Of a DNA stretch of 64,000 nucleotides, positions 1-64,000 are shown piece by piece. The stretch's first letter is position 1, and each line of letters opens with the position of its first letter. The translations under genes and the position numbers were made by a program. The notes under the pieces are model-generated. The model saw nothing but the letters and a program-made list of their open reading frames with translations, ran no database searches and was not told where the DNA came from. The stretch comes from Candidatus Kuenenia stuttgartensis (GTDB lineage Bacteria; Planctomycetota; Planctomycetia; Planctomycetales; Planctomycetaceae), in NCBI GenBank assembly GCA_945904015.1, contig CAMDPK010000015.1, forward strand, positions 1 to 64,000. Direction: 5' to 3'.

Positions 1-89
1 GGCCGCAACAATCGCTCGACAGTCCCCCGCACCATCACCGCCGCCGGACACCGCTCAATGAACTTGTCCAAGACGCCACTCGGCAACAT
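1..89 (-). CDS. IS4-family transposase, N-terminal fragment (runs off the window)
   Basis: The reverse strand reads 29 codons from an ATG at 89 to the window edge. The peptide begins MLPSGVLDKFIERCP and continues AAVMVRGTVERLL. This pattern (LP..V...F.E..P..VMVRG..E) is the usual start of IS4-type transposases in planctomycetes. A purine-rich GGGAGG stretch precedes the ATG. The DDE catalytic core would lie outside the window. The assignment rests on 29 residues recognised by eye, so it is moderate. Confidence 0.55.
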   Translation of the reverse strand, partial: MLPSGVLDKFIERCPAAVMVRGTVERLLR

Positions 90-244
90 CCCTGTGCCCT
101 CCCGGTTCGTGACAAATCCCTGTCATCGAAATGGTTGTAGCAATTATCAAAGACCTTGAAAGGGGTGACTGATTTCACCTGAAAGCCGTGTAAGCCTCCG
201 GATGTTTCGACTTCTGGAAAATCGGCTTGGATGAATTCGGCGAG

Positions 245-475
245 TCACCGAATGGTTTCGCGAGAGGGGCGTGAAACTTGAATGACCAGTCCGCGACACG
301 GATTTGGCTCCAGCTTTCGCAAGGTGGCAATCGCTTCATCGGGGTGAAGTGCGACCGCCATGACATTCCTATCCCGGATCGCAACGCAATCACCCTCTTG
401 AAGCGGTTGGCCGTTCCAAGTGAAGTCTTGGCACATTTGCTCGGCGACTCGCCGGTTTTGATCGTGTTCGCTCAT
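245..475 (-). CDS. DUF5678-like small protein, probably truncated by an in-frame TGA
   Basis: This is a 76-residue soluble protein starting MSEHDQNRR. Its middle (GDCVAIRDRNVMAVALHP, then DEAIATLRKL) resembles the short DUF5678 fold, in which a 'protein wears its own value' strand is followed by a helix. Function is unknown. After the TGA at 245-247 the same frame stays open for about 65 codons and still reads like protein (LAEFIQADFPEVETSGG, then FQVKSV). The TGA may therefore be a nonsense change of an Arg codon in a longer gene, whose 3' end was then cut by the IS4-like element at the window edge. The alternative is a genuine 76-residue protein with chance open frame after it. Confidence 0.5.
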   Translation of the reverse strand: MSEHDQNRRVAEQMCQDFTWNGQPLQEGDCVAIRDRNVMAVALHPDEAIATLRKLEPNPCRGLVIQVSRPSRETIR

Positions 476-544
476 GGCATCTTCTCTCTCCCGCAGACTT
501 CCAGCGTTTTGAGGAATGCGCGTTTGGAGTATTTGGACTTGCCG

Positions 545-2485
545 TCAACGATTGTCATCTCGCAAATCCTCACCGGCTCGCCGGAACACCTCGGAAAACG
601 GCACGTTTTCAAAGACGCCGAAGAGGGCGTGCGAGCCAAGGCGGGCGCGGCCGAGCTTTGGTGATGACAGGCCGCAGAGGAAACGGACGAAGGCGCGCGA
701 GTCAGCGAAAAGGTCGAGTTTCGTGGCTCGAAAGGCGGCGGCTTCTTGCCAACGCCGGTCGTCGATTGGCGGAGCGCGGCGCGGGAGCAGTCGAGTGGCC
801 TTCCCGTCGAGACAGTGTGAGCAGTGGCCGCACGGAGCGGGAAGCGGTTCGCCGAAATGGGCTCCGAGCTGCGAGACTTGGCAGCCGTCGTGCTCGACGA
901 GTTCGAGTACTTCGTTGAGGCGGGCGATCTCACGGGCTTCGCGGAGTAACGCTTTCTCATGTAACTCGGTGGCGAGGGCCGTCAGGTTGGTCGGGGACTT
1001 GAGGCGGCGATAACGATTGCGGACTCCTTCGACTTTCACTTCGAGCCATTGCTTCTCGGCGCAATAGTCGAGTGCTCGGACGATGCGGTCACGAGGCTGG
1101 CCGAGCGAGGTCGCGGCGTTCGCGATGTCCAGCGAAAACCAGATTTTGGCTTTCGTCGCTTGGCAGAACAGCCGCCGCAAGAAATCCTGCCGCTCCCCTT
1201 CAAACTGCGCGAGGATCTCCTTCGATGGCACGAGCGGCTTGAATTGGTACTCGGCATAGAACGGAGTTCCTTCTTCCAGATAGCCGTCGAGTTCCAAGTA
1301 CGTCAGCAATGTGCGAACCACAATCTGCTTGATGTCATGCCGGAACGACAAATCATACAACGACACGTCAAAGGCTTCCCCCAACTGACAGACCTCGCGG
1401 ACGAGACTGCTCACCGAAGCGAATGACGGCGTGTCGCCAAACACAAAATTCTCCAGTGTGTTGATGTCGTCCGAGCAGGCCAGCAGTTCGCAGTGGGCAG
1501 CCGCTCCGTCGCGTCCCGCGCGGCCGATTTCTTGCGAGTAGTTCTCCAAGCTCTTCGGCAAGTTGTAGTGGTACACGTAGCGAATGTTGGCCTTGTCGAT
1601 TCCCATGCCGAACGCAATCGTCGCCACCACAATGGCCCGATCCGAACCGGCGAACCAGTCCTGCACGGCGGCGCGATCCTCGTCCTTCATGCCGGCGTGA
1701 TAAGCCCTGGCGTCGAAGCCGCGCCGAGCCAGTCGATCCGCCACTTGTTCGGCGGTTCGTTGCAACGTGACGTAAACGATCGTCGGTCCGCGCTCATTTC
1801 GAGTCAGTCGATCGAGCAACGCCGCGTCCTGTTCGCTGCCCGAGACCGGCGTGATCCGCAGCGAAAGATTCGGCCGATAGAACCCCGTCCGCACCGCATG
1901 CGCCGGCTCGATCTGAAACTGTCGGCAGATGTCTTCCAAGACGGCCGGCGTCGCGGTTGCGGTCAAAGCAAACAACCTTTCGGCGCGGCACTCGCGAGCG
2001 AACCGCGTCAGCTTGAGATAGTCCGGCCGAAAGTTGTGTCCCCATTCCGAAATGCAATGCGCCTCATCCACGGCGAACAGCGACACGCGAACTCGCTGAA
2101 TCGCCTCGCGAAAGCGTTCATTGTTGAACCGCTCCGGCGCGACATACAGCAGGAGGAGTTGTCCGGTTCGCATCGCCGTCATCACGGCCGCGGACTCGTC
2201 GGCGGTGAGCGTCGAATCCAGCCGCTCCGCCGCGACGCCCAGTTGCTTGAGCTTGTCGATTTGATCCTTCATCAACGCGATGAGTGGCGACACAACGACC
2301 GTCAGTCCCGGAAACAACAGCGCCGGCAACTGATAACAGAGCGACTTCCCGCTCCCTGTCGGAAACACCGCCGCCGCCGAATGCCCAGCCAGCAGAGCCT
2401 CAATCACCGCCTCTTGGCCAGGACGAAAAGTGTCGAATCCAAAAGTCGCGCGAAGCACATCCAACGGAGACTGTGATGATGTCAT
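545..2485 (-). CDS. recQ: ATP-dependent DNA helicase, RecQ family
   Basis: This is a 646-residue superfamily 2 helicase that unwinds DNA 3'-5' during recombinational repair. Walker A PTGSGKS is at residues 42-48, DEAH at 140-143, and motif VI reads QEIGRAGRDG. A RecQ zinc-binding stretch with Cys near 530-555 ends in CGHCSHC. No HRDC domain is visible. The last ~80 residues form a short conserved-looking tail (FVRFLCGLSSPKLGRARLG) instead. I chose the ATG at 2485 because AGGAG lies 9 nt upstream; the open frame extends 21 codons further. The gene stands alone, with a broken GxxExxY gene upstream. Confidence 0.9.
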   Translation of the reverse strand: MTSSQSPLDVLRATFGFDTFRPGQEAVIEALLAGHSAAAVFPTGSGKSLCYQLPALLFPGLTVVVSPLIALMKDQIDKLKQLGVAAERLDSTLTADESAAVMTAMRTGQLLLLYVAPERFNNERFREAIQRVRVSLFAVDEAHCISEWGHNFRPDYLKLTRFARECRAERLFALTATATPAVLEDICRQFQIEPAHAVRTGFYRPNLSLRITPVSGSEQDAALLDRLTRNERGPTIVYVTLQRTAEQVADRLARRGFDARAYHAGMKDEDRAAVQDWFAGSDRAIVVATIAFGMGIDKANIRYVYHYNLPKSLENYSQEIGRAGRDGAAAHCELLACSDDINTLENFVFGDTPSFASVSSLVREVCQLGEAFDVSLYDLSFRHDIKQIVVRTLLTYLELDGYLEEGTPFYAEYQFKPLVPSKEILAQFEGERQDFLRRLFCQATKAKIWFSLDIANAATSLGQPRDRIVRALDYCAEKQWLEVKVEGVRNRYRRLKSPTNLTALATELHEKALLREAREIARLNEVLELVEHDGCQVSQLGAHFGEPLPAPCGHCSHCLDGKATRLLPRRAPPIDDRRWQEAAAFRATKLDLFADSRAFVRFLCGLSSPKLGRARLGSHALFGVFENVPFSEVFRRAGEDLRDDNR

Positions 2486-2623
2486 CGGCGGAGACTCCTG
2501 AACGATGATGACGATGGCATTCTGCGTTGACGAAACACGGAATGTCAATCGGCTGTGAGGAACACAAATCGGCGCTGTTTTTCGCTGATCGGAACACTTG
2601 GGAAACTCTGTGTTGCCGGCCTT

Positions 2624-2655
2624 GATTAGCGAAGTTCAGTCGCGATTGGCGTTCC
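2624..2655. repeat. left copy of inverted repeat flanking the GxxExxY gene
   Basis: The 32-nt stretch beginning GATTAGCGAAG and ending GTTCC matches the reverse complement of 3090-3121 at 23 of 32 positions without gaps. It lies just past the stop codon of the broken GxxExxY gene. Confidence 0.6.
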
Positions 2656-2660
2656 AGAAT

Positions 2661-3056
2661 TCATGCTTGTGCCGGAATCGGATGCAGGTCGGACAGGACA
2701 AAGCGTTTCCAATGCAGTTCGCCTTTGTGGCCGAAGTTGAGCAGGTAGCCGACCGGTTGGCGGGCGATGCGCATGTAATTGAAGAGTCGGGCTTCGTGAT
2801 CCGAAGTCAGCTCGGTGACGGCTTTCAGTTCAACAACGATCCCTTCGCAAACGAACAAGTCGGGCCGGTAGACGGTGTCGATTTGATGCTCCTTGTAGAT
2901 CAAGCGAAGTTCGTGCTTGGATCGAAACGGAATGCCGCGCAACTGCAACTCGATCTCGAGGCACTGCTGTTAGACCTCCTCCGCCATGCCGTAGCCAAGC
3001 TGGTTGTAAACCTCAAACGCGGCTCCCATGAACTTGCAGCCTTCTTTTTTGAACAT
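2661..3056 (-). pseudogene. GxxExxY-family protein, nonsense mutation at the signature tyrosine
   Basis: From ATG 3056 the frame reads MFKKEGCKFMGAAFEVYNQL, then GYGMAEEV, then TAA (2970-2972), then QQCLEIELQLRGIPF, and continues to TGA at 2661. Without the TAA the product would be 131 residues, normal for GxxExxY proteins (small PD-(D/E)XK-like proteins of unknown role). The TAA replaces the Tyr (TAC or TAT) of the Gx(2)Ex(2)Y signature. The nuclease-like core remains intact (RPDLFVCEGIVVELKAV, near residues 64-80). GGAG lies 8-10 nt before the ATG. A 95-residue downstream frame from 2948 could still be translated. The gene is bounded by inverted repeats (2624-2655 and 3089-3166). Confidence 0.8.
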
Positions 3057-3088
3057 GCATTGATCTCCAGGAAAGAAACGGAAAAGGT

Positions 3089-3166
3089 GGGAACACTATT
3101 CGACGCTAATCTTCGCTAATTCGGACAGAGTCAGATTAGCGTTAATTAGCGGAGATTAGTGTTCCC
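3089..3166. repeat. ATTAGCG-type inverted repeat upstream of the GxxExxY gene
   Basis: The stretch begins GGGAACAC and ends GTGTTCCC, with arms built of CGCTAAT/ATTAGCG motifs, so it is an imperfect palindrome. Its left arm (3090-3121) is also an inverted copy of 2624-2655 on the other side of the gene. Confidence 0.65.
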
Positions 3167-3187
3167 AAAACTCTTCTCTCTTCCAAC

Positions 3188-3226
3188 AAAAACGCCCAGC
3201 CGTTTGAGGACTGGGCGTTTGAGTTT
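3188..3226 (-). terminator. Rho-independent terminator downstream of ppdK
   Basis: A 10-bp stem, AAACGCCCAG paired with CTGGGCGTTT, has an 11-nt loop. Read on the minus strand it ends in CGTTTTTG. It lies about 45 nt past the ppdK stop. Weaker T-runs also follow on the plus strand. Confidence 0.75.
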
Positions 3227-3271
3227 TTGGTTTGAGTGGTAGGTCTCGCTAACTTGACCCACCCTACAAAG

Positions 3272-5926
<2,655 letters not shown>

Positions 5927-6190
5927 GAAATCTTTCCCTTGAGGTAATCGCCGCACCGGCCGCTCAAAACACGGTCCGCCCGAATCACTCAACCACAACG
6001 GGGGGCGGAAGTTGCCCACCCAAGGCCAGCCCAGGCGCAGCGAGCGGAGCAAATTAGCGACCGTCAGCCGCCTTCTCAAGCAACCAAAGCAACTGCTTGA
6101 CAGACTGTGGTTTCCGTGGAACAGTGTTGAACCTGTTGCCGCGAAAGCACTTCGCGATTGGCCGGGTTCTCCGGTCCTCTGAGGTCCAAG

Positions 6191-6706
6191 ATGGAAGCCA
6201 AACTCATCTCCACCGATGGCGAGCGGTCGATCCGCCTGAAAAAGGACGTGACGATCGTCGGCCGCAAGCGCGGTGTGTGCGACATCTTCATTGATCGCAG
6301 CAGCATCTCGAAGCTGCACTGCATGATTGTGAAGACCGATGGGTTGCTCTTCATTCGCGATCTCGGAAGCACGAACGGGACGAAGGTCAACGGCCAGCGA
6401 GTCACTCGCGGAGCGTTGTTGCCCGGTGACGAACTTGCCTTTGCGAACGCGAAGTACAAAGTGCATCTCGGCCCCGACGATCCCGATATGGTCGAGCACG
6501 ATGCCGGCACCGAAGTCATGATGGCGATGCCCAAACGTCAGCCGGACGAGGACCGGATGGACGACGATGATGATGACGTGCGTCCTGCCAAGGTTTCCTA
6601 CAGCGACAGTGGGGACGTAGTCCCGCTGGCAAAGGCGTCGCAAAGCGATGTCCGCTTGCTGACCGATTCGGAAGCGCACGATGACGGCCTGGATGACGAC
6701 CTCTAG
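6191..6706 (+). CDS. FHA-domain protein with acidic tail
   Basis: This 171-residue cytoplasmic protein has an FHA fold (about residues 5-95) that binds phosphothreonine. Visible FHA landmarks are TIVGRKRGVCDI, SSISKLHCMI and DLGSTNGTKVNG. The C-terminal 70 residues are disordered and very acidic (DEDRMDDDDDDVRP; GLDDDL end). Start ATG 6191 was chosen because the fold begins there; the upstream ATG at 6158 adds 11 odd residues. The phosphoprotein partner is unknown. The stop TAG belongs to the tip of a palindromic element (6704-6746). Confidence 0.85.
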   Translation: MEAKLISTDGERSIRLKKDVTIVGRKRGVCDIFIDRSSISKLHCMIVKTDGLLFIRDLGSTNGTKVNGQRVTRGALLPGDELAFANAKYKVHLGPDDPDMVEHDAGTEVMMAMPKRQPDEDRMDDDDDDVRPAKVSYSDSGDVVPLAKASQSDVRLLTDSEAHDDGLDDDL

Positions 6707-6746
6707 CCCTCACGCTTCGCGACGGAGCGGCTCCGCGACAGGGCGA
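6704..6746. repeat. degenerate TAGCCCT...AGGGCG palindromic element
   Basis: TAGCCCTCACGCTTCGCGAC faces GCTCCGCGACAGGGCG. It is a short copy of the family seen at 11029, 23310, 35897, 37277 and 58584. It supplies the FHA gene's stop codon and separates it from hrpA. Confidence 0.6.
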
Positions 6747-6751
6747 TTGTG

Positions 6752-9700
6752 ATGCTCACGGATTGGGAACGCCGACTTGCCGAGACCATGCTGTCTGACC
6801 GGCATCGCTTGCGGCAACAAGTCCGGCAACTGCATGAGTCCGAGAAGGCGAAACGGCCGATTAACGCATTGCTGGCGAAGTTGGACGAAGGATTCCGTCG
6901 CTCGATCGCTCGCCGCACGAGTCGCGCGAACAGCGTGCCGAAGATCGAATTCGACTCCGAGTTGCCGATTCTTGCCAGTCGGAGCGAGATTGAAGCTGCG
7001 ATTCGCGAGCATCAAGTCGTCATCGTTTGTGGCGAAACCGGATCGGGCAAATCGACGCAGTTGCCGAAGCTGTGCTTGTCGCTGGGACGCGGCGTCTCCG
7101 GCTTGATCGGTCACACACAGCCTCGCCGAGTTGCCGCCCGCACGATTGCGGCTCGCGTCGCGGATGAACTGAAGACGACGCTCGGCACGACGGTCGGTTT
7201 CAAAATCCGCTTCACCGATGCGACGCAGCCGAACACGCTCATCAAGCTGATGACCGACGGCGTGTTATTGGCCGAGACTCGTTCCGACCGGTTTCTCGAC
7301 CAATACGACACAATCATTGTCGATGAGGCTCACGAGCGGAGCCTCAACATCGACTTTCTCCTCGGCAACTTGAAGCGTCTGCTGCCGAGACGACCGGACC
7401 TGAAAGTCATCATCACCTCGGCGACGATTGATGCGGCGCGGTTCGCCGAACACTTCGGATCGAGCGCCGGTCCCGCTCCGATTTTGGAAGTCTCCGGTCG
7501 CATGTACCCGGTCGAAACTCGCTGGCACGGTCTGGAGGCCGCCGCCAACCGTGAGGAAAGTAGGTTGGGACACCGTCCCGACCCGGCCGGTCGGGACGGA
7601 GTCCCAACCTACGACTTGTCGGACGATCCGCAGCAGGCGATCCTCGCTGCGGTTGATGAACTCGTCGCCGAAGGTTTGTGGGACATCCTGATCTTTCAGC
7701 CGACTGAGTGGGACATCCACGAGACGGCAAAGTTGCTGCGAGCGCGATTCCACATCACGGGCGGACGCAAAGGGACTAAGGCCGATGTTGAGATTCTGCC
7801 GCTGTACGCTCGGCTGACGCTGGCTGAGCAGCAGCGTGTCTTCGAGCCACGTCCTAGCCAGCGACGCATCGTCATCGCGACGAACGTGGCCGAGTCATCG
7901 CTGACAGTCCCTGGCATTCGAGCGGTCATCGACACCGGCACAGCGCGCATCAGCCGGTACTCGGCACGCAGCAAGATGCAACGGCTGCCGATCGAGCCGA
8001 TCTCTCAAGCGTCGGCCGATCAACGCAAGGGGCGCTGCGGACGCATCGGGCCGGGAGTTTGCATCCGACTGTTCGACGAAGCCGACTACAACACCCGCGA
8101 GCGATTCACTCCGCCAGAAATTCTGCGCACGAACCTCGCGTCGGTGATACTGCAAACGCAATCGCTCAACCTCGGAGCGATCGAGGACTTCCCGTTTCTC
8201 GAACCACCCAAACCGACGGCCATTCGCGATGGCTACAAGACGCTGTTTGAACTCGGAGCGGTCAACGAGCGGAACGAACTGACCGAATTGGGACGCAAGC
8301 TGGCACGATTGCCGGTCGATCCACGGATCGCTCGCCTGATCGTCGCGGGACACGACGAGGGTTGCCTGAACGACATCTTGATCATCGCCGCCGCGCTGGA
8401 GGCTCAAGATCCGCGCGATCGGCCGCTCGACAAGCAACAGGCGGCTGACGAGAAGCACAAGCCGTTTCAACATCCCGACTCGGACTTTCTCAGCTTGTTG
8501 AAGCTGTGGGATTTCTTCCATCACCTGAAGGATACGCTCTCGAACAGCCAAGTGCGAAAAGCGTGCTTGCAGAACTTTCTGAACTTCAATCGGCTGCGCG
8601 AATGGGCCGACGTGCATCGACAATTGGTCGAACTGGCGAAGGAGAACGGGCTGAAGTCGGGACCGAGGCGATGGGAGGGCGAGGCTCCCGCCGAGCCGAT
8701 TCGGGATGCGACGCGTCGTCTTCATCGCGGCTCGGCGGGAGCCTCGCCCTCCCGGAATGAGGCATCAACGGCGATCCATCGCGCGTTGTTGACAGGGTTC
8801 CTCGCGAGCATCGCGAATCGCGAGGGTGAATCGACCGATTACACGGCGGCCGGCGGAATGAAAGCGGTCGTCTGGCCGGGATCGGGAACATTCGGCTCGA
8901 AGCCGAAATGGATCGTCGCGGCGGAGTTGATCGAAACCAGCAAGCGATATCTGCGGACGGTTGCACGGATCGACCCGGCTTGGATCGAATCGCTGGCCGA
9001 GCATCTCGTCACGCGAACGCACAGCGAACCACATTGGGACCGCTCGGCCGGTTCGGCGATGGCGTTCGAGCGTGTGTCGCTGTTCGGGCTGACGATCGTG
9101 CCACGCCGCAAAGTTCGGTTGGGGAGGATTGATGCCACAACCGCGAGGCGGTTGCTGATTCAACACGGCTTGGTCGAACGAGACTTCGACTGCGTCGCTC
9201 CGTTCTTCGTTCACAACGCCAAGCTGATCGAGGAACTCGAAGCGCTGCGAGTGAAGTCGCGTCGCGCGGATTTTCTGAAGGGCGAAGAGGCGCTGCTGGA
9301 GTTCTACGAACAGCGCATTCCCGCCGACGTCGTCGATGGCCCGAGCCTTATGAAGTGGTGCAAAACTCCGAACGCATCCCCTCTCCCCTTGGGAGAGGGT
9401 GGCCGAAGGCCGGGTGAGGGACGCGAGTCGCCAAAACGCTCACAAACTGAAACATCAGGCTCAATCTCACCCTCGCGATCCACGCCAAACGCCACTCGCA
9501 TCCCTCACCCTAGCCCTCTCCCAAAGGGAGAGGGGACATGCGAACGCACGCTTTTTCTCACTCGCGAAGACCTGTTGAACCCGGAGCGTGCCGAGGCGAC
9601 ATCCGAAGATTTCCCGGAGACGTTGAAACTCAAGCACATTCAAGTCCCGCTGGAATACAAGCTCGAACCGGGCGAGGCGGACGACGGGATCACGATCACC

Positions 9701-11032
9701 GTGCCGCAGGAGGGACTCAATCAGATCGACTCGCACCGGCTTGGCTGGCTTGTGCCGGGATTGCTCGAAGAGAAAGTCGTCGCGTTGATCAAGTCGTTGC
9801 CGAAGGAACTGCGGCGACTGTTCGTCCCTGTGCCGGAGACGGCGAAGGCCGTGCTCAAGCAGATCAAATTCGGTGAAGGCGACGTGAGCGCGGCGGTTGC
9901 GGCCGTGCTCTCGAAGCTGAGCAGCCAGCGCATCGACCCCAGCGAAATTCGCGAGGAGGACTTGCCGCCGCACTTGCGGATCAGCGTCAAGGTGCTGGGG
10001 GCGGGGGGCAAGACGCTCGGAGTCAGCCGCGACCTCGATCAACTGCGAGGACAGCTCGGAGCGAAAGCGTCGGCGAGCTTTTCGGCGATCGACCACTCGC
10101 AATGGAATCGCGACGGGCTGACCGACTGGGACTTCGAGGTGCTGCCACCGTCGGTCGATCTCGAACATGGCGGTTTGAAGTTGAAGGGCTACCCATCGCT
10201 TGTCGATCGCGGCTCAAGCGTCTCGCTCCGATTGGCCGATTCCGCGGAGCGTGCGGCGTTCGACACCCATCTCGGCCTGCGACGGCTGTTCGCGATCGCG
10301 GCCTTGAAAGAGCTGAAGAAACAAGTGCAGCACCTGCCCGAGCTTGGCAAATGGCAAATGCTGACGGCGATGTTGCCAGACAAGGGTCGGCTGCCGCAGT
10401 TGCTGTCCGAGTTGATCGCTGAGCGAGCGTTTTTCGTGGGGCAGGTTTCCAACCTGCCCGCCCAATCAAAGTCGAAGGAAGCCGGACAGGTTGAAAACCT
10501 GCCCCACGTTCCGCGGACGAAGTCCCAATTCCAGGACCGAGTCCGCGCGGCGAAGGCGCAAATCCCGGCGGCCGTCCAAGAGGTCATGCAACTCATCGGC
10601 CCGTTACTGGCCACGTATACGACAGCTCGCCAAGCGATCGCCGGTTGCCGGCTGCCGTTCGCTCAAACGGCCGTCGCCGATTGCCGAGAACAGCTCGCTC
10701 GACTGACCGAGGCGGGATTCCTCACGACGACCACGTGGGACTGGTTGCAACAATTTCCGCGCTACTTTCAGGGGATCGCGCTGCGAATCAAGAAGCTCAC
10801 TGCTGCTGGGCAAGCTCGCGACCAACGAGCCGCGACCGACATCGAGCCGCGCTGGCGCAAGCTGCTCGCGCGACTCGACACCGCCAAGCAATCGGGACGT
10901 CACGAACCGGAACTCGCGACCTGCCACTGGATGTTGGAGGAACTGCGGGTGTCGCTGTTCGCACAAGAATTGCGAACCGCGATCCCGATCTCCCCGCAGC
11001 GCTGGGACAAGCAATGGGAGTTGCTCAAGTAG
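6752..11032 (+). CDS. hrpA: HrpA-type DEAH-box ATP-dependent RNA helicase (DUF3418)
   Basis: This is a 1426-residue DEAH/RHA helicase thought to act on RNA or ribonucleoproteins. Walker A GETGSGKS is at 94-101 and DEAH at 191-194. QRKGRCGRIGPG is motif VI, followed by HA2/OB-like regions and a long DUF3418 C-terminus. It is longer than the usual ~1300 residues, and the excess is explained by four in-frame palindromic insertions near residues 270-287, 641-667, 876-929 and 1229-1252. None breaks the frame, so the protein may be functional with four extra loops. Start ATG 6752 (a GTG precedes it). The TAG stop (11030-11032) is the first bases of a palindromic element. Confidence 0.93.
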   Translation: MLTDWERRLAETMLSDRHRLRQQVRQLHESEKAKRPINALLAKLDEGFRRSIARRTSRANSVPKIEFDSELPILASRSEIEAAIREHQVVIVCGETGSGKSTQLPKLCLSLGRGVSGLIGHTQPRRVAARTIAARVADELKTTLGTTVGFKIRFTDATQPNTLIKLMTDGVLLAETRSDRFLDQYDTIIVDEAHERSLNIDFLLGNLKRLLPRRPDLKVIITSATIDAARFAEHFGSSAGPAPILEVSGRMYPVETRWHGLEAAANREESRLGHRPDPAGRDGVPTYDLSDDPQQAILAAVDELVAEGLWDILIFQPTEWDIHETAKLLRARFHITGGRKGTKADVEILPLYARLTLAEQQRVFEPRPSQRRIVIATNVAESSLTVPGIRAVIDTGTARISRYSARSKMQRLPIEPISQASADQRKGRCGRIGPGVCIRLFDEADYNTRERFTPPEILRTNLASVILQTQSLNLGAIEDFPFLEPPKPTAIRDGYKTLFELGAVNERNELTELGRKLARLPVDPRIARLIVAGHDEGCLNDILIIAAALEAQDPRDRPLDKQQAADEKHKPFQHPDSDFLSLLKLWDFFHHLKDTLSNSQVRKACLQNFLNFNRLREWADVHRQLVELAKENGLKSGPRRWEGEAPAEPIRDATRRLHRGSAGASPSRNEASTAIHRALLTGFLASIANREGESTDYTAAGGMKAVVWPGSGTFGSKPKWIVAAELIETSKRYLRTVARIDPAWIESLAEHLVTRTHSEPHWDRSAGSAMAFERVSLFGLTIVPRRKVRLGRIDATTARRLLIQHGLVERDFDCVAPFFVHNAKLIEELEALRVKSRRADFLKGEEALLEFYEQRIPADVVDGPSLMKWCKTPNASPLPLGEGGRRPGEGRESPKRSQTETSGSISPSRSTPNATRIPHPSPLPKGEGTCERTLFLTREDLLNPERAEATSEDFPETLKLKHIQVPLEYKLEPGEADDGITITVPQEGLNQIDSHRLGWLVPGLLEEKVVALIKSLPKELRRLFVPVPETAKAVLKQIKFGEGDVSAAVAAVLSKLSSQRIDPSEIREEDLPPHLRISVKVLGAGGKTLGVSRDLDQLRGQLGAKASASFSAIDHSQWNRDGLTDWDFEVLPPSVDLEHGGLKLKGYPSLVDRGSSVSLRLADSAERAAFDTHLGLRRLFAIAALKELKKQVQHLPELGKWQMLTAMLPDKGRLPQLLSELIAERAFFVGQVSNLPAQSKSKEAGQVENLPHVPRTKSQFQDRVRAAKAQIPAAVQEVMQLIGPLLATYTTARQAIAGCRLPFAQTAVADCREQLARLTEAGFLTTTTWDWLQQFPRYFQGIALRIKKLTAAGQARDQRAATDIEPRWRKLLARLDTAKQSGRHEPELATCHWMLEELRVSLFAQELRTAIPISPQRWDKQWELLK
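7560..7612. repeat. GTAGGTTGGGAC palindrome inside hrpA
   Basis: A near-perfect 53-bp palindrome runs GTAGGTTGGGACACCGTCCC to GGAGTCCCAACCTAC. It is read in frame, giving RLGHRPDPAGRDGVPT in the helicase. A relative lies at 25846-25913. Confidence 0.85.
8673..8753. repeat. GGGAGGGCGAGGCTCCCGCC palindrome inside hrpA
   Basis: The 81-bp element has ~25-bp complementary ends (GGGAGGGCGAGGCTCC and GGAGCCTCGCCCTCCC). It is in frame, giving WEGEAPAEP and GSAGASPSR in the protein. Confidence 0.85.
9379..9538. repeat. CCTCTCCC..GGGAGAGG element inside hrpA
   Basis: The ~160-bp element has ends CCTCTCCCCTTGGGAGAGGG and CCTCTCCCAAAGGGAGAGGG, with CCGGGTGAGGGA and TCCCTCACCC inside. It is in frame and adds about 53 residues. 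The same family lies at 27225-27318. Confidence 0.85.
10436..10507. repeat. family A palindrome (GTGGGGCAGGTT) inside hrpA
   Basis: GTGGGGCAGGTTTCCAACC faces GGTTGAAAACCTGCCCCAC. It is translated as VGQVSNLP...GQVENLPH. Four other copies lie at 33482, 35117, 50220 and 55945, all inside genes. Confidence 0.9.
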
Positions 11033-11153
11033 CCCTGTCGCTCCGCGACAGGACAGCCGGACGCGCGGTTGACGTTGTTGATGACTTGTGTGTCGAGCGC
11101 GCAGGCAGCGCCGAGAGACGTCCGGCTTTCCTGTCGCGGAGCGACAGGGCTAC
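11029..11153. repeat. GTAGCCCTGTCGCTCCGCGA palindromic element after hrpA
   Basis: The 125-bp element has ends GTAGCCCTGTCGCTCCGCGA and TCGCGGAGCGACAGGGCTAC. Its first TAG is the hrpA stop codon. A further half copy (GCGACAGGGCTAC) follows at 11157-11169. The rest of the 310-bp gap up to 11342 shows no gene or clear promoter. Confidence 0.9.
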
Positions 11154-11342
11154 ATCGCGACAGGGCTACGACCGTCACGACCGGACCTTTCCCCGGCCGA
11201 TCGGGCGGTCTCGGCAAGGCGTTCCGGTTGACGATGTCCCGCGACCGGCCTACGGTACGCATCAGCCGATACCAATTGGAGGCCAAGTGATGGCCTCTCC
11301 TGCCTGACTCGGTTCCCACCTGATTCGCCGGAGGCTCACTGA

Positions 11343-13898
11343 ATGCCGGCAAGATTACCCTGGTCGCTGCCTTTCATCCGACCGGCTTTCGCATTCGCCG
11401 CGATGGTTTTCGCGGTGTCTGTGTCGGCGGTCGCTCAGGCCCCACAGCCGTTGCACCAGCGGATCGACCAGTTGGTGAATACTGCTCCATTGGGGCCGGT
11501 CGCGGCGGTTTGTTCCGACGCGGAATTCGTTCGGCGAGCCAGCCTCGACCTCAATGGCATGACTGCGACGGGGGCGGAGGCGAAGGCGTTTCTGGATGAC
11601 CCGGCTCCCGACAAACGGCAGAAGCTGATCGAGAAACTTTTGGCCAGCCCGCGATTCGCTCGGCACCTGGCGAACACGTTCGACGTGGCCCTGATGGAAC
11701 GCCGAGCCGACGCGCACGTCCCGTCGCCAGAGTGGCAGAAGTATTTGTACGAGTCGTTCCTGGCCAACAAGCCCTACGACCAACTGGTTCGCGAGATCAT
11801 CATGTCCGACGGGGTCGATCCGGCGACTCGGCCGGCCGCGAAGTTTTTCCTCGACCGCACGGCCGAGCCAAATCTGGTGACGCGCGACATCGGCCGGCTG
11901 TTCTTCGGCCGCGATTTGCAATGCGCTCAGTGTCACGACAGCCCGTTGGTCAACGACTTCTTGCAGTCCGATTATTACGGCGTTCAGGCGTTCGTTGTCC
12001 GCACGGTGATGTTCAACGATGTAGACGCGAAGAAACAGTTCCTGGGAGAAAGAGCGGATGGCGATGTCGCCTTCACGTCGGTCTTCACGAAGGAATCGGG
12101 GGTCAGTGCTCCGCGTGTGCCCGCCGGAACATTCGTCGAAGACCCGCTGCTGCCGATCGGTGAGGAGTACAACGTCAAGCCGACCGACAAGACCCGCCCG
12201 GTCCCGAAGTACAGCCGCCGAGCCAAACTCGCCGAAGCGATCGCGACCACCAACAACCAGCAGTTCAATCGGAACATTGCGAACCGGCTGTGGGCGATGA
12301 TGCTCGGCCGAGGCATCGTGCATCCGCTGGATCTGCACCATTCGGACAACACTCCGACGCATCCCGAACTGCTCGACCTGCTGACCGCCGAGGTGGTCGC
12401 CGCGAAGTACGACGTGAAAACGCTGCTCCGCGAGATCACGCTGACGCAGACCTATCAGAGGTCTGGCGAGCTGCCTCCCGATTGGAATGCCGCTTCGCAA
12501 CAAGCTGCCGCGCTGCTTGCGACGCTCGACGCGAAGCAGAAAGAATTTTCCGCCGCGATCGACCAGTCGAAGGAGGCTGCGAAGCCGACCGAATCGGAAT
12601 TCGATGCGGTCAAGAAGTCGGTGGCTCCGGTTCGCGACGAGTTGACCAAGATCACGGCCGCCGCCGTCGAAGCCCGCAAGCAGTGGGACGCCGCGACCGA
12701 CGTCGTTGCGAAGACAGAAGCGCAGATCGGTCCGAAAACCGAGGCGGCGAAACCACTCGTGGAGATTGCCGCGAAGGCCAGCGAAGCCCTCGCGAAGATC
12801 CCCAGCGACGCGGACCTCAAAAAGGCGACCGAGTTCTTTCAAGCACGAGCGACCGCACTCAATAATGAAGTCGCCGCACTGACGAAGGCTCGCGACGATC
12901 AAACTGCCGCCGCGAAACCCAAAGCCGATGCCTTCGTGGCCGCTGCGACCGCGATCAATCCCGTTCGCGAAAAGTGGACGGCTGAAAAAGCGAAGCTCGA
13001 CGCCGCTCGCGAGAAGGCCGAAGCGACCGCCGTCGGAATTCGGGGAATCAACGCGAACCGCAACGTCGTCGCTCGACGCATCACCGGCTTGAAGACGCTC
13101 GCTGGCTACAACGAACAGGTCGCGAAATCCGCAGCCTCGCAAGCCGTGCTTGTCGCGAAGCAAACCGAACTCGCGACCGCTCAAACGATGCTGACTCAAG
13201 CGGCCGACGAAGCTGCGAAGGCCGCCGCTCAAAAGTCCGTGACGGACTTGACCGCTTTGCTGGCGACGACCCAGCAGCAAGCAAAGTCCGACGCTGACCA
13301 ACTCGCCGCGGCTCGCGAGCAGATCACACAGTTCTGTACCGAGCACTTTTACGTCGCGAGTTTGAAGCCGCAAACGCCGGAACAAATCACCGCCAGCACG
13401 CTCAGCGCGACCGGCTACATCGACATGCAAACGAAGACCGCGAACGCGGAAATCGACAAGGCCGCTCAAACCGCCGCTGCCGCGAATCCTCCAGTGCAAG
13501 TCGCGGTTCCGCTCGGCGGACGCGAACGCCAGGTTGAAGAACACGTCTTTGAAAAGCTCATCCGCGCCAACGCCGGCCCGTTCATCGCGATGTTCGGCGG
13601 CGGGGCCGGTCAGCCTCAGGACGTCTTCTACGCCACCGCCGACCAAGCGCTGTTCTACGGCAACGGCGGCACCATCCATAACTGGGCGGGAGTGCTGGCG
13701 ACTCCACTCTCCGCGCAGCAAGACCCGAAGCTCCTGGCCGAAGAGATGTACCTGCACGTTTTCAATCGCCGTCCGACCGACGACGAGATCGCACTCGTCA
13801 CGACCCACTTGCAATCCCGCGCCGATGCCCGTGTCCCCGCCATTCAAGAAATGGTGTGGGGCTTGCTGTCGTCGGCCGAGTTTCGTTTCAATCACTAA
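11343..13898 (+). CDS. DUF1549/DUF1553 secreted protein with long coiled-coil insertion
   Basis: This is an 851-residue exported protein. A hydrophobic signal region lies near residues 10-32. DUF1549 (about 35-240) contains a CAQCH motif at 194-198 that could bind haem c. DUF1553 begins near 265 (NRNIANRLWAMMLGRGIVHP) and ends at the C-terminus (LSSAEFRFNH). Between LREITLTQTYQRSG (~residue 375) and VPLGGRERQVEEHVF (~720) sits an Ala/Lys/Glu-rich stretch of about 300 residues that looks like coiled coil; ordinary family members are compact here. It is followed 68 nt later by a DUF1501 gene, the standard partner in planctomycetes. The function of these pairs is unknown; they are often linked to polysaccharide breakdown gene sets. 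Confidence 0.9.
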   Translation: MPARLPWSLPFIRPAFAFAAMVFAVSVSAVAQAPQPLHQRIDQLVNTAPLGPVAAVCSDAEFVRRASLDLNGMTATGAEAKAFLDDPAPDKRQKLIEKLLASPRFARHLANTFDVALMERRADAHVPSPEWQKYLYESFLANKPYDQLVREIIMSDGVDPATRPAAKFFLDRTAEPNLVTRDIGRLFFGRDLQCAQCHDSPLVNDFLQSDYYGVQAFVVRTVMFNDVDAKKQFLGERADGDVAFTSVFTKESGVSAPRVPAGTFVEDPLLPIGEEYNVKPTDKTRPVPKYSRRAKLAEAIATTNNQQFNRNIANRLWAMMLGRGIVHPLDLHHSDNTPTHPELLDLLTAEVVAAKYDVKTLLREITLTQTYQRSGELPPDWNAASQQAAALLATLDAKQKEFSAAIDQSKEAAKPTESEFDAVKKSVAPVRDELTKITAAAVEARKQWDAATDVVAKTEAQIGPKTEAAKPLVEIAAKASEALAKIPSDADLKKATEFFQARATALNNEVAALTKARDDQTAAAKPKADAFVAAATAINPVREKWTAEKAKLDAAREKAEATAVGIRGINANRNVVARRITGLKTLAGYNEQVAKSAASQAVLVAKQTELATAQTMLTQAADEAAKAAAQKSVTDLTALLATTQQQAKSDADQLAAAREQITQFCTEHFYVASLKPQTPEQITASTLSATGYIDMQTKTANAEIDKAAQTAAAANPPVQVAVPLGGRERQVEEHVFEKLIRANAGPFIAMFGGGAGQPQDVFYATADQALFYGNGGTIHNWAGVLATPLSAQQDPKLLAEEMYLHVFNRRPTDDEIALVTTHLQSRADARVPAIQEMVWGLLSSAEFRFNH

Positions 13899-13900
13899 TC

Positions 13901-13923
13901 GGCCGCTCGCACGGTGAGCGGCA
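13901..13923 (+). other. hairpin between the DUF1549 and DUF1501 genes
   Basis: GCCGCTC pairs with GAGCGGC across a short loop just after the upstream stop, followed by ATTTCG. It has no proper T-run. It may be a weak attenuator or an mRNA-protecting stem. Confidence 0.35.
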
Positions 13924-13966
13924 TTTCGTCACACGGAACGTGACGGTTACTTTGGGAGACCTCGCC

Positions 13967-15259
13967 ATGAAATGCTCGTATGCCTGTCAGTCGCCGGAGC
14001 ACTTGATCGGACGGCGTCAGTTCCTGGGAGGCGTCGCCGCTGGGACGAGTGCGATCGTCGGCGGCGGAATCGGCACACTGACTCGCCCGGTCATGGCGGA
14101 GCAACTCGCGAAGCAGCAGAAGCGAGTGATCGTGTTCAACATGCACGGCGGGTTAAGCCAGCTTGAAAGCTGGGATCCCAAACCGGGGACCGATACGGGC
14201 GGACCGTTCCGAGCGATCCCGACGTCGCAGACCGGAGTTCACATCTCTGAATTGCTGCCGCACACGGCCAAGCAGATGCACCGGTTGGCACTGATTCGCA
14301 GCATCGACACGAAAGAGAACGATCACGGCAAGGGGATGCACATGATGCTCACCGGCCGAAAGGAAACCCCCGGCATGGCGTTTCCCCAGTTGGGTGCTGT
14401 CGCCGCGAAATCGCTGTCGCCGGACAGCGCTGGGTTGCCCGGTCACATCATCATCACGCCGGGTGGCGGCGGCGGACGCGGCAACGATTCGGCGTATCTC
14501 GGTCCGAAGTACGCCAGCATTTCGCTCGGCAACGGCAAGCCGCCTGCGAATTCGGAACGACCCGAAGCGATCGCCGAAGCGGTTGATGCGTCGCGGAACG
14601 ATTTCCGCAAGAAGGCCAACGAGCGGTTCAATCTCAAGCGTCGCACAGCGATGACCGACGCCTTCGTGCAGAGCTACGATCAGGCACAGCAAATGATGGC
14701 TCAGCGCGATGCGTTCGACCTGACCAAAGAATCGGACGCCGATCAAGCTCGCTACGGCAAGCACGACTTCGGTCGGCACTGCTTGCTAGCTCGGCGGTTG
14801 CTGGAACGCAACGTCACGTTCGTGCAAGTCACGCACTCGAACTACGACACGCACAACGAGAACTTTAATTTTCACCTGGAACAACTCGGCGAATGGGACC
14901 AGCCGTTCGCGACGCTGATTGGCGACTTGGGTGATCGCGGGATGCTCGAATCGACGTTGGTCGTCGTGCTCTGCGAGTTCGGCCGCACGCCAAACATCAA
15001 TCACCTGTTCGGCCGTGATCACTGGGGCACCGCATGGTCGGTGCTCGTCGGCGGAGCGAAGATCATCCCCGGCGCGGTCATCGGCAAGACGAACGCCAAC
15101 GGCACGCAAGTCACTGATCGCGAAGTGACCGCCGGGCATCTGTTCCACACGTACTTGAATGCTCTCGGTGTGGATTCGTCCGGCAACTTCGACATCGGCG
15201 GCCGACCGATGCCGATTGCCGATCCCGCCTATCAAGGGATCAAAGAGCTGATCGCATAG
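13967..15259 (+). CDS. DUF1501 domain protein, Tat-exported
   Basis: This 430-residue protein belongs to the sulfatase-like/alkaline phosphatase-like DUF1501 family. A twin-arginine leader is clear: GRRQFLGG at residues 15-22, then a hydrophobic AAGTSAIVGGGIG run. Core family motifs are VFNMHGGLSQLESWDPKP, NDHGKGMHMML and VLCEFGRTPNIN. Start ATG 13967 has GGGAG 8 nt upstream; the frame is open 37 codons further back but includes the previous gene's tail. It pairs with the DUF1549/1553 gene upstream and is probably co-transcribed. Its TAG stop coincides with the end of a palindromic element (15258-15372). Confidence 0.93.
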   Translation: MKCSYACQSPEHLIGRRQFLGGVAAGTSAIVGGGIGTLTRPVMAEQLAKQQKRVIVFNMHGGLSQLESWDPKPGTDTGGPFRAIPTSQTGVHISELLPHTAKQMHRLALIRSIDTKENDHGKGMHMMLTGRKETPGMAFPQLGAVAAKSLSPDSAGLPGHIIITPGGGGGRGNDSAYLGPKYASISLGNGKPPANSERPEAIAEAVDASRNDFRKKANERFNLKRRTAMTDAFVQSYDQAQQMMAQRDAFDLTKESDADQARYGKHDFGRHCLLARRLLERNVTFVQVTHSNYDTHNENFNFHLEQLGEWDQPFATLIGDLGDRGMLESTLVVVLCEFGRTPNINHLFGRDHWGTAWSVLVGGAKIIPGAVIGKTNANGTQVTDREVTAGHLFHTYLNALGVDSSGNFDIGGRPMPIADPAYQGIKELIA

Positions 15260-15372
15260 AAGTGGTTTCAACTCGCGAAAAGTAACCCGATGCGTCAGCG
15301 AGGGAGTTGGAAAGTCCAACGTGGAATCGACCCTCGCTCACGCTTCGGGTTATTTTTGAAATGGCCTCTGAG
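15257..15372. repeat. family C palindromic element, copy 1
   Basis: It runs from TAGAAGTGGTTTCAA to TTTTGAAATGGCCTCT. The inner arms are AGTAACCCGATGCGTCAGCG and CGCTCACGCTTCGGGTTATT. It shares the whole architecture with 18055-18167. Confidence 0.85.
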
Positions 15373-15381
15373 CGATCGCGT

Positions 15382-16662
15382 TCACTGCAACTGCACGATC
15401 TTCGCGCCGGAGTAGTAGTAGCGGACGATTTCGTAGCCGGTCTTGCCCAACAGGCTCTGGCCGCGAGCACCCCATTGGCATAGTCCGACCGCGTGTCCGT
15501 GGCCGCGGCCCTCGAAGTGCAGAGTGTTCGACTTTCCGGGCTCGCTGATCGAGAAGAACGGACTGTAGAGCGTCGATACCGACAATTGCCGGCGCAGTGT
15601 CGCGGCCGAAATGCGGTGGGCGCGTTTGCCGTCGCTGACCGCGAACTCCGGGACGTCGGTGCCGCGATCGGGATTTCCGCTGGCCAGTTTGATGGATTGC
15701 AGCTTGTCGAACGTCTTGCCCTCCGAGCGGAAATACGCCTTGAGCTTCGTCTCGACATCCGCTTTCGGCAGATCGGCTTGCCAACGATACAGCTTGGCCT
15801 CGCGGCAAAAGTCGCACGGAACGCTCTTGAGTGCTGAGACAGCATCCGCGAAGACCGCGTTCCCTTGCGTCGTGTGCCCGCCGCACGCGGCTGAGTAGTA
15901 GGTGCGGAAGAGCCGTCCTTGAAACGTGCAAACCATGCCCGTTGTGTCGCGCACGACTTGGCGACTGGCTTCGCTTTCACCGGCCAAGCGGCGCGAGCCG
16001 TCGCGGTATTGAAAGCCGAGATACTTCTGACTGCTCGTCGAAGCGAACAGATCGAATTCCGAGTCTCCTTCATCGCTGCGAACCACGTCGAGCGCGTACG
16101 TTCGCGCGACGATCGCCTGAGCCTTGCGAGCTTCGATTCCGAACGAGGTTGGCATTTCGCTATCGACGACGCTCGCGAGATATTCCCCCAGCGGCAGCAC
16201 GTTCACGGCGAGTACTCCGCCGCCCGATCTCCGAAACAGCCGTAGGTTGCCGCGGTACTCGTGACCGTTGACCCAAATCGACGGTGACTGTGTGGCGACG
16301 ATCTCCAGCCGAGTCACCGCGTGCTCGGTCTTGCCGATCTTGAACCCGTTGCTCGTGGCCGTGACCGTGCTCGACCCCAACGACTGTCCGCGCGACAGCA
16401 CTTTGTCGCTGCCCACTGGTCGAAGCTGATACGGCCCGTCAATCGACAACTCAATTTGCTTTTGCGGCGTGGGAGTCACGGCCACTCGCACGGTCGTCTG
16501 ATCGGCCCGCGACAGCGTTTTCGAGGTCGCCGCCAATGATTCACTCGGCCCACCGGTCAATGAATCGCGAGCTGGATGCCGCAGGCTCCAGGGCACAACG
16601 ACCAGCACGGCCACAAGTGCCAGCAAGCTCAGCGAAAGGGCGGCGAGGCGGGCGTGTTTCAT
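15382..16662 (-). CDS. SpoIID/LytB-domain secreted protein
   Basis: This 426-residue protein has an N-terminal membrane or signal segment (residues 6-25, LAALSLSLLALVAVLVVVPW). The SpoIID region (from about 155) reads LGEYLASVVDSEMPTSFG, EARKAQAIVARTYA and YYSAACGGHT. In sporulation SpoIID is a lytic transglycosylase on peptidoglycan; non-sporulating bacteria carry related LytB-type amidase enhancers. A cell-wall role is likely here but unproven. The start ATG overlaps the TGA of the histidine kinase by ATGA, so translation is coupled to it. The long upstream open frame is antisense of nothing useful and is not part of the gene. Confidence 0.88.
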   Translation of the reverse strand: MKHARLAALSLSLLALVAVLVVVPWSLRHPARDSLTGGPSESLAATSKTLSRADQTTVRVAVTPTPQKQIELSIDGPYQLRPVGSDKVLSRGQSLGSSTVTATSNGFKIGKTEHAVTRLEIVATQSPSIWVNGHEYRGNLRLFRRSGGGVLAVNVLPLGEYLASVVDSEMPTSFGIEARKAQAIVARTYALDVVRSDEGDSEFDLFASTSSQKYLGFQYRDGSRRLAGESEASRQVVRDTTGMVCTFQGRLFRTYYSAACGGHTTQGNAVFADAVSALKSVPCDFCREAKLYRWQADLPKADVETKLKAYFRSEGKTFDKLQSIKLASGNPDRGTDVPEFAVSDGKRAHRISAATLRRQLSVSTLYSPFFSISEPGKSNTLHFEGRGHGHAVGLCQWGARGQSLLGKTGYEIVRYYYSGAKIVQLQ

Positions 16663-18044
16663 GGGACCAAGTCGTGGGACCGATTCGAAGCGGGACTCGC
16701 AGGCAGCTTCTCGGAATTCTCGTCGGGCAGCAACACGGAAAACGTCGTGCCGCTGGGAGACGTGTCGGTCAGTTCGATGCGGCCGTCGTTGCGTTCGAGG
16801 ATCAGGCGGCAGACGAACAAGCCCAGGCCCGTGCCAGTTTCTTTGGTGGTGAAGTACGGCTGGAAGAGGCGTGCTTGGTCGGACTCGGCGATGCCGCAGC
16901 CGTTGTCGCAAATCGCCACTCGCAGCCAGTGGTCGTCGCTTTGCGTGGTGATTTCGATCGTGCCCTCTTCGGCCGTCGCGTCCATCGCGTTGAGGATCAG
17001 GTTCAGGAAGACCTGCACCAACTGATCGCGGACGGCGTTCAGTTTGGGGAGTCCTTCGGCATAGTGGGTGGCGATCTGCTTGTTCTTGCGGCGTTTGTAG
17101 TACTTGGCGATGTTGAGCGCGGCTTCGAGCACCTCCTGCAAGTCGCACTGGCTCCGTTCGAGTGTGGCGGGGCGGCTGAAGTCGATCAGCTCGCGCAGCG
17201 TTCGCTGGATGCGGCGGAGTTGGTCATCGACCATCTGGTAGCGTTCGCGGGTATAATCATCGACATCGCGGCGGTTGAGCAGTTGGATCACCGAGCTGAT
17301 GCCGGCCAGCGGGTTGCCCACCTCGTGAGCGATCCCGGCTGCGAGCAATCCGAACGCCGCTTGCTTCTCTTGTTGCACGACGAACGCTTGTGATTCGCGC
17401 AGCTCGCGCGTGCGGTCCTCGATCCGCTGTTCGAGTTCGTGCTGATGCTTTTGCAGTTCGTCATTGAAGAACGACAGCCGATGCCCCGCCGATTGCAACA
17501 GGCCCGCCAGTGCGGTGCTGGCCCACGTTACCCAGCCGAGCCAGATCAGCATCAGCAGCACGCGCGTCGGTTCATTCGGCGAATGCGGTGAAGTCGCGAA
17601 TGCCAAGACCGCGAAGCTCAGCGCGTGCAGGCAAAACGTGGAAAACGTCATCCATCGCGAATACCGGAACGCACAGACCAGCAGCGACAGGAAATAATAG
17701 AAACGGAAGGGACTCTCCAGCCCTTCGTCGAAGTGACACAGCACGCCTATGAAGAGTGCCTCCATCAGCGAGATCACCATCGGGGCACGGTTGAGGAAGA
17801 CTCGGCCGCGGAGGCTGAAGTACGAGTCAGCGATTGCGTAGATGGCTCCCAGCGTCAGGATGCCGTTCAGGACTTGTCGATTCGACAACCACTCCGGCAA
17901 CACCGTGTGAGTCTCGCCGGACTCGCGTCCCAGGAAATTCACGAGCGCGTAGCCGACCGCCAGTCCAAACCAGCGGATGCGAACCGTGATGGCCTCGGCC
18001 GAAAGTTCAAAGCTGCGATCGTCGCGTGGTGATGTGGCGGACAC
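16659..18044 (-). CDS. Membrane sensor histidine kinase
   Basis: This 461-residue kinase has five or six predicted membrane helices in residues 25-190. A coiled linker follows (ELEQRIEDRTRELRES), then HisKA with AHEVGNPLAGI (phospho-acceptor His240). The HATPase has N box NLILNAMDAT, G1 CDNGCGI, F box YFTTKETGTGLGL. No receiver domain or response-regulator gene is adjacent. GTG at 18044 is the best start. Its stop overlaps the SpoIID gene start by 4 nt, an uncommon pairing that suggests the kinase and a cell-wall protein work together. Confidence 0.93.
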   Translation of the reverse strand: MSATSPRDDRSFELSAEAITVRIRWFGLAVGYALVNFLGRESGETHTVLPEWLSNRQVLNGILTLGAIYAIADSYFSLRGRVFLNRAPMVISLMEALFIGVLCHFDEGLESPFRFYYFLSLLVCAFRYSRWMTFSTFCLHALSFAVLAFATSPHSPNEPTRVLLMLIWLGWVTWASTALAGLLQSAGHRLSFFNDELQKHQHELEQRIEDRTRELRESQAFVVQQEKQAAFGLLAAGIAHEVGNPLAGISSVIQLLNRRDVDDYTRERYQMVDDQLRRIQRTLRELIDFSRPATLERSQCDLQEVLEAALNIAKYYKRRKNKQIATHYAEGLPKLNAVRDQLVQVFLNLILNAMDATAEEGTIEITTQSDDHWLRVAICDNGCGIAESDQARLFQPYFTTKETGTGLGLFVCRLILERNDGRIELTDTSPSGTTFSVLLPDENSEKLPASPASNRSHDLVP

Positions 18045-18054
18045 GGCATTCCAC

Positions 18055-18167
18055 GAGAAGCGGTTTCAAGACTCCAAAAGTAACCCGAAGCGTCAGCGAG
18101 GGAGTCGGTCATTCCTGTTTCAAATCGTCCCTCGCTGACGCTTCGGGTTACTTTGAAAAAGCCTCTA
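18055..18167. repeat. family C palindromic element, copy 2
   Basis: AGAAGCGGTTTCAA leads to TTGAAAAAGCCTCTAC. Inner arms AGTAACCCGAAGCGTCAGCG and CGCTGACGCTTCGGGTTACT are perfectly complementary. It lies just upstream of the histidine kinase, and its last CTA is the TAG stop of the methyltransferase on the minus strand. Confidence 0.88.
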
Positions 18168-18806
18168 CGGCTTTCGCAAGTGTTGCACCCACGCGGGCGG
18201 GATGTTGACGAAGACCCAACTGCGGTCGATACGGTGCTTCGTCAAATAACCGTTGGCGATGCGGTCGAGTTCGTTGAGCCGCGTCTTCTCGTCTTTGTTC
18301 GCGATGAGCTTGCGCAGCGGGCGGACATACATGTACTCGAAATAGCTCAACGTGCCTCCCGGTGCGAGCAGCTTGAAGTACGTCTCGAAAATCGAACGCA
18401 CCAACTCGGCGGGGAAGTTATTCAGCGGCAGGCCGCTGATGATGATGTCGTAGGGTTCGGTCGCGGCGAAGTCCTGAATGGGGCAGACGTAAACCTGCGA
18501 GCGATCGGCAGCGGCACGATAACTCGGATCGGTCGTGAATCGTTCACGCAGCAAGCCAGCAAACGCCTCATTCAATTCGACGAGGTCAAAGCGATCCTCC
18601 GGACGAAGCAAACGCACGATGCGTTGCGTGACCGCGCCGGTGCCGGGTCCGATTTCCAGGATGCGGCCGGGCCGTTCGCGACGAGCCATCGGGCCGGTCA
18701 TCGCTCGCGCGAGGAAGCGGCTGCTGGGGGCGACGGCCCCGGTCGTTTCGAATCGCTGTCGGAATTGCCGCCAGAATTCCCAATGATCTTTCAGAAAGTG
18801 AGCCAT
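18165..18806 (-). CDS. PmtA-like class I SAM methyltransferase (phospholipid N-methyltransferase type)
   Basis: This is a 213-residue soluble enzyme. SAM motif I is LEIGPGTG (residues 50-57), followed by an acidic DLVELNE strand-2 end and a motif IV IISGLPLNNFP. That last pattern and the start (FLKDHWEFWRQF) fit PmtA-like enzymes that methylate phosphatidylethanolamine; the KsgA family is a more distant alternative. Start ATG 18806; a TTG two codons earlier is possible. The TAG stop lies in the family C element. It is divergent from the next gene. Confidence 0.75.
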   Translation of the reverse strand: MAHFLKDHWEFWRQFRQRFETTGAVAPSSRFLARAMTGPMARRERPGRILEIGPGTGAVTQRIVRLLRPEDRFDLVELNEAFAGLLRERFTTDPSYRAAADRSQVYVCPIQDFAATEPYDIIISGLPLNNFPAELVRSIFETYFKLLAPGGTLSYFEYMYVRPLRKLIANKDEKTRLNELDRIANGYLTKHRIDRSWVFVNIPPAWVQHLRKP

Positions 18807-18916
18807 GCTCAACTTTGTAGCGAGCCGCCGAATGAATTCCCAAGCCAGCGGTTTCGTGCGGGGCTGACTGTGGCAATAATCCGCTCGCGAAGATCCAAGA
18901 GATGACGGAGGCAGCG

Positions 18917-19915
18917 ATGCGAATGAAGCTCAGCGGGATTTGTTTGTGTTGGCTGTTGTTGTCCAGAGCGGCCATCGGACTTGGGCAGGACAGCGATGCG
19001 AAAGCCCCTCCCAAGTTGCCGGGCAATCCGGCGGTCTGGATCAATTCGCCGCCGATCAGCACTGAGATGCTCGCCGGCAAGGCGGCGGTGCTGTACTTCT
19101 TCGAGGAGACTTGTCCGCGCTGCGTCGAGGCTTGGCCGAGAGTCTTGATGCAGGGGGCGAAGTTCGAGGGCGAGCCGGTCTTGTTCATCGCCGTGAACTC
19201 TGGCTCGCCGCGTCCGCAGTTGGAGGCGTACCTCCGCAAGAACAATGTCAAATGGCCGGTGATCTGTGATTCGGATCGCTCGTTCGAGAAGCAATTTGAC
19301 TTCACCGTCTCGCTGGAGAACACCAAGCAGCTTCGCCTGTTGTTGCCGGACGGCAAGTTCAAGAGCGGAGACTCCGAGAACATCGAAGGCTCGGCCGTCG
19401 ATGCTCTGCGCGACGCCAAATGGAAGATTGAGCCGAAGGACATTCCAAGTGCCTTGCACTCGGCTTGGCAGGCCATCGAGTTCGGCAACTATCCCGGAGC
19501 GGCTCAGACGCTGAAGAAGAACCTCAACGGCAAAGGGGAGATCAAGGAGGCGGCGACACGGCTCAATCAGTTCGTGCTTGACGATCTTGCCGGACAGGTT
19601 GACGCCGCGAAGAAATCGCTCGACGACGGCAAGAAGTGGGAGGCCTTCAAGCGCTACTCGGCGATCCCGCTCAAATTCAAGGGTTTTGCGGTTCCGGCCG
19701 AAGTGAACTCGTCGCTCAAAGAGTTGTCCGCCGATGAAGCGGTCAAGGAAGAACAAGCCGCGATGCGCCAATTCGACGCCGCCGTGCAGGCCGCGTCACG
19801 CTCGCCAAGTGCTCGCAAGGGGGCGATCAAGCAGCTCGAAAAACTGATCAAGGATCATCCCGACACCGAAGCGGCGACTGAGGCTCAAAAATTGATCGAG
19901 CAGGCCGGGATGTGA
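18917..19915 (+). CDS. Secreted thioredoxin-fold protein with helical C-terminus
   Basis: This 332-residue protein has a signal peptide (residues 1-23, ending near IGLGQ). The thioredoxin-like part has the redox pair CPRC at 66-69 (LYFFEETCPRCVEAWP) and GSPRPQLEAYL. The second half is helical and TPR-like (SALHSAWQAIEFGNYPGAAQ). Residues KDHPDTEAATEAQKLIEQ near the end also look TPR-like. It is probably a periplasmic thiol-disulfide protein. GGAGG lies 5 nt before ATG 18917, which decides against the ATG at 18902. Confidence 0.85.
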   Translation: MRMKLSGICLCWLLLSRAAIGLGQDSDAKAPPKLPGNPAVWINSPPISTEMLAGKAAVLYFFEETCPRCVEAWPRVLMQGAKFEGEPVLFIAVNSGSPRPQLEAYLRKNNVKWPVICDSDRSFEKQFDFTVSLENTKQLRLLLPDGKFKSGDSENIEGSAVDALRDAKWKIEPKDIPSALHSAWQAIEFGNYPGAAQTLKKNLNGKGEIKEAATRLNQFVLDDLAGQVDAAKKSLDDGKKWEAFKRYSAIPLKFKGFAVPAEVNSSLKELSADEAVKEEQAAMRQFDAAVQAASRSPSARKGAIKQLEKLIKDHPDTEAATEAQKLIEQAGM

Positions 19916-20023
19916 CGGACTCCGTCGGCTCGCGACACAAAAGCAATTTCGCCTGCGGTGTTAATCCGGAAAGACGGTTGCGGTCGAGTGGCAGCGTTCC
20001 ATGCCAACGAAGGAGTGTCCGCG

Positions 20024-21484
20024 ATGTCATCCGAGCCGCGACCCGACCAGTCCGCAACTTCTGAAAAATCGCTGCCGACTTTGGAAGCGGAGCATCCGCC
20101 GAATCGTTTAGTTCGCTGGTTGCGATTGTGGTTTGGCTTGCATGAGCCAGTCGATCACGTCGCGTATGCCGCCTCCGGATTCGGTTTGATGGTGCTGAAG
20201 TACGCGGTCGAAGCGGCGGTCGTGTTCTTGGCGACGGGGAGGTTTTTCTCGCCGCTGAGTTTCTTGGTGCCGTCCTTCGCGACTCGCGAAGTGGTTTACC
20301 GGGATCTGCCAAGCTGGTTGATGGTGGTTGGGTTTGTCTGGACGTTGCCATTTCAGTGGATCGCAGTCTCGATGAGTATTCGGCGGTCGGTGCATCGCGG
20401 TGGCTCCCCCTGGACTGGACTGTGGGTGCTGGTGCCGGTGCTGAATTACATCCCGATGTTGTTTTGGTGCTTGCCGGGACGCCGCCATTTTTTGATTCCG
20501 CCGGCTGAGGCACGCAAATTGGCGACTTCCACCGCGACTTGGCGAACCGACTTATTGGCCATCGCCGTCGGAGTGGCAATCTTCGTGCTGACGCTGGGAG
20601 CCAGCGCGTACGGCCTGCGTGAGTATGGCGGCGTACTTTTTTTTGCGACGCCGCTGCTGGTCGGAGCCGTCAGCGCGTACATCAGCAACGCCAAGCATTC
20701 GCGTGGCGTGGGTGTGTCGATCGGCATTGCCACGCTCACGCTATTGACGTGTGGAATGGTGCTGCTGATGTTCGCACTTGAGGGGGCCTTCTGCATCCTG
20801 ATGGCCGCGCCCATCTTTCTTGTCGAGGGAATCCTCGGCGCATTGATCGGGCATCTGATCGCTTGCTGCGGAGCTTCACGATCGGAAGATTGGTCCGGCG
20901 TGATCTTCGTTCTGCCGGTGCTGGCGTTCGGGGAGAGCTTTCAATCGCCGCCACCGCTGCGCGAAGTGGTCTCGATCGTGGAGATCGCCGCGCCGCCGGA
21001 GGTCGTGTGGCGAAATGTCGTCTCGTTTCCCGATCTGGCTCCGCCGCGCGAGTGGTTCTTCCGCGCCGGCATCGCGTGCCCCGAACGTGCTCGGATCGAG
21101 GGGCACGGCGTCGGTGCGACGCGCTACTGCGAGTTTTCAACCGGCTCGTTTGTCGAGCCGATCCGTGTCTGGGACGAACCGCGACGACTGGCGTTCGACG
21201 TGACGGCTCAACCGCCGACGATGCGCGAACTGAACCCGTGGGGCGACATTCATCCGCCGCATCTGGATTTCGTGCTGATCAGCCGACGCGGAGAATTCCG
21301 TCTGATCCCGCTGCCGAATGGCGGCACGCGGCTGGAAGGCCGAACGTGGTACGAGTTCGACATGGGGCCGCGATCGTATTGGGCGTTGTGGGGAGACTAT
21401 TTCATTCACCGCATCCACCTGCGAGTGCTCGATCACATCCGTGACCTCAGCGAAGCGGACGAAGCTCAGCCGCCGCAGACTTGA
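20024..21484 (+). CDS. Polytopic membrane protein with C-terminal SRPBCC domain
   Basis: The protein has 486 residues. Residues ~60-300 carry about seven hydrophobic segments; the part around GLWVLVPVLNYIPMLFWC resembles DUF805-type small membrane domains. Residues ~315-475 form a START/SRPBCC-like lipid-binding fold (VVSIVEIAAPPEVVWRNVVS, then WYEFDMGPRSYWALWGDYF). GAAGGAG precedes ATG 20024 at good spacing; the open frame starts 22 codons earlier. Function is unknown. It sits just before a MoxR ATPase but on its own transcript or loosely linked (74 nt gap). Confidence 0.82.
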   Translation: MSSEPRPDQSATSEKSLPTLEAEHPPNRLVRWLRLWFGLHEPVDHVAYAASGFGLMVLKYAVEAAVVFLATGRFFSPLSFLVPSFATREVVYRDLPSWLMVVGFVWTLPFQWIAVSMSIRRSVHRGGSPWTGLWVLVPVLNYIPMLFWCLPGRRHFLIPPAEARKLATSTATWRTDLLAIAVGVAIFVLTLGASAYGLREYGGVLFFATPLLVGAVSAYISNAKHSRGVGVSIGIATLTLLTCGMVLLMFALEGAFCILMAAPIFLVEGILGALIGHLIACCGASRSEDWSGVIFVLPVLAFGESFQSPPPLREVVSIVEIAAPPEVVWRNVVSFPDLAPPREWFFRAGIACPERARIEGHGVGATRYCEFSTGSFVEPIRVWDEPRRLAFDVTAQPPTMRELNPWGDIHPPHLDFVLISRRGEFRLIPLPNGGTRLEGRTWYEFDMGPRSYWALWGDYFIHRIHLRVLDHIRDLSEADEAQPPQT

Positions 21485-21558
21485 AGCTGCCGCGCCGATG
21501 GATCATCGTTGCCACATCATTTCTGCGACTCGTTCACCAACCTGTCTGACGCTGCACC

Positions 21559-22509
21559 ATGACCGACACCTCTCTGGCTGACGCGCATTCCAAACTGGAC
21601 CGGCTCAAGCAGAACCTCGCGACGGTTATTCAAGGCAAGCCGCATTGCCTCGATATTCTGACGATCGCGCTCCTGGCCAACGGGTCGGTCCTCATGGAGG
21701 ACGTGCCCGGTGTCGGCAAAACGACGCTGGCAAAGGCCTTGGCTCGGTCGGTCGATCTGACATTTCATCGCATCCAATTCACGCCCGATTTGTTGCCGGC
21801 GGACATCTTGGGTTCGTCGATCTACAACCCGAATGACGGCTCGTTCCATTTCCGCAAGGGGCCGATCTTCTGCCATGTGCTGCTGGCCGACGAGATCAAC
21901 CGCGCGTCACCGCGCACGCAGTCCGCGCTGCTGGAAGCGATGAGCGAATCGCAAGCCACGATCGAGGGCGAGCGCCATGTCCTGCCGGCTCCGTTCATCG
22001 TGCTGGCGACACAGAATCCGGTCGAATACCACGGCACGTATCCGTTGCCCGAAGCGCAGCTCGATCGTTTCTTGATCCTGTTGGACCTCGGCTATCCCGA
22101 TCTCGAAACCGAGGTCAACATTCTCTTTTCGCAGCAGGAAGAGCACCCGCTGGAGCATCTGCAACCGGTGCTCGGCGGCGACGAACTGCGGGCGTTGCAG
22201 CGCGAAGTCCGGCATGTGCGTGTCGAGCCAACTGTCGCTCGCTACCTCGTCGAGATCGTGAACGAGACCCGCAAAGAGCCGCGATTGAAGCTCGGCGTCA
22301 GCCCGCGCGGCTCGTTGATGCTGTTTCGCGCCGCGCAAGCCGCAGCATTCACGAAGGGACGCAGCTATGTGATCCCCGACGACATTCAGGAATTGGCCAC
22401 CTACGTCCTCGCTCACCGAGTGATCCTGACGTCGCAAGCGAAGTACGGCGGTATCACCAAGCCGGAAATCATCACCGACATCGTCCGTCGCGTCCGCGTG
22501 CCGACGTGA
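21559..22509 (+). CDS. MoxR-family AAA+ ATPase
   Basis: This is a 316-residue chaperone-like ATPase. Walker A GVGKTT is at 51-56, Walker B VLLADEINRASPRTQ, sensor motif ATQNPVEYHGTYPLPEAQLD and arginine finger region LDRFLI. The C-terminal lid is complete. MoxR proteins usually work with a DUF58 and von Willebrand A proteins; none is next to it here, as the following gene is on the other strand. The partner must therefore lie elsewhere. Confidence 0.93.
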   Translation: MTDTSLADAHSKLDRLKQNLATVIQGKPHCLDILTIALLANGSVLMEDVPGVGKTTLAKALARSVDLTFHRIQFTPDLLPADILGSSIYNPNDGSFHFRKGPIFCHVLLADEINRASPRTQSALLEAMSESQATIEGERHVLPAPFIVLATQNPVEYHGTYPLPEAQLDRFLILLDLGYPDLETEVNILFSQQEEHPLEHLQPVLGGDELRALQREVRHVRVEPTVARYLVEIVNETRKEPRLKLGVSPRGSLMLFRAAQAAAFTKGRSYVIPDDIQELATYVLAHRVILTSQAKYGGITKPEIITDIVRRVRVPT

Positions 22510-22528
22510 GACATCACCGCGAGCTGAT

Positions 22529-23299
22529 CTAGTTTTCGACCAGCAGCACTCCGACCAACAGGTCGTACAGCGCGTGACTGCAAGCCGTGATCCCGAAGCC
22601 GCGCAGCACGAACAGGCCGGCGAAGATTCCACCGGCCAGCGCTCGGAAGCAGAAGCGGAACAGATCGAACGGCTCGCCCGATGGGCCGGCATGGTGAGCG
22701 GCCGAGAACAACAGGCTGGTGACGAGCACCGCCAGTGGCGTGGCCCAAGCTCGCAGCCACATCGGCTGACGCAACACGGCGATGGAGGCCGGCAAAAAGG
22801 CCAGACGGAACAGCACCTCTTCGTAGATTCCCGCTCCCACATAGCCGAGCGCTCGCGCGAACGTGGCAGCTTCCGACGGTGTCAACGCGGCGGTCAATCG
22901 CATCGCGTTCATGACATCGTGGCCATCAGCATTCGCCAGCGAGAAGACTCGGCTTTGCAACTGTCCCAGCAGCAACAGCAGAAACGCGAACACCACGCTT
23001 TCCGCAAACATCCCAGCGAGTGTTTCCGGCGATACTCGCCACGGATGCCGCTCGATCCACTGCCACGACAGCAAACCGACAACGACCAACAGTGGCGGCA
23101 GCCATCCGATCCCCAGTCCGATGGCATCCAGGCCGCCACGCAGCCAAACATCAGCACCGCTGCGGATGTCTTCCGAGTTTGGTCCGCCGACCCACAACAC
23201 GCCCACTTCGTAGGCGACCAGCATCGGCATCAAGAAGACCAACGACGGCCAAGGCAGTCGCGACTGCTGCCAGTAGTCGGATTTCGCTGTGCGTTTCAT
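22529..23299 (-). CDS. CPBP-family intramembrane metalloprotease
   Basis: This 256-residue membrane protein belongs to the Abi/CAAX-protease (CPBP) family. Motif 1 is EEVLFR with Glu160-Glu161 and Arg165. Motif 2 is the FSAAHHAG His pair (about 202-203), and motif 4 is SHALYD (His242). Six to eight hydrophobic helices surround them. Family members cleave prenylated proteins or peptides, but the substrate here is unknown. It converges with the MoxR gene, 19 nt apart. Confidence 0.9.
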   Translation of the reverse strand: MKRTAKSDYWQQSRLPWPSLVFLMPMLVAYEVGVLWVGGPNSEDIRSGADVWLRGGLDAIGLGIGWLPPLLVVVGLLSWQWIERHPWRVSPETLAGMFAESVVFAFLLLLLGQLQSRVFSLANADGHDVMNAMRLTAALTPSEAATFARALGYVGAGIYEEVLFRLAFLPASIAVLRQPMWLRAWATPLAVLVTSLLFSAAHHAGPSGEPFDLFRFCFRALAGGIFAGLFVLRGFGITACSHALYDLLVGVLLVEN

Positions 23300-23309
23300 G
23301 CGTCGGAAT

Positions 23310-23429
23310 GTAGCCGTCTCGCTCCGCGAGACGAATGCCGAACGTGGTGACGTTCACCATGCCGAGTCGTGCCGTGCAAGGGGCGTCGATGACCATTCGG
23401 CAATTCCTCTCGCGGAACGAGAGGGCTAC
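23310..23429. repeat. GTAGCCGTCTCGCTCCGCGA palindromic element
   Basis: The 120-bp element has ends GTAGCCGTCTCGCTCCGCGA and CTCGCGGAACGAGAGGGCTAC. It fills the gap between the CPBP and aldolase genes, and is related to 11029-11153 and 37277-37401. Confidence 0.85.
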
Positions 23430-23430
23430 G

Positions 23431-24204
23431 TCAGGCGAAGAACTTGGCGAAGTTCGTCTTCACCGCATTCAGCCCCGCTTGCACGACGCGCGAGTCGTTC
23501 GACACGGACAGCATCCGGCAGCCTTTCGAGTGCAGCATCTGGCAATGTTCGGGATTCGGTGTGACTGCGCCCCACGGCTTGTTGTGCTTGCGACAGGCGG
23601 CGGCGACTTTGTCGATGGCCTCTTGGCATTTCGGGTGCATGAAGTCGCCGGTCACTCCAAGAGCTTGGCTCAAATCTGATGGGCCGACGAACAGCAGGTC
23701 CACACCGTCGATCGCCGCGATCGCGTCCACGCACTCGACGGCCGAGAGCGTTTCGATCTGAATCGCCACGAAGCCGTTTTGATTGGCCTCCTGCACGAAT
23801 TTGGCAACGGGCGTCAGCGTGTAGCGGCCATCGAAGCCGCTGACGTTGAGGCCGCGATTGCCTCGCGGAGCGAACTTCGCCCAACGGACGATCTGCTCGG
23901 CCTGCTCTGCGGAATCGACCATCGCCGCCATGATGCCACCGGCTCCGGCTTCCAGGCACTTCGTGACCAAGGCGTAATCGGTCGGCGCGATGCGGACAAA
24001 GCAATCGAGGTTCTGACTGCGTGCCGCCGTGCAGGCGATCTCCAGATTCTCCATCGAGAACCCGACGTGCTCGTGGTCGAGCCACAGGCCATCGAAGCCG
24101 CCGTTGAAGCCGATCATGTTGATCACGTTGTGGTGCAGCACTCGTCCGAGCGCCATGTAGCGAACCGTTTCACCACGAGCCAGTTTTTCCTTCGTGCGTA
24201 ACAT
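23431..24204 (-). CDS. HpcH/HpaI-family aldolase
   Basis: This 257-residue TIM-barrel class II aldolase is related to 2-keto-3-deoxy-acid (HpaI/GarL) aldolases that release pyruvate. Motifs seen are GLWLDHEH (catalytic His region), EAGAGGIMAAMVDSAEQA, FAPRGNRGL, IQIETLSAVEC (metal Glu) and LLFVGPSDLS. The donor or acceptor cannot be read from sequence. ATG 24204 has GGAAAGG upstream; a TTG five codons earlier is unlikely. Confidence 0.9.
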   Translation of the reverse strand: MLRTKEKLARGETVRYMALGRVLHHNVINMIGFNGGFDGLWLDHEHVGFSMENLEIACTAARSQNLDCFVRIAPTDYALVTKCLEAGAGGIMAAMVDSAEQAEQIVRWAKFAPRGNRGLNVSGFDGRYTLTPVAKFVQEANQNGFVAIQIETLSAVECVDAIAAIDGVDLLFVGPSDLSQALGVTGDFMHPKCQEAIDKVAAACRKHNKPWGAVTPNPEHCQMLHSKGCRMLSVSNDSRVVQAGLNAVKTNFAKFFA

Positions 24205-24267
24205 AAGATGCCTTTCCAAGTCGTGAATATCACCGTATCGAATTTGAGATGGTGGCGATGTCCTAAC

Positions 24268-24549
24268 TCAGTGTTGATAGTTGCGAGACTTCAAGTCCTT
24301 CAAGCTCTGTAAATGACGGAAGCAGCAGAATGCACAATAGACGCCCACCGTTGCGTAATAAATGCTGTTGATCCCGACTGGTAGCCGGAGGACAAGCCAA
24401 CCGGACGATGTCGCCACAATGAATGTCAAACACACGCCGGCTCTGTGACGGAATTGTTCTCCGCTAGCGTAGGATTTGGTTGATCTCATCCAATCACCAA
24501 CAAATCGGGCCGCCGACTGGCGGCCTCTTTCTTGCGCGATCATCAACAC
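24268..24549 (-). CDS. Possible small membrane protein, unknown
   Basis: This 93-residue frame has a hydrophobic middle (GVCLTFIVATSSGWLVLRL) and a second hydrophobic stretch rich in Cys (YYATVGVYCAFCCF). I do not recognise it. It occupies an otherwise empty 370-bp gap between the aldolase and PQQ genes and reads more naturally than its shadows, but no strong ribosome site decides it. Confidence 0.35.
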   Translation of the reverse strand: MLMIAQERGRQSAARFVGDWMRSTKSYASGEQFRHRAGVCLTFIVATSSGWLVLRLPVGINSIYYATVGVYCAFCCFRHLQSLKDLKSRNYQH

Positions 24550-24576
24550 CGAGCTAGGGCAGAGTCGAGATGATCA

Positions 24577-25821
24577 TTAACGGACCTTCACGTCGAAGCA
24601 CGACAGCAATTCCTGATCTCGCAGGTACAGCTTTCCGATGCAGACGACCGGATGCGCCCAGAACATTGCTTTGGAACTGCTACGAGACGTTTTCTCGGAG
24701 AGTCTGAATCGACCGTGCTCTTTCCAGCCGGCGGGGGATGCTTCCGCGAGGACGACCGTCCCGTCCCGTTCGTCAACGCAATACAGCATTCCATCTGCGC
24801 AGGTGACGCAGCCTTTTCCCAGCGCGTTCTTTTCGCTCCAGACGATGTCGCCGGTTTTGAAATCCAGGCAGACCCAGCCGATCTGGTCCGAGTACCCATA
24901 AAGGTGCTCGCCCAGCAACACCACGCCGCCGTGGTGGTTCTTCATCTTCTGATTGAAGTACACGTCCTCGACTTGGCTGCCTGCGACGACTTTCACTAGC
25001 TTGCAACCGACTCCGTACCCTGACGTGATGAAGACGTGGCCGTCGCGATAGATCGGGGTCGGGATCACCGCGGTCTTGCCCGGCCAATCGGACTTCCACA
25101 GCAGCTTGCCGTCGCTCGCCGAGACAGCGGCAAGCTGGTTCATGAATAACTGAAGGTACTGCCGCTGCCCATTCAACTCGATCGGCACGACGGACGAGTA
25201 CCCCGCGCGGTCAGTCACTTCCGTCGATCGCCAGGCGATCTCGCCATCGGCCTTGTTGAGCGCGACGATCGCTCCGTCGCTACCGCCGGGTGTGCAGATC
25301 ACACGATCGCCGTCGACCAACACAGATTCACAGAAGCCCCACCCCGGCTTCTTGCCGCCGAGCGATGTCATGGTTTTCTGCCAACGCACCTTGCCATCCG
25401 CGATCGCCGCAGCGATCAGCGTCCCTTGTCCACCCATCGCGTACACCGAGTCACCCGCGACGGACGGAGTGCCTCGCGGGCCATCCCCTTTACGGTCATC
25501 CAATCGCGTTCCGACCCGCGCCGACCACAGTTCTTTGCCGTCATTCAGGTCGAGGCAGATCAGGAACTCGGTGTCCTCGCGTGCCCCCATCGTGAACAGC
25601 TTGCCGTCAACGATCGCGAAGCTGGAGTACCCCAAGCCAACGTCGCTATTTCCCCAGACCTGCTGCGGCCCGTCCTTCGGCCATTCCTTCAGCAGCCCCG
25701 TTTCCTTCGAGACGTCGGTGCGATCCGGCCCGCGCCACTGCGGCCAGGACAGATCCGCCGCCGGAAGAGCCGTCGTGAGCAAACAAAGTCCCAAGAGGGA
25801 CAGCGAAATCGTCAGACGCAT
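24577..25821 (-). CDS. Secreted PQQ-type beta-propeller protein
   Basis: This 414-residue protein has a clear signal peptide (residues 1-22, SLLGLCLLTTALPAAD). It begins with the WPQWRGP motif typical of planctomycete propellers and has repeated blades (KVRWQKTMT, KLLWKSDWPGK, DIVWSEKNA). Such proteins resemble PQQ-dependent dehydrogenase propellers but usually lack the Ca/PQQ residues, so catalysis is doubtful. GAGGAG lies before ATG 25821. A second propeller gene lies immediately upstream on the same strand (100 bp gap holding a palindrome). Confidence 0.9.
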   Translation of the reverse strand: MRLTISLSLLGLCLLTTALPAADLSWPQWRGPDRTDVSKETGLLKEWPKDGPQQVWGNSDVGLGYSSFAIVDGKLFTMGAREDTEFLICLDLNDGKELWSARVGTRLDDRKGDGPRGTPSVAGDSVYAMGGQGTLIAAAIADGKVRWQKTMTSLGGKKPGWGFCESVLVDGDRVICTPGGSDGAIVALNKADGEIAWRSTEVTDRAGYSSVVPIELNGQRQYLQLFMNQLAAVSASDGKLLWKSDWPGKTAVIPTPIYRDGHVFITSGYGVGCKLVKVVAGSQVEDVYFNQKMKNHHGGVVLLGEHLYGYSDQIGWVCLDFKTGDIVWSEKNALGKGCVTCADGMLYCVDERDGTVVLAEASPAGWKEHGRFRLSEKTSRSSSKAMFWAHPVVCIGKLYLRDQELLSCFDVKVR

Positions 25822-25845
25822 GAATCAACTCCTCGTGAAAATGTC

Positions 25846-25913
25846 GTAGGTTGGGCACTCTTGCCCGACCTGCGTTTGTAGTAGTGCGGGACGGGCAGGA
25901 GTGCCCATCCTCC
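25846..25913. repeat. GTAGGTTGGGCAC palindromic element
   Basis: GTAGGTTGGGCACTCTTGCC faces GGCAGGAGTGCCCATCCTCC between the two propeller genes. It is related to the hrpA insertion at 7560. Confidence 0.75.
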
Positions 25914-25921
25914 GAGTCATT

Positions 25922-27169
25922 TCAGCCGCCGATGCAAAACAGGTGCGTGTCGGTGCGGATCAAGATTTTGCCATCGACGAAGACCGGTGTGGCGACGGTT
26001 TGCGTGCCGTCGAGGTCGTTCGCTGCGAGCACTTTGAACTCGTCCCCTTGAGCCAGCACGAACGTCTTGCCGTCCTCGCGAGTGATGTAGATTTTTCCGT
26101 CCGCGAGCGTTGGCGAGGAGCTGAAACCGGCTCGATTCTTCTCAGTTTGACCGGACCAAATCTCTTTGCCGGTGGCGATCTCCAGACAGGTGAGCGTGCC
26201 TCGGTCATTCAGGATGTAAACCTTGCCATCCGCCGCCGCAGGAGTCGGCACGTCCGAACCGTTGCCCTTCATGGTCCACGCGACATGTGAAGCGGTCACG
26301 TCGCCGCTGCCACCCAACTTGATCGCGGTGACCGATTCCGTTCGGGCATACGGTGCGACGACGATCCCGTTGTGAACGACCGCTGAAGCAATCGAGCGAA
26401 AGTATTTGTGTCCCGTCGGATTCAACCCGCCGACGCGCCACAGTTCCTTGCCGTTCGCCGCGTCATGAGCCGTCGCATGATCGGCACCGAGCACCACGAG
26501 CGTCTCCTTGCCTTTGTCGTTGAGCACGACCGGAGTCGAATAACTCTGAGCTGCTTCTTCCGGAGCGCCGAGGTTTCGGTCTTCCTTCCACGCGACTTTG
26601 CCAGTCGCCTTCTCAAACGCGACGAGGTACGACGGGCCGGTCTGCATGACGGTCACGACGCAATGAGCTTTCGTCAGCACGGGGGACGTTCCCAAATCCC
26701 ACCACAGCGTGTCCTCGCCGAACTTGGATTGAATGTTGGTCTGCCAAATGATCTTGCCACTGAAATCGACGCAGGCCAGATCGCCGCTCTTGAAGTACGC
26801 GAAGACGTGTTCGCCGTCGGTCACGCAGGAGGGGTTGCTCCCCGAAGCCTTTTTGTTTTTTCCGGGCCGCTCGGAGCCGACCACGACACGCCACAGTTCT
26901 TTGCCGTCGCGGTTGAGGGCCAGCAGAGCGTTCTTCCCATCGGCACCGCTCGTCAAAAAGATGTGTTTGCCCCAGACGACCGGAGTGGACGACCCCTTGC
27001 CAGGCAACTCGACCTTCCACGCGACGTTTTTGGTCGCACTCCATTCCGTGGGGTAGCCCGTACCTGACGCGACCCCGTTGTAGCCCGGCCCGCGCCAATT
27101 CGGCCAATCGCCCGCCAACAGCGGCGAGGCGAGAGCGGCAATCAAACACAACGAGGCAAACAAACGCAC
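25922..27169 (-). CDS. Secreted PQQ-type beta-propeller protein
   Basis: This 415-residue protein starts at GTG 27169 with AAGGAG upstream. A signal peptide (LFASLCLIAALASPLLAG) is followed by DWPNWRGP. Blade repeats are KNALLALNRDGKELW, GKVAWKEDRNLG and ATGKEIWSGQT. It is paired with the next propeller gene downstream. The open frame continues 54 codons upstream, but that part is translated palindromic repeat and lacks a signal peptide, so the GTG is preferred. Confidence 0.88.
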   Translation of the reverse strand: MRLFASLCLIAALASPLLAGDWPNWRGPGYNGVASGTGYPTEWSATKNVAWKVELPGKGSSTPVVWGKHIFLTSGADGKNALLALNRDGKELWRVVVGSERPGKNKKASGSNPSCVTDGEHVFAYFKSGDLACVDFSGKIIWQTNIQSKFGEDTLWWDLGTSPVLTKAHCVVTVMQTGPSYLVAFEKATGKVAWKEDRNLGAPEEAAQSYSTPVVLNDKGKETLVVLGADHATAHDAANGKELWRVGGLNPTGHKYFRSIASAVVHNGIVVAPYARTESVTAIKLGGSGDVTASHVAWTMKGNGSDVPTPAAADGKVYILNDRGTLTCLEIATGKEIWSGQTEKNRAGFSSSPTLADGKIYITREDGKTFVLAQGDEFKVLAANDLDGTQTVATPVFVDGKILIRTDTHLFCIGG

Positions 27170-27224
27170 GGCAGGCTCCTTCGGAGGGAATTCGTTGGCT
27201 GGTTCGGTGGCACCGACTCTTCCC

Positions 27225-27318
27225 TTCTCCCCTCGGGAGAAGGTGGCCGAAGGCCGGATGAGGGATCGATCAACGTTCGGCTCCCTCACCCCAACCCTCT
27301 CCCAAAGGGAGAGGGGGC
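27225..27318. repeat. CTTCTCCC..GGGAGAGG element
   Basis: It has arms CTTCTCCCCTCGGGAGAAGG and CCTCTCCCAAAGGGAGAGGG, with CCGGATGAGGGA and TCCCTCACCCC inside. It is the same family as the insertion in hrpA at 9379. Confidence 0.85.
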
Positions 27319-27437
27319 AGATCAGTGCCACCGGTCGGCAGCATAAACCCGCGCCCGCGAAATTGTGAGCGAACCGCCGGGCGGATTAGGATGCCGCCCC
27401 CGATCCTTCCCCGCCCCTGATTTCAGGAGACTTCGCC

Positions 27438-28561
27438 ATGCTGACGCGGCTCTTCATTCGCGGCTTTTTCAGTGCGTTGTTTTCCACTGTCGTTCTGACC
27501 GCGACGGTATCGGCCGCGGATCAGCCACGTACGAACACGCCGACATCTCGATCCCCAAGGCGGGCGCGGACGAGGCGAAGTTGGACAAACTCTCGGTCCC
27601 GTTAGCGGTCGAGTACCTCGAAAAAGGAACGATCGCTTGGAATGGACAGCGGAAGTGCATCACTTGCCACACGAACGGCACCTACATGACCGTGCGGCCG
27701 GCTCTGACCGCGAAGCTCGGCAAGCCCAGCGAGGCGACGCGCGAGTTCTTTCTGAAGACGCTGAAGTCGTTCGCGACCGAAGATCGCACGAAACTCAAAC
27801 AGTCGACTCGCCCAGCTCAAGTGATTTACCTCGCCGCCGGGTTAGCCGAATGGGACGCTCACGTCACGAAAAAACTCTCGCCCGAAACCGAGCAAGCGTT
27901 GTCGTTGATGTTCGAGATTCAACTCGACACGGGCACCTGGGGGACGCTCGATTGCTGGCCGCCGTATGAATCGGACGCCTTTCACGAGGCGACCGTTGCC
28001 GCAATGGCTGCCGCGACCGCTCCGGGTTGGTTGAAAAAGATCGCCGACTCGAAGGATGAAAAGAATCTCGGCGCGGTCGAGAAACTCAAAACGTATCTGC
28101 GAACCGAGCCAACCCCGCACCTCTACAGCGGCACGTTGTTGCTCTGGGCCAACAGCCGGATGCCAGGATTGGTCGACGACGCTCAAAAGCTGAAGTTGAT
28201 CGGGATGATCCTGCACCAACAACATGAGGACGGCGGCTGGTCGATTCGCACCTTTGCCACTCCCGACAAATGGGGCAAAGGGAATCGCGAGAAGAAACTG
28301 AAGGATGAGCCTGAGTTCGGCACACCGCCAAGCGACGGCCACATGACCGGCCTGGCGATCATCGTTCTTCGAGAAGCGGGTCTCCCCGCCAACGACGCAC
28401 ACCTCCAAAAAGGGATTGCGTGGTTGAAATCCAATCAGCGTGCCTCCGGCCGCTGGTGGACTCGGTCGCTCAACACCGATGCGTGGCACTTCATCACCTA
28501 CAGCGGCACCGCGTTCCCGCTGCTGGCGTTGCAGATGTGCGACGCGCTGCCCGCTAACTAG
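27438..28561 (+). CDS. Squalene-cyclase-like alpha-toroid protein with CxxCH; frameshift after signal peptide
   Basis: ATG 27438 (CAGGAGA upstream) opens a signal peptide, MLTRLFIRGFFSALF...TATVSAADQP. The mature part continues in another frame from about 27528 (TYEHADISIPKAGADEAK). A one-base loss near 27525-27530 joins them; the joined protein would be about 374 residues. The mature part has KCITCHT (possible haem c site) and repeats of the prenyltransferase/squalene-cyclase toroid type (HQQHEDGGWSI; LKSNQRASGRWW). It could be a pseudogene, a sequencing error or, less likely, real recoding. An alternative continuous start at 27365 gives no signal peptide. Confidence 0.75.
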
Positions 28562-28642
28562 CACGACGCGCGAGCGAGTGGTGAATCCCGTCTTCGCTCA
28601 GTCGGTCGCCAAGTGCCGACCACTCGCTGGCGCGTCGTGCTG
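28559..28642. repeat. AGCACGACGCGC palindromic element
   Basis: Ends AGCACGACGCGCGAGCGAGT and ACTCGCTGGCGCGTCGTGCT pair with one bulge. The element lies between two convergent genes, where it may also act as a terminator-like hairpin. Confidence 0.8.
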
Positions 28643-28683
28643 GTTTCGACCGCATCCCGTCGGCGAAACGAGACCGTTGTTTT

Positions 28684-30021
28684 TCAGCGAAATCGTTGCT
28701 CGCAGAACGCTCGCCAGTCAGCGGTCAGCTTGTCGAAGTCCGTCCCCCACAGCGGTTCGAGGTGCGGGCCAAGATCGGTCGAGTTCGCCGCTCCGAGTCG
28801 TTCCATTAGTTCTTTCAGCTTCGACTGATAGCGTGGCTCGTTGAGGAACATCCGCCAGAGCGTGGCCGCTTGCCAATACCGTGGCGTGCTGATGGGGCGG
28901 CCGCTGCACAGCTCCGCGAGCGGAGTGCTGGACGACTTCAATCCCTCGCGAACAAGCTGGCTCAGATTCTCTTGCGGATGAAATTCCAATTGGATGTGAG
29001 CGGCCAGCCCCTCTTGTAGCCAGTCGCCGGTGGTCGACAGCAGCAAGGTTCGCGACAGGTAGCTGTGGACGAACTCGTGCGTGTAGACCGGCCGCAGCGA
29101 GCCTTGTTTCTCATCCCACCACGAACTGCTGATCCCTTGCAGCGTGTAGCCACCGGCCTCCGGTGGGTCGAGTCGCGAATTGAGTTGCCGAGCGATCCGC
29201 GGCGCGAAGCGTTGATACTCCGCTCGCTCTTGAAAGACAAACAGCACTGCTCCTTTCGCCGGTTGTGTCAAGAATGGCAATTCGCGATGCAGCCGCTGCG
29301 CGACCGTGCCCAGATGCGTCGCGAGCCGCTCCAATTCGAGCGACTTCGCGTTGGTGACAAGCTGCACGTCGCGTGTTTCGAGCGTCCGGATGTTCGACGA
29401 ATCGAGTCGCGGGAACGCAAGCTTCACCAGACTCTCGGTCGCAGCAAACTCGTCGCGCGGCTGAGCAGACGGCTCGGCCCAAACGGTGTCGAGCGTTACG
29501 ACTCCCGGATCGCGCAACTGCACGCCGACCAACTTCACCTTCTCCCAACGTGGCATGCGCCCGTCGCTCCAGACAAACCACTCCAACGGCAGGACCAGCT
29601 TTTGCCAACCGACGTGCGACACTTCGATCCGCCGCCAGAACGAGGCCTTCTGATCTTCCTCCGACAGACGCAGGACCAGTTCAACGGTCGGATGTTCCTT
29701 GGCTTCGTCGGCCGAGCGATACAGCCACAGCCCAATCGACTCGACCTGCCGCCAATCCATGGCGATCGACGTCGCGTTGACTGCGAAGCCACCGCCAGTC
29801 TCGCCGCGCAGCCGCACCGCTCGGCCTTCCGGCTTCGGGCCGGAGTCGGTGATGGAACTGTCCGGTTTCCAAAAATCCACCTGCGACCGCGCGCGAACCG
29901 AGAGCTGAATGGTCCCCTCAAACGTCAGCAGCTCTCGCGCGAGCGCGGGAGGAATCGGCCGCAACACCGTGAAGAGGTACGCGGCGATCAAGCCACGAAC
30001 GAGGTACGTCCTAGAATTCAT
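28684..30021 (-). CDS. Secreted zincin metallopeptidase-like protein (DUF1570-like)
   Basis: This 445-residue protein has an N-terminal signal/anchor (about residues 8-28). Residues 30-180 form a beta-rich module (carbohydrate-binding-like, VESIGLWLYRS; GWQKLVLPLEWF). The C-terminal half holds HEFVH at 315-319 and, 20 residues later, WLQEGLAAHIQLEF, whose Glu could be the third zinc ligand. This is the gluzincin layout of DUF1570/peptidase MA-like proteins. It is probably a cell-surface peptidase of unknown substrate. Confidence 0.82.
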   Translation of the reverse strand: MNSRTYLVRGLIAAYLFTVLRPIPPALARELLTFEGTIQLSVRARSQVDFWKPDSSITDSGPKPEGRAVRLRGETGGGFAVNATSIAMDWRQVESIGLWLYRSADEAKEHPTVELVLRLSEEDQKASFWRRIEVSHVGWQKLVLPLEWFVWSDGRMPRWEKVKLVGVQLRDPGVVTLDTVWAEPSAQPRDEFAATESLVKLAFPRLDSSNIRTLETRDVQLVTNAKSLELERLATHLGTVAQRLHRELPFLTQPAKGAVLFVFQERAEYQRFAPRIARQLNSRLDPPEAGGYTLQGISSSWWDEKQGSLRPVYTHEFVHSYLSRTLLLSTTGDWLQEGLAAHIQLEFHPQENLSQLVREGLKSSSTPLAELCSGRPISTPRYWQAATLWRMFLNEPRYQSKLKELMERLGAANSTDLGPHLEPLWGTDFDKLTADWRAFCEQRFR

Positions 30022-30115
30022 CCGTTCCTCCGTCGTGTTTCGGAATCTGTTCTGCTCTCAATGTACTGCGGTCGCTGGATTGCCGTGAGATTCTGCGTGA
30101 CTATCATTCTGGTCC

Positions 30116-30289
30116 ATGCCACGACTGCCCAAATTTCAATTGATTCTCGCTCACTCGCCTCGGTTTCAGGCTTTGTTAGAGAAATCGCGACGCAGCGTCA
30201 AAGCCGGCGAAGGACTGTCTCGTGACGACTTTTGGAAAGCCGTGGAACAACGCTCCGCCAAGAAAATGAAACCGGTTCGCGCCAACTGA
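30116..30289 (+). CDS. Small basic protein (57 aa) upstream of radical SAM gene
   Basis: ATG 30116 to TGA 30289 encodes MPRLPKFQLILAHSPRFQAL, then LEKSRRSVKAGEGLSRDDFW, ending KKMKPVRAN. It is basic and helical, without signal peptide or Cys. The DDFWKAVEQRS segment resembles the tail of small antitoxin-like or regulatory proteins common in planctomycetes. It ends 19 nt before the radical SAM start, so co-transcription is likely. I do not know its function. No strong ribosome site is seen. Confidence 0.6.
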   Translation: MPRLPKFQLILAHSPRFQALLEKSRRSVKAGEGLSRDDFWKAVEQRSAKKMKPVRAN

Positions 30290-30308
30290 CCGCCCGAAAG
30301 GCTCCGTG

Positions 30309-31592
30309 ATGTATCTGCGAATGGCCAAACGAGTGCTGCTGGAAACCGACAAGCGACTGGTCGCCAAGTTCCTGTGGAATATGGGGGTCAAAGGAACGCT
30401 GTCGGTCATCAAATACAAACGCCGGATGAAAAAGGGCCAGTTCTTTCCGCCGTTCTTGTACGTCTCGATTCTCAACACCTGCAACCTGCGCTGCCAAGGC
30501 TGCTGGGTCGATGTTTCCGCCAAGCAAGAGAAGATCAGCCTCGATGCTTGGAACCGCCTCGTCAACGAGGCCAAGCAGATGGGCAACGTCTTCTTCGGCA
30601 TCGTCGGCGGCGAGCCGTTCATGCACCCGCAATTGCTCGACATGCTGGCCGCGCATCGCGATTGCTACTTTCAAGTCTTCACGAACGGCCACTTCATCAC
30701 CGACGAGGTCGCTCGCGAAATGCGCCGGCTCGGTAACGTCACGCCGCTGATCAGCGTCGAAGGCAGCGAGATCGTCAGCGACGAACGCCGCGGCCGAGGC
30801 GGAGTGCTCAGCAAGACGATGCAGGGGGTCGAAGCCTGCCTGCGGAACAACCTGCTGACCGGCGTCTGTACCAGCGTCTGCAAAACGAACATCGATGATC
30901 TCGTCACCGAGAAGTGGTTGGACCGCCTGATCGAGATGGGTGTGTTCTACACTTGGTTCCACGTCTATCGCCCGATGGGCCCCGACGCCTGCCCCGACCT
31001 CTGCCTGACTCCGGAGCAACAACTTCAAATCCGCAAATTCGTCGTCGAGATGCGTGCGAAAAAACCGATCGCCATCATCGACGCCTACTACGACGGCGAA
31101 GGCCAAGCCCTCTGCCCGGCCGCGACCGGCATCAGCCACCACATCAACCCGTGGGGCGGCATCGAGCCGTGCCCGATCGTCCAATTCGCGAAGGAGTCGA
31201 TCCACGACGAATCGCGGACGCTGGGCGAGAAGATCATGGGATCAGAATTCCTGCGTGACTTTCGCGCGTTGGCCCAGAAGACAACGCGCGGTTGCATCGT
31301 GCTCGAACGCCCTGACCTGCTGCACAATCTCGTCGTGCTGCACGAGGCAAAAGACACCACCGCTCGCCAAACCGCGATGGCCGAACTGCAAGCGATGACG
31401 ACCCGCACGTCACAATACAACCCGGGCCATGCAATTCCCGAAAAGAGCTGGGTCTACCGTCTACTCAAGCGGTATCTCTTCGCCGACTTCGGCGTCTACA
31501 ACGGCCACGATCACAGCCAATCAGCAGCCCCCGGACAGTTGGCATTGAAGCCTCAAGGATCGGCCGTCGAACTCGGCACCGTTTGCAAGTAG
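30309..31592 (+). CDS. Radical SAM protein with SPASM-like extra cysteines
   Basis: This 427-residue enzyme has its Fe-S/SAM motif at residues 58-65 (CNLRCQGC, CxxxCxxC). Downstream hallmarks are GIVGGEPFMHP (SAM amino-group strand) and ISVEGSE. The C-terminal half has extra cysteines (ALCPAATG; IEPCPIVQ; TRGCIVLE) that could hold an auxiliary cluster, as in SPASM enzymes. The substrate is not evident. GAAAGG precedes ATG 30309. It follows a 57-residue protein, and its 3' end overlaps the convergent cytochrome gene by 40 nt. Confidence 0.88.
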   Translation: MYLRMAKRVLLETDKRLVAKFLWNMGVKGTLSVIKYKRRMKKGQFFPPFLYVSILNTCNLRCQGCWVDVSAKQEKISLDAWNRLVNEAKQMGNVFFGIVGGEPFMHPQLLDMLAAHRDCYFQVFTNGHFITDEVAREMRRLGNVTPLISVEGSEIVSDERRGRGGVLSKTMQGVEACLRNNLLTGVCTSVCKTNIDDLVTEKWLDRLIEMGVFYTWFHVYRPMGPDACPDLCLTPEQQLQIRKFVVEMRAKKPIAIIDAYYDGEGQALCPAATGISHHINPWGGIEPCPIVQFAKESIHDESRTLGEKIMGSEFLRDFRALAQKTTRGCIVLERPDLLHNLVVLHEAKDTTARQTAMAELQAMTTRTSQYNPGHAIPEKSWVYRLLKRYLFADFGVYNGHDHSQSAAPGQLALKPQGSAVELGTVCK

Positions 31593-34500
31593 TGCCACAC
31601 CGCGTCGAACTGTAGGCGGGCGTCGCCGTCGAAGACGTTCTTAACCTTCGTGGTGCGGCCATCGACGACGAGCTTCGGCATGCGTGTGGTCACGTCGTAG
31701 CGCGGTGGATCGAGCGTGAAGCGGCGATAGAAGTCATGGCGGATGCGTTCGCGAGTCAGCGCGAAGTTGATGCCCGGAGCGAGCAGCGTGCTCTTGTCGC
31801 CGGTCGGCGGTAGCGGGCCAATCGCGTGACATTGACGGCAGTCGAGCAATCCCGTTCGCGTGGCGAGGGCTTCGCCGATCTCGGCGAGTTCTGGTTCGAG
31901 GCTCGGTCGTGGCGAGGGATCGCTCGACAAGCCGTGCTCGTGTGCGAAGCCGTCGGCTAGCAGACGCGCACGCGCGGAGAAGCTTGGCATTCGCAGTTTC
32001 ATCCAAGGACGCGGTCGCTCGGAAATCTGACCGGCCAGCAGCGAGTGCATCCACGCCGAGTGCAATTTCTCGCCGGCCCAAGTGAGGTTCGGCACGACTT
32101 CGGGCGGCAGGCCGGATTCGCCTTCATCGGCGAGGATTTCGGAGAGCGAATTCCGGTGACCGTCGCGCGGGTGACAGACGGCACATTGCAAGTCCTCAAC
32201 AAAGCGGCGTGACACGTCTGTGGAAGAGTCGGCAGCCAGTTTCAGCTCATCACTGCGAAGCAATGTCAGCAGCGCGGATTGTTCACCCGGTTTCAAATCG
32301 TAATTGGGCAAGCGATCCGCATGAGTTTGCTGAGCACCGGCGAGACAGCCGCGTGCAGCGGCCTTCCCAAAGACCGACGGCAAATGCGGCTTCGGCAACG
32401 GTTCGTTGGGTGACACGCGATGACATTGCCGGCAACCGAGCGACGCGAACAACTTTTGGCCGCGAGCGACATCGCCATTGAATCGAGTGGCTGGCAATGC
32501 AATGGCCGTGTCGGCTGGTTCGGCCAGCAACTGCGCGAGCGATGCCGCCTCCTGTTCAGAGAGTCCGAAGTCCGGCATTCGACTCCAGGCGTGATGACGG
32601 TGTGGCTGCCGGAGGAAGTTGGCCAATTCGCCTGGCAAGAACTTGTCGCGTGCGAAGAGCAACGATGTTCGATCACCCGGCGGTTCGTCCTTGATCGGCT
32701 GCAACCGATGACAGCCGATGCAACCCAGGTCTTCCCACAACCTCAGTGGTCGCTGGCGAGCGGGGGGCGTCAGCCCCCCGGTTGTATTCGTAACCGAGCG
32801 ATCCTCCGAGGAACCGGGGGGATGACGCACCCCGCTCGCCTTTGTCGGGAGCGACGTCAAATACGCGGCGAGGTCAGCCGCCTGTTGTCGATGTTCGTCA
32901 GTTGGCGATTGCGGGAAGAGTCGCGGCATTCGCGCGTCGGCTCGCATCCGCGAGGGGTTGAGTACCCACTGAGCGATCCACTCGCCGCGCAATCGTGAAC
33001 CGACGCCAGTCAAGTCCGGCGCTTCGGCGTGCAACTCCGGCATCGCACGCTTCGATTGCAGAACCTCATCCGAGACACGATGGCAGCGGACGCATTGATG
33101 ATTCGCGAACAACTCGCGGCCGAGTCGCCGCGACTCGAATTCTTCCGGCAACCGTTCGCAGAACAGCGATGTCGGCGGGATCGGTTCGGTTTCGAAGTCC
33201 GCTCCGCTCCACAGCAACCTCAACGAGACGGGTTGGCCGGCATCCACTCGCTGCACGATTCGCAGCCGGTTGTATCCGCGCACGAGTTCCACATCGCTCG
33301 GTTTGTCATCCGTCGATCGCCACACCACTTGATCACCGATGGAGATCTCGATCGCACCACTGCACTCGGCCGAGAACCGATATGTGCCCCGCCGAGGCGC
33401 GACGAGGTATCCATTGGCGACGATTTCGCGAGCGTCACCAAGTTCTTGACGCTCGATTTGCCAAGCGGCCATGCGCCGGACGTGGGGTAGGCTTCCAGCC
33501 TGCCGATTCGCTTGGCCGGGCAGGTTGGAAACCTGCCCCACGAACTCGCAGCGAATGCCAGGGACCAGCCGCTGCTGTTCCGCTTCGGTCATCGATCCGG
33601 GACGGGGACGCGCCGGCTTGCGTTCAAATTCGTAATCCTGATTGCGAACGGCGTTGATTGTCGCATCCAACCTCCGTTCGATCGGTTGGCCTCTCGTCGT
33701 TCGCAGAGTCATTTGAATCGAAAGTTGATTCACCGGCCGCATGTTGGCCAGTTCGAGGAACACCGCATCGCCCCCTTTGAGGTTGCGGACGTGCGTTGCG
33801 CTGAGCACTTCGATTTCATCGCGACCCTCGTCTCGCGGGTTCGACAGCTTGAACTCCGGCGAGCCGTATGCCGCCGACCAGCGATAGTTCCAGCGCTGCA
33901 CGCGGAAGTTGTCGATGTCCTCCGCCGATTCGGCGTCGAGCTGATCGCTGAACTGAATCAGCAGTCCGTTTCGAAACGTCTGCATCGCGACAGGCAGGCC
34001 GAGCCGATTCGCGATTCGCACGCGCTGCAAACATCCATCCTGGGCGGCGTTGCTGACCCAGCCGCGCAGGCCGCTGACATACAAATGCCCGTCGGCAGAT
34101 CGAAACCGCCCGCGCATGACGCCCGACTCGAAGGCGAGCGGCAGCGGAATCGTCGCACCTTGCACAACGGGAGCCTGTTGCTCGTTGTGAATCGTCTCGC
34201 GTGGGACGAGGAACATGCGGCTGGTGCCGTAGGAGAGGTGCAGCATTTGGCCGCCGAGCGGTCCCCAATGTTGTGGCGGCACCCACACCTGTCCGCCGCA
34301 CGAGTTGTCCTGCAAGCGCGGAATCCAACAAAGCGGCTGAATGAACTCGACGGGAACTTTGTCGCGATGAGCGGACGGCGTGTAGCCGTGAAAGCCTCCG
34401 CGAACGACCTCGAAAATCGCTGAGCCGGGAGTCCATTCTCCCTCTTGAGGTGCGACAGTGAGGATCTCCTGCCCACCGTTCAGAGCCGGACCAATTCCCA

Positions 34501-35947
34501 ATCCGTTCGCGTTGCGAAACCCGGTGGCGACGACTTCCAGCTTTTGTCCGTCGGGAGAAACTCGCAGCAAGCAGCCGTCGTGATCGGTGGCTCCGTCGGC
34601 GTTTCCCTTCAAGAAATAAAACCAGCCAGCCGAATCGGATTCGAGACACGTCACGTACTCGTGGCCGTTGGTCGTGACTTGGCCGTCGTTGTTGAAGTTC
34701 TCGTACCAGTCCGCCTCGCCGTCGCCGTTGAGATCGTGTAGCCGAGTGATCTGGTCTCGGCCGACGACATAGATTTGGTTCTTGACGATTTTCAATCCGA
34801 GTGGCTGAAACAACCCCGTTGCGAATCGCTTCCAGGTCAGCTTCTCCAACTTGTCGTCAATACCGCTGATGAGCCACACGTCGCCATGCAGGGTGCAGAC
34901 GGCGGCGCCGGCAGAAAGCGGCGAGCGACGAGCGGCGAGTGACGAGTCAAAGAAGTCGTGCCCGCCCACGAACATCAGCGCCTTGTACGGGTTGTCGAAC
35001 GGTAGCGTGAGCGTATCGACGACGAGGGCATCGGCTTTGTCGGACACGACTCCCTGCGTTGTGATCTGCTCCGTCCATCGAGCTGGGCCGGGGCGAGTCA
35101 GAGGCTTGAGCCCCTCGTGGGGCAGGTTTTCAACCTGCCCGTCCTGCGATTTCTTCGAGCCGGGTAGGTTGGAAACCTGCCCCACGGGGAACAACAACTT
35201 CAGTTTGACCGATTTGTCGTGAGCCGCGACTTTGGCCGTGATTGGACCTTTCCCATCGCCTCGATTCAAAGTCGCGATCGCTGTGTCCGCAATCGACTCC
35301 ACGCTCGTCCCAGCCGCAGCGACGAGCAGTTCCAGGTCGGTGTCTGATGGCTCGATTTCCAGCTCGCGAGTGAAGACCTTGTGACCGTCACGAGTTTCGA
35401 TCCAGGGGGACTCCAGCACGACGACCTGCTTCGGCCCGACGGTATATTCGAAGACAACTCGGTCGCCATGCAGATGCAGGCCGCGATACTTGGCCCACTC
35501 GCGCGGCAACGGGCCGAATGGCTTCGGTCGCGGGTCGGTGAATTGCCCCTCGCGCGACCAGCCCGGCTGTCTCGGCGAGTGAAATGCGATCTCCTTGCCG
35601 ACCTTCGGTGGGCCGATGATCCCGTAGCGCGCCGGATTGAATTCGAGAAACTCGCCGGTCCAACCGCAGACGACGCGCAGCAGTTCCGTGTCAAACAGGA
35701 TCGACGCCTCGGACTTCTCGCCGATGCGCACGGCGATCCCTTTGAGCGTCACCTCTTTCGGCGTCCAAATTGTCGCCGAGTAGAATCGGCCGACGTTCAT
35801 TTGCTGCAAGCGGTTGTCGACCGAGTCTTGCTCGGTCCACTTGAAACCGACGGCGTCTTCGCCCCAGTGGCCGGTGATTTTGTTCGGTTTCAACGTAGCC
35901 GCGTCACTCCGTGACGCGGGCGTCGGGTCACGGAGTGACCCGACTAC
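31553..35947 (-). CDS. Giant DUF6797/PVC-type beta-propeller/PA14-like/multihaem cytochrome c, lacking own start
   Basis: From 35947 the frame encodes 1464 residues. Order: DUF6797-like start (HWGEDAVGFKWTEQDSVDNR), PVC sugar-dehydrogenase-like propeller (RDQITRLHDLNGDGEADWY), PA14-like module (GTYRFSAECSGAIEISIGD), then five CxxCH sites (CVRCH, CIGCH, CRQCH, CAVCH, CRQCH). It is a periplasmic electron-transfer or sugar-oxidising protein by family. No signal peptide or good start precedes HWGED; in-frame TTG 35895 and ATG 35800 are weak. The frame is the -1 frame of thuA, entered at an A9 run. Three palindromes lie inside in frame (32755, 33482, 35117). Confidence 0.88.
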   Translation of the reverse strand, partial: VVGSLRDPTPASRSDAATLKPNKITGHWGEDAVGFKWTEQDSVDNRLQQMNVGRFYSATIWTPKEVTLKGIAVRIGEKSEASILFDTELLRVVCGWTGEFLEFNPARYGIIGPPKVGKEIAFHSPRQPGWSREGQFTDPRPKPFGPLPREWAKYRGLHLHGDRVVFEYTVGPKQVVVLESPWIETRDGHKVFTRELEIEPSDTDLELLVAAAGTSVESIADTAIATLNRGDGKGPITAKVAAHDKSVKLKLLFPVGQVSNLPGSKKSQDGQVENLPHEGLKPLTRPGPARWTEQITTQGVVSDKADALVVDTLTLPFDNPYKALMFVGGHDFFDSSLAARRSPLSAGAAVCTLHGDVWLISGIDDKLEKLTWKRFATGLFQPLGLKIVKNQIYVVGRDQITRLHDLNGDGEADWYENFNNDGQVTTNGHEYVTCLESDSAGWFYFLKGNADGATDHDGCLLRVSPDGQKLEVVATGFRNANGLGIGPALNGGQEILTVAPQEGEWTPGSAIFEVVRGGFHGYTPSAHRDKVPVEFIQPLCWIPRLQDNSCGGQVWVPPQHWGPLGGQMLHLSYGTSRMFLVPRETIHNEQQAPVVQGATIPLPLAFESGVMRGRFRSADGHLYVSGLRGWVSNAAQDGCLQRVRIANRLGLPVAMQTFRNGLLIQFSDQLDAESAEDIDNFRVQRWNYRWSAAYGSPEFKLSNPRDEGRDEIEVLSATHVRNLKGGDAVFLELANMRPVNQLSIQMTLRTTRGQPIERRLDATINAVRNQDYEFERKPARPRPGSMTEAEQQRLVPGIRCEFVGQVSNLPGQANRQAGSLPHVRRMAAWQIERQELGDAREIVANGYLVAPRRGTYRFSAECSGAIEISIGDQVVWRSTDDKPSDVELVRGYNRLRIVQRVDAGQPVSLRLLWSGADFETEPIPPTSLFCERLPEEFESRRLGRELFANHQCVRCHRVSDEVLQSKRAMPELHAEAPDLTGVGSRLRGEWIAQWVLNPSRMRADARMPRLFPQSPTDEHRQQAADLAAYLTSLPTKASGVRHPPGSSEDRSVTNTTGGLTPPARQRPLRLWEDLGCIGCHRLQPIKDEPPGDRTSLLFARDKFLPGELANFLRQPHRHHAWSRMPDFGLSEQEAASLAQLLAEPADTAIALPATRFNGDVARGQKLFASLGCRQCHRVSPNEPLPKPHLPSVFGKAAARGCLAGAQQTHADRLPNYDLKPGEQSALLTLLRSDELKLAADSSTDVSRRFVEDLQCAVCHPRDGHRNSLSEILADEGESGLPPEVVPNLTWAGEKLHSAWMHSLLAGQISERPRPWMKLRMPSFSARARLLADGFAHEHGLSSDPSPRPSLEPELAEIGEALATRTGLLDCRQCHAIGPLPPTGDKSTLLAPGINFALTRERIRHDFYRRFTLDPPRYDVTTRMPKLVVDGRTTKVKNVFDGDARLQFDAVWHYLQTVPSSTADP
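32755..32840. repeat. GCGAGCGGGGGGCGTCAGCC palindrome inside cytochrome gene
   Basis: Arms GGCGAGCGGGGGGCGTCAGC and TGACGCACCCCGCTCGCC enclose CCCCCCGG and CCGGGGGG. It is in frame (SGVRHPP ... GGLTPPA on the coding strand) between two haem motifs. Confidence 0.82.
33482..33541. repeat. family A palindrome inside cytochrome gene, copy 1
   Basis: GTGGGGTAGGCTTCCAGCC faces GGTTGGAAACCTGCCCCAC. It is translated as VGQVSNLPGQ...GSLPHV, inserted at the start of the PA14-like module. Confidence 0.88.
35117..35185. repeat. family A palindrome inside cytochrome gene, copy 2
   Basis: GTGGGGCAGGTTTTCAACC faces GGTTGGAAACCTGCCCCAC. It is translated VGQVSNLPG...GQVENLPH near residue 260 of the cytochrome. 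Confidence 0.9.
35897..35947. repeat. GTAGTCGGGTCACTCC palindrome at the thuA/cytochrome junction
   Basis: On the minus strand, GTAGTCGGGTCACTCCGTGAC pairs with GTCACGGAGTGACGCGGCTAC. Each half is also a hairpin itself (TCGGGTCAC-TCC-GTGACCCGA). It supplies the thuA TAG stop and is open in the cytochrome frame. Confidence 0.88.
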
Positions 35948-35956
35948 TTTTTTTTT
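35923..35956 (-). other. Candidate -1 slippage site: A9-G, TAG, hairpin
   Basis: The thuA codons read GCA AAA AAA AAG TAG, so an A AAA AAG heptamer sits in phase (35953-35947). The stop follows at once, and a 9-bp, 3-nt-loop stem starts 3 nt after the heptamer. A -1 slip joins thuA to the cytochrome frame. Polymerase slippage on A9 would do the same. The heptamer type is the one known from E. coli dnaX; use here is inferred. Confidence 0.5.
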
Positions 35957-38376
35957 GCAGACGCCGGCATTCCATCGGCACTGCCGGGAATCCACGCTTT
36001 GAGCTTGTTCGCCGACTGATCGACGAAGCTGCCACCCTCGGTCAGCGTGTCGAAGTTCCACAAGGCGACTGTCGAGTCGTCAGCCTTCAGAGGCTCACTC
36101 GGCACCTCTTTGATCGGACGCAGGCCGCGTGAGATGCGCAGGTCGTCGATCACTCCATCGCAGCCGATCACTTGATCGACCAGCGTGCCGATCCCGAGTT
36201 CCTCGTGTGCCGGCTTCAGCGCGGAGCCGAACGCGCCGTCTTTCGCCTTCACTTCTTGATCCGCGACCTGCTTGCCGTCCACAAACAAGCGGATGCGAGC
36301 CGCCTCGAACTGCATCGCCACGAAATGCCATTTGCCGTCGGCAATGTCGGTCGCGGCTCGGACGTGATCGGGAGTCAGGCCCGGCGCGTAAACCGTCAAA
36401 TGCCCGGAACCCGGCATCGTGAAAACCTCCCAGTGCGTCGGCGACGACTTCAATTCGTTCGCGACAAGAATGTTGTACGAGCTTTTGCTGTCGAGCTTCG
36501 TCCACAACTCGACCGTGAATGGCAGCGTGCGGAAGTCGTCGCGGTGATTCACGAACGCACCGCCGATCCGAGTATCGAGAGCTTTCCCAAATTTGCCCTC
36601 AGTCGTGGCCGACGCAGTTCTTCGCGGAGCCTTCTCAGTAACAGTGACTTCACCACGTTTCAGCGACTCTTCGAGCGTCCACGGACTACCGGCTCGGAAC
36701 AGCGTGTTCTCCGTGATCGCGACCGGCGGATCAAAGCTGAGCGGATCACGCCGCGCGGCCCAAACGGTCCCTCGACGAATCAATGCTCCGGCTTTGCGAA
36801 TCGAAACATCCGCGTGGCCAAGCACCGTTTGAAAGACGCGAGCTTTCGATTGCTCGTAAGCCCATGCCAGCGGCTCGTCTTGCTTCGTGACCTTCGAGGT
36901 CGCCGTGACGAGCGGCACGATCGGCAACGCGCCTTGCTGACGGAAATAGAGTTCGTCATCCGTGTCGAACGAAGGCAAGCCAGCCGTGACGGGATGCTTC
37001 TCGCCAGCAGCGGAGAGATCGACCTTGAACGTGCCGAACGCATCGTGACCGCTGAGTCCCGGCTTGTGATCCCAAATACGGCGAACGATCTGCGTGCGGA
37101 ACTCCGGCCAGTCGGCTTCCTTGTTCGGCAACGTGTCGGTCCAACTGCCGTTCGCGAAATGAATGATCGACAGCCCGCCGCCATCGTCGAGAAATTTCTT
37201 GAGTCCCGCTTTCGCCGCATCATTCAGTCCCGGCCGATCCCAACTGCTGTAGTTGAGGACGAGGGCGTCGTAGTTCGTAGCCCTGTCGCTCCGCGACAGG
37301 ACAGCCGTCGCGCCATCGGCAGTCGATGCGCCGTTGACGCTCTTTGGTTTTTCGACGCTGGCTCCGCGCTCGGCTTTCCTGTCGCGGAGCGACAGGGCTA
37401 CGTTTGCCAAGTCGTTCGGGTTCTCCGTGACCTCAACGACGACGCGCGGATCTTGTTCGAGAACCGGGATCAGCGCGGCGGTCGTCTTCCGCCAGTCGTG
37501 GGCCGGATGATTGTGGCCTGTGACAATCAATACGCGGATCGGTTCTTCCATCGTGGAGACCACGCCGGCGGCCGGGACATCGACTCCCGCCGTCCAGACG
37601 ATTGCGTTGAGGATCGTGCGTCGGAAGTTGTCGTCCCACCAGTTTTGGAAGAAGTGTCCGCCGGTCGTGCCGAAGCCTCGGCCGCCGTCTTTGCGTTCGA
37701 CGGCCCACGCGACGACGTGATCTTTTTGCTGCCCCGGAGGTTTCGTCAGCCAGATCGGTTTGACGCGGTCATCGCCGTCGCGGAAGCGGAGGTTGTAGTA
37801 GAACTCTTCGCGCGCGGTGAACGGTTTCACGCCGCGAGCGACGGGGTGTTCGGCATTGCCGAGCGTCACATTCGCGTCCCAGGTGCTGATCGCCGAGAAC
37901 CACTTGTTCGCGGCCGGTCCCTTTTTGTAGTCGAAGTAGCCGCCGACCCATTCGGTGATCTGGTCGTGAACTCGGCTGGGATTGAACGTCGTCCAGTGAA
38001 ATTGGACGAATCCGCAACCTCGCTTCATCTGCCGTCCGAGCGTTTGAAATCGCTCGCCGACGTACAGCGGATGATCGGCCGCGTTGCGGTCACCGCCGTC
38101 GGAGATCATCACAATCGTCGCGGCATCGTCGAGCGTCTTCTCGTCGGTCGGCCAACCATTGAAGTGCGTCTCGACGGCGACCTTGCCCTTCGTGCTCGGT
38201 GACGTGTCGAGCAGATGCTTCAGCAGAATCACGCTCTTTTCGTACTCGTGCGTGTGCTTGCCGTGCCCGGTGATCGGGCCGGCAATCAACACGATCTTCT
38301 TCGGAACAGGTTCGGCTGCATCGAGCCAGCCGGACGCGATCAACAAAAAACTCAGTGCCAAACAACACCGTCGCAT
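35944..38376 (-). CDS. Secreted protein with two ThuA-like domains and a LamG domain
   Basis: This 810-residue protein has a signal peptide (CCLALSFLLIASGWLDAAEP). The first ThuA-like (glutamine-amidotransferase fold) domain spans ~25-275 (VLIAGPITGHGKHTHEYE; GFVQFHWTTF). The second is ~285-550 (VLIVTGHNHPAHDW; LSIIHFANGSW; KPGLSGHDAFG). A LamG-like lectin domain follows to ~790 (FTVELWTKLDSKSSYN; WHFVAMQFEAARIRLFVDG; GVIDDLRISRG). GGAGG precedes ATG 38376. A palindrome (37277-37401) is inserted in frame near residues 325-367. The gene ends ASAKKK then TAG at a slippery A9 run, before the cytochrome frame. Confidence 0.92.
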   Translation of the reverse strand: MRRCCLALSFLLIASGWLDAAEPVPKKIVLIAGPITGHGKHTHEYEKSVILLKHLLDTSPSTKGKVAVETHFNGWPTDEKTLDDAATIVMISDGGDRNAADHPLYVGERFQTLGRQMKRGCGFVQFHWTTFNPSRVHDQITEWVGGYFDYKKGPAANKWFSAISTWDANVTLGNAEHPVARGVKPFTAREEFYYNLRFRDGDDRVKPIWLTKPPGQQKDHVVAWAVERKDGGRGFGTTGGHFFQNWWDDNFRRTILNAIVWTAGVDVPAAGVVSTMEEPIRVLIVTGHNHPAHDWRKTTAALIPVLEQDPRVVVEVTENPNDLANVALSLRDRKAERGASVEKPKSVNGASTADGATAVLSRSDRATNYDALVLNYSSWDRPGLNDAAKAGLKKFLDDGGGLSIIHFANGSWTDTLPNKEADWPEFRTQIVRRIWDHKPGLSGHDAFGTFKVDLSAAGEKHPVTAGLPSFDTDDELYFRQQGALPIVPLVTATSKVTKQDEPLAWAYEQSKARVFQTVLGHADVSIRKAGALIRRGTVWAARRDPLSFDPPVAITENTLFRAGSPWTLEESLKRGEVTVTEKAPRRTASATTEGKFGKALDTRIGGAFVNHRDDFRTLPFTVELWTKLDSKSSYNILVANELKSSPTHWEVFTMPGSGHLTVYAPGLTPDHVRAATDIADGKWHFVAMQFEAARIRLFVDGKQVADQEVKAKDGAFGSALKPAHEELGIGTLVDQVIGCDGVIDDLRISRGLRPIKEVPSEPLKADDSTVALWNFDTLTEGGSFVDQSANKLKAWIPGSADGMPASAKKK
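37277..37401. repeat. GTAGCCCTGTCGCTCCGCGA palindrome inside thuA gene
   Basis: Ends GTAGCCCTGTCGCTCCGCGA and TCGCGGAGCGACAGGGCTAC, 125 bp, same length and ends as 11029-11153. It is read in frame (NVALSLRDRKAERG ... VLSRSDRATN). Confidence 0.92.
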
Positions 38377-38458
38377 GAATGAAACCTCCGAGACAAAACC
38401 AGAGTGCAGCAAGTTAACGCGATTCGTCTCACAGCGGAATTCGCGGCCGGGGACAGGA

Positions 38459-39496
38459 TCAGGATGTCGGGAGTTCGGCCCAATCTTCCAGCCAATCGGC
38501 AACCGAGGCGGCCTCGTTGCCGCTGTGAGTCTTCAGGACGAATCGCCTCGCGGGCTGACCGTCATCGCCGATGAATTGAAGCAGGATCGAGAAGTCGATG
38601 TTCGAATCCACGGCGTGCTCGGCTGATGGGGCGTCATCAATCTCGACGCTGAGCAATCGCGAGCGGGCAATCGAAAACTCCGGCGCATCAGACGTCGGCG
38701 GCCAGGTCACGGTCGCTGAGTCATCATCCAGAATCAGCACCGCCGGTTCGCGACGCACGAGCGAGCGAGTGTGCCAGAACGCCAAACCGCTCAAACCCAA
38801 CAGTACCGCCCAAGTCACGAGCATCGTAATGAGACTTTCACCCCAACCAACAATTAGGAATGCGAAGATCGTGGGGATGCTGAGCACTCCCAAGACCATC
38901 AGTGCCACCACGAATGGTTGCCCGTTGGTCGGCAAGACGCACCACCGCGCGCCGTCTCGACGTAGCGGCACGGACCTCCGCCCGCTCATTCGCGCCCAGA
39001 CCCACCACATGCCGCCAATCGTTACTAAATTGAAGGGAGTTAAACAGAGTGCTGCGAACAAAAGCAGCCCGTCGATCGAGCGGTCCAACGCCACATCTCC
39101 AGGATCGGTTGAGTTGTAAATGACCTGCACCTTCCGGCCTGCCGGGTAGGCTTCGACAATCTTTTGCGCCGCACTGCGTCCACCGGCACTCACTCCATGA
39201 AAATGCACGCGATCTCCGGTTCGTTCTTTCCCATCAACGGTGTACCGATAACGGACCTCTTCGCGGATCGAGTGGTTCTTTCCGCCGCCCCGCTCCCGAA
39301 CTTCGCTCTGAGTGATCTCGCCCGGAGCGCTGGGATACCATTGGGCCAAGCCTGTCTTGACGAATCCGATGAAGACTGCGACATCGGCCACGATCGTGGC
39401 GACCGAAAACAGCAGCAGACAAACGCCAGCAAAACCAGAGCCGGGCAACTGTGGGTGGCGCGTCGAGCCATGTTCGCGGGGGGATTTGACGAGCAT
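38459..39496 (-). CDS. DUF3592 membrane protein
   Basis: This 345-residue inner-membrane protein has a first membrane segment at residues ~22-48, then an extracytoplasmic DUF3592 loop (YRYTVDGKERTGDRVHFHG; VIYNSTDPGDVALD). Three or four further segments lie between residues 140 and 240. The soluble C-terminus (LILDDDSATVTWPP...) ends DWLEDWAELPTS. Function is unknown. It follows the dipeptidase gene by 10 nt on the same strand, so co-transcription is likely. Confidence 0.85.
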   Translation of the reverse strand: MLVKSPREHGSTRHPQLPGSGFAGVCLLLFSVATIVADVAVFIGFVKTGLAQWYPSAPGEITQSEVRERGGGKNHSIREEVRYRYTVDGKERTGDRVHFHGVSAGGRSAAQKIVEAYPAGRKVQVIYNSTDPGDVALDRSIDGLLLFAALCLTPFNLVTIGGMWWVWARMSGRRSVPLRRDGARWCVLPTNGQPFVVALMVLGVLSIPTIFAFLIVGWGESLITMLVTWAVLLGLSGLAFWHTRSLVRREPAVLILDDDSATVTWPPTSDAPEFSIARSRLLSVEIDDAPSAEHAVDSNIDFSILLQFIGDDGQPARRFVLKTHSGNEAASVADWLEDWAELPTS

Positions 39497-39506
39497 CGGC
39501 TAAGTC

Positions 39507-40724
39507 TCACTCTTTCGCCAATTCGCGAGCCACTTCTTCGGATCGTCGCATGACTCGCAGGATGTTGCCGCTCATCAACTGATGAATCTGTGCCGCCGTA
39601 TAGCTGCGAGTCAGCAACACCTGTGTGATGACCGGGTACTTCGAGACGTCTTCCAATTGCTTCGGAGCTTTGTCGATGCCGTCGAAATCCGAGCCGAGGC
39701 CGACGTGGTCGATGCCGGCGACTTTGATGATGTGCTCGATGTGATCGGCGACGTCGTGGATGTCGCCGGATTCGATGGGGTTGTCGGCGATCCAGCGTTT
39801 GCGAGCGGCTTGAAAATCCTTCTCGTCGGGAAACTTGCGGTGCAATTCGCGAGAGACATCAAACATCTTTGCACGCCGCTTGGCCGATTCGGGATGGATG
39901 AAGCCGGAGTAGAAATTGACCATCACGACTCCGCCGTTCTTGGCCGTCAGCTTCAGGATGTCGTCCGGCACGTTGCGCGGATGATCGGCGACGGATCGCG
40001 CCGAAGAGTGCGAGAAGATGATCGGGGCTTTCGTGACGGCCAGAGCGTCGCGCATCGTGTCGGGGGAGACGTGCGATAGATCGACCAACATGCCTAGCCG
40101 GTTCATCTCGCGGACGACTTCCTCGCCGAATTCCGTCAGGCCACCGTGCTTCGCCTCGTCGGTTGCCGAGTCGGCCCAGGCCAGCGTGTCGGAATGCGTC
40201 AGTGTCATGTAGCCGACGCCGAGTTCTCGCAGTCGTCGCAGCTTGTCGAGCGAGTTCTCGATCGAGTGACCTCCTTCGACGCCGATCAGCGAGGCGATCT
40301 TGCCGGCCTTCTGAATGCGGTCGACGTCGTCGGCGGTCTTGGCGAACTCGAAGACGTCGGGATACCGCTTGACCATCGCGTGAATGATCGCGATCTGTTC
40401 GAGCGTCATCGTGAAGGCGCGGTTTTCTTTCGAGGTCTCGGCCGGGACGTAGGCCGCCCAGAACTGCGCACCGACATTGCCGGCTCGGAGTCGCGGGATG
40501 TCGGTGTGAAATCTCGGCACGCCAGCCGCGAGGTCGGCCTTGTCGAACGAGCCGCCGGCTCGTTGCCGGACTTCCCACGGCAAGTCGTTGTGGCCGTCGA
40601 AGACGAAACCGGCGGAGTGGATGCGGCGAGCTTCATCACTGACGACGACGGTGGGCCGATCGGCGGCGGAAGCCGAAACGCAGGGGATCGCGATCGCAAG
40701 CACAAAGAAGAAAATGAGTCGCAT
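39507..40724 (-). CDS. Membrane (renal-type) dipeptidase, M19 family
   Basis: This 405-residue exported Zn dipeptidase has a signal peptide (LIFFFVLAIAIPCVSASA). Metal ligands are visible in FVFDGHNDLPW (HxD), IGVEGGHSIEN (bridging Glu), DLSHVSPDT and IIFSHSSARS. GLGSDFDGID near the C-terminus is the last Asp. It cleaves dipeptides, often with D-residues. ATG 40724 has GGGAG upstream; a further ATG four codons earlier is less likely. It shares a transcript with the DUF3592 gene. Confidence 0.93.
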   Translation of the reverse strand: MRLIFFFVLAIAIPCVSASAADRPTVVVSDEARRIHSAGFVFDGHNDLPWEVRQRAGGSFDKADLAAGVPRFHTDIPRLRAGNVGAQFWAAYVPAETSKENRAFTMTLEQIAIIHAMVKRYPDVFEFAKTADDVDRIQKAGKIASLIGVEGGHSIENSLDKLRRLRELGVGYMTLTHSDTLAWADSATDEAKHGGLTEFGEEVVREMNRLGMLVDLSHVSPDTMRDALAVTKAPIIFSHSSARSVADHPRNVPDDILKLTAKNGGVVMVNFYSGFIHPESAKRRAKMFDVSRELHRKFPDEKDFQAARKRWIADNPIESGDIHDVADHIEHIIKVAGIDHVGLGSDFDGIDKAPKQLEDVSKYPVITQVLLTRSYTAAQIHQLMSGNILRVMRRSEEVARELAKE

Positions 40725-40744
40725 GAAGACTCCCATCGAATTGC

Positions 40745-40866
40745 CGCCCCACCGGCCTCGTGCCGGTGGCTCGCGGGATTTTGCACTACTGCCATCATCA
40801 ACTTGCGAGAATCAGTAGTGCAGAATTCCGCGAGCCACCGAGGCAAGCTCGGTGGGGTGGAGCTAC
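40745..40866. repeat. CCCACCGGCCTCG..GGTGGGGTGGAGCTAC palindromic element
   Basis: CCACCGGCCTCGTGCCGGTG and GGCTCGCGG face CCGCGAGCC and ACCGAGGCAAGCTCGGTGG. The central part has TGCACTACTG and CAGTAGTGCA. Its GTAGCTCC tip provides the TAG stop of the FtsK-like gene on the minus strand. Confidence 0.82.
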
Positions 40867-43800
40867 AGAATTGTGAACTGTGACAAGTCATCGCCAACGG
40901 CGACCGGTTCGGCGACGTCTTGAGCCGGAGTGGTTGGCCGCAGGCGCGAGGCGACGTCCGACAGCCATTCGGGAGTTGGTGGGCCGTACGGGCGGAACTT
41001 TTCGTTCGTCCCTTGATCGACCGAGTGCAGGATTGCTCGGTTCGGGCCGAGCTTGCTGGCCAGTGGGCTGTCGATCAGGTTGCTGGAATCGGACGCGCTG
41101 AGTTGGAAGACGATCCGCACCTCAAACTCGCGCAACGATTGCGAACTGAACCAGCGGCTGACGTTGTTGTACGTGTCGCTCCAGACGAGCGTATGGATGC
41201 CGAACCCTGGGCCGTTCTTGAGCAGGTCGGTGAACTGTTTGCTCGGACTGACCTTCTTCTCGGCACCGCCGCCGAAGCTGAAGCCCATGTCGTCGTCCGA
41301 TTTCTTCAGATCGCGGAAGCGGCCCAGATTGAAGATGACGACGAAGATCGGCGTGTCGTCTCGCGAACCGGATTGCTCGCGGCGAGTCATCTCGGCCGTG
41401 AGCGTTGCCAGCACGGCCGGAACGTCTCGCGGTTCGCCGAGTTGCACGGAGTGTGGCAGCGTGGCTTGCAGTTCTTTCCAAGTCTCTGTCGAAACGCCGC
41501 CGAAGTTGCCGTCGAGGATGACGAACTGCGGAACGGAAATATCAGATTTCAAATTTGAAATCTCAGATGTTTCGTCCGGCCGGACTTGGCAAGCCAAGCT
41601 GATGATGCTGGTGGCCAGCAGCCCGACGGTGGCGAGATCGCTTTGACCAACGACCAGCAGATTTTGGCCACCTTGCGGATGGAACGTAATCGCCGTCGGA
41701 TCTTTGATCGCGACCGCTTCACCGAGCCACGCGACACGCTCTTGCAGCGGAGCTTCCCACCGTGGCGAGTCGATCAGTTGCGAAAGATCGACGTTGCGGC
41801 GTGGGTCGGCGGGGATGTTTCCTTCAAACACGACAGGGAGAGGCATCCGCACTTGCCGGTCCTGCGTCAGTTTCTGCACACGGTCGAGATGAAAATCACG
41901 GCGTTCATCTTCCAGCCACGCGATCTGGAATGGGTGGTTGCCTTCGACCAGTCCGTTGGCGTCGTTGTAGATTGCTTCTCCGGGTCGAGTCAGCAATCTC
42001 GCGGCGGTGTTGTCTTCCGAGAGGATCAGGTGCGCGTCGCTCTCGCTGCATTGCAGAGCGATGCGGACGGCCATCTGGCCCAGCGTGCTCCGCGCCAGCG
42101 AGTACGCTCCGCCGAGCGTTTGCGAGCCGAGCAGCACATGAATGCCGAACGCTCGGCCTTGTCGGACCAGCCGGTCGAGCATCAACGCAGCCGTCTGCGA
42201 ATGCTTGTCGTCCTCGACGAAGAACTCTTGGAATTCGTCCACGACCAGCAGGATGCGCGGCATCGGCTCACCCGGCCGAGCACCGCGGAAACCGGCGAGA
42301 TCTTGCACTCCGACGTCGCGGAACAGGTCGCCACGCTCTTTCAGAATCGCGTCCAGCCGTTCGAGCACACTGACTCCGAACTCGCGGTCGCTTTCGATTG
42401 CGATGACCCGCGCGTGCGGCAGTGCGTGCGTCGCGTAGGTCTTGAACTCGACTCCCTTCTTGAAGTCGATCAGATAGAAGTGAAGTTGGTCTGGGCCGTA
42501 ATGCAGCGCGGCGTTCGTGATCAGGATGTGCAGAAACGTCGATTTTCCAGAGCCGGTCTTGCCGGCGATCAGCACATGCTGCGACGTCCCTTTGCCCAGC
42601 CGCAAGTGTTGCAGCTTGGTCGCTCCCGCTCGGCCGAGCGGCACGTCCAAGCCGCCGCGCGTGTCGCCGGTCCACAACTGCGAGTCCTTCGGCGCGATGC
42701 GTTCAAACGCGACTTCGACTCGTCGCGCGTCCTTCGATTCGTGACCGGCGGCTTTGACCAACTTTGTGAATAACTCCGGCTCCGGCGGCGCATCCAGCGT
42801 GAGCGGGATCGTGCGCAGCTCTTCATCGGTCGAGTGAAAACTGGAATTAGCCCAATCAAACACGGTGGCGTTCGTCGCGAGATCCAGCAGATCGAAATTC
42901 ATGGGCAAGCGGAGCTTGGTATCGACGCTCGCCAGCAGAAACACACCGCAACGCGGGCCGCTGGTCGCGATGCTGATGAGTCGCCGAGCGGCGGCCTCGC
43001 TGAAGTTCGCCGGAAAATTCGCGACAACCAAAATGTGATACGGCTCGGCGACTTCGCCGGCGTGTACGTTGTATTCCTGAATCGAGCGGAATTCGTTGCG
43101 GAGATATTTCTGGAACACGTTCTCCATGTGCTCGGTGAGGTCCGCGAGCCGCTGTTCGATTTGTGCCTGCTCGGTCCAGATGCGGCTGGTGATCATCAAT
43201 TCGTCGTAGTCGGCCAGGTGCATGAACGCGGCGAAGTTGTCTCCGAGACCGACGGGATCGAGGATCGTGAATCGCACTTTGCCGCCGGGCAGCGTCGTCA
43301 GGAATCGCAGCATCGCATTTTGCAAAACGCCCACCGCCGACTCGCGACCTTCGTCCGCAGCTCTGAGCAGCAACGACGGACGATCCGGAAACGGCAGGCA
43401 TGCGGGCAACTTGAACGACAGCCGCTCGGGAACGAGCTGCGGCTCTTTCGGAACACCGTCCGTCACATCATTCAATGCGACGGAAAACTGTCCGAGCCGC
43501 ATGGCCGGAGGAATCTTCGACGGCAACTTGAGCGGGCTGCTGCCCAACGTCCCCCAATCGCGAAACCATTCGTCAACGATTTGGTTGGCCGCATCGACGT
43601 CATTTTCCAACTGCTGCCAACCCGCGAGCCAGGCTTCCGCCATGCGCAGCCATGCCGTCTGAAATCGCTGCGTATTGGCGGTCACTTCGGCGGCATGGTT
43701 TTGGCGTAACTTGGTGAGATCCCAATCGAACCGCGACTTGAGCTTTTCCAATCGCTGCGGAAATTCGGTGTTGGCCCAACTCATCTGTTGGTCGCGGCGT

Positions 43801-44969
43801 TGTGCGATGGCCTTGAGCAGAGTCGGATATTTCTGATTCGCCGCAGCAGATTCCTGAACTCGACGAAACTCGACCCTCTGCAACGTCGCCGCTAGTTCGT
43901 CATCGGCTTTCTTGAGTCCGGCTTCGCGTTTCGCGGTGACCACCTTTTGCCACGCTGTGAATTTTTCTTCGCGATGTTTTCGCTCGGAGTCCGCCAACTT
44001 TTGCCAGCGTTGACGGTGCTTTTGAGCCACTAGATGTCGCTCGAAAATCAGTTCGTAAATTGGAGCCGATTGACCCCGTCCGATCGACAACAGAATGCCC
44101 AGCGTGATGCCGACCGGAAACAGCATCAGCACTCCCGCGACCACTCGCCATTCGTACGGTTCGAGTTTGTTGTCAAACAAGACATTGGGGTCCACGAGAA
44201 AACCGGCGATGCCCCAAAAGATTGCCCACTCGAACAGCGCCAGCAGATACGGCCGCCCGCCCTGAAACAGCGCCGGGACTTTCAGTTTGCCGAGTTCGGC
44301 GAGGTGCGTCTTGAGTCTCTCGCAGGCTTCGTGAAACTGAGCGGCCGACGTGTCGAGATCATTCGTCGGCGCGGTCTTCTCCGGCTTGGGCGGTTCGACT
44401 TCGACGGTTTGCCGTCGCTTCCGCATCAGCAGATCGGCTTGCTCCTTGAGCGCATGGAGTTCGTTCTCCTCGATCTTGAGCTGCTCGTTGGTCTTGCCGG
44501 TGTTGATGCAAAAGGACTCGTACTGGACTTTGGGACTCCCCTCGGCTTCTTCGTCGAAGTACGAAGTGACCATCCAGCGGTCTTCTTCGTTTTTCTTTCG
44601 ACCCGTGTCGGTGTCATCAGCCACTCGCTGCTGGATGGCAAAGAGGACGTCCTGAAATTCGTGCTGGGCGACGTCATGGTCGTCGACGAACTGCGTGCCG
44701 GCATCGATGATCGCCTTGTCGAACTCGGCCTGAATTGCCGCTCGCTCGCGTTCATGAGTCTCGGTCCGTGTGGCGGTGGCGGAGGTCAATTCTCGACCGT
44801 TGCGTTCGGCAGCGGATCGGAATTCCTCAGCCGCCTGTTGTTCGGCCTGGACGCGCTGTTCGACGAGCGTTCGTAATCGACGCCACCACACTCGCTGAGA
44901 TTCGGGAGCCAACGGATCACCGGCCAATACTTCGGTCGGTGCGAGTGTGCGGTCGTCAGAAGTGCTCAT
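40863..44969 (-). CDS. FtsK/SpoIIIE (EssC-like) multidomain ATPase
   Basis: The protein has 1368 residues. Residues 20-250 are coiled coil. Two membrane helices follow (LFEWAIFWGIAGFLVD and VVAGVLMLFPVGITLGILLS, near 250-310), then more coiled coil to ~560. Three FtsK-like modules end it. The first (~590-780, RFTILDPVGLGDNFAAF) has no P-loop. The second has intact Walker A GKTGSGKST (803-811) and Walker B LLVVDEFQEF. The third has a degenerate P-loop (LLVVGQSDLATVG). This resembles type VII secretion EssC/EccC, but no WXG100 substrate is nearby. Start ATG 44969; the frame is open 50 codons further. The stop TAG is in a palindrome. Confidence 0.85.
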   Translation of the reverse strand: MSTSDDRTLAPTEVLAGDPLAPESQRVWWRRLRTLVEQRVQAEQQAAEEFRSAAERNGRELTSATATRTETHERERAAIQAEFDKAIIDAGTQFVDDHDVAQHEFQDVLFAIQQRVADDTDTGRKKNEEDRWMVTSYFDEEAEGSPKVQYESFCINTGKTNEQLKIEENELHALKEQADLLMRKRRQTVEVEPPKPEKTAPTNDLDTSAAQFHEACERLKTHLAELGKLKVPALFQGGRPYLLALFEWAIFWGIAGFLVDPNVLFDNKLEPYEWRVVAGVLMLFPVGITLGILLSIGRGQSAPIYELIFERHLVAQKHRQRWQKLADSERKHREEKFTAWQKVVTAKREAGLKKADDELAATLQRVEFRRVQESAAANQKYPTLLKAIAQRRDQQMSWANTEFPQRLEKLKSRFDWDLTKLRQNHAAEVTANTQRFQTAWLRMAEAWLAGWQQLENDVDAANQIVDEWFRDWGTLGSSPLKLPSKIPPAMRLGQFSVALNDVTDGVPKEPQLVPERLSFKLPACLPFPDRPSLLLRAADEGRESAVGVLQNAMLRFLTTLPGGKVRFTILDPVGLGDNFAAFMHLADYDELMITSRIWTEQAQIEQRLADLTEHMENVFQKYLRNEFRSIQEYNVHAGEVAEPYHILVVANFPANFSEAAARRLISIATSGPRCGVFLLASVDTKLRLPMNFDLLDLATNATVFDWANSSFHSTDEELRTIPLTLDAPPEPELFTKLVKAAGHESKDARRVEVAFERIAPKDSQLWTGDTRGGLDVPLGRAGATKLQHLRLGKGTSQHVLIAGKTGSGKSTFLHILITNAALHYGPDQLHFYLIDFKKGVEFKTYATHALPHARVIAIESDREFGVSVLERLDAILKERGDLFRDVGVQDLAGFRGARPGEPMPRILLVVDEFQEFFVEDDKHSQTAALMLDRLVRQGRAFGIHVLLGSQTLGGAYSLARSTLGQMAVRIALQCSESDAHLILSEDNTAARLLTRPGEAIYNDANGLVEGNHPFQIAWLEDERRDFHLDRVQKLTQDRQVRMPLPVVFEGNIPADPRRNVDLSQLIDSPRWEAPLQERVAWLGEAVAIKDPTAITFHPQGGQNLLVVGQSDLATVGLLATSIISLACQVRPDETSEISNLKSDISVPQFVILDGNFGGVSTETWKELQATLPHSVQLGEPRDVPAVLATLTAEMTRREQSGSRDDTPIFVVIFNLGRFRDLKKSDDDMGFSFGGGAEKKVSPSKQFTDLLKNGPGFGIHTLVWSDTYNNVSRWFSSQSLREFEVRIVFQLSASDSSNLIDSPLASKLGPNRAILHSVDQGTNEKFRPYGPPTPEWLSDVASRLRPTTPAQDVAEPVAVGDDLSQFTIL
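41539..41568. repeat. GATTTCAAATTTGAAATC palindrome inside FtsK-like gene
   Basis: This AT-rich 26-30 bp palindrome is in frame (EISNLKSDIS). It is much more AT-rich than its surroundings. A related copy lies at 46001. Confidence 0.8.
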
Positions 44970-45030
44970 GGTCTCAAGCCGAATCGTCGAAATTGCCCGC
45001 GACGAGGATATCGGGCCGACAAACGGCTTG

Positions 45031-45978
45031 CTACGCCTTGCGGTACACGACACCGCAATCGATCGGCTGAAAGCCGACGGACTTGAACGTCGCCAGCGCG
45101 GCGGTGTTTTCCTCGGCAATGTGAGCCTCTGCCAGTGTGACCTGCTCCTGACGCATGCGGCGGATGACTTCGATCAGCAATGCCTGAGCATGTCCCTGCC
45201 GGCGCGAAACATCTTTCACGACCAATTCGCTGAGGCCGATGGCCCGCTCTCCCCAAGGTTCGACGTACAAATCCATGCCGCTGACCGTCACGGTCGCGAC
45301 CGCGTCACCGCCTGTCTTGGGGACGAGGCGAAACTGCACGTTCTCCAACCGGCCCGTGCGGCTGAACCACCAAAACGTCGGCTGCTCCGGCAACGCGAAG
45401 ATGAACGTCTCCATCTTGCGGCGAATCAGGCTCAGCCGAAAGCTGATGGGATCCCCTTGTTTCAGGCTGCGTTGCAGAACGATGAATTTTTGAGCCGGCT
45501 GAAACCCCAACTTCGCGAGAAACGGGGCCGCATCGGCATTCGATTCCAGAAACCCCGAAACTGACGCGCCGCCGTACAGACCGTGATAGAACGCGTCGCA
45601 TGGCGAGGCCGCTCCGACCTGGATCGAGTTCGCGCCGAGTTGCCGCAAATACGCCTCAGCTCGTGACAGCAGTTCGCGGCCAATGCCGGTACGGCGGTGC
45701 GACGGATGCACGACAATCACATGGATCGCTCCGCCTTCATGTTCGATCCATGCACCGGAGCTGTCGCTGCGAAAGCCCGCATGGACAAACCCGACGATTT
45801 GGTCCGCATCGCAGGCGACGAGAAATCCTGCAGGATCAAAATAGTGCTGACCGAGCAACAATCGATCCAAGGCTTCGTAGCTAAACCCGCGAGCCGCTCC
45901 GCGACCGAGTCCGCTTTCGTGCCACAGTTTCACAAGCTGAGGCGGATCGCTGTTCCGAAACGGCCGATACTCGATCAC
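45031..45978 (-). CDS. Tandem GNAT N-acetyltransferase
   Basis: The protein has 315 residues with two GNAT folds. The first (1-150) has the acetyl-CoA loop VVHPSHRRTGIGRELL. The second (~165-315) has VVKDVSRRQGHAQALL (motif A) and NTAALATFKSVGFQ. The acceptor is unknown. It lies 61 nt upstream of the FtsK-like gene and 58 nt downstream of transketolase, all on one strand. Adjacency to FtsK may be incidental. Confidence 0.88.
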   Translation of the reverse strand: MIEYRPFRNSDPPQLVKLWHESGLGRGAARGFSYEALDRLLLGQHYFDPAGFLVACDADQIVGFVHAGFRSDSSGAWIEHEGGAIHVIVVHPSHRRTGIGRELLSRAEAYLRQLGANSIQVGAASPCDAFYHGLYGGASVSGFLESNADAAPFLAKLGFQPAQKFIVLQRSLKQGDPISFRLSLIRRKMETFIFALPEQPTFWWFSRTGRLENVQFRLVPKTGGDAVATVTVSGMDLYVEPWGERAIGLSELVVKDVSRRQGHAQALLIEVIRRMRQEQVTLAEAHIAEENTAALATFKSVGFQPIDCGVVYRKA

Positions 45979-46000
45979 CGCGGACTCCCTGCGGGAAATC

Positions 46001-46034
46001 GAGATTTCAAATCTGAAATCTCAAATTTCAAATC
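46001..46034. repeat. GAGATTTCAAATCTGAAATC AT-rich palindrome
   Basis: Palindrome with a second half copy (TCAAATTTCAAAT) in the 58-bp gap between transketolase and the GNAT gene. Same family as 41539. Confidence 0.8.
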
Positions 46035-46036
46035 GC

Positions 46037-48100
46037 TCACTTTTTTGCCAACTGCTGTTTCGCCGCCGCCACGACTCCGTCGGGCGTGAAGCCGAATTTC
46101 GTCAACAAGTCTTTCAACGGTGCCGATGCGCCAAACGTCTTCATGCCAATCACCGCACCGGTCAGACCTACGTAGCGTTCCCAACCGAACGTTGAGGCTT
46201 GTTCGACGGCGACTCGCGCCGTCACGTTCGGAGGCAACACGCTGTCCCGGTACGACTGTGGCTGATGCTCGAACAATTCCCACGAGGGCATCGAGACGAC
46301 ACGGACCTTCGCCCCCTCGGCCGTCAGTTTTTCGTGTGCGGTCACGCACAACGCGACTTCGCTGCCCGTGCCGATCAGGATCACATCCGGTGCCTTGCCG
46401 TCCGCAGCGTCGGCGAGAATGTACGCACCCTTCGCGAGTCCGCTGGCGGGCGCGTATTTGGTGCGGTCGAGCGTCGGCACCGCTTGTCGAGTCATGACAA
46501 GGCAGACCGGCTCGTGCTTGAGCTGCGCGACGACTCGCCACGCTTCGGTGACTTCGTTCGCATCGCCCGGTCGGATCAAGACCATGCCAGGGATCGAACG
46601 CAGACTGGCCAGTTGTTCGACCGGCTGATGCGTCGGGCCGTCCTCGCCGACGCCGATCGAGTCGTGCGTGAAGACGTGAATAAACGGGATCTCCATGATC
46701 GCCGCCAGCCGAATTGCGGCCTTCGCGTAATCGCTGAAGATCAGGAATCCAGAGCCGTACCCTCGCACTTTGCTGAGCGCCATGCCGTTGACGACGGAGG
46801 CCATCGCGTGCTCGCGAACGCCGAAGTGGAAGTTGCGACCGGCGTAGTTGTCGGCCTCGAAATCGCCCGCCCCTTCAAATGTCAGCCGTGTGAGCGTGGA
46901 CGGCGCGAGGTCCGCCGAACCACCGATCAGCCACGGATAATTCTTGGCCAGCGCATTCAACACCTTGCCGGATGACTCGCGAGTCGCCAGCCCCTTGGCA
47001 TCCGCAGGGAATACCGGCAAGTCCTTGTCCCAACCGTCCGGCAGTTCGCGACGCTGCATCTTGTGGAGATGATCGGCCTGCTCGGGAAACTGCTTGGCGT
47101 ACTCGTCGAACAGTTTGATCCAAGCCTCATGCGCCGCGTGTCCGCGCTGACCGATCCCCTGCTGGAAGTGCTCGTAGACGCCGTCCGGCACAAGGAACTT
47201 CGCGTCCTCCGGCCAACCATATTTCTTCTTAGCGCCGGCGATCTCCGCATCTCCCAACGGCGCACCGTGAGCGGAGTGATGTCCTTCCTTCGTCGGAGCA
47301 CCGAAACCGATACGGCTCTCGACGATGATCATCGTTGGACGGTCGGTCGTCTTCTGGAACGAGCCGATCGCGGCACGCAGCGCGGCTAGGTCGTTCGCGT
47401 CGCTGACGTGCTGCACGTTCCAGCCGTAGCCTTGGAAGCGTTTGCCGACGTCTTCGGTGAACGCGAGATCGGTCTCGCCTTCAATCGTGATTTTGTTGCT
47501 GTCGTAGATCCAGCACAGGTTCGACAGCTTGAGGTGCCCGGCCAACGACGCGGCTTCGGAGCTCACCCCTTCCATCAGGCAGCCGTCTCCGCACACGGCG
47601 TAGATGTTGAAGTTGAACATCTCGAAGCCGGGCTTATTGAAGTGGCTCGCCATCCACTTGCCGGAGATCGCCATACCGACGCTGTTCGCCAAACCTTGGC
47701 CGAGCGGTCCGGTCGTCGTCTCGACCCCCGACGTCCAGCGGTACTCCGGATGACCGGGGCAGCGGCTATCGAGCTGGCGGAAGTTCTTGATGTCCTCGAG
47801 CGGCACGGCCAACTCGCCCAACCGTTCGTACTTGCGATTGACCGCCTTCACGCCGGTCAGGTGCAGCATCGAATACAGCAGCATCGAGGCATGCCCGACC
47901 GAGAGCACAAACCGATCACGGTTCGGCCAAATCGGATCGGCGGGATCGAACCGCAGCACGTCCTGCCAAATCGCGTAGGCCACCGGCGCGAGAGCCATCG
48001 GAGTCCCCGGATGACCGGAGTTGGCCTTCTGCACGGCATCCATCGAGAGAGTACGAATCGTGTTAATCGCCAGCGTGGCGAGGTCGGACGGCTGCGACAT
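46037..48100 (-). CDS. tkt: Transketolase
   Basis: This is a 687-residue TPP enzyme of the pentose phosphate pathway moving two-carbon units between sugar phosphates. Signature features: NSGHPGTPM with His near 30, TPP motif GDGCLMEGVSSEA...NKIT, pyrimidine domain GVREHAMASVVNGMAL, and C-terminal domain (VRVVSMPSWELFE). Full length for the family. ATG 48100 has GGAAG upstream and starts at the conserved N-terminal helix; the open frame adds 13 odd residues. It is the first gene of the minus-strand group with the GNAT and FtsK genes. Confidence 0.96.
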   Translation of the reverse strand: MSQPSDLATLAINTIRTLSMDAVQKANSGHPGTPMALAPVAYAIWQDVLRFDPADPIWPNRDRFVLSVGHASMLLYSMLHLTGVKAVNRKYERLGELAVPLEDIKNFRQLDSRCPGHPEYRWTSGVETTTGPLGQGLANSVGMAISGKWMASHFNKPGFEMFNFNIYAVCGDGCLMEGVSSEAASLAGHLKLSNLCWIYDSNKITIEGETDLAFTEDVGKRFQGYGWNVQHVSDANDLAALRAAIGSFQKTTDRPTMIIVESRIGFGAPTKEGHHSAHGAPLGDAEIAGAKKKYGWPEDAKFLVPDGVYEHFQQGIGQRGHAAHEAWIKLFDEYAKQFPEQADHLHKMQRRELPDGWDKDLPVFPADAKGLATRESSGKVLNALAKNYPWLIGGSADLAPSTLTRLTFEGAGDFEADNYAGRNFHFGVREHAMASVVNGMALSKVRGYGSGFLIFSDYAKAAIRLAAIMEIPFIHVFTHDSIGVGEDGPTHQPVEQLASLRSIPGMVLIRPGDANEVTEAWRVVAQLKHEPVCLVMTRQAVPTLDRTKYAPASGLAKGAYILADAADGKAPDVILIGTGSEVALCVTAHEKLTAEGAKVRVVSMPSWELFEHQPQSYRDSVLPPNVTARVAVEQASTFGWERYVGLTGAVIGMKTFGASAPLKDLLTKFGFTPDGVVAAAKQQLAKK

Positions 48101-48330
48101 GAGCGAAGTGAACTTCCAGAAATGAGGCGGCCCGAACAACTCCCTCGGGCGGGGACGAGGCTTCCACAGATTGCCAAAACGGCCGCGAGTGTCGCCGCCT
48201 GAGTGCGGGATTTCAACCGACTCTCCGAGCGGGGAGATTTGTCACTCCGACCACGCCGCGATACCGTTTCCCTCACTTGGCGAAAGACGAAATTCGTCGC
48301 CCCCAGAGAATTCCTCCGGAGATTCCACCA

Positions 48331-49533
48331 ATGACTCAGCCCGCATCCACCGACCGCCGTTCGTTCCTGACCACCGCCGCCGCGATGACGGCCGCCGCGT
48401 TTGCGAGATCGGCATTCGCCCGCGACTACGCTCAGCCGACACGGTATCCCGATCCAGACATCATCACGCTCGACAAGCGGTTCAAGAAATACGCGCTCGG
48501 CAACACGCCGATTCAGCGGCTGTATCACAGCGATCAAATGCTGTGGGCCGAAGGTCCGGCCTGGAACGGAGTCGGCCGGTATCTCTTGTGGAGCGACATT
48601 CCGAACAACGTCCAACTGCGTTGGCTGGAAGAGGACGGACACGTCAGCGTCTTCCGCAACCCGGCCGGCAACAGCAACGGCAACACATTCGACTTCCAAG
48701 GCCGGCAGATTTCGTTTCAACACGGGACTCGCAAAGTCGTCCGCTACGAGCACGACGGCTCGGTGACGACGCTGGCCTCCGAGTTCAACGGCAAGTCCTT
48801 GAACGCTCCGAACGATGGCGTCGTCCACCCAAACGGCGACATCTGGTTCACCGACCCCGGCTACGGAGCGTTGATGAACTACGAAGGGGTCAACGCCAAG
48901 ACCGGCACGGTGCAGCCGTACCAGAAGGAGGCGATCTATCGCATCGACGGCAAGACTCTGAAGCTGCACCAGGTCGCCGATGACATCTTCAAGCCGAACG
49001 GCATCTGCTTCTCGCCCGACTACAAGAAACTGTACGTCGCCGACACCGGAGCGTCGCACTACGACGAGGCTCCGAAGAACATCAAGGTCTGGGATGTCGT
49101 GGACGAGAAGACATTGAAGAACGGCAAAGAATTCGCGTCGATGAAACTGAAAATGATTTTGTCCGATGTGGACCAACGCCGCGTGTCTCCCGACGAATGG
49201 CGTAAAGCCGTGGACGCGAGTCAGCGGAACCAACAGAAACAAGATGCAGAATCACGAATGGAATCTAACTACGGCGAGTTCTCCGGCTTCGCGGACGGCA
49301 TCCGCTGCGACGAGGACGGTAACATCTGGGCGAGTGCTGGTTGGGTCGGTGACGGCTACGACGGCGTTCACGTCTTCGAGCCGAACGAAGGTGTCCGCAT
49401 CGGCAAAATCAGGTTGCCTGAGATTTGCAGCAACGTCTGTTTCGGCGGCTCGAAGCGGAACCGTCTCTTCATGACCGGCAGCACGTCGCTGTACGCGGTC
49501 TACGTCGAGACGAAAGGTGCCCACATCACTTGA
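48331..49533 (+). CDS. SMP-30/gluconolactonase-family protein, Tat-exported
   Basis: The protein has 400 residues. A twin-arginine leader (TDRRSFLTTAAAMTAAAF) is followed by a six-blade propeller of the SMP-30/LRE family (AEGPAWNGVGRYLLWSDIPN; LNAPNDGVVHPNGDIWFTDP; PNGICFSPDYKKLYVADT). These hydrolyse sugar lactones with a bound divalent ion (Glu in AEGPAW, Asn in PNDG, Asp in the ADT region). A hydrophilic insert of ~40 residues (SDVDQRRVSPDEWRKAVDAS...) interrupts the next-to-last blade. CGGAG precedes ATG 48331. The 230-bp gap to tkt holds nothing I can identify. Confidence 0.9.
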   Translation: MTQPASTDRRSFLTTAAAMTAAAFARSAFARDYAQPTRYPDPDIITLDKRFKKYALGNTPIQRLYHSDQMLWAEGPAWNGVGRYLLWSDIPNNVQLRWLEEDGHVSVFRNPAGNSNGNTFDFQGRQISFQHGTRKVVRYEHDGSVTTLASEFNGKSLNAPNDGVVHPNGDIWFTDPGYGALMNYEGVNAKTGTVQPYQKEAIYRIDGKTLKLHQVADDIFKPNGICFSPDYKKLYVADTGASHYDEAPKNIKVWDVVDEKTLKNGKEFASMKLKMILSDVDQRRVSPDEWRKAVDASQRNQQKQDAESRMESNYGEFSGFADGIRCDEDGNIWASAGWVGDGYDGVHVFEPNEGVRIGKIRLPEICSNVCFGGSKRNRLFMTGSTSLYAVYVETKGAHIT

Positions 49534-49539
49534 GCCGTA

Positions 49540-49595
49540 GTTCGGACGCCTACGTCCGAACTGTTGGCTGACCGGACGTAGGCGTCCGGTCTACT
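49540..49595. repeat. GTAGTTCGGACGCCTACG palindromic element
   Basis: GTAGTTCGGACGCCTACGTC faces GACGTAGGCGTCCGGTCTAC after the SMP-30 gene. Confidence 0.75.
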
Positions 49596-49632
49596 CAGGA
49601 CTCCGATCAATCCGCCGTTTACGGTAACGACC

Positions 49633-49854
49633 ATGAAACGAACTCTTCGACAATTGATGCTCGGCGGATGGCTGTTGCTGGCGGGAGTCGGCTGGCTCGC
49701 GCCGTCGATCGTGTTGGCTCAAGACGCAGCCCCGAAGTCGGGGGTCGTCACGAGTTCCAGCACCTCGAATTATTTTCTCGAGTACTTCATGGTGATCGTG
49801 ATGTTTGGCGGGGCGTTGTTCGCGATCTGTCGCTCCAGCCGCCGAAACATGTGA
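49633..49854 (+). CDS. Small exported/membrane protein (73 aa)
   Basis: It has a signal-like N-terminus (QLMLGGWLLLAGVGWLAPS, ending LAQDAAP), a Ser/Thr linker, and a C-terminal membrane helix (YFMVIVMFGGALFAIC) followed by basic RSSRRNM. After cleavage it would be a single-span ~45-residue protein with its tail in the cytoplasm. Function is unknown. It ends 2 nt before the ketoacyl synthase ATG, so the two are tightly linked. Confidence 0.75.
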   Translation: MKRTLRQLMLGGWLLLAGVGWLAPSIVLAQDAAPKSGVVTSSSTSNYFLEYFMVIVMFGGALFAICRSSRRNM

Positions 49855-49856
49855 CG

Positions 49857-51131
49857 ATGAGCGATTCCGCAAGTGGCCACGCCGAGCCGACCGGCCGCCG
49901 ACAAGTTGTTGTGACAGGCATCGGCCTGGTAACGCCGCTCGGTGCCGGACGGGAAATCTCGTGGTCCGCGATTCGCGACGGACGAAGCGCGGTTGACTGG
50001 TTCGAGGCGGATGATTGCAGCGGCTCGCGACCACGAAGGTTTCGCTGGGCCGGAGCCTCCGCACCGGCAGATTTGCTGGCGTCGGCCGAGCCGGTCGTGT
50101 CGATGGCTGTGATTGCCGCGCGAGAGGCGATGGCTCATGCGGGATTGACGGACGTCTCCCAGCACGGCGGCTGTGTCATCGGCACGAGTAAACTCGGACT
50201 GCGAAGTTTTGCACGCGCCGTGGGGCAGGTTTTCAACCTGCCCGGCCAGCCATCGACGAGCAAACAAAATCGGGACGGGCAGGTTGAAAACCTGCCCCAC
50301 GGATTCTGGCCGAACGCCGCGACTCGCGCGGTGGCGAGCGATTGGAATTTGCGAGGTCCGGCGTTGTGTCCAGTTGCCGCGTGCGCGACCGGTTTGGTCA
50401 GCTTGATTCGCGGCGCTGACCTGATTCGATCGGGCGAATGCGACGTCGTGCTGGCGGGCAGTTCGGATGCGTCGCTGGTGCCGATCGTGCTCGGCTCGTT
50501 TCAGCGGCTGGGCGTGCTGGCTCGTGAATTCGAGCACCCGGCGACCGCTTGCCGCCCGTTCGATGCGGAGCGATCCGGCTTCGTCATCGGCGAAGGAGCC
50601 GCCGTGCTGGTGCTGGAAGACCGCGAGCACGCGGTCGCGCGCGGAGCCAACATCCTGGCCGAGTTCGTCGCCGGCGGACTGGCGAGCGATCCCAGCGGCC
50701 TGACTCAAATTGATCCCAACGGAACTTCGCTGGCTTGGCTGATTCGCGACGTGCTGCGGCGAGCGAACATTTCACTGGACGAGATCGACGCGATCAATCT
50801 GCACGGCACAGCGACACGAGCCAACGACATCGCCGAGACTCGCGCCGTGCGATCCGCGTTCGGATCAGTGGCGGATTGCCTCGCCTGTTCCAGCCAAAAG
50901 GGAGCGATCGGACATCTGCTCGGTGCGGCCGGCAGCGTCGAGTCGGCGTTTGCGGTTCTCGCGCTGCGAGATCAAGTCGTGCCGCCGACGATCAACCTGC
51001 GAACGCCCGATCCGCAATGCGACCTCGACTACGTCCCCAACGAGTCGCGTCCGATGCGACTGCGAACCGTGCTCAAACTGTCGTTGGGTTTCGGCGGCCA
51101 CGTCGCCGTCGGTTTGTTTCGTGCGCTGTAG
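49857..51131 (+). CDS. Beta-ketoacyl-ACP synthase (FabF-like)
   Basis: This 424-residue thiolase-fold enzyme condenses acyl and malonyl groups on ACP. The catalytic triad is complete: Cys176 (VAACATGL), His316 (NLHGTATRAND), His353 (GAIGHLLGAAG). A family A palindrome is inserted in frame at about residues 122-148 (VGQVFNLPGQ...GQVENLPH), roughly 27 residues before the active Cys, so activity is uncertain. The start ATG follows the small membrane protein stop by 2 nt. The TAG stop belongs to the element at 51128. No ACP or FabD gene is adjacent, arguing against a standard fab cluster. Confidence 0.9.
   Translation: MSDSASGHAEPTGRRQVVVTGIGLVTPLGAGREISWSAIRDGRSAVDWFEADDCSGSRPRRFRWAGASAPADLLASAEPVVSMAVIAAREAMAHAGLTDVSQHGGCVIGTSKLGLRSFARAVGQVFNLPGQPSTSKQNRDGQVENLPHGFWPNAATRAVASDWNLRGPALCPVAACATGLVSLIRGADLIRSGECDVVLAGSSDASLVPIVLGSFQRLGVLAREFEHPATACRPFDAERSGFVIGEGAAVLVLEDREHAVARGANILAEFVAGGLASDPSGLTQIDPNGTSLAWLIRDVLRRANISLDEIDAINLHGTATRANDIAETRAVRSAFGSVADCLACSSQKGAIGHLLGAAGSVESAFAVLALRDQVVPPTINLRTPDPQCDLDYVPNESRPMRLRTVLKLSLGFGGHVAVGLFRAL
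50220..50300. repeat. family A palindrome inside ketoacyl synthase gene
   Basis: GTGGGGCAGGTTTTCAACC faces GGTTGAAAACCTGCCCCAC. It adds 27 residues in frame. Confidence 0.92.
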
Positions 51132-51203
51132 CTCAGGCACTTGTGGCCTGAGTGATTTCCGAGGCGACCAAGAATCGACCGACCCACAAGGGGTCGGGCT
51201 ACT
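51128..51203. repeat. GTAGCTCAGGC hairpin and GGGTCGGGCTAC end
   Basis: GTAGCTCAGGCACTTGTGGC with GGCCTGAG forms a hairpin right at the ketoacyl synthase stop. CCGACCC faces GGGTCGGGCTAC 30 nt on. The TAG of the first repeat is the gene's stop codon. Confidence 0.65.
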
Positions 51204-51233
51204 GGCGGACTGACCTTGTTGAAAACAATCGCT

Positions 51234-52019
51234 TCAGGCAATCCGGCTCACGACTCCGCCGTACAGCCGTTGCTCGCCAGTCGCCGTTTGCAATCGCAAG
51301 GCTCCGTCGTCAGCGATGCCCAGGCAGAGACCGGTGACCTGCTGCTGGCCAGTGTCGAGCGACACGGTTCGATCGCGCAGCACGCACAGGTTTCGCCAAC
51401 GCTCCGTCAGCGAGGGTTCGGCGGCCGCCAGGCATCGCAAATCCTCATCGAATTGGCGCAGCAGGCGGACGAGCACTTCGTGACGATCGGACTCGATGCC
51501 TGTTTCGTCGCGCATCGAAGTGGCCAACTTCAGCAGTTCGGGAGGTGCGGCCTCGAACGAGTTGTTGACGTTCAGACCGACACCGATCACCAACCGGCCA
51601 CGCCGCGCCGCCGGAATTTCGACCAAGATGCCTGCGGCTTTGCGACCGTTCAGCCAAACATCGTTGGGCCACTTGAGTCCGACAGACGTCGCCGGACCGA
51701 GCACGACTTGCAGCGTCTGACACACGGCCGCTCCAACAGTCAACGAGATTTGCGGCCAACGGGATTCCGGCAAGCCGTAGTCGGCCGCGTCCACAATCAC
51801 GGAAAACAGAACTGCCCCGTCGCTCGACCACCAGCGATTCGCGCCGCGGCCTCGGCCGGAGGTTTGGTGATCGGCAGAAACCAAATACGGCACGAGCAAC
51901 TCGGCATCCGCGCAGAGTTCCATCGCGCGATCGTTGGTCGAAGCGATCTCCGCGTGATACTCTGCACCGCGCAAGAACGTGTCGGATTGCAGACGCTCAA
52001 AAAGTGGGATAACGGCCAT
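51234..52019 (-). CDS. birA: Biotin--[acetyl-CoA-carboxylase] ligase
   Basis: This ~261-residue enzyme activates biotin with ATP and attaches it to biotin carboxyl carrier protein. Motifs seen: SADHQTSGRGRGANRWWSS (biotinyl-AMP loop), GLKWPNDVWLNGRKAAGILVE (active Lys region) and GVGLNVNN. The C-terminal domain is short (LDTGQQQVTGLCLGIADDG). No N-terminal HTH, so it is a class I ligase and not a repressor. Start is unclear: ATG 52019, ATG 52025 or GTG 52034. It lies closely downstream of the TolB-like gene. Confidence 0.93.
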   Translation of the reverse strand: MAVIPLFERLQSDTFLRGAEYHAEIASTNDRAMELCADAELLVPYLVSADHQTSGRGRGANRWWSSDGAVLFSVIVDAADYGLPESRWPQISLTVGAAVCQTLQVVLGPATSVGLKWPNDVWLNGRKAAGILVEIPAARRGRLVIGVGLNVNNSFEAAPPELLKLATSMRDETGIESDRHEVLVRLLRQFDEDLRCLAAAEPSLTERWRNLCVLRDRTVSLDTGQQQVTGLCLGIADDGALRLQTATGEQRLYGGVVSRIA

Positions 52020-52047
52020 CGGCATTCGGCTCACGGCATTCGGCCGG

Positions 52048-53094
52048 TCATTTTCTCAACCAGTCGGCAATCCACAGTTGGCTGCTGCCATCGGCCGACC
52101 GTGTCGAAGTCCACATCAGCTTTGAGCCATCGGGACTGAAGACCGGCAGGACGTCGGCCGCCTTGTGATCGGTGATCCGAGTGACAGCTCCCGCTTTCGG
52201 AGCGTCGCCAGAGAAGTCGAGGTCCATCGTGAAGAGATCGAAGTTCGCGCCTCGCGGGCCTTGCGAGTAGTCCGCTCCCGACCAGACCAGATACTTGCCG
52301 CTGGGATGGAAGAACGGACACCAATTGACCTCGTCGAGGTTCTTGGTCAGTTGCACCTCGCGCTTGCCGTCGGCCGAGATCGCGAACAGTTGCAGCATGT
52401 GCTCCTTGTCGCGATCGCTGCGGAAGATGACCCACTTGCCGTCCGGCGAGAAGAACGGCCCGCCGTCGTAGCCGGGCACGTTCGTCAGTTGCCGAACGTT
52501 CGAGCCGTCCGCGTCCATCACGAACAAATCGGCGTCGCCGTCGCGCGACGACGTGAACACGATCTGCTTTCCGTCGGGCGAATAGCTCCCCTCGGCGTCG
52601 TAGCCCGGCGAATTCGTCAGCCGCTTGAGGCCAGTACCGTCGGGCTGAATCGTGTACAGTTCCATGTGCGGATCGAAGTCCCATTGATAGCGCGGTCGGC
52701 CGCCTTCCTTCGCGAGTGCTCGCGCTTTCGCCTCGGTCTGTTCGATGTCCGGATCGGTGTGACTCGACGCGAACAGGATCGTCTTTCCATCCGGCGTGAA
52801 GTAGCTGCACGTCGTGCGACCGCGTCCGGTGCTGAGCTGCATCGGCACCTTCTCGTCCAGCCGCTGCAAATAGATTTGATAGAACGGATACCCGATCGGA
52901 TACGCCTGGAACACGATCCACTGACCGTCCGGCGAGAAATACCCTTCGCCGGCCCGCGGCAACCCCAGCGTCACTTGGCGGAGATTCGCGAGGTGTTTGG
53001 CCTCGGCCGGCGTGTTGACGCTCGCGGCGTCTTCCGCATTCGCGAAGCTGTTCAGGAATCCGACAAGCATCAAACTGAAAATCACGCGCGACAC
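52048..53094 (-). CDS. Secreted TolB-like PD40 beta-propeller
   Basis: This 348-residue propeller is built of WD40-like PD40 repeats: EGYFSPDGQWIVFQA, TCSYFTPDGKTILFAS, EGSYSPDGKQIVFTSSRDGD, GPFFSPDGKWVIFRSDRDK, PVFSPDGSKLMWTST. GTG 53094 has GGAGG upstream and opens a signal peptide (VSRVIFSLMLVGFLNSFANA), which decides against the longer frame from 53199. It is likely periplasmic. It resembles TolB C-terminal part without the amidohydrolase-like N-domain; the role is unknown. Confidence 0.87.
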   Translation of the reverse strand: MSRVIFSLMLVGFLNSFANAEDAASVNTPAEAKHLANLRQVTLGLPRAGEGYFSPDGQWIVFQAYPIGYPFYQIYLQRLDEKVPMQLSTGRGRTTCSYFTPDGKTILFASSHTDPDIEQTEAKARALAKEGGRPRYQWDFDPHMELYTIQPDGTGLKRLTNSPGYDAEGSYSPDGKQIVFTSSRDGDADLFVMDADGSNVRQLTNVPGYDGGPFFSPDGKWVIFRSDRDKEHMLQLFAISADGKREVQLTKNLDEVNWCPFFHPSGKYLVWSGADYSQGPRGANFDLFTMDLDFSGDAPKAGAVTRITDHKAADVLPVFSPDGSKLMWTSTRSADGSSQLWIADWLRK

Positions 53095-53267
53095 GAAACA
53101 CCTCCGACTGTAGGTCAAGAATCCCAATTTGTTGGCGCTGCACAAAGCGAGGCGGAGTATAGATCGCTCCGCCACAAGCGGCGAGTCGTCATGACTCACC
53201 GGATTGGTCGCGACAGTGACCGGCCGGTTGTTACAACTCGCCGTCGAATTCCCTTTCGGAGATTGCC

Positions 53268-54620
53268 ATGCGCCGATTCTTGCTCACGAGCACAGTGGTC
53301 CTGCTCTCCCTTTTGCCAATCGCGGTTGCCATCGCGGACGACTGGCCGCAGTGGTTGGGGCCGCAGCGAGATGGCGTCTGGCGAGAGACCGGCATTGTCG
53401 AACGGTTTCCGGAGAATGGACTGGCTCGAAAGTGGAGTACTCCGATTGGAGCGGGGTATTCCGGGCCGGCGGTGGTTGGTGATCGGGTCTTTGTCACGGA
53501 TCGAGTGACCAAAGAGGCGAACGATCCGGCGAGTCCCTTTGAACGGGGAGCGGTGCCGTCGTCGGAGCGAGTGCTCTGTTTGGACGAGGCCACCGGGAAG
53601 CCAATCTGGGAGCACAAGTATCCGTGCATTTACACGGTGAGTTATCCGGCTGGCCCGCGCTGCACGCCGACAGTGCATGATGGCAAGGTCTATTCGCTGG
53701 GATCGGAGGGGCACCTGTTTTGTCTGTCGGCGAGCGACGGCAAAGTGGTTTGGTCACGCGAACTGAAAAAGGATTTCTCGATCCGTTCGACGCCGGTGTG
53801 GGGATTCGCGTCGCATCCACTGGTGGATGGAAACAAGCTGATCTGCTTTGTCGGCGGTGCGGAAACGGCGGTCGTCGCGTTTGATTTGGCGACCGGCAAA
53901 GAGTTGTGGCGAGCGTTGTCTGCCAGCGGGCCGCATGGTCCGGGATACAGTCCGCCGGTGATCTACGAAGCGGCCGGAGTTCGACAACTCATCGCGTGGC
54001 TGCCCGATGCGGTCAATGGGCTTGATCCAGAGACCGGCAAGGTGCTCTGGTCAAAATCGTTCACAGTGAAGGAGGGGCTGACTGCGCCGATGGCGCGTCA
54101 ATCGGGAGACTTGTTGTTCGTCACGGCGTTTTACGACGGGCCGCTGATGCTGAAGCTCAATGGCGACAAGCCGGGAGCGACCGAATTGTGGCGCGGCAAA
54201 GGGAAGAACGAACGTCAAACCGACGGTCTGCATTCGATCATGCCGACGCCTTTCATCGTGGATGGGCACATCTTCGGCGTTTGCAGTTACGGGCAACTCC
54301 GCTGTCTGAAGGCGGACAGCGGTCAGCGAGTTTGGGAGAACCTCTCTGCAACCGGAGCCGACAAAGCTCGCAATGCTCGCTGGGCGAATGCGTTCTTGAT
54401 TCAGCATCAGGACCGATTTTTTATCGCCAACGAGCAGGGAGATTTGATCCTCGCAAAGCTGACTCCGCAGGGCTACGAAGAACTCAGCCGCACCCACTTG
54501 CTGGAGCCCACCGGTCAAGCGGGAGGCCGTCAAATCGTCTGGTCGCATCCGGCATTCGCACATCGCTGCGTGTTTGCTCGCAACGACGAAGAGATCGTGT
54601 GCGTCAGCTTGGCGGAATGA
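53268..54620 (+). CDS. Secreted PQQ-type beta-propeller protein
   Basis: The protein has 450 residues. Signal peptide RFLLTSTVVLLSLLPIAVAIA, then DDWPQWLGP. Blades: RVLCLDEATGKPIWEHKYP, DGKVVWSRELKKDF, DLATGKELWRALSAS, DPETGKVLWSKSF. Same family as the two genes at 24577-27169, but with longer blades (DRVTKEANDPASPFERG insert). GGAG precedes ATG 53268. It is divergent from the TolB-like gene (173 bp apart), with no clear promoter read by eye. Confidence 0.9.
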   Translation: MRRFLLTSTVVLLSLLPIAVAIADDWPQWLGPQRDGVWRETGIVERFPENGLARKWSTPIGAGYSGPAVVGDRVFVTDRVTKEANDPASPFERGAVPSSERVLCLDEATGKPIWEHKYPCIYTVSYPAGPRCTPTVHDGKVYSLGSEGHLFCLSASDGKVVWSRELKKDFSIRSTPVWGFASHPLVDGNKLICFVGGAETAVVAFDLATGKELWRALSASGPHGPGYSPPVIYEAAGVRQLIAWLPDAVNGLDPETGKVLWSKSFTVKEGLTAPMARQSGDLLFVTAFYDGPLMLKLNGDKPGATELWRGKGKNERQTDGLHSIMPTPFIVDGHIFGVCSYGQLRCLKADSGQRVWENLSATGADKARNARWANAFLIQHQDRFFIANEQGDLILAKLTPQGYEELSRTHLLEPTGQAGGRQIVWSHPAFAHRCVFARNDEEIVCVSLAE

Positions 54621-54659
54621 CCTGTTTGATCTGGCCGAAAGCTGATCGCCGAGAGCCGA

Positions 54660-54737
54660 CAGCCGTAGTACCGTTTTTTCGGAACACAAGAAAACGGTAT
54701 TACGGCCATCGGCGTTCGGCAAACGGCGATCGGCCGG
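54660..54737. repeat. AT-containing hairpin and GCCGATCGG-type repeats
   Basis: CCGTAGTACCGTTTTTTC faces GAAAACGGTATTACGG, flanked by CGATCGCCGAGAGCCGACAG- and CGGCGTTCGGCAAACGGCGA-like units. It lies between the propeller and FG-GAP genes and could act as a terminator. Confidence 0.65.
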
Positions 54738-54747
54738 AGGAGGAATC

Positions 54748-56760
54748 ATGAGATCAAACCGTCTCCTGTTGTTGGCTGGCTTGATGATCTGCGTCAGTGA
54801 CGTGCTCGCGGCCGATGGCTTGCAGCGGATCAAGTACAACAATCCCGGATTAGTCGTCGATCTCGGCGTCGGGCTTTGGGCGTGGCCGGTGCCGTGGGAT
54901 GTGGATGGCGATGGCGATCACGACTTGATCGTGGTCTGTCCCGACAAGCCGTACAACGGGACATACCTGTTCGAGAACGTCAGCGGCCCGCGCGAAAAGA
55001 TGCCGGTCTTCAAAGCCGCAAAGCGGCTCGGAGCCGGCAAGCACTACACGATGCCGTCGTACGTCGATGGCGGTTTGCGAGTGCTCACGGCGGGGAACGA
55101 GCATCCCGACTTTTTGAAGTCGGGGATTGATGCTTCGCTCAAACTGCCGCTGCCGGCGAACATTCACAAGACGCAGGTTGGCAAGACCGAAGGACTCTTC
55201 AAGGTCCGGCACAATCAATGGCGGTACGTCGATTTCGACGGCGACGGAGCACTCGACTTGATCGTCGCGGTCGAGGATTGGGCCGACTATGGCTGGGATG
55301 ACGCTTGGGACGCGAAGGGGCGTTGGACGAACGGGCCGTTGCATGGCTTGATTTATTTTGTCCGCAACAGCGGCTCGACCGCGACGCCCAAATACGCTGA
55401 ACCAGTGCTACTCGAAGCGGACGGCAAGCGGATCGACACGTTCGGTTGCCCGTCGCCGAATTTCGCGGACTTCGATGGGGATGGCGATCTCGATTTGCTC
55501 TGCGGCGAGTTCCTCGATGGGTTCACGTACTTTGAAAACGTCGGCTCACGCAAGCAGCCGAAGTACGCGGGCGGTCTGCGGCTGATGTGCGGCGACAAGC
55601 CGCTGACAATGGACCTGGAAATGATCGCCCCGGTCGCGTTCGATTGGGACAAAGACGGCGACTTTGATTTGATCGTGGGCGACGAGGATGGCCGAGTCGC
55701 GTTCGTCGAGAACACCGGCCGCCTTGCCGATCGGCTGCCGCAGTTCGAGTCGCCGCGCTACTTCCAGCAAGAGGCGGACGAGTTGCAATCCGGCGCGCTC
55801 GCGACGCCAGTCGGCGTCGATTGGGACGGTGACGGCGACATCGACATCGTGAGTGGCAACACGTCCGGCTACATCGAGTTCTTCGAGAATCTCAGCGGGC
55901 CGAAGGTTGCATCACCGAGGTGGGCGGCAGCGAGACGATTGACCGTGGGACAGGTTTTCAACCTGCCCGGACAGTCAAAAAGCGGGCAGGTTGAAAACCT
56001 GCCCCACGAGAAAACATTCCGTGTGATGGCTGGACCGAACGGTTCGATTCAAGGGCCGGCCGAGGCGAAGTGGGGCTATACGACGCTCAACGTCGCCGAT
56101 TGGGATGCGGACGGTTTGCCGGACATTGTCTTCAACTCCATCTGGGGTCGCGTGCAATGGCTGAAGAATGTTGGCACACGAGCATCGCCGAAACTGGCTG
56201 AGCCGCAGCCGATCGAAGTCGAATGGCCCGGCGCGCCGCCGAAGCCGGATTGGACGTGGTGGGCTCCGGTCGGAAAGGAACTCGTCACACAGTGGCGGAC
56301 AACGCCGGTGCTCGCCGATTGGAACAACGACGGACTGCTCGATCTGGCAATGCTCGATCACGAAGGATACTTGTCGCTGTTTGAACAGCGCAAGATCGAC
56401 GGCCAACTGAAACTGATGCCGCCGCGCCGCGCGTTTCTTGACGACAAGGCTCAGCCGTTGTTGCTCAACGGCGGACGAGCGGGCAAGAGCGGACGTCGCA
56501 AGCTGTGTGCGACCGATTGGGACGGCGATGGAAAGCTCGATCTGTTGGTCAATTCCGAGAACGCGAATTGGCTGCGGCAGATCGAGTCCCGCGATGGATC
56601 GTGGCTTTTCAAAGACATGGGCAAGCTGGACTCGCGCAACATCGCCAGCCACGACGTCAGCCCGACGACCGTCGATTGGGACGGCGACGGAGTCCCCGAT
56701 TTCCTCGGCGGAGCGGAAGACGGCTTCTTCTACTTCCTGCGGAATCCGCGGTCGAAATGA
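54748..56760 (+). CDS. FG-GAP/VCBS-repeat secreted protein
   Basis: The protein has 670 residues: a signal peptide (LLLLAGLMICVSDVLAADG) and about nine Ca-binding-like repeats of the form DxDGDGxxDL (DVDGDGDHDLIVV, DFDGDGALDLIVA, DWDKDGDFDLIVG, DWNNDGLLDLAML, DWDGDGVPDFLGG). The fold is an integrin-like seven-blade propeller. A family A palindrome (55945-56007) is translated in frame as VGQVFNLPGQ...GQVENLPH between two repeats. Function unknown; probably cell-surface or periplasmic. Confidence 0.9.
   Translation: MRSNRLLLLAGLMICVSDVLAADGLQRIKYNNPGLVVDLGVGLWAWPVPWDVDGDGDHDLIVVCPDKPYNGTYLFENVSGPREKMPVFKAAKRLGAGKHYTMPSYVDGGLRVLTAGNEHPDFLKSGIDASLKLPLPANIHKTQVGKTEGLFKVRHNQWRYVDFDGDGALDLIVAVEDWADYGWDDAWDAKGRWTNGPLHGLIYFVRNSGSTATPKYAEPVLLEADGKRIDTFGCPSPNFADFDGDGDLDLLCGEFLDGFTYFENVGSRKQPKYAGGLRLMCGDKPLTMDLEMIAPVAFDWDKDGDFDLIVGDEDGRVAFVENTGRLADRLPQFESPRYFQQEADELQSGALATPVGVDWDGDGDIDIVSGNTSGYIEFFENLSGPKVASPRWAAARRLTVGQVFNLPGQSKSGQVENLPHEKTFRVMAGPNGSIQGPAEAKWGYTTLNVADWDADGLPDIVFNSIWGRVQWLKNVGTRASPKLAEPQPIEVEWPGAPPKPDWTWWAPVGKELVTQWRTTPVLADWNNDGLLDLAMLDHEGYLSLFEQRKIDGQLKLMPPRRAFLDDKAQPLLLNGGRAGKSGRRKLCATDWDGDGKLDLLVNSENANWLRQIESRDGSWLFKDMGKLDSRNIASHDVSPTTVDWDGDGVPDFLGGAEDGFFYFLRNPRSK
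55945..56007. repeat. family A palindrome inside FG-GAP gene
   Basis: GTGGGACAGGTTTTCAACC faces GGTTGAAAACCTGCCCCAC; 21 residues are added in frame. Confidence 0.92.
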
Positions 56761-56767
56761 ACCACAA

Positions 56768-58492
56768 TCAGCCGCCGTCTTTCTTCTGTGCCTTTGCCCA
56801 ACTGTCACGGAGCGTGACGGCGCGGTTGAAGACCGGGCGCCCCGGTTTGGAATCGACCGTGTCGGCGCAGAAATAGCCGAGCCGCTCGAATTGAAACCTG
56901 CTGCCGGGGGCGGCGCTGGCGACGCTCGGTTCGAGCATCGCGTTCGGGAGGACTTCCAGCGAGTTCGGGTTGAGCGTCGTCTTCCAATCGACTCCATCGG
57001 GGACGTCGTTGGGGTCGGGCTGACGGCAGAGGTGATCGTACAGCCGCACCTCGGAGGGGACTGCGTGCTCGGCCGAGACCCAGTGCAGCGTCGATTTGAC
57101 TTTGCGGCCGTCGGGTGAGTTGCCGCCGCGCGAGGCGGGGTCGTAGGTGCATCGTAGTTCGACGATGTTGCCGCTCTCGTCTTTGACGACTTCGTTGCAG
57201 GTGATGAAGTAGGCGTAGCGCAGCCGCACTTCGCGGCCGGGTGACAAACGGAAGAAGTGCTTCGGCGGAATCTCCATGAAGTCGTCTTGCTCGAGGTTCA
57301 GCGTGCCGGAGAACGGCACCTTGCGTGAGCCGGCGCTCTCGTCCTCTGGGTTGTTGACGGCGTCGAGCCAATCGACTTCGCCGGCCGGCCAATTCGTGAG
57401 AACGACCTTGAGCGGCTTGAGCACGGCCAGCACACGCGGGGCACGCTTGTTGAGATCGTCCCGCAGCGCGTCTTCCAGCCACACCATTTCGATCGTGCTG
57501 TTGAATCGAGCGACTCCGATCCGCTCGCAGAACGCGCGGATCGCTTCGGGGGTGTAGCCTCGGCGTCGCAGGCCGCAGAGCGTCGGCATCCGCGGATCGT
57601 CCCAGCCGGAGACGAGGTTGCCTTTCACCAGTTCGAGCAGCCGGCGTTTGCTCATGACCGTGTAGGTCAGGTTCATCCGCGCGAACTCGTACTGCCGCGA
57701 CGGGAAGATGCGGAGCTTGTCGAGGCACCAGTCGTACAAGCGGCGATGCGTCTCGAACTCCAGCGTGCAGATCGAGTGCGTGACCTTCTCGATCGAATCG
57801 CACTGGCCGTGAGCGAAGTCGTACATCGGGTAGATGCACCACTTGTCGCCGGTGCGGTGATGGTGCGCGTGCCGGATGCGATACAGCACCGGGTCGCGCA
57901 GGATGAGATGCGTCTCGGCCATGTCGATTTTGGCTCGCAGCACAGGCCCGCCGTCGGGGAACTCGCCAGCCTTCATGCGGCGGAACAGATCGAGGTTCTC
58001 GGCGACGGAGCGGTTGCGAAACGGGCTGGCGACACCCGGCTCGCTCGACGTGCCACGCTGTTTGGCGATTTCGTCTGCCGATTGGCTATCGACGTAGGCC
58101 AGATTCTCCTGGATCAGTTGCTCGCCCCAGAGGTAAAGCTGATCGAAGTAGTCCGAGGCGTAATACAGGCCGTCCCAATTGAAGCCGACCCAGCAGACGT
58201 CCTCTTGGATCGAGTCGACGTATTCAGTGTCCTCGGTAGTCGGGTTGGTGTCGTCGAATCGCAGGTTGCACTTGCCGCCGTACTTTTTGGCGAGTCCGAA
58301 GTTCAAGCAGATCGACTTGGCGTGGCCGATGTGCAAATAGCCGTTGGGCTCCGGCGGAAACCGTGTCTGCACGACCTGCTCGCCCCAGCGGTTGGTGCGC
58401 AGGTCTTCCTCGACGATCTGCTCGATGAAATTCAGCGAGCGTTCCGGCGTGGCGGTAGTGTCGGTGGACGGATTCGGTTCGGCGGAGGACAT
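56768..58492 (-). CDS. glnS: Glutaminyl-tRNA synthetase
   Basis: This is a 574-residue class I synthetase charging tRNA-Gln directly. HIGH at residues 54-57 ([15 protein letters not shown]) and a KMSKS-type MSKRRLL loop. GlnRS/GluRS-specific RFDDTNP and WVGFNWDG are seen, followed by the anticodon-binding barrels ([30 protein letters not shown]). It has the standard catalytic and anticodon domains without extra insertions. Bacterial GlnRS is generally held to come from eukaryotes by gene transfer. The gene is monocistronic and converges with the FG-GAP gene (7 nt apart). Confidence 0.96.
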
Positions 58493-58583
58493 CGACGAGT
58501 CTCTTTTCGGAAGGACGCACTGCGGGACGAGGTTCGCGGTCGGAAAGTAGCAATTGCCCGAAGGTGTTGCCAGCAGTGCGAAC

Positions 58584-58686
58584 GTAGCCGCCTCGTTTCA
58601 CGAGGCGGAGCTATCACCATCGACGATCAACTCATCATTTGATGGCCGGTGCCAACAGCTTCGCCTCGCGGAGCGGAGGCGACTAC
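58584..58686. repeat. GTAGCCGCCTCGTTTCACGA palindromic element
   Basis: Outer ends GTAGCCGCCTCG and GAGGCGACTAC; each half also forms its own hairpin (CGCCTCGTTTCACGAGGCGG). It lies between divergent glnS and the DUF2878 gene. Confidence 0.8.
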
Positions 58687-58770
58687 GTTCATGGCCAACG
58701 CCAATCCCGCTGGCAACGATCCGCTGGGCGGTTTACAACCCGGCCCCGAATTGGCCGAGGAATCTGCGGC

Positions 58771-59502
58771 ATGTATGGCGACTCGTTGAATCCGACACCT
58801 CCGCCGATTGCGCCGGCTGGCGATACCCCGCCGTCGGCACCGTCGTCGGAGGCTCAACGCCGTGTGGACTCGCCACAGGTCGTGATTCCTCATGCTCGCG
58901 TCAAAGAACTGCGGCCTCTGTGGGTGACGTGGTTCGCGCATCCGTTCGCGAACTGGTTTTGGTTTTACTTCGGATTCGTGGCTGCGCTGTCTGGCTCGAA
59001 CATGAAATACCCCAGCTTGGGACCGGTGGTCATTGTCGGCTGGCTGACGGGGCACCTCGTCAATGCGAAGCATCCGTGGGGCGAGATCAAGCTGCTGCTG
59101 GCCTCGGCTGGGATGGGCTATGTGCTCGACGGGATCATCACGCGGATGGGTGTGCTGAAGTTTCACGAACCGACCACTTGGTGGTGGCCGATTCCACTGT
59201 GGATGGTGATGATGTGGCCGAACTTCGCCGGCACGCTCAACAGTTCGATGAAATGGCTGCGTGGCCGCTACAAGTTGGGAACGATCATGGGGGCGATTGC
59301 CGGGCCGTTCTCGTACTATGGCGGAGTGAAATGGGGTTCGGTCGAGCTCCCGTGGTCTCCCCCAAGTGCGATGCCCGTTCTCGGTATCGACTGGTGGTTC
59401 TGGGGGGCGATGATTGTGATCGGCATCGAATGGGCGCTGGCCATGCCGGTGCTGTTGTGGCTGTCGGCGAGATGGGTGCCGGAAGCAGGGGTCAGAGGTT
59501 AG
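58771..59502 (+). CDS. DUF2878-like membrane protein
   Basis: The protein has 243 residues. A soluble Pro-rich start (SLNPTPPPIAPAGDTPPS) is followed by six or seven helices. The pattern VLDGIITRMGVLKF, WPIPLWMVMMWPNFAGTLN and LGTIMGAIAGPFSYYGGVK matches DUF2878 inner-membrane proteins of unknown role. ATG 58771 has GAGGAA upstream; the frame opens 44 codons earlier through repeat-derived sequence. Its TAG stop sits in a GGGGTCAGAGGT direct repeat. Confidence 0.8.
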   Translation: MYGDSLNPTPPPIAPAGDTPPSAPSSEAQRRVDSPQVVIPHARVKELRPLWVTWFAHPFANWFWFYFGFVAALSGSNMKYPSLGPVVIVGWLTGHLVNAKHPWGEIKLLLASAGMGYVLDGIITRMGVLKFHEPTTWWWPIPLWMVMMWPNFAGTLNSSMKWLRGRYKLGTIMGAIAGPFSYYGGVKWGSVELPWSPPSAMPVLGIDWWFWGAMIVIGIEWALAMPVLLWLSARWVPEAGVRG

Positions 59503-59515
59503 GGGTCAGAGGTCA
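59486..59515. repeat. tandem GGGGTCAGAGGT repeats
   Basis: Two copies of AGGGGTCAGAGGT separated by TT overlap the end of the DUF2878 gene. The TAG stop lies at the junction. Confidence 0.7.
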
Positions 59516-59547
59516 GTGCTCGAAATCGTTTTCCTTTGGAGCTTGCT

Positions 59548-60897
59548 ATGTCCAAGAGCCAAGGTGATGTGTCTGGCAATCGCGTGATGTCGATCGACGC
59601 CTATCGCGGGTTCGTGATGCTTGCGATGGCGTCGAGCGGGTTTGGGTTCTCGGCGCTCGCCAAGCCGGAGAGCGTGCAAAAGCTCGCCGATGCCGGAATT
59701 CAAGTTCCGTCTTGGCTGCTGCAAACGCTGGCGTATCAGTTCGATCACGTCGCGTGGACCGGATGCAGCTTCTGGGATTTGATCCAGCCGAGCTTCATGT
59801 TTCTGGTCGGTGTCGCGTTGCCGTTCTCGTACTCGCGGCGTGAGAGCGAAGGTCAATCGCCGGCCGCTCGGTTTCGGCATGTGTTGTGGCGTTCGTTCGT
59901 GCTGGTCGCTCTGGGAGTGTTCCTGTCATCGAACGGGTCGAAACAATCGAACTTCACGTTCGTGAATGTGCTGTCGCAGATCGGGCTGGGATATCCGGTG
60001 CTGTACTTGCTGCGCGAGCGGACTCTGCGGGCACAATTCGCGGTAGCGACGATCATCCTGGCCGGTTATTGGGCGTGGTTCGCGAACTACACGATTCCGC
60101 CCGCACAGCTCGAAGATGTCAAAGCGGCGCTCTCGGAACGATCTCCCAAACTCTTGCAGAGCCATGCTCAGCCGGAATTGGAGTGGACACGGTTCTCCGG
60201 CTACGGTTCGCACTGGAACAAGCACGTCAACGCGGCGGCTGAGGTGGATCGGAAAATCCTGAACGCACTTCCGAGCGAGAAGGAACCATTCCGTGGGAAA
60301 AAGTTTTGGGTCAACGAGGGTGGCTACCAGACGCTCAATTTCATTCCGTCCATCGCGACGATGCTCTTGGGCTTGATGGCCGGGACAATGCTGCGATCAA
60401 GCGAGCCTGACGGCGAGAAATTCCGCTGGCTGTTGAAAGCGGGAGCGATCTGCTTCGGCGTTTCGATGGCTTTGGACACGTCGATTTGGCCGGTGGCGAT
60501 TCCGAAGTGCGACTGGCATCTCGCGCCGATCGTGAAACGGATCTGGTCGCCGGGCTGGGCGGTGTTCAGTTCCGGCTGGACGTTTTGGATGCTGGCGGCG
60601 TTCTATTGGGTGATCGACATCCGGCAGTGGCGACGCTGGTCCTGGCCGCTGATGATCGTTGGCATGAACTCGATCGCGATGTACGTAATGGCTCAGTTGA
60701 TGAAGTCCTGGGTGGGCGGCGCGCTGAAGACTCATCTCGCGACGATCGACGTTCTGTTCGGCTGGGAACACGGCATCAATTACGTGCTCTTCGGCGATTA
60801 CCCGTTCGCCACACCGCTCGGCCACGCGGCCCGGCTGTTCGGCCTGTGGCTGGTCTGCGTCTGGCTGTATCGCCGCAAGATCTTTGTGAGGGTTTGA
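59548..60897 (+). CDS. DUF5009-like/heparan-N-acetyltransferase-type membrane protein
   Basis: This 449-residue protein has about ten membrane helices. The N-terminal RVMSIDAYRGFVMLAM is the conserved start of the DUF5009/DUF1624 group related to HGSNAT. IQPSFMFLVGVALPFSYSRR follows. The C-terminal half has WTFWMLAAFYWVID and MNSIAMYVMAQLM. Such proteins move acyl groups onto sugars across the membrane; the substrate is unknown. A periplasmic loop of ~100 residues (180-270) is larger than usual. TTGGAG precedes ATG 59548. It is 45 nt from the DUF2878 gene on the same strand. Confidence 0.88.
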   Translation: MSKSQGDVSGNRVMSIDAYRGFVMLAMASSGFGFSALAKPESVQKLADAGIQVPSWLLQTLAYQFDHVAWTGCSFWDLIQPSFMFLVGVALPFSYSRRESEGQSPAARFRHVLWRSFVLVALGVFLSSNGSKQSNFTFVNVLSQIGLGYPVLYLLRERTLRAQFAVATIILAGYWAWFANYTIPPAQLEDVKAALSERSPKLLQSHAQPELEWTRFSGYGSHWNKHVNAAAEVDRKILNALPSEKEPFRGKKFWVNEGGYQTLNFIPSIATMLLGLMAGTMLRSSEPDGEKFRWLLKAGAICFGVSMALDTSIWPVAIPKCDWHLAPIVKRIWSPGWAVFSSGWTFWMLAAFYWVIDIRQWRRWSWPLMIVGMNSIAMYVMAQLMKSWVGGALKTHLATIDVLFGWEHGINYVLFGDYPFATPLGHAARLFGLWLVCVWLYRRKIFVRV

Positions 60898-60941
60898 GAG
60901 ATCGGCTTACAGGTGTCGTCGCACTGGAACCTTCGACAGCT

Positions 60942-61544
60942 CTATTCCGCGAGCCGACCATCCGATTCCGATGCGAATGCCAGGAGCGTTTTGGCTTCGG
61001 ACACCAGATCGGCAACCGTTTTCAGGGTCGTCTTGGGAAAGCGGCCGATTCTGGAGATTTGGTGGCGTTGACAAAAGTCCGACATCACCGCGAGGTAAAT
61101 CATGGGTATGAAGTCGTTGAACGCCAGGATTTCCAAGTCATCGTGAAGCCGAATCTTCGTCGCAGGCACGCCAAACCACTGTGCCAAACGACGACGCATT
61201 TCGATCGTCAGTTCGCGGTCCGCCGGGTCCACGGAAGCGACGAGTTCTTGGTCCTCCACATCCTCGCGCGGGAGAAGTCTCCGGCGCACATTGCGATAAC
61301 GAACGGATTGATCCGAGCCGTCGCGCAACATTAAAAGCAGTGAGGCTACGAACGCGATTCCGGCCGTCAATGCTCCGCCTTGCAGGTGGATTGAACCAGG
61401 CACTTCACCGGCGGAGATCCACGAGACGATCAGTCCCAAGAGAAAGAACACCGCGCCAAACATCGCGGCACAGCCAATGGTAAATGCAGTACGTTTCAAT
61501 GGAGATCGTCCCGATGAGTCCGATGGGAACGGAGTCACGCTCAC
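60942..61544 (-). CDS. Small two-helix membrane protein with helical C-terminal domain
   Basis: The protein has 200 residues. Membrane helices near 20-45 (CAAMFGAVFFLLGLIVSWIS) and 55-75 (GGALTAGIAFVASLLLML). The cytoplasmic part from ~110 is helical (RRRLAQWFGVPATKIRLHDD; FNDFIPMIYLAVMSDFC). Its layout around VPATKIRLHDDLEILAFNDF recalls an acyl carrier protein, but the attachment Ser is absent. GTG 61544 overlaps the TGA of the upstream acyltransferase gene (GTGA), so the two are translationally coupled. Function is inferred only as a partner of that protein. Confidence 0.72.
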   Translation of the reverse strand: MSVTPFPSDSSGRSPLKRTAFTIGCAAMFGAVFFLLGLIVSWISAGEVPGSIHLQGGALTAGIAFVASLLLMLRDGSDQSVRYRNVRRRLLPREDVEDQELVASVDPADRELTIEMRRRLAQWFGVPATKIRLHDDLEILAFNDFIPMIYLAVMSDFCQRHQISRIGRFPKTTLKTVADLVSEAKTLLAFASESDGRLAE

Positions 61545-62719
61545 GGCATCTGTGACAGCAGCCAGTCTTCGAGGATCACTTCCTGGATGAACGGCGCTCG
61601 CAGCAGGTTGGTCTTCGACGACATGATCTTGGTCAACCACGGTCGGCGGACCATGCGCGAGACGGCTCGCCGGCCCAGGCCGGCCCAAGTTTTGGCAGTG
61701 AGTTGCTGCTGCACGTTCTGGCTGATGCGCTGCATCGTCGCCGGGATGATGTTCGGAGCCGGCCCGACGTGGATCAGCAGTTCGATGCCGGATGAGATCG
61801 TTTGTTCGACGACGTCCCACAGCCGTTGTGGCTCATCGACCCAGCGGTTCAGCATGTCGCGGCTGTTGATGTCGGTGTAGCTCATCGAGCCGGTCACGCA
61901 GGACAGGATGTTGGGCCGAGGGGCGACGAAACCGCCGGGCATCCGCTCCATCATCACGGCGGCTCGGTCGGGAATGTGCTTCTGCCGAGTGATGTGCGTG
62001 TGGATCGGCGGCCAGCGATGCGGGTTCTCTTTGACGTTCGTTCCTTTCGCGAAGCGGCCCTTCACGGCGGCTTTCAGTTCATCCAACGTGCCGCGTTGTC
62101 CCAGCACCAGCACGGTGTTTGGCGAGAGGTACGACGAGATCGCGATGGTCCCATGGCCCTGGTTGGTGATCTCCAGACAGAGACGTTCGACTGCCGAGAA
62201 CTCCATCACCGGCCCGCGCGAGAAGACGATGCCCATGCGCACGTCGTCGGCTTGAGACACCATGTCGTCCGACAGCGCGAGCAGCGGAGTCAGCACCGCG
62301 TCGATCGAATAGACGCCCGATGCGACCAGCGCAGCGACCTCTCCCAAGCTGTAGCCGAGCGCCAGTGGTGCTGACCGATACTCGATGCCAAAGAACTCGT
62401 GCAGCAGATCGAGCTGCGCCATTTCAACGGAGACGATCAACGCGATCGCTTCGCCGTAATCCGCGAGTGTTTCGGGACGCTGCTCGCGAACACGAGCCAC
62501 CAAGTCCACTTCGCGGCCCAGCACGTCGCTGGCGATTTCGGACGCTCCGAGCAAATGTTTCTCGACCGTCGGGCCGTAAATCTGATGAAACAACAGTTCC
62601 GGCGACTTGCCGAGGTTGGATTGATCGAATCCACGAAACGCGAACCCCGACGACGGCAGCAACTCTTTGAGTCGCTCCGGTGTGATCTCTGGGCTGTCGT
62701 CGTTCTTGGCGTCGTCCAT
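61541..62719 (-). CDS. FabD-like acyltransferase-domain protein
   Basis: The protein has 392 residues. The central acyltransferase (malonyl-CoA:ACP transacylase fold) has the nucleophile motif GYSLGEVAAL with Ser124, and a plausible catalytic His in PPIHTHITRQ (near 243). The usual GHSxGE is GYSLGE. A long N-terminal part precedes it, and the end is a Lys/Arg-rich tail (LLRAPFIQEVILEDWLLSQ). It is more like polyketide/PfaA AT domains than housekeeping FabD. It is coupled to the following small membrane protein. Confidence 0.82.
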   Translation of the reverse strand: MDDAKNDDSPEITPERLKELLPSSGFAFRGFDQSNLGKSPELLFHQIYGPTVEKHLLGASEIASDVLGREVDLVARVREQRPETLADYGEAIALIVSVEMAQLDLLHEFFGIEYRSAPLALGYSLGEVAALVASGVYSIDAVLTPLLALSDDMVSQADDVRMGIVFSRGPVMEFSAVERLCLEITNQGHGTIAISSYLSPNTVLVLGQRGTLDELKAAVKGRFAKGTNVKENPHRWPPIHTHITRQKHIPDRAAVMMERMPGGFVAPRPNILSCVTGSMSYTDINSRDMLNRWVDEPQRLWDVVEQTISSGIELLIHVGPAPNIIPATMQRISQNVQQQLTAKTWAGLGRRAVSRMVRRPWLTKIMSSKTNLLRAPFIQEVILEDWLLSQMP

Positions 62720-62724
62720 GTGTC

Positions 62725-62909
62725 ACCTTGGAGTGCAGTGGCTTGACACCGCCCTCCATTCGATCGCGGATTACGTCCCGCGAACTCTCCCCCAGTCTGC
62801 ATCGTGGAAGTCAGGCTGGAAGTCGCTCGTCACGACGGAATGTTTCCTCCAATAAACCAATTCCCCGCGACCAAATGGAGGGCGGTGTCGAGCCACCGCA
62901 CTCCAAGGT
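62725..62909. repeat. 185-bp MITE-like element with 36-bp inverted ends
   Basis: Left arm 62725-62760 (ACCTTGGAGTGCAGTGGC...) and right arm 62874-62909 (...GCACTCCAAGGT) match at 34 of 36 positions. The 113-bp interior has no gene. It fills the gap between the acyltransferase and nitrilase genes. Confidence 0.9.
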
Positions 62910-63805
62910 TATGACGTCACCTGATCGCGGACCAGTTCGCCGTACAGTTCTGGCCGGCGAGTCCGCAGCGTGTAGTTCGGCAGGCTGCGCTCTTTTGCCA
63001 GCAGAGCCGCATCGAAATCGAGCACGATCATCTCGTCCCGAATTTCGTCGCGCTGTGTCGAGGCCAGCAAATCGCCGTCCGGTCCGAAGGCCAACGCGCC
63101 TCCCGCGTGATGTGGCTGAGCCGGCGAATCGGGCGGATAATTCGAGACATATCCGGCTCGCCCGGCCTGATTCGTGAACAACGCGAAGCAAGCATTCTCG
63201 CGAGCACGCATGGCGTAGCAGGAGATGAAATAGTCGAGCGCGTACTGCCGCGCCGCCGCGGCCGAGGCCGGAGTTTCATCCCACATCTTCAGTCTCGCGG
63301 CATGCGGCATCAGCAGGATGTCGGCCCCGCGCAGGGCCAGAATCCGAGCGGCCTCCGGAAACTGATTGTCGTAGCAAATGATCGAGCCGACCTTGCACTT
63401 GCCGATATCGAACACTGGGATGTCGCGGCCTCCCTTGTAGAACAGTGTCTCGTCGCGAGACATGTGCAGCTTGCGTTGCTTGCCGATGTAGCCGTCCGGC
63501 CCGACCAGCACCTGCGCGTTGTAAACGATGTCGTGCTCCTTCTCGCTCAGCCCGACCGACAGCACGAGCCGATACTTTTTGGCGAGTTCCACCAGTCGCT
63601 TCGTGCTCGGCCCGTCGGGGATCGATTCGGCCAGTTCCCAGGTATTCGGCGTGCAGTGTCCATGCACCAAGAGTTCAGGAAAGAGAACCAGTTCTGCTCC
63701 GGCATCCGCGCAGCGGCGACACCAGCTTTCGACGTCCACTAGAATCTGGTTGAGCCGTTCAAAGGGTGCGTTCATACTGACGGCGGCGACTCGAATCGTT
63801 TGCAT
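62909..63805 (-). CDS. Carbon-nitrogen hydrolase (nitrilase superfamily)
   Basis: This 298-residue amidase-type enzyme has the full triad Glu44 (LVLFPELLVHG), Lys112 (GKQRKLHM) and Cys144 (GSIICYDNQFPE). It resembles N-carbamoyl-putrescine or aliphatic amidases; the substrate is not evident. AGGAGAGA lies before ATG 63805, which rules out the longer open frame from 63982. The TAA stop adjoins the MITE-like element. Confidence 0.93.
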   Translation of the reverse strand: MQTIRVAAVSMNAPFERLNQILVDVESWCRRCADAGAELVLFPELLVHGHCTPNTWELAESIPDGPSTKRLVELAKKYRLVLSVGLSEKEHDIVYNAQVLVGPDGYIGKQRKLHMSRDETLFYKGGRDIPVFDIGKCKVGSIICYDNQFPEAARILALRGADILLMPHAARLKMWDETPASAAAARQYALDYFISCYAMRARENACFALFTNQAGRAGYVSNYPPDSPAQPHHAGGALAFGPDGDLLASTQRDEIRDEMIVLDFDAALLAKERSLPNYTLRTRRPELYGELVRDQVTS

Positions 63806-63847
63806 GAGGCTCTCTCCTGGTTGACGCGATTTCGGCGGAGCGAATTG

Positions 63848-64000
63848 ATGATGATCCGAAGTGTGGTTTTCTGTGTGTTGGCGGCGACAGCTTATCCGTC
63901 GGCGTTCGCGGCCGATGCTCCGGAGCTGACATTTGAAAAGCATGTGCGCCCAATCCTCAAGGCTCACTGCTTTCAGTGTCATGGCGAGGCGGACAAGACC
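63848..64000 (+). CDS. Planctomycete cytochrome C-type protein (PSCyt1), 5' end only
   Basis: ATG 63848 (GGCGGAG upstream; ATG 63851 also possible) opens a signal peptide, MMIRSVVFCVLAATAYPSAF, then LTFEKHVRPILKAHCFQCHG and EADKT at the window end. The FEKHVRPILKAHCFQCHG motif is the PSCyt1 haem-binding start of proteins that continue with DUF1549 and DUF1553. Only 51 codons are visible. It is divergent from the nitrilase gene with a 42-bp gap. Confidence 0.88.
   Translation, partial: MMIRSVVFCVLAATAYPSAFAADAPELTFEKHVRPILKAHCFQCHGEADKT

Follow-up and report, generated by a model that had tools for sequence, protein, structure and literature searches.

A -1 ribosomal frameshift within a run of adenines needs a heptamer, for which six or seven A's are required, and structure in the RNA usually helps. 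Productive slippage on A or T runs is well documented for rather few cellular genes of bacteria, of which Thermus dnaX is the best known (PMC5009743). Efficient slippage by RNA polymerase in vivo has been reported at nine A's or T's, and in Thermus dnaX such slippage has been related to the presence of two tRNA-Lys, E. coli having only one, which pairs weakly with AAG (PMC5009743). Where the shift is near 50%, one base change can swap which product is the default (PMC5009743). Transcriptional frameshifting on poly-A is described for an interrupted gene, tssM of Citrobacter rodentium (PMC4256274). The main text of a genome-wide frameshift survey names no ThuA or cytochrome gene, and a mention in its supplements is possible. 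A separate body of work concerns GTAG REPs, short dispersed palindromes that carry a GTAG tag and often form inverted pairs; Planctomycetes are among the groups reported to have them, for the most part behind coding regions and sometimes within genes (PMC3733652).

The locus considered here lies in a 64,000-nucleotide stretch of planctomycete DNA (the window), where nine A's stand at the joint between a ThuA-LamG gene and a cytochrome module. It resembles Thermus thermophilus dnaX in having a nine-base A/T run in the gene, short and long forms that would share their N-terminal part, two tRNA-Lys species in the genome and, where DUF1080 and ThuA are fused in one gene (DUF1080//ThuA), stops close by in the alternative frames (PMC5009743). 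It differs from Thermus dnaX in that the short form would come from the encoded frame and the long form from slippage, in that the product is an exported protein-cytochrome fusion rather than a polymerase subunit, and in that one lineage has the design in several genes that are unrelated to each other. With E. coli dnaX the window's genus has in common an A_AAA_AAG heptamer in phase and a downstream stem-loop; here, however, the hairpin sequence is not conserved and is missing in a second genus, the roles of the frames are reversed, and in a second gene (STN-like//TPR) the run length of nine is kept in any phase. As described for C. rodentium tssM, slippage on an A-run would yield two length variants from an interrupted gene (PMC4256274); unlike the case presented there, the present joint is conserved between genera and recurs in several genes. 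Conservation of the arrangement across both genera and genes argues for a maintained feature rather than the rescue of one broken gene.

The joint in the window

On the minus strand, to which all coordinates given below for the window refer, the joint reads ...TCT GCA AAA AAA AAG TAG in the ThuA frame. The A9 run at 35948..35956, set as GCA AAA AAA AAG in that frame, is the candidate slippage site, and the TAG at 35944..35946 is the stop of the unslipped frame, both assigned with the help of the genus comparison. The upstream ThuA-LamG ORF (35944..38376), which begins with the leader peptide MRRCCLALSFLLIASGWLDAAEP, would give a short product of 810 aa; its best ThuA stretch (PF06283) is at 36757..37533, residues 282-540, and its best LamG-like stretch (PF13385) at 36124..36540, residues 613-751. 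The -1 frame is entered at the GTA at 35947 and meets no stop until the TGA ending at 31553, so that the downstream module of the putative long product (31553..35947) comprises 1464 codons and a stop. Our reading of the ORFs bears out the initial annotation, which had described this frame as open over that length and as having neither signal peptide nor convincing start. Within the module lie a DUF6797 domain (PF20601; 35423..35701, residues 84-176) and a cytochrome c domain (PF00034; best stretch 32849..33121, residues 944-1034), and the translation holds five CxxCH motifs in its C-terminal part. A fusion of ThuA-LamG with this DUF6797/propeller/cytochrome c module is predicted to be about 2274 aa long, with the predicted junction peptides SAKKKVVGSLRD. 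Runs of exactly nine A's number only 13 in the 7.43 Mb of this genome.

The cytochrome ORF (31553-35947) also contains repeated peptides of the form VGQVSNLPG...QVENLPH, which look like a dispersed DNA repeat inserted in frame; among the ten species compared below, the first such place is common only to the window genome and G005.

Directly after the run comes a palindromic repeat of 53 nt (35895..35947), GTAG...CTAC, REP-pair-like in form, whose first four bases are the G of AAG together with the TAG. It folds as one long predicted RNA hairpin (-42.6 kcal/mol, z -6.4, with 0 of 200 shuffles as stable); an earlier reading of the sequence was right that the palindrome supplies the TAG, while the 9-bp hairpin it gave proves too short for this 53-nt element. 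The genome holds 27 further matches to the palindrome and eight Y1_Tnp matches. The most fitting interpretation of the element is a REP pair of the GTAG type that came to lie after the stop codon of the short ORF, a usual position for REPs: like GTAG-tagged REP elements it is an inverted GTAG...CTAC pair dispersed in the genome, and unlike the usual ones it lies inside a frame that would have to be read through for the long product. Its deletion from the sequence would put the ThuA-LamG and cytochrome frames back together.

At four further A9 sites of the window genome the run is followed by a GCCGACGT... hairpin, a repeated terminator-like unit that apparently lies outside genes. An intrinsic terminator (hairpin on the plus strand, then T9) was also considered as the reason for the run at the joint and rejected, since other genes keep A9 without a hairpin and terminator function is thus not why the run is kept.

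Conservation of the joint within the genus and beyond

The gene pair is present in nine of the 11 other genomes of the genus, which with the window makes ten species for comparison. Of the 12 genus members, 10 contain the 15-mer GCAAAAAAAAAGTAG exactly once, where ThuA-LamG and cytochrome meet; in the same search its reversed control pattern has zero occurrences, so that chance does not account for the site. All ten species end ThuA-LamG on the identical five codons TCT GCA AAA AAA AAG, and all ten have the cytochrome module in the -1 frame relative to it; among the other invariant Lys columns of ThuA-LamG, only 7 of 30 use a single codon across the ten species. The ending GCA AAA AAA AAG TAG, with A_AAA_AAG in phase, had been proposed from the window and recurs in every one of the ten, and the possibility raised with it, that a homopolymer read error had produced the frame relation, is ruled out by an identical A9 in ten separately assembled genomes. 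Within the genus we found at this joint neither a run of eight or ten A's, an in-frame A10 included, nor relatives with a cytochrome that has its own leader and no A-run. Two members had been considered as counter-examples and were set aside: G001 has a fused copy without an A-run that clusters with genera g45/g47 in the cytochrome tree, apart from the other ten, and in G008 the contig is cut, which leaves no test.

In all ten species the -1 frame is open and in register, whatever palindromic element follows the TAG. The peptide ITGHWGEDAVGFKWTEQDSVDNRLQQ is nearly invariant after the joint and stands upstream of the first ATG common to all ten, which is codon 27 of the conserved cytochrome stretch; 26 conserved residues precede it, and upstream of that stretch no start codon is common to all ten species. 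Judged by this comparison, the downstream frame, intact and conserved directly after the joint, is under constraint. Given conserved residues ahead of the shared ATG and the lack of any shared earlier start, the simplest reading would be that ribosomes get to the cytochrome only through ThuA-LamG.

A strong hairpin follows the TAG in 10/10 genus species, starting 0-12 nt behind it and with energies from -28.7 to -137.4 kcal/mol over stretches of 71-179 nt, but these hairpins come from about four unrelated kinds of palindrome, and even the sister species G000 (the window genome) and G005 carry different kinds. The presence of some palindrome in all ten could mean that a stimulator is selected for, or that elements have inserted again and again at a site that tolerates them.

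Beyond the genus, all three species of g60 (G118, G119 and G120), with 52-62% identity in ThuA-LamG, have the joint as GTA AAA AAA AAG with the cytochrome again in -1. Here the unslipped frame continues for some 30 codons past the joint with no TAG at the site, and no palindrome was found at the joint of any of the three. In g59, most of g72, g2 and others, ThuA-LamG and cytochrome form one ORF without an A-run, as they do in the fused orthologs of G117 and G012; with so many fused orthologs lacking a run, the design with two products does not hold throughout. Exactly nine A's nevertheless stand at the joint of a fused ORF in G173 (g72) and in 8 of 12 g49 species, and in 7 of these 9 a slip to -1 would run into a stop 2-3 codons further on and so release a short form. 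The split and fused A9 arrangements together fit a swap of the default product by a single change. A DUF6797 cytochrome that stands alone behind a leader of its own occurs in two distant genera, and no ThuA-LamG was found within the 1.5 kb flanks of these. The cytochrome tree leaves g1, g60+g59 and g72 unresolved, so that A9 may have been gained once and then lost, or gained several times.

Other genes with nine A's at a joint

The A9 sites discussed here were found by pattern search of the genomes. In the window genome two more of the 13 exact-A9 runs stand at joints within long coding regions. One of them (G000:C178:13488) lies between an STN-like ORF and a TPR ORF in -1 relation; the upstream part is called STN-like from its translation and has no Pfam match, and the downstream part matches TPR_14. 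Across two planctomycete families, 39 of 40 recovered runs at STN-like//TPR split junctions are A9 and one is A10. This count comes from a search for runs of at least nine, and a first pass with a threshold of at least seven had found no such junction at A7 or A8. Among the 40 junctions the codon phases of the run are distributed 20/10/10 and the following base is C in 20, G in 18 and T in 2; on these counts, it is run length, not codon phase, that appears conserved. The frame relation was scored as -1 in 38 and as +1 in two, with contig ends truncating G014 (one of the +1 cases) and a few of the -1 cases. The other +1 ortholog, in G036, has its A9 in a relation that suits polymerase slippage better than a ribosomal -1 shift. 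One split ortholog, in G032, has no A-run, and in ten fused orthologs from other families the 900 nt preceding the match hold no A-run of at least seven. The 70 nt after the run are no more structured than their surroundings. That one conserved RNA structure underlies all these joints was judged unlikely: the hairpins of the window's genus are unrelated to one another, the second genus has none, and STN-like//TPR shows no excess. STN-like//TPR is the most widespread A9-split gene and probably the best suited to experiments.

Two more genes carry the run. At the domain joint of the fused DUF1080//ThuA gene (G000:C84:26419) nine genus members have A9 and one has A10, and in the nine checked both alternative frames reach a stop within 4-7 codons. 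The third of the split genes, phosphonate-binding-like//PQQ propeller, reads A9-G-TAG in G118 (G118:C1:35055) and A9-G-TAA in G117 (G117:C81:8488), and its downstream propeller part has no leader.

Over seven genomes, 11 of 77 exact-A9 sites are -1 split junctions, as against 38 of 3576 arbitrary positions in the unrelated loci that served as the null, a difference whose significance is overstated because orthologs recur among the 11 and only three gene families are independent. At runs of A6-A7 the corresponding figure is 0/374. Altogether A9 marks split junctions in three gene families and lies in a fused frame in two. With somewhat less assurance than attaches to the window locus itself, the comparison favours reading exact A9 as a general device at multidomain joints in two planctomycete families, which would act through polymerase slippage, with either frame as the default, and would apportion expression between a short N-terminal protein and a giant fusion in several unrelated genes per genome, in dozens of genera.

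Probable slippage at the joint and its meaning

For the window, the A9 run is quite probably a programmed slippage site that joins an exported ThuA-LamG module to a cytochrome module and yields two products. Faithful transcripts would be translated to the TAG, giving the 810-aa ThuA-LamG protein; where RNA polymerase slips on the run, adding one A (or losing two), the downstream module would come into frame, and such transcripts would give the protein of about 2274 aa, exported by the ThuA leader, so that haem could be attached to it outside the cytoplasm. Other lineages would have the roles exchanged, the encoded frame giving the fusion and slippage the short form. The two products and the A-run as their source had been proposed from the window, and the comparison supports both; that the two proteins are made, in what ratio, and by slipping of the polymerase rather than the ribosome, we infer from sequence comparison. 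The genome has both tRNA-Lys(CTT) and tRNA-Lys(TTT). Further copies of both are found in what looks like a mobile-element tRNA array, with 21 tRNA genes in less than 4 kb (G000:C106:21904-25558).

The nearest competitor is a programmed -1 shift of the ribosome at A_AAA_AAG, stimulated by the hairpin in the manner of E. coli dnaX, which would yield the same two products. The heptamer in phase and the strong hairpin close behind the TAG, each present in all ten species, speak for it, and every A9 junction offers a possible A_AAA_AAA/G. Six or seven A's would suffice for such a shift, and yet nine are kept, in STN-like//TPR in 39 of 40 cases whatever the phase or next base; the palindrome is absent in the second genus and unrelated in sequence between sister species, STN-like//TPR has no excess structure, the genome encodes a separate tRNA-Lys for AAG, and the G036 junction is of +1 type. 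We therefore regard a ribosomal shift as the main cause as unlikely. The initial annotation had invoked this dnaX-like combination, and its heptamer stands, in phase in 10/10, while the stem is absent from the second genus and from the other A9 genes; the alternative it also named, polymerase slippage on A9, fits better. A constant nine A's in any phase and before any base, with no shared structure and with two tRNA-Lys, places polymerase slippage first and the ribosomal shift second, and at the window locus the two may add up: ribosomal -1 slipping on A_AAA_AAG may contribute besides the polymerase, and the palindrome behind the TAG could either enhance this or simply be a repeat that the linker tolerates.

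That the palindrome has split a formerly single gene was the initial annotation's other proposal. In this reading the split would be recent and the downstream part decaying or silent, and the single fused ORF of outgroup genera, the dispersed nature of the element and the rejoining of the frames on removal of its 53 nt would all agree with it. The same A9 break, however, is present in all ten species whatever their palindrome, and in a second genus that has none, and the frame right behind the joint is intact and conserved; A9 and the -1 relation are independent of the palindrome even if distant genera are fused, and the proposal is left with hardly any probability. On these comparisons, the A9 joint stems neither from an error in reading nor from a gene that broke recently. 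A further idea, that of two separate genes whose frame relation is incidental, the cytochrome using its own start, has to reckon with the maturation of c-type cytochromes outside the cytoplasm. The ATG shared at codon 27 and the free-standing DUF6797 cytochromes with leaders in two distant genera would suit that idea; a module without a leader, conserved residues before that ATG with no shared start upstream of them, and an exactly conserved A9 do not, and we hold it to be very improbable. A-runs can serve as contingency loci in bacteria, and replication slippage might in principle toggle the fusion within a population. The constancy of the run, 10/10 at the window joint and 39/40 in STN-like//TPR, and the fact that no genus member has an in-frame A10 at the window joint make phase variation scarcely credible as the explanation.

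If polymerase slippage at A9 is the cause, as we favour, there are consequences for annotation as well as for biology. Gene callers cut A9-joined proteins in two; the start-less giant cytochrome would pass for a fragment, and the fusion would be absent from protein databases that rely on such calls. ThuA, DUF1080 and cytochromes of this kind are typical components of proteins that planctomycetes export and that have links to the breakdown of sugars. With a free ThuA-LamG protein and a cytochrome-bearing form behind one leader, the cell would need no second promoter to fix the proportion of the two. From the comparison it seems that a single device serves several genes of this lineage that are unrelated to one another, with a constant nine bases in any phase, and the A9 genes offer a ready-made set in which to study the tuning of slippage and the reason for the number nine.
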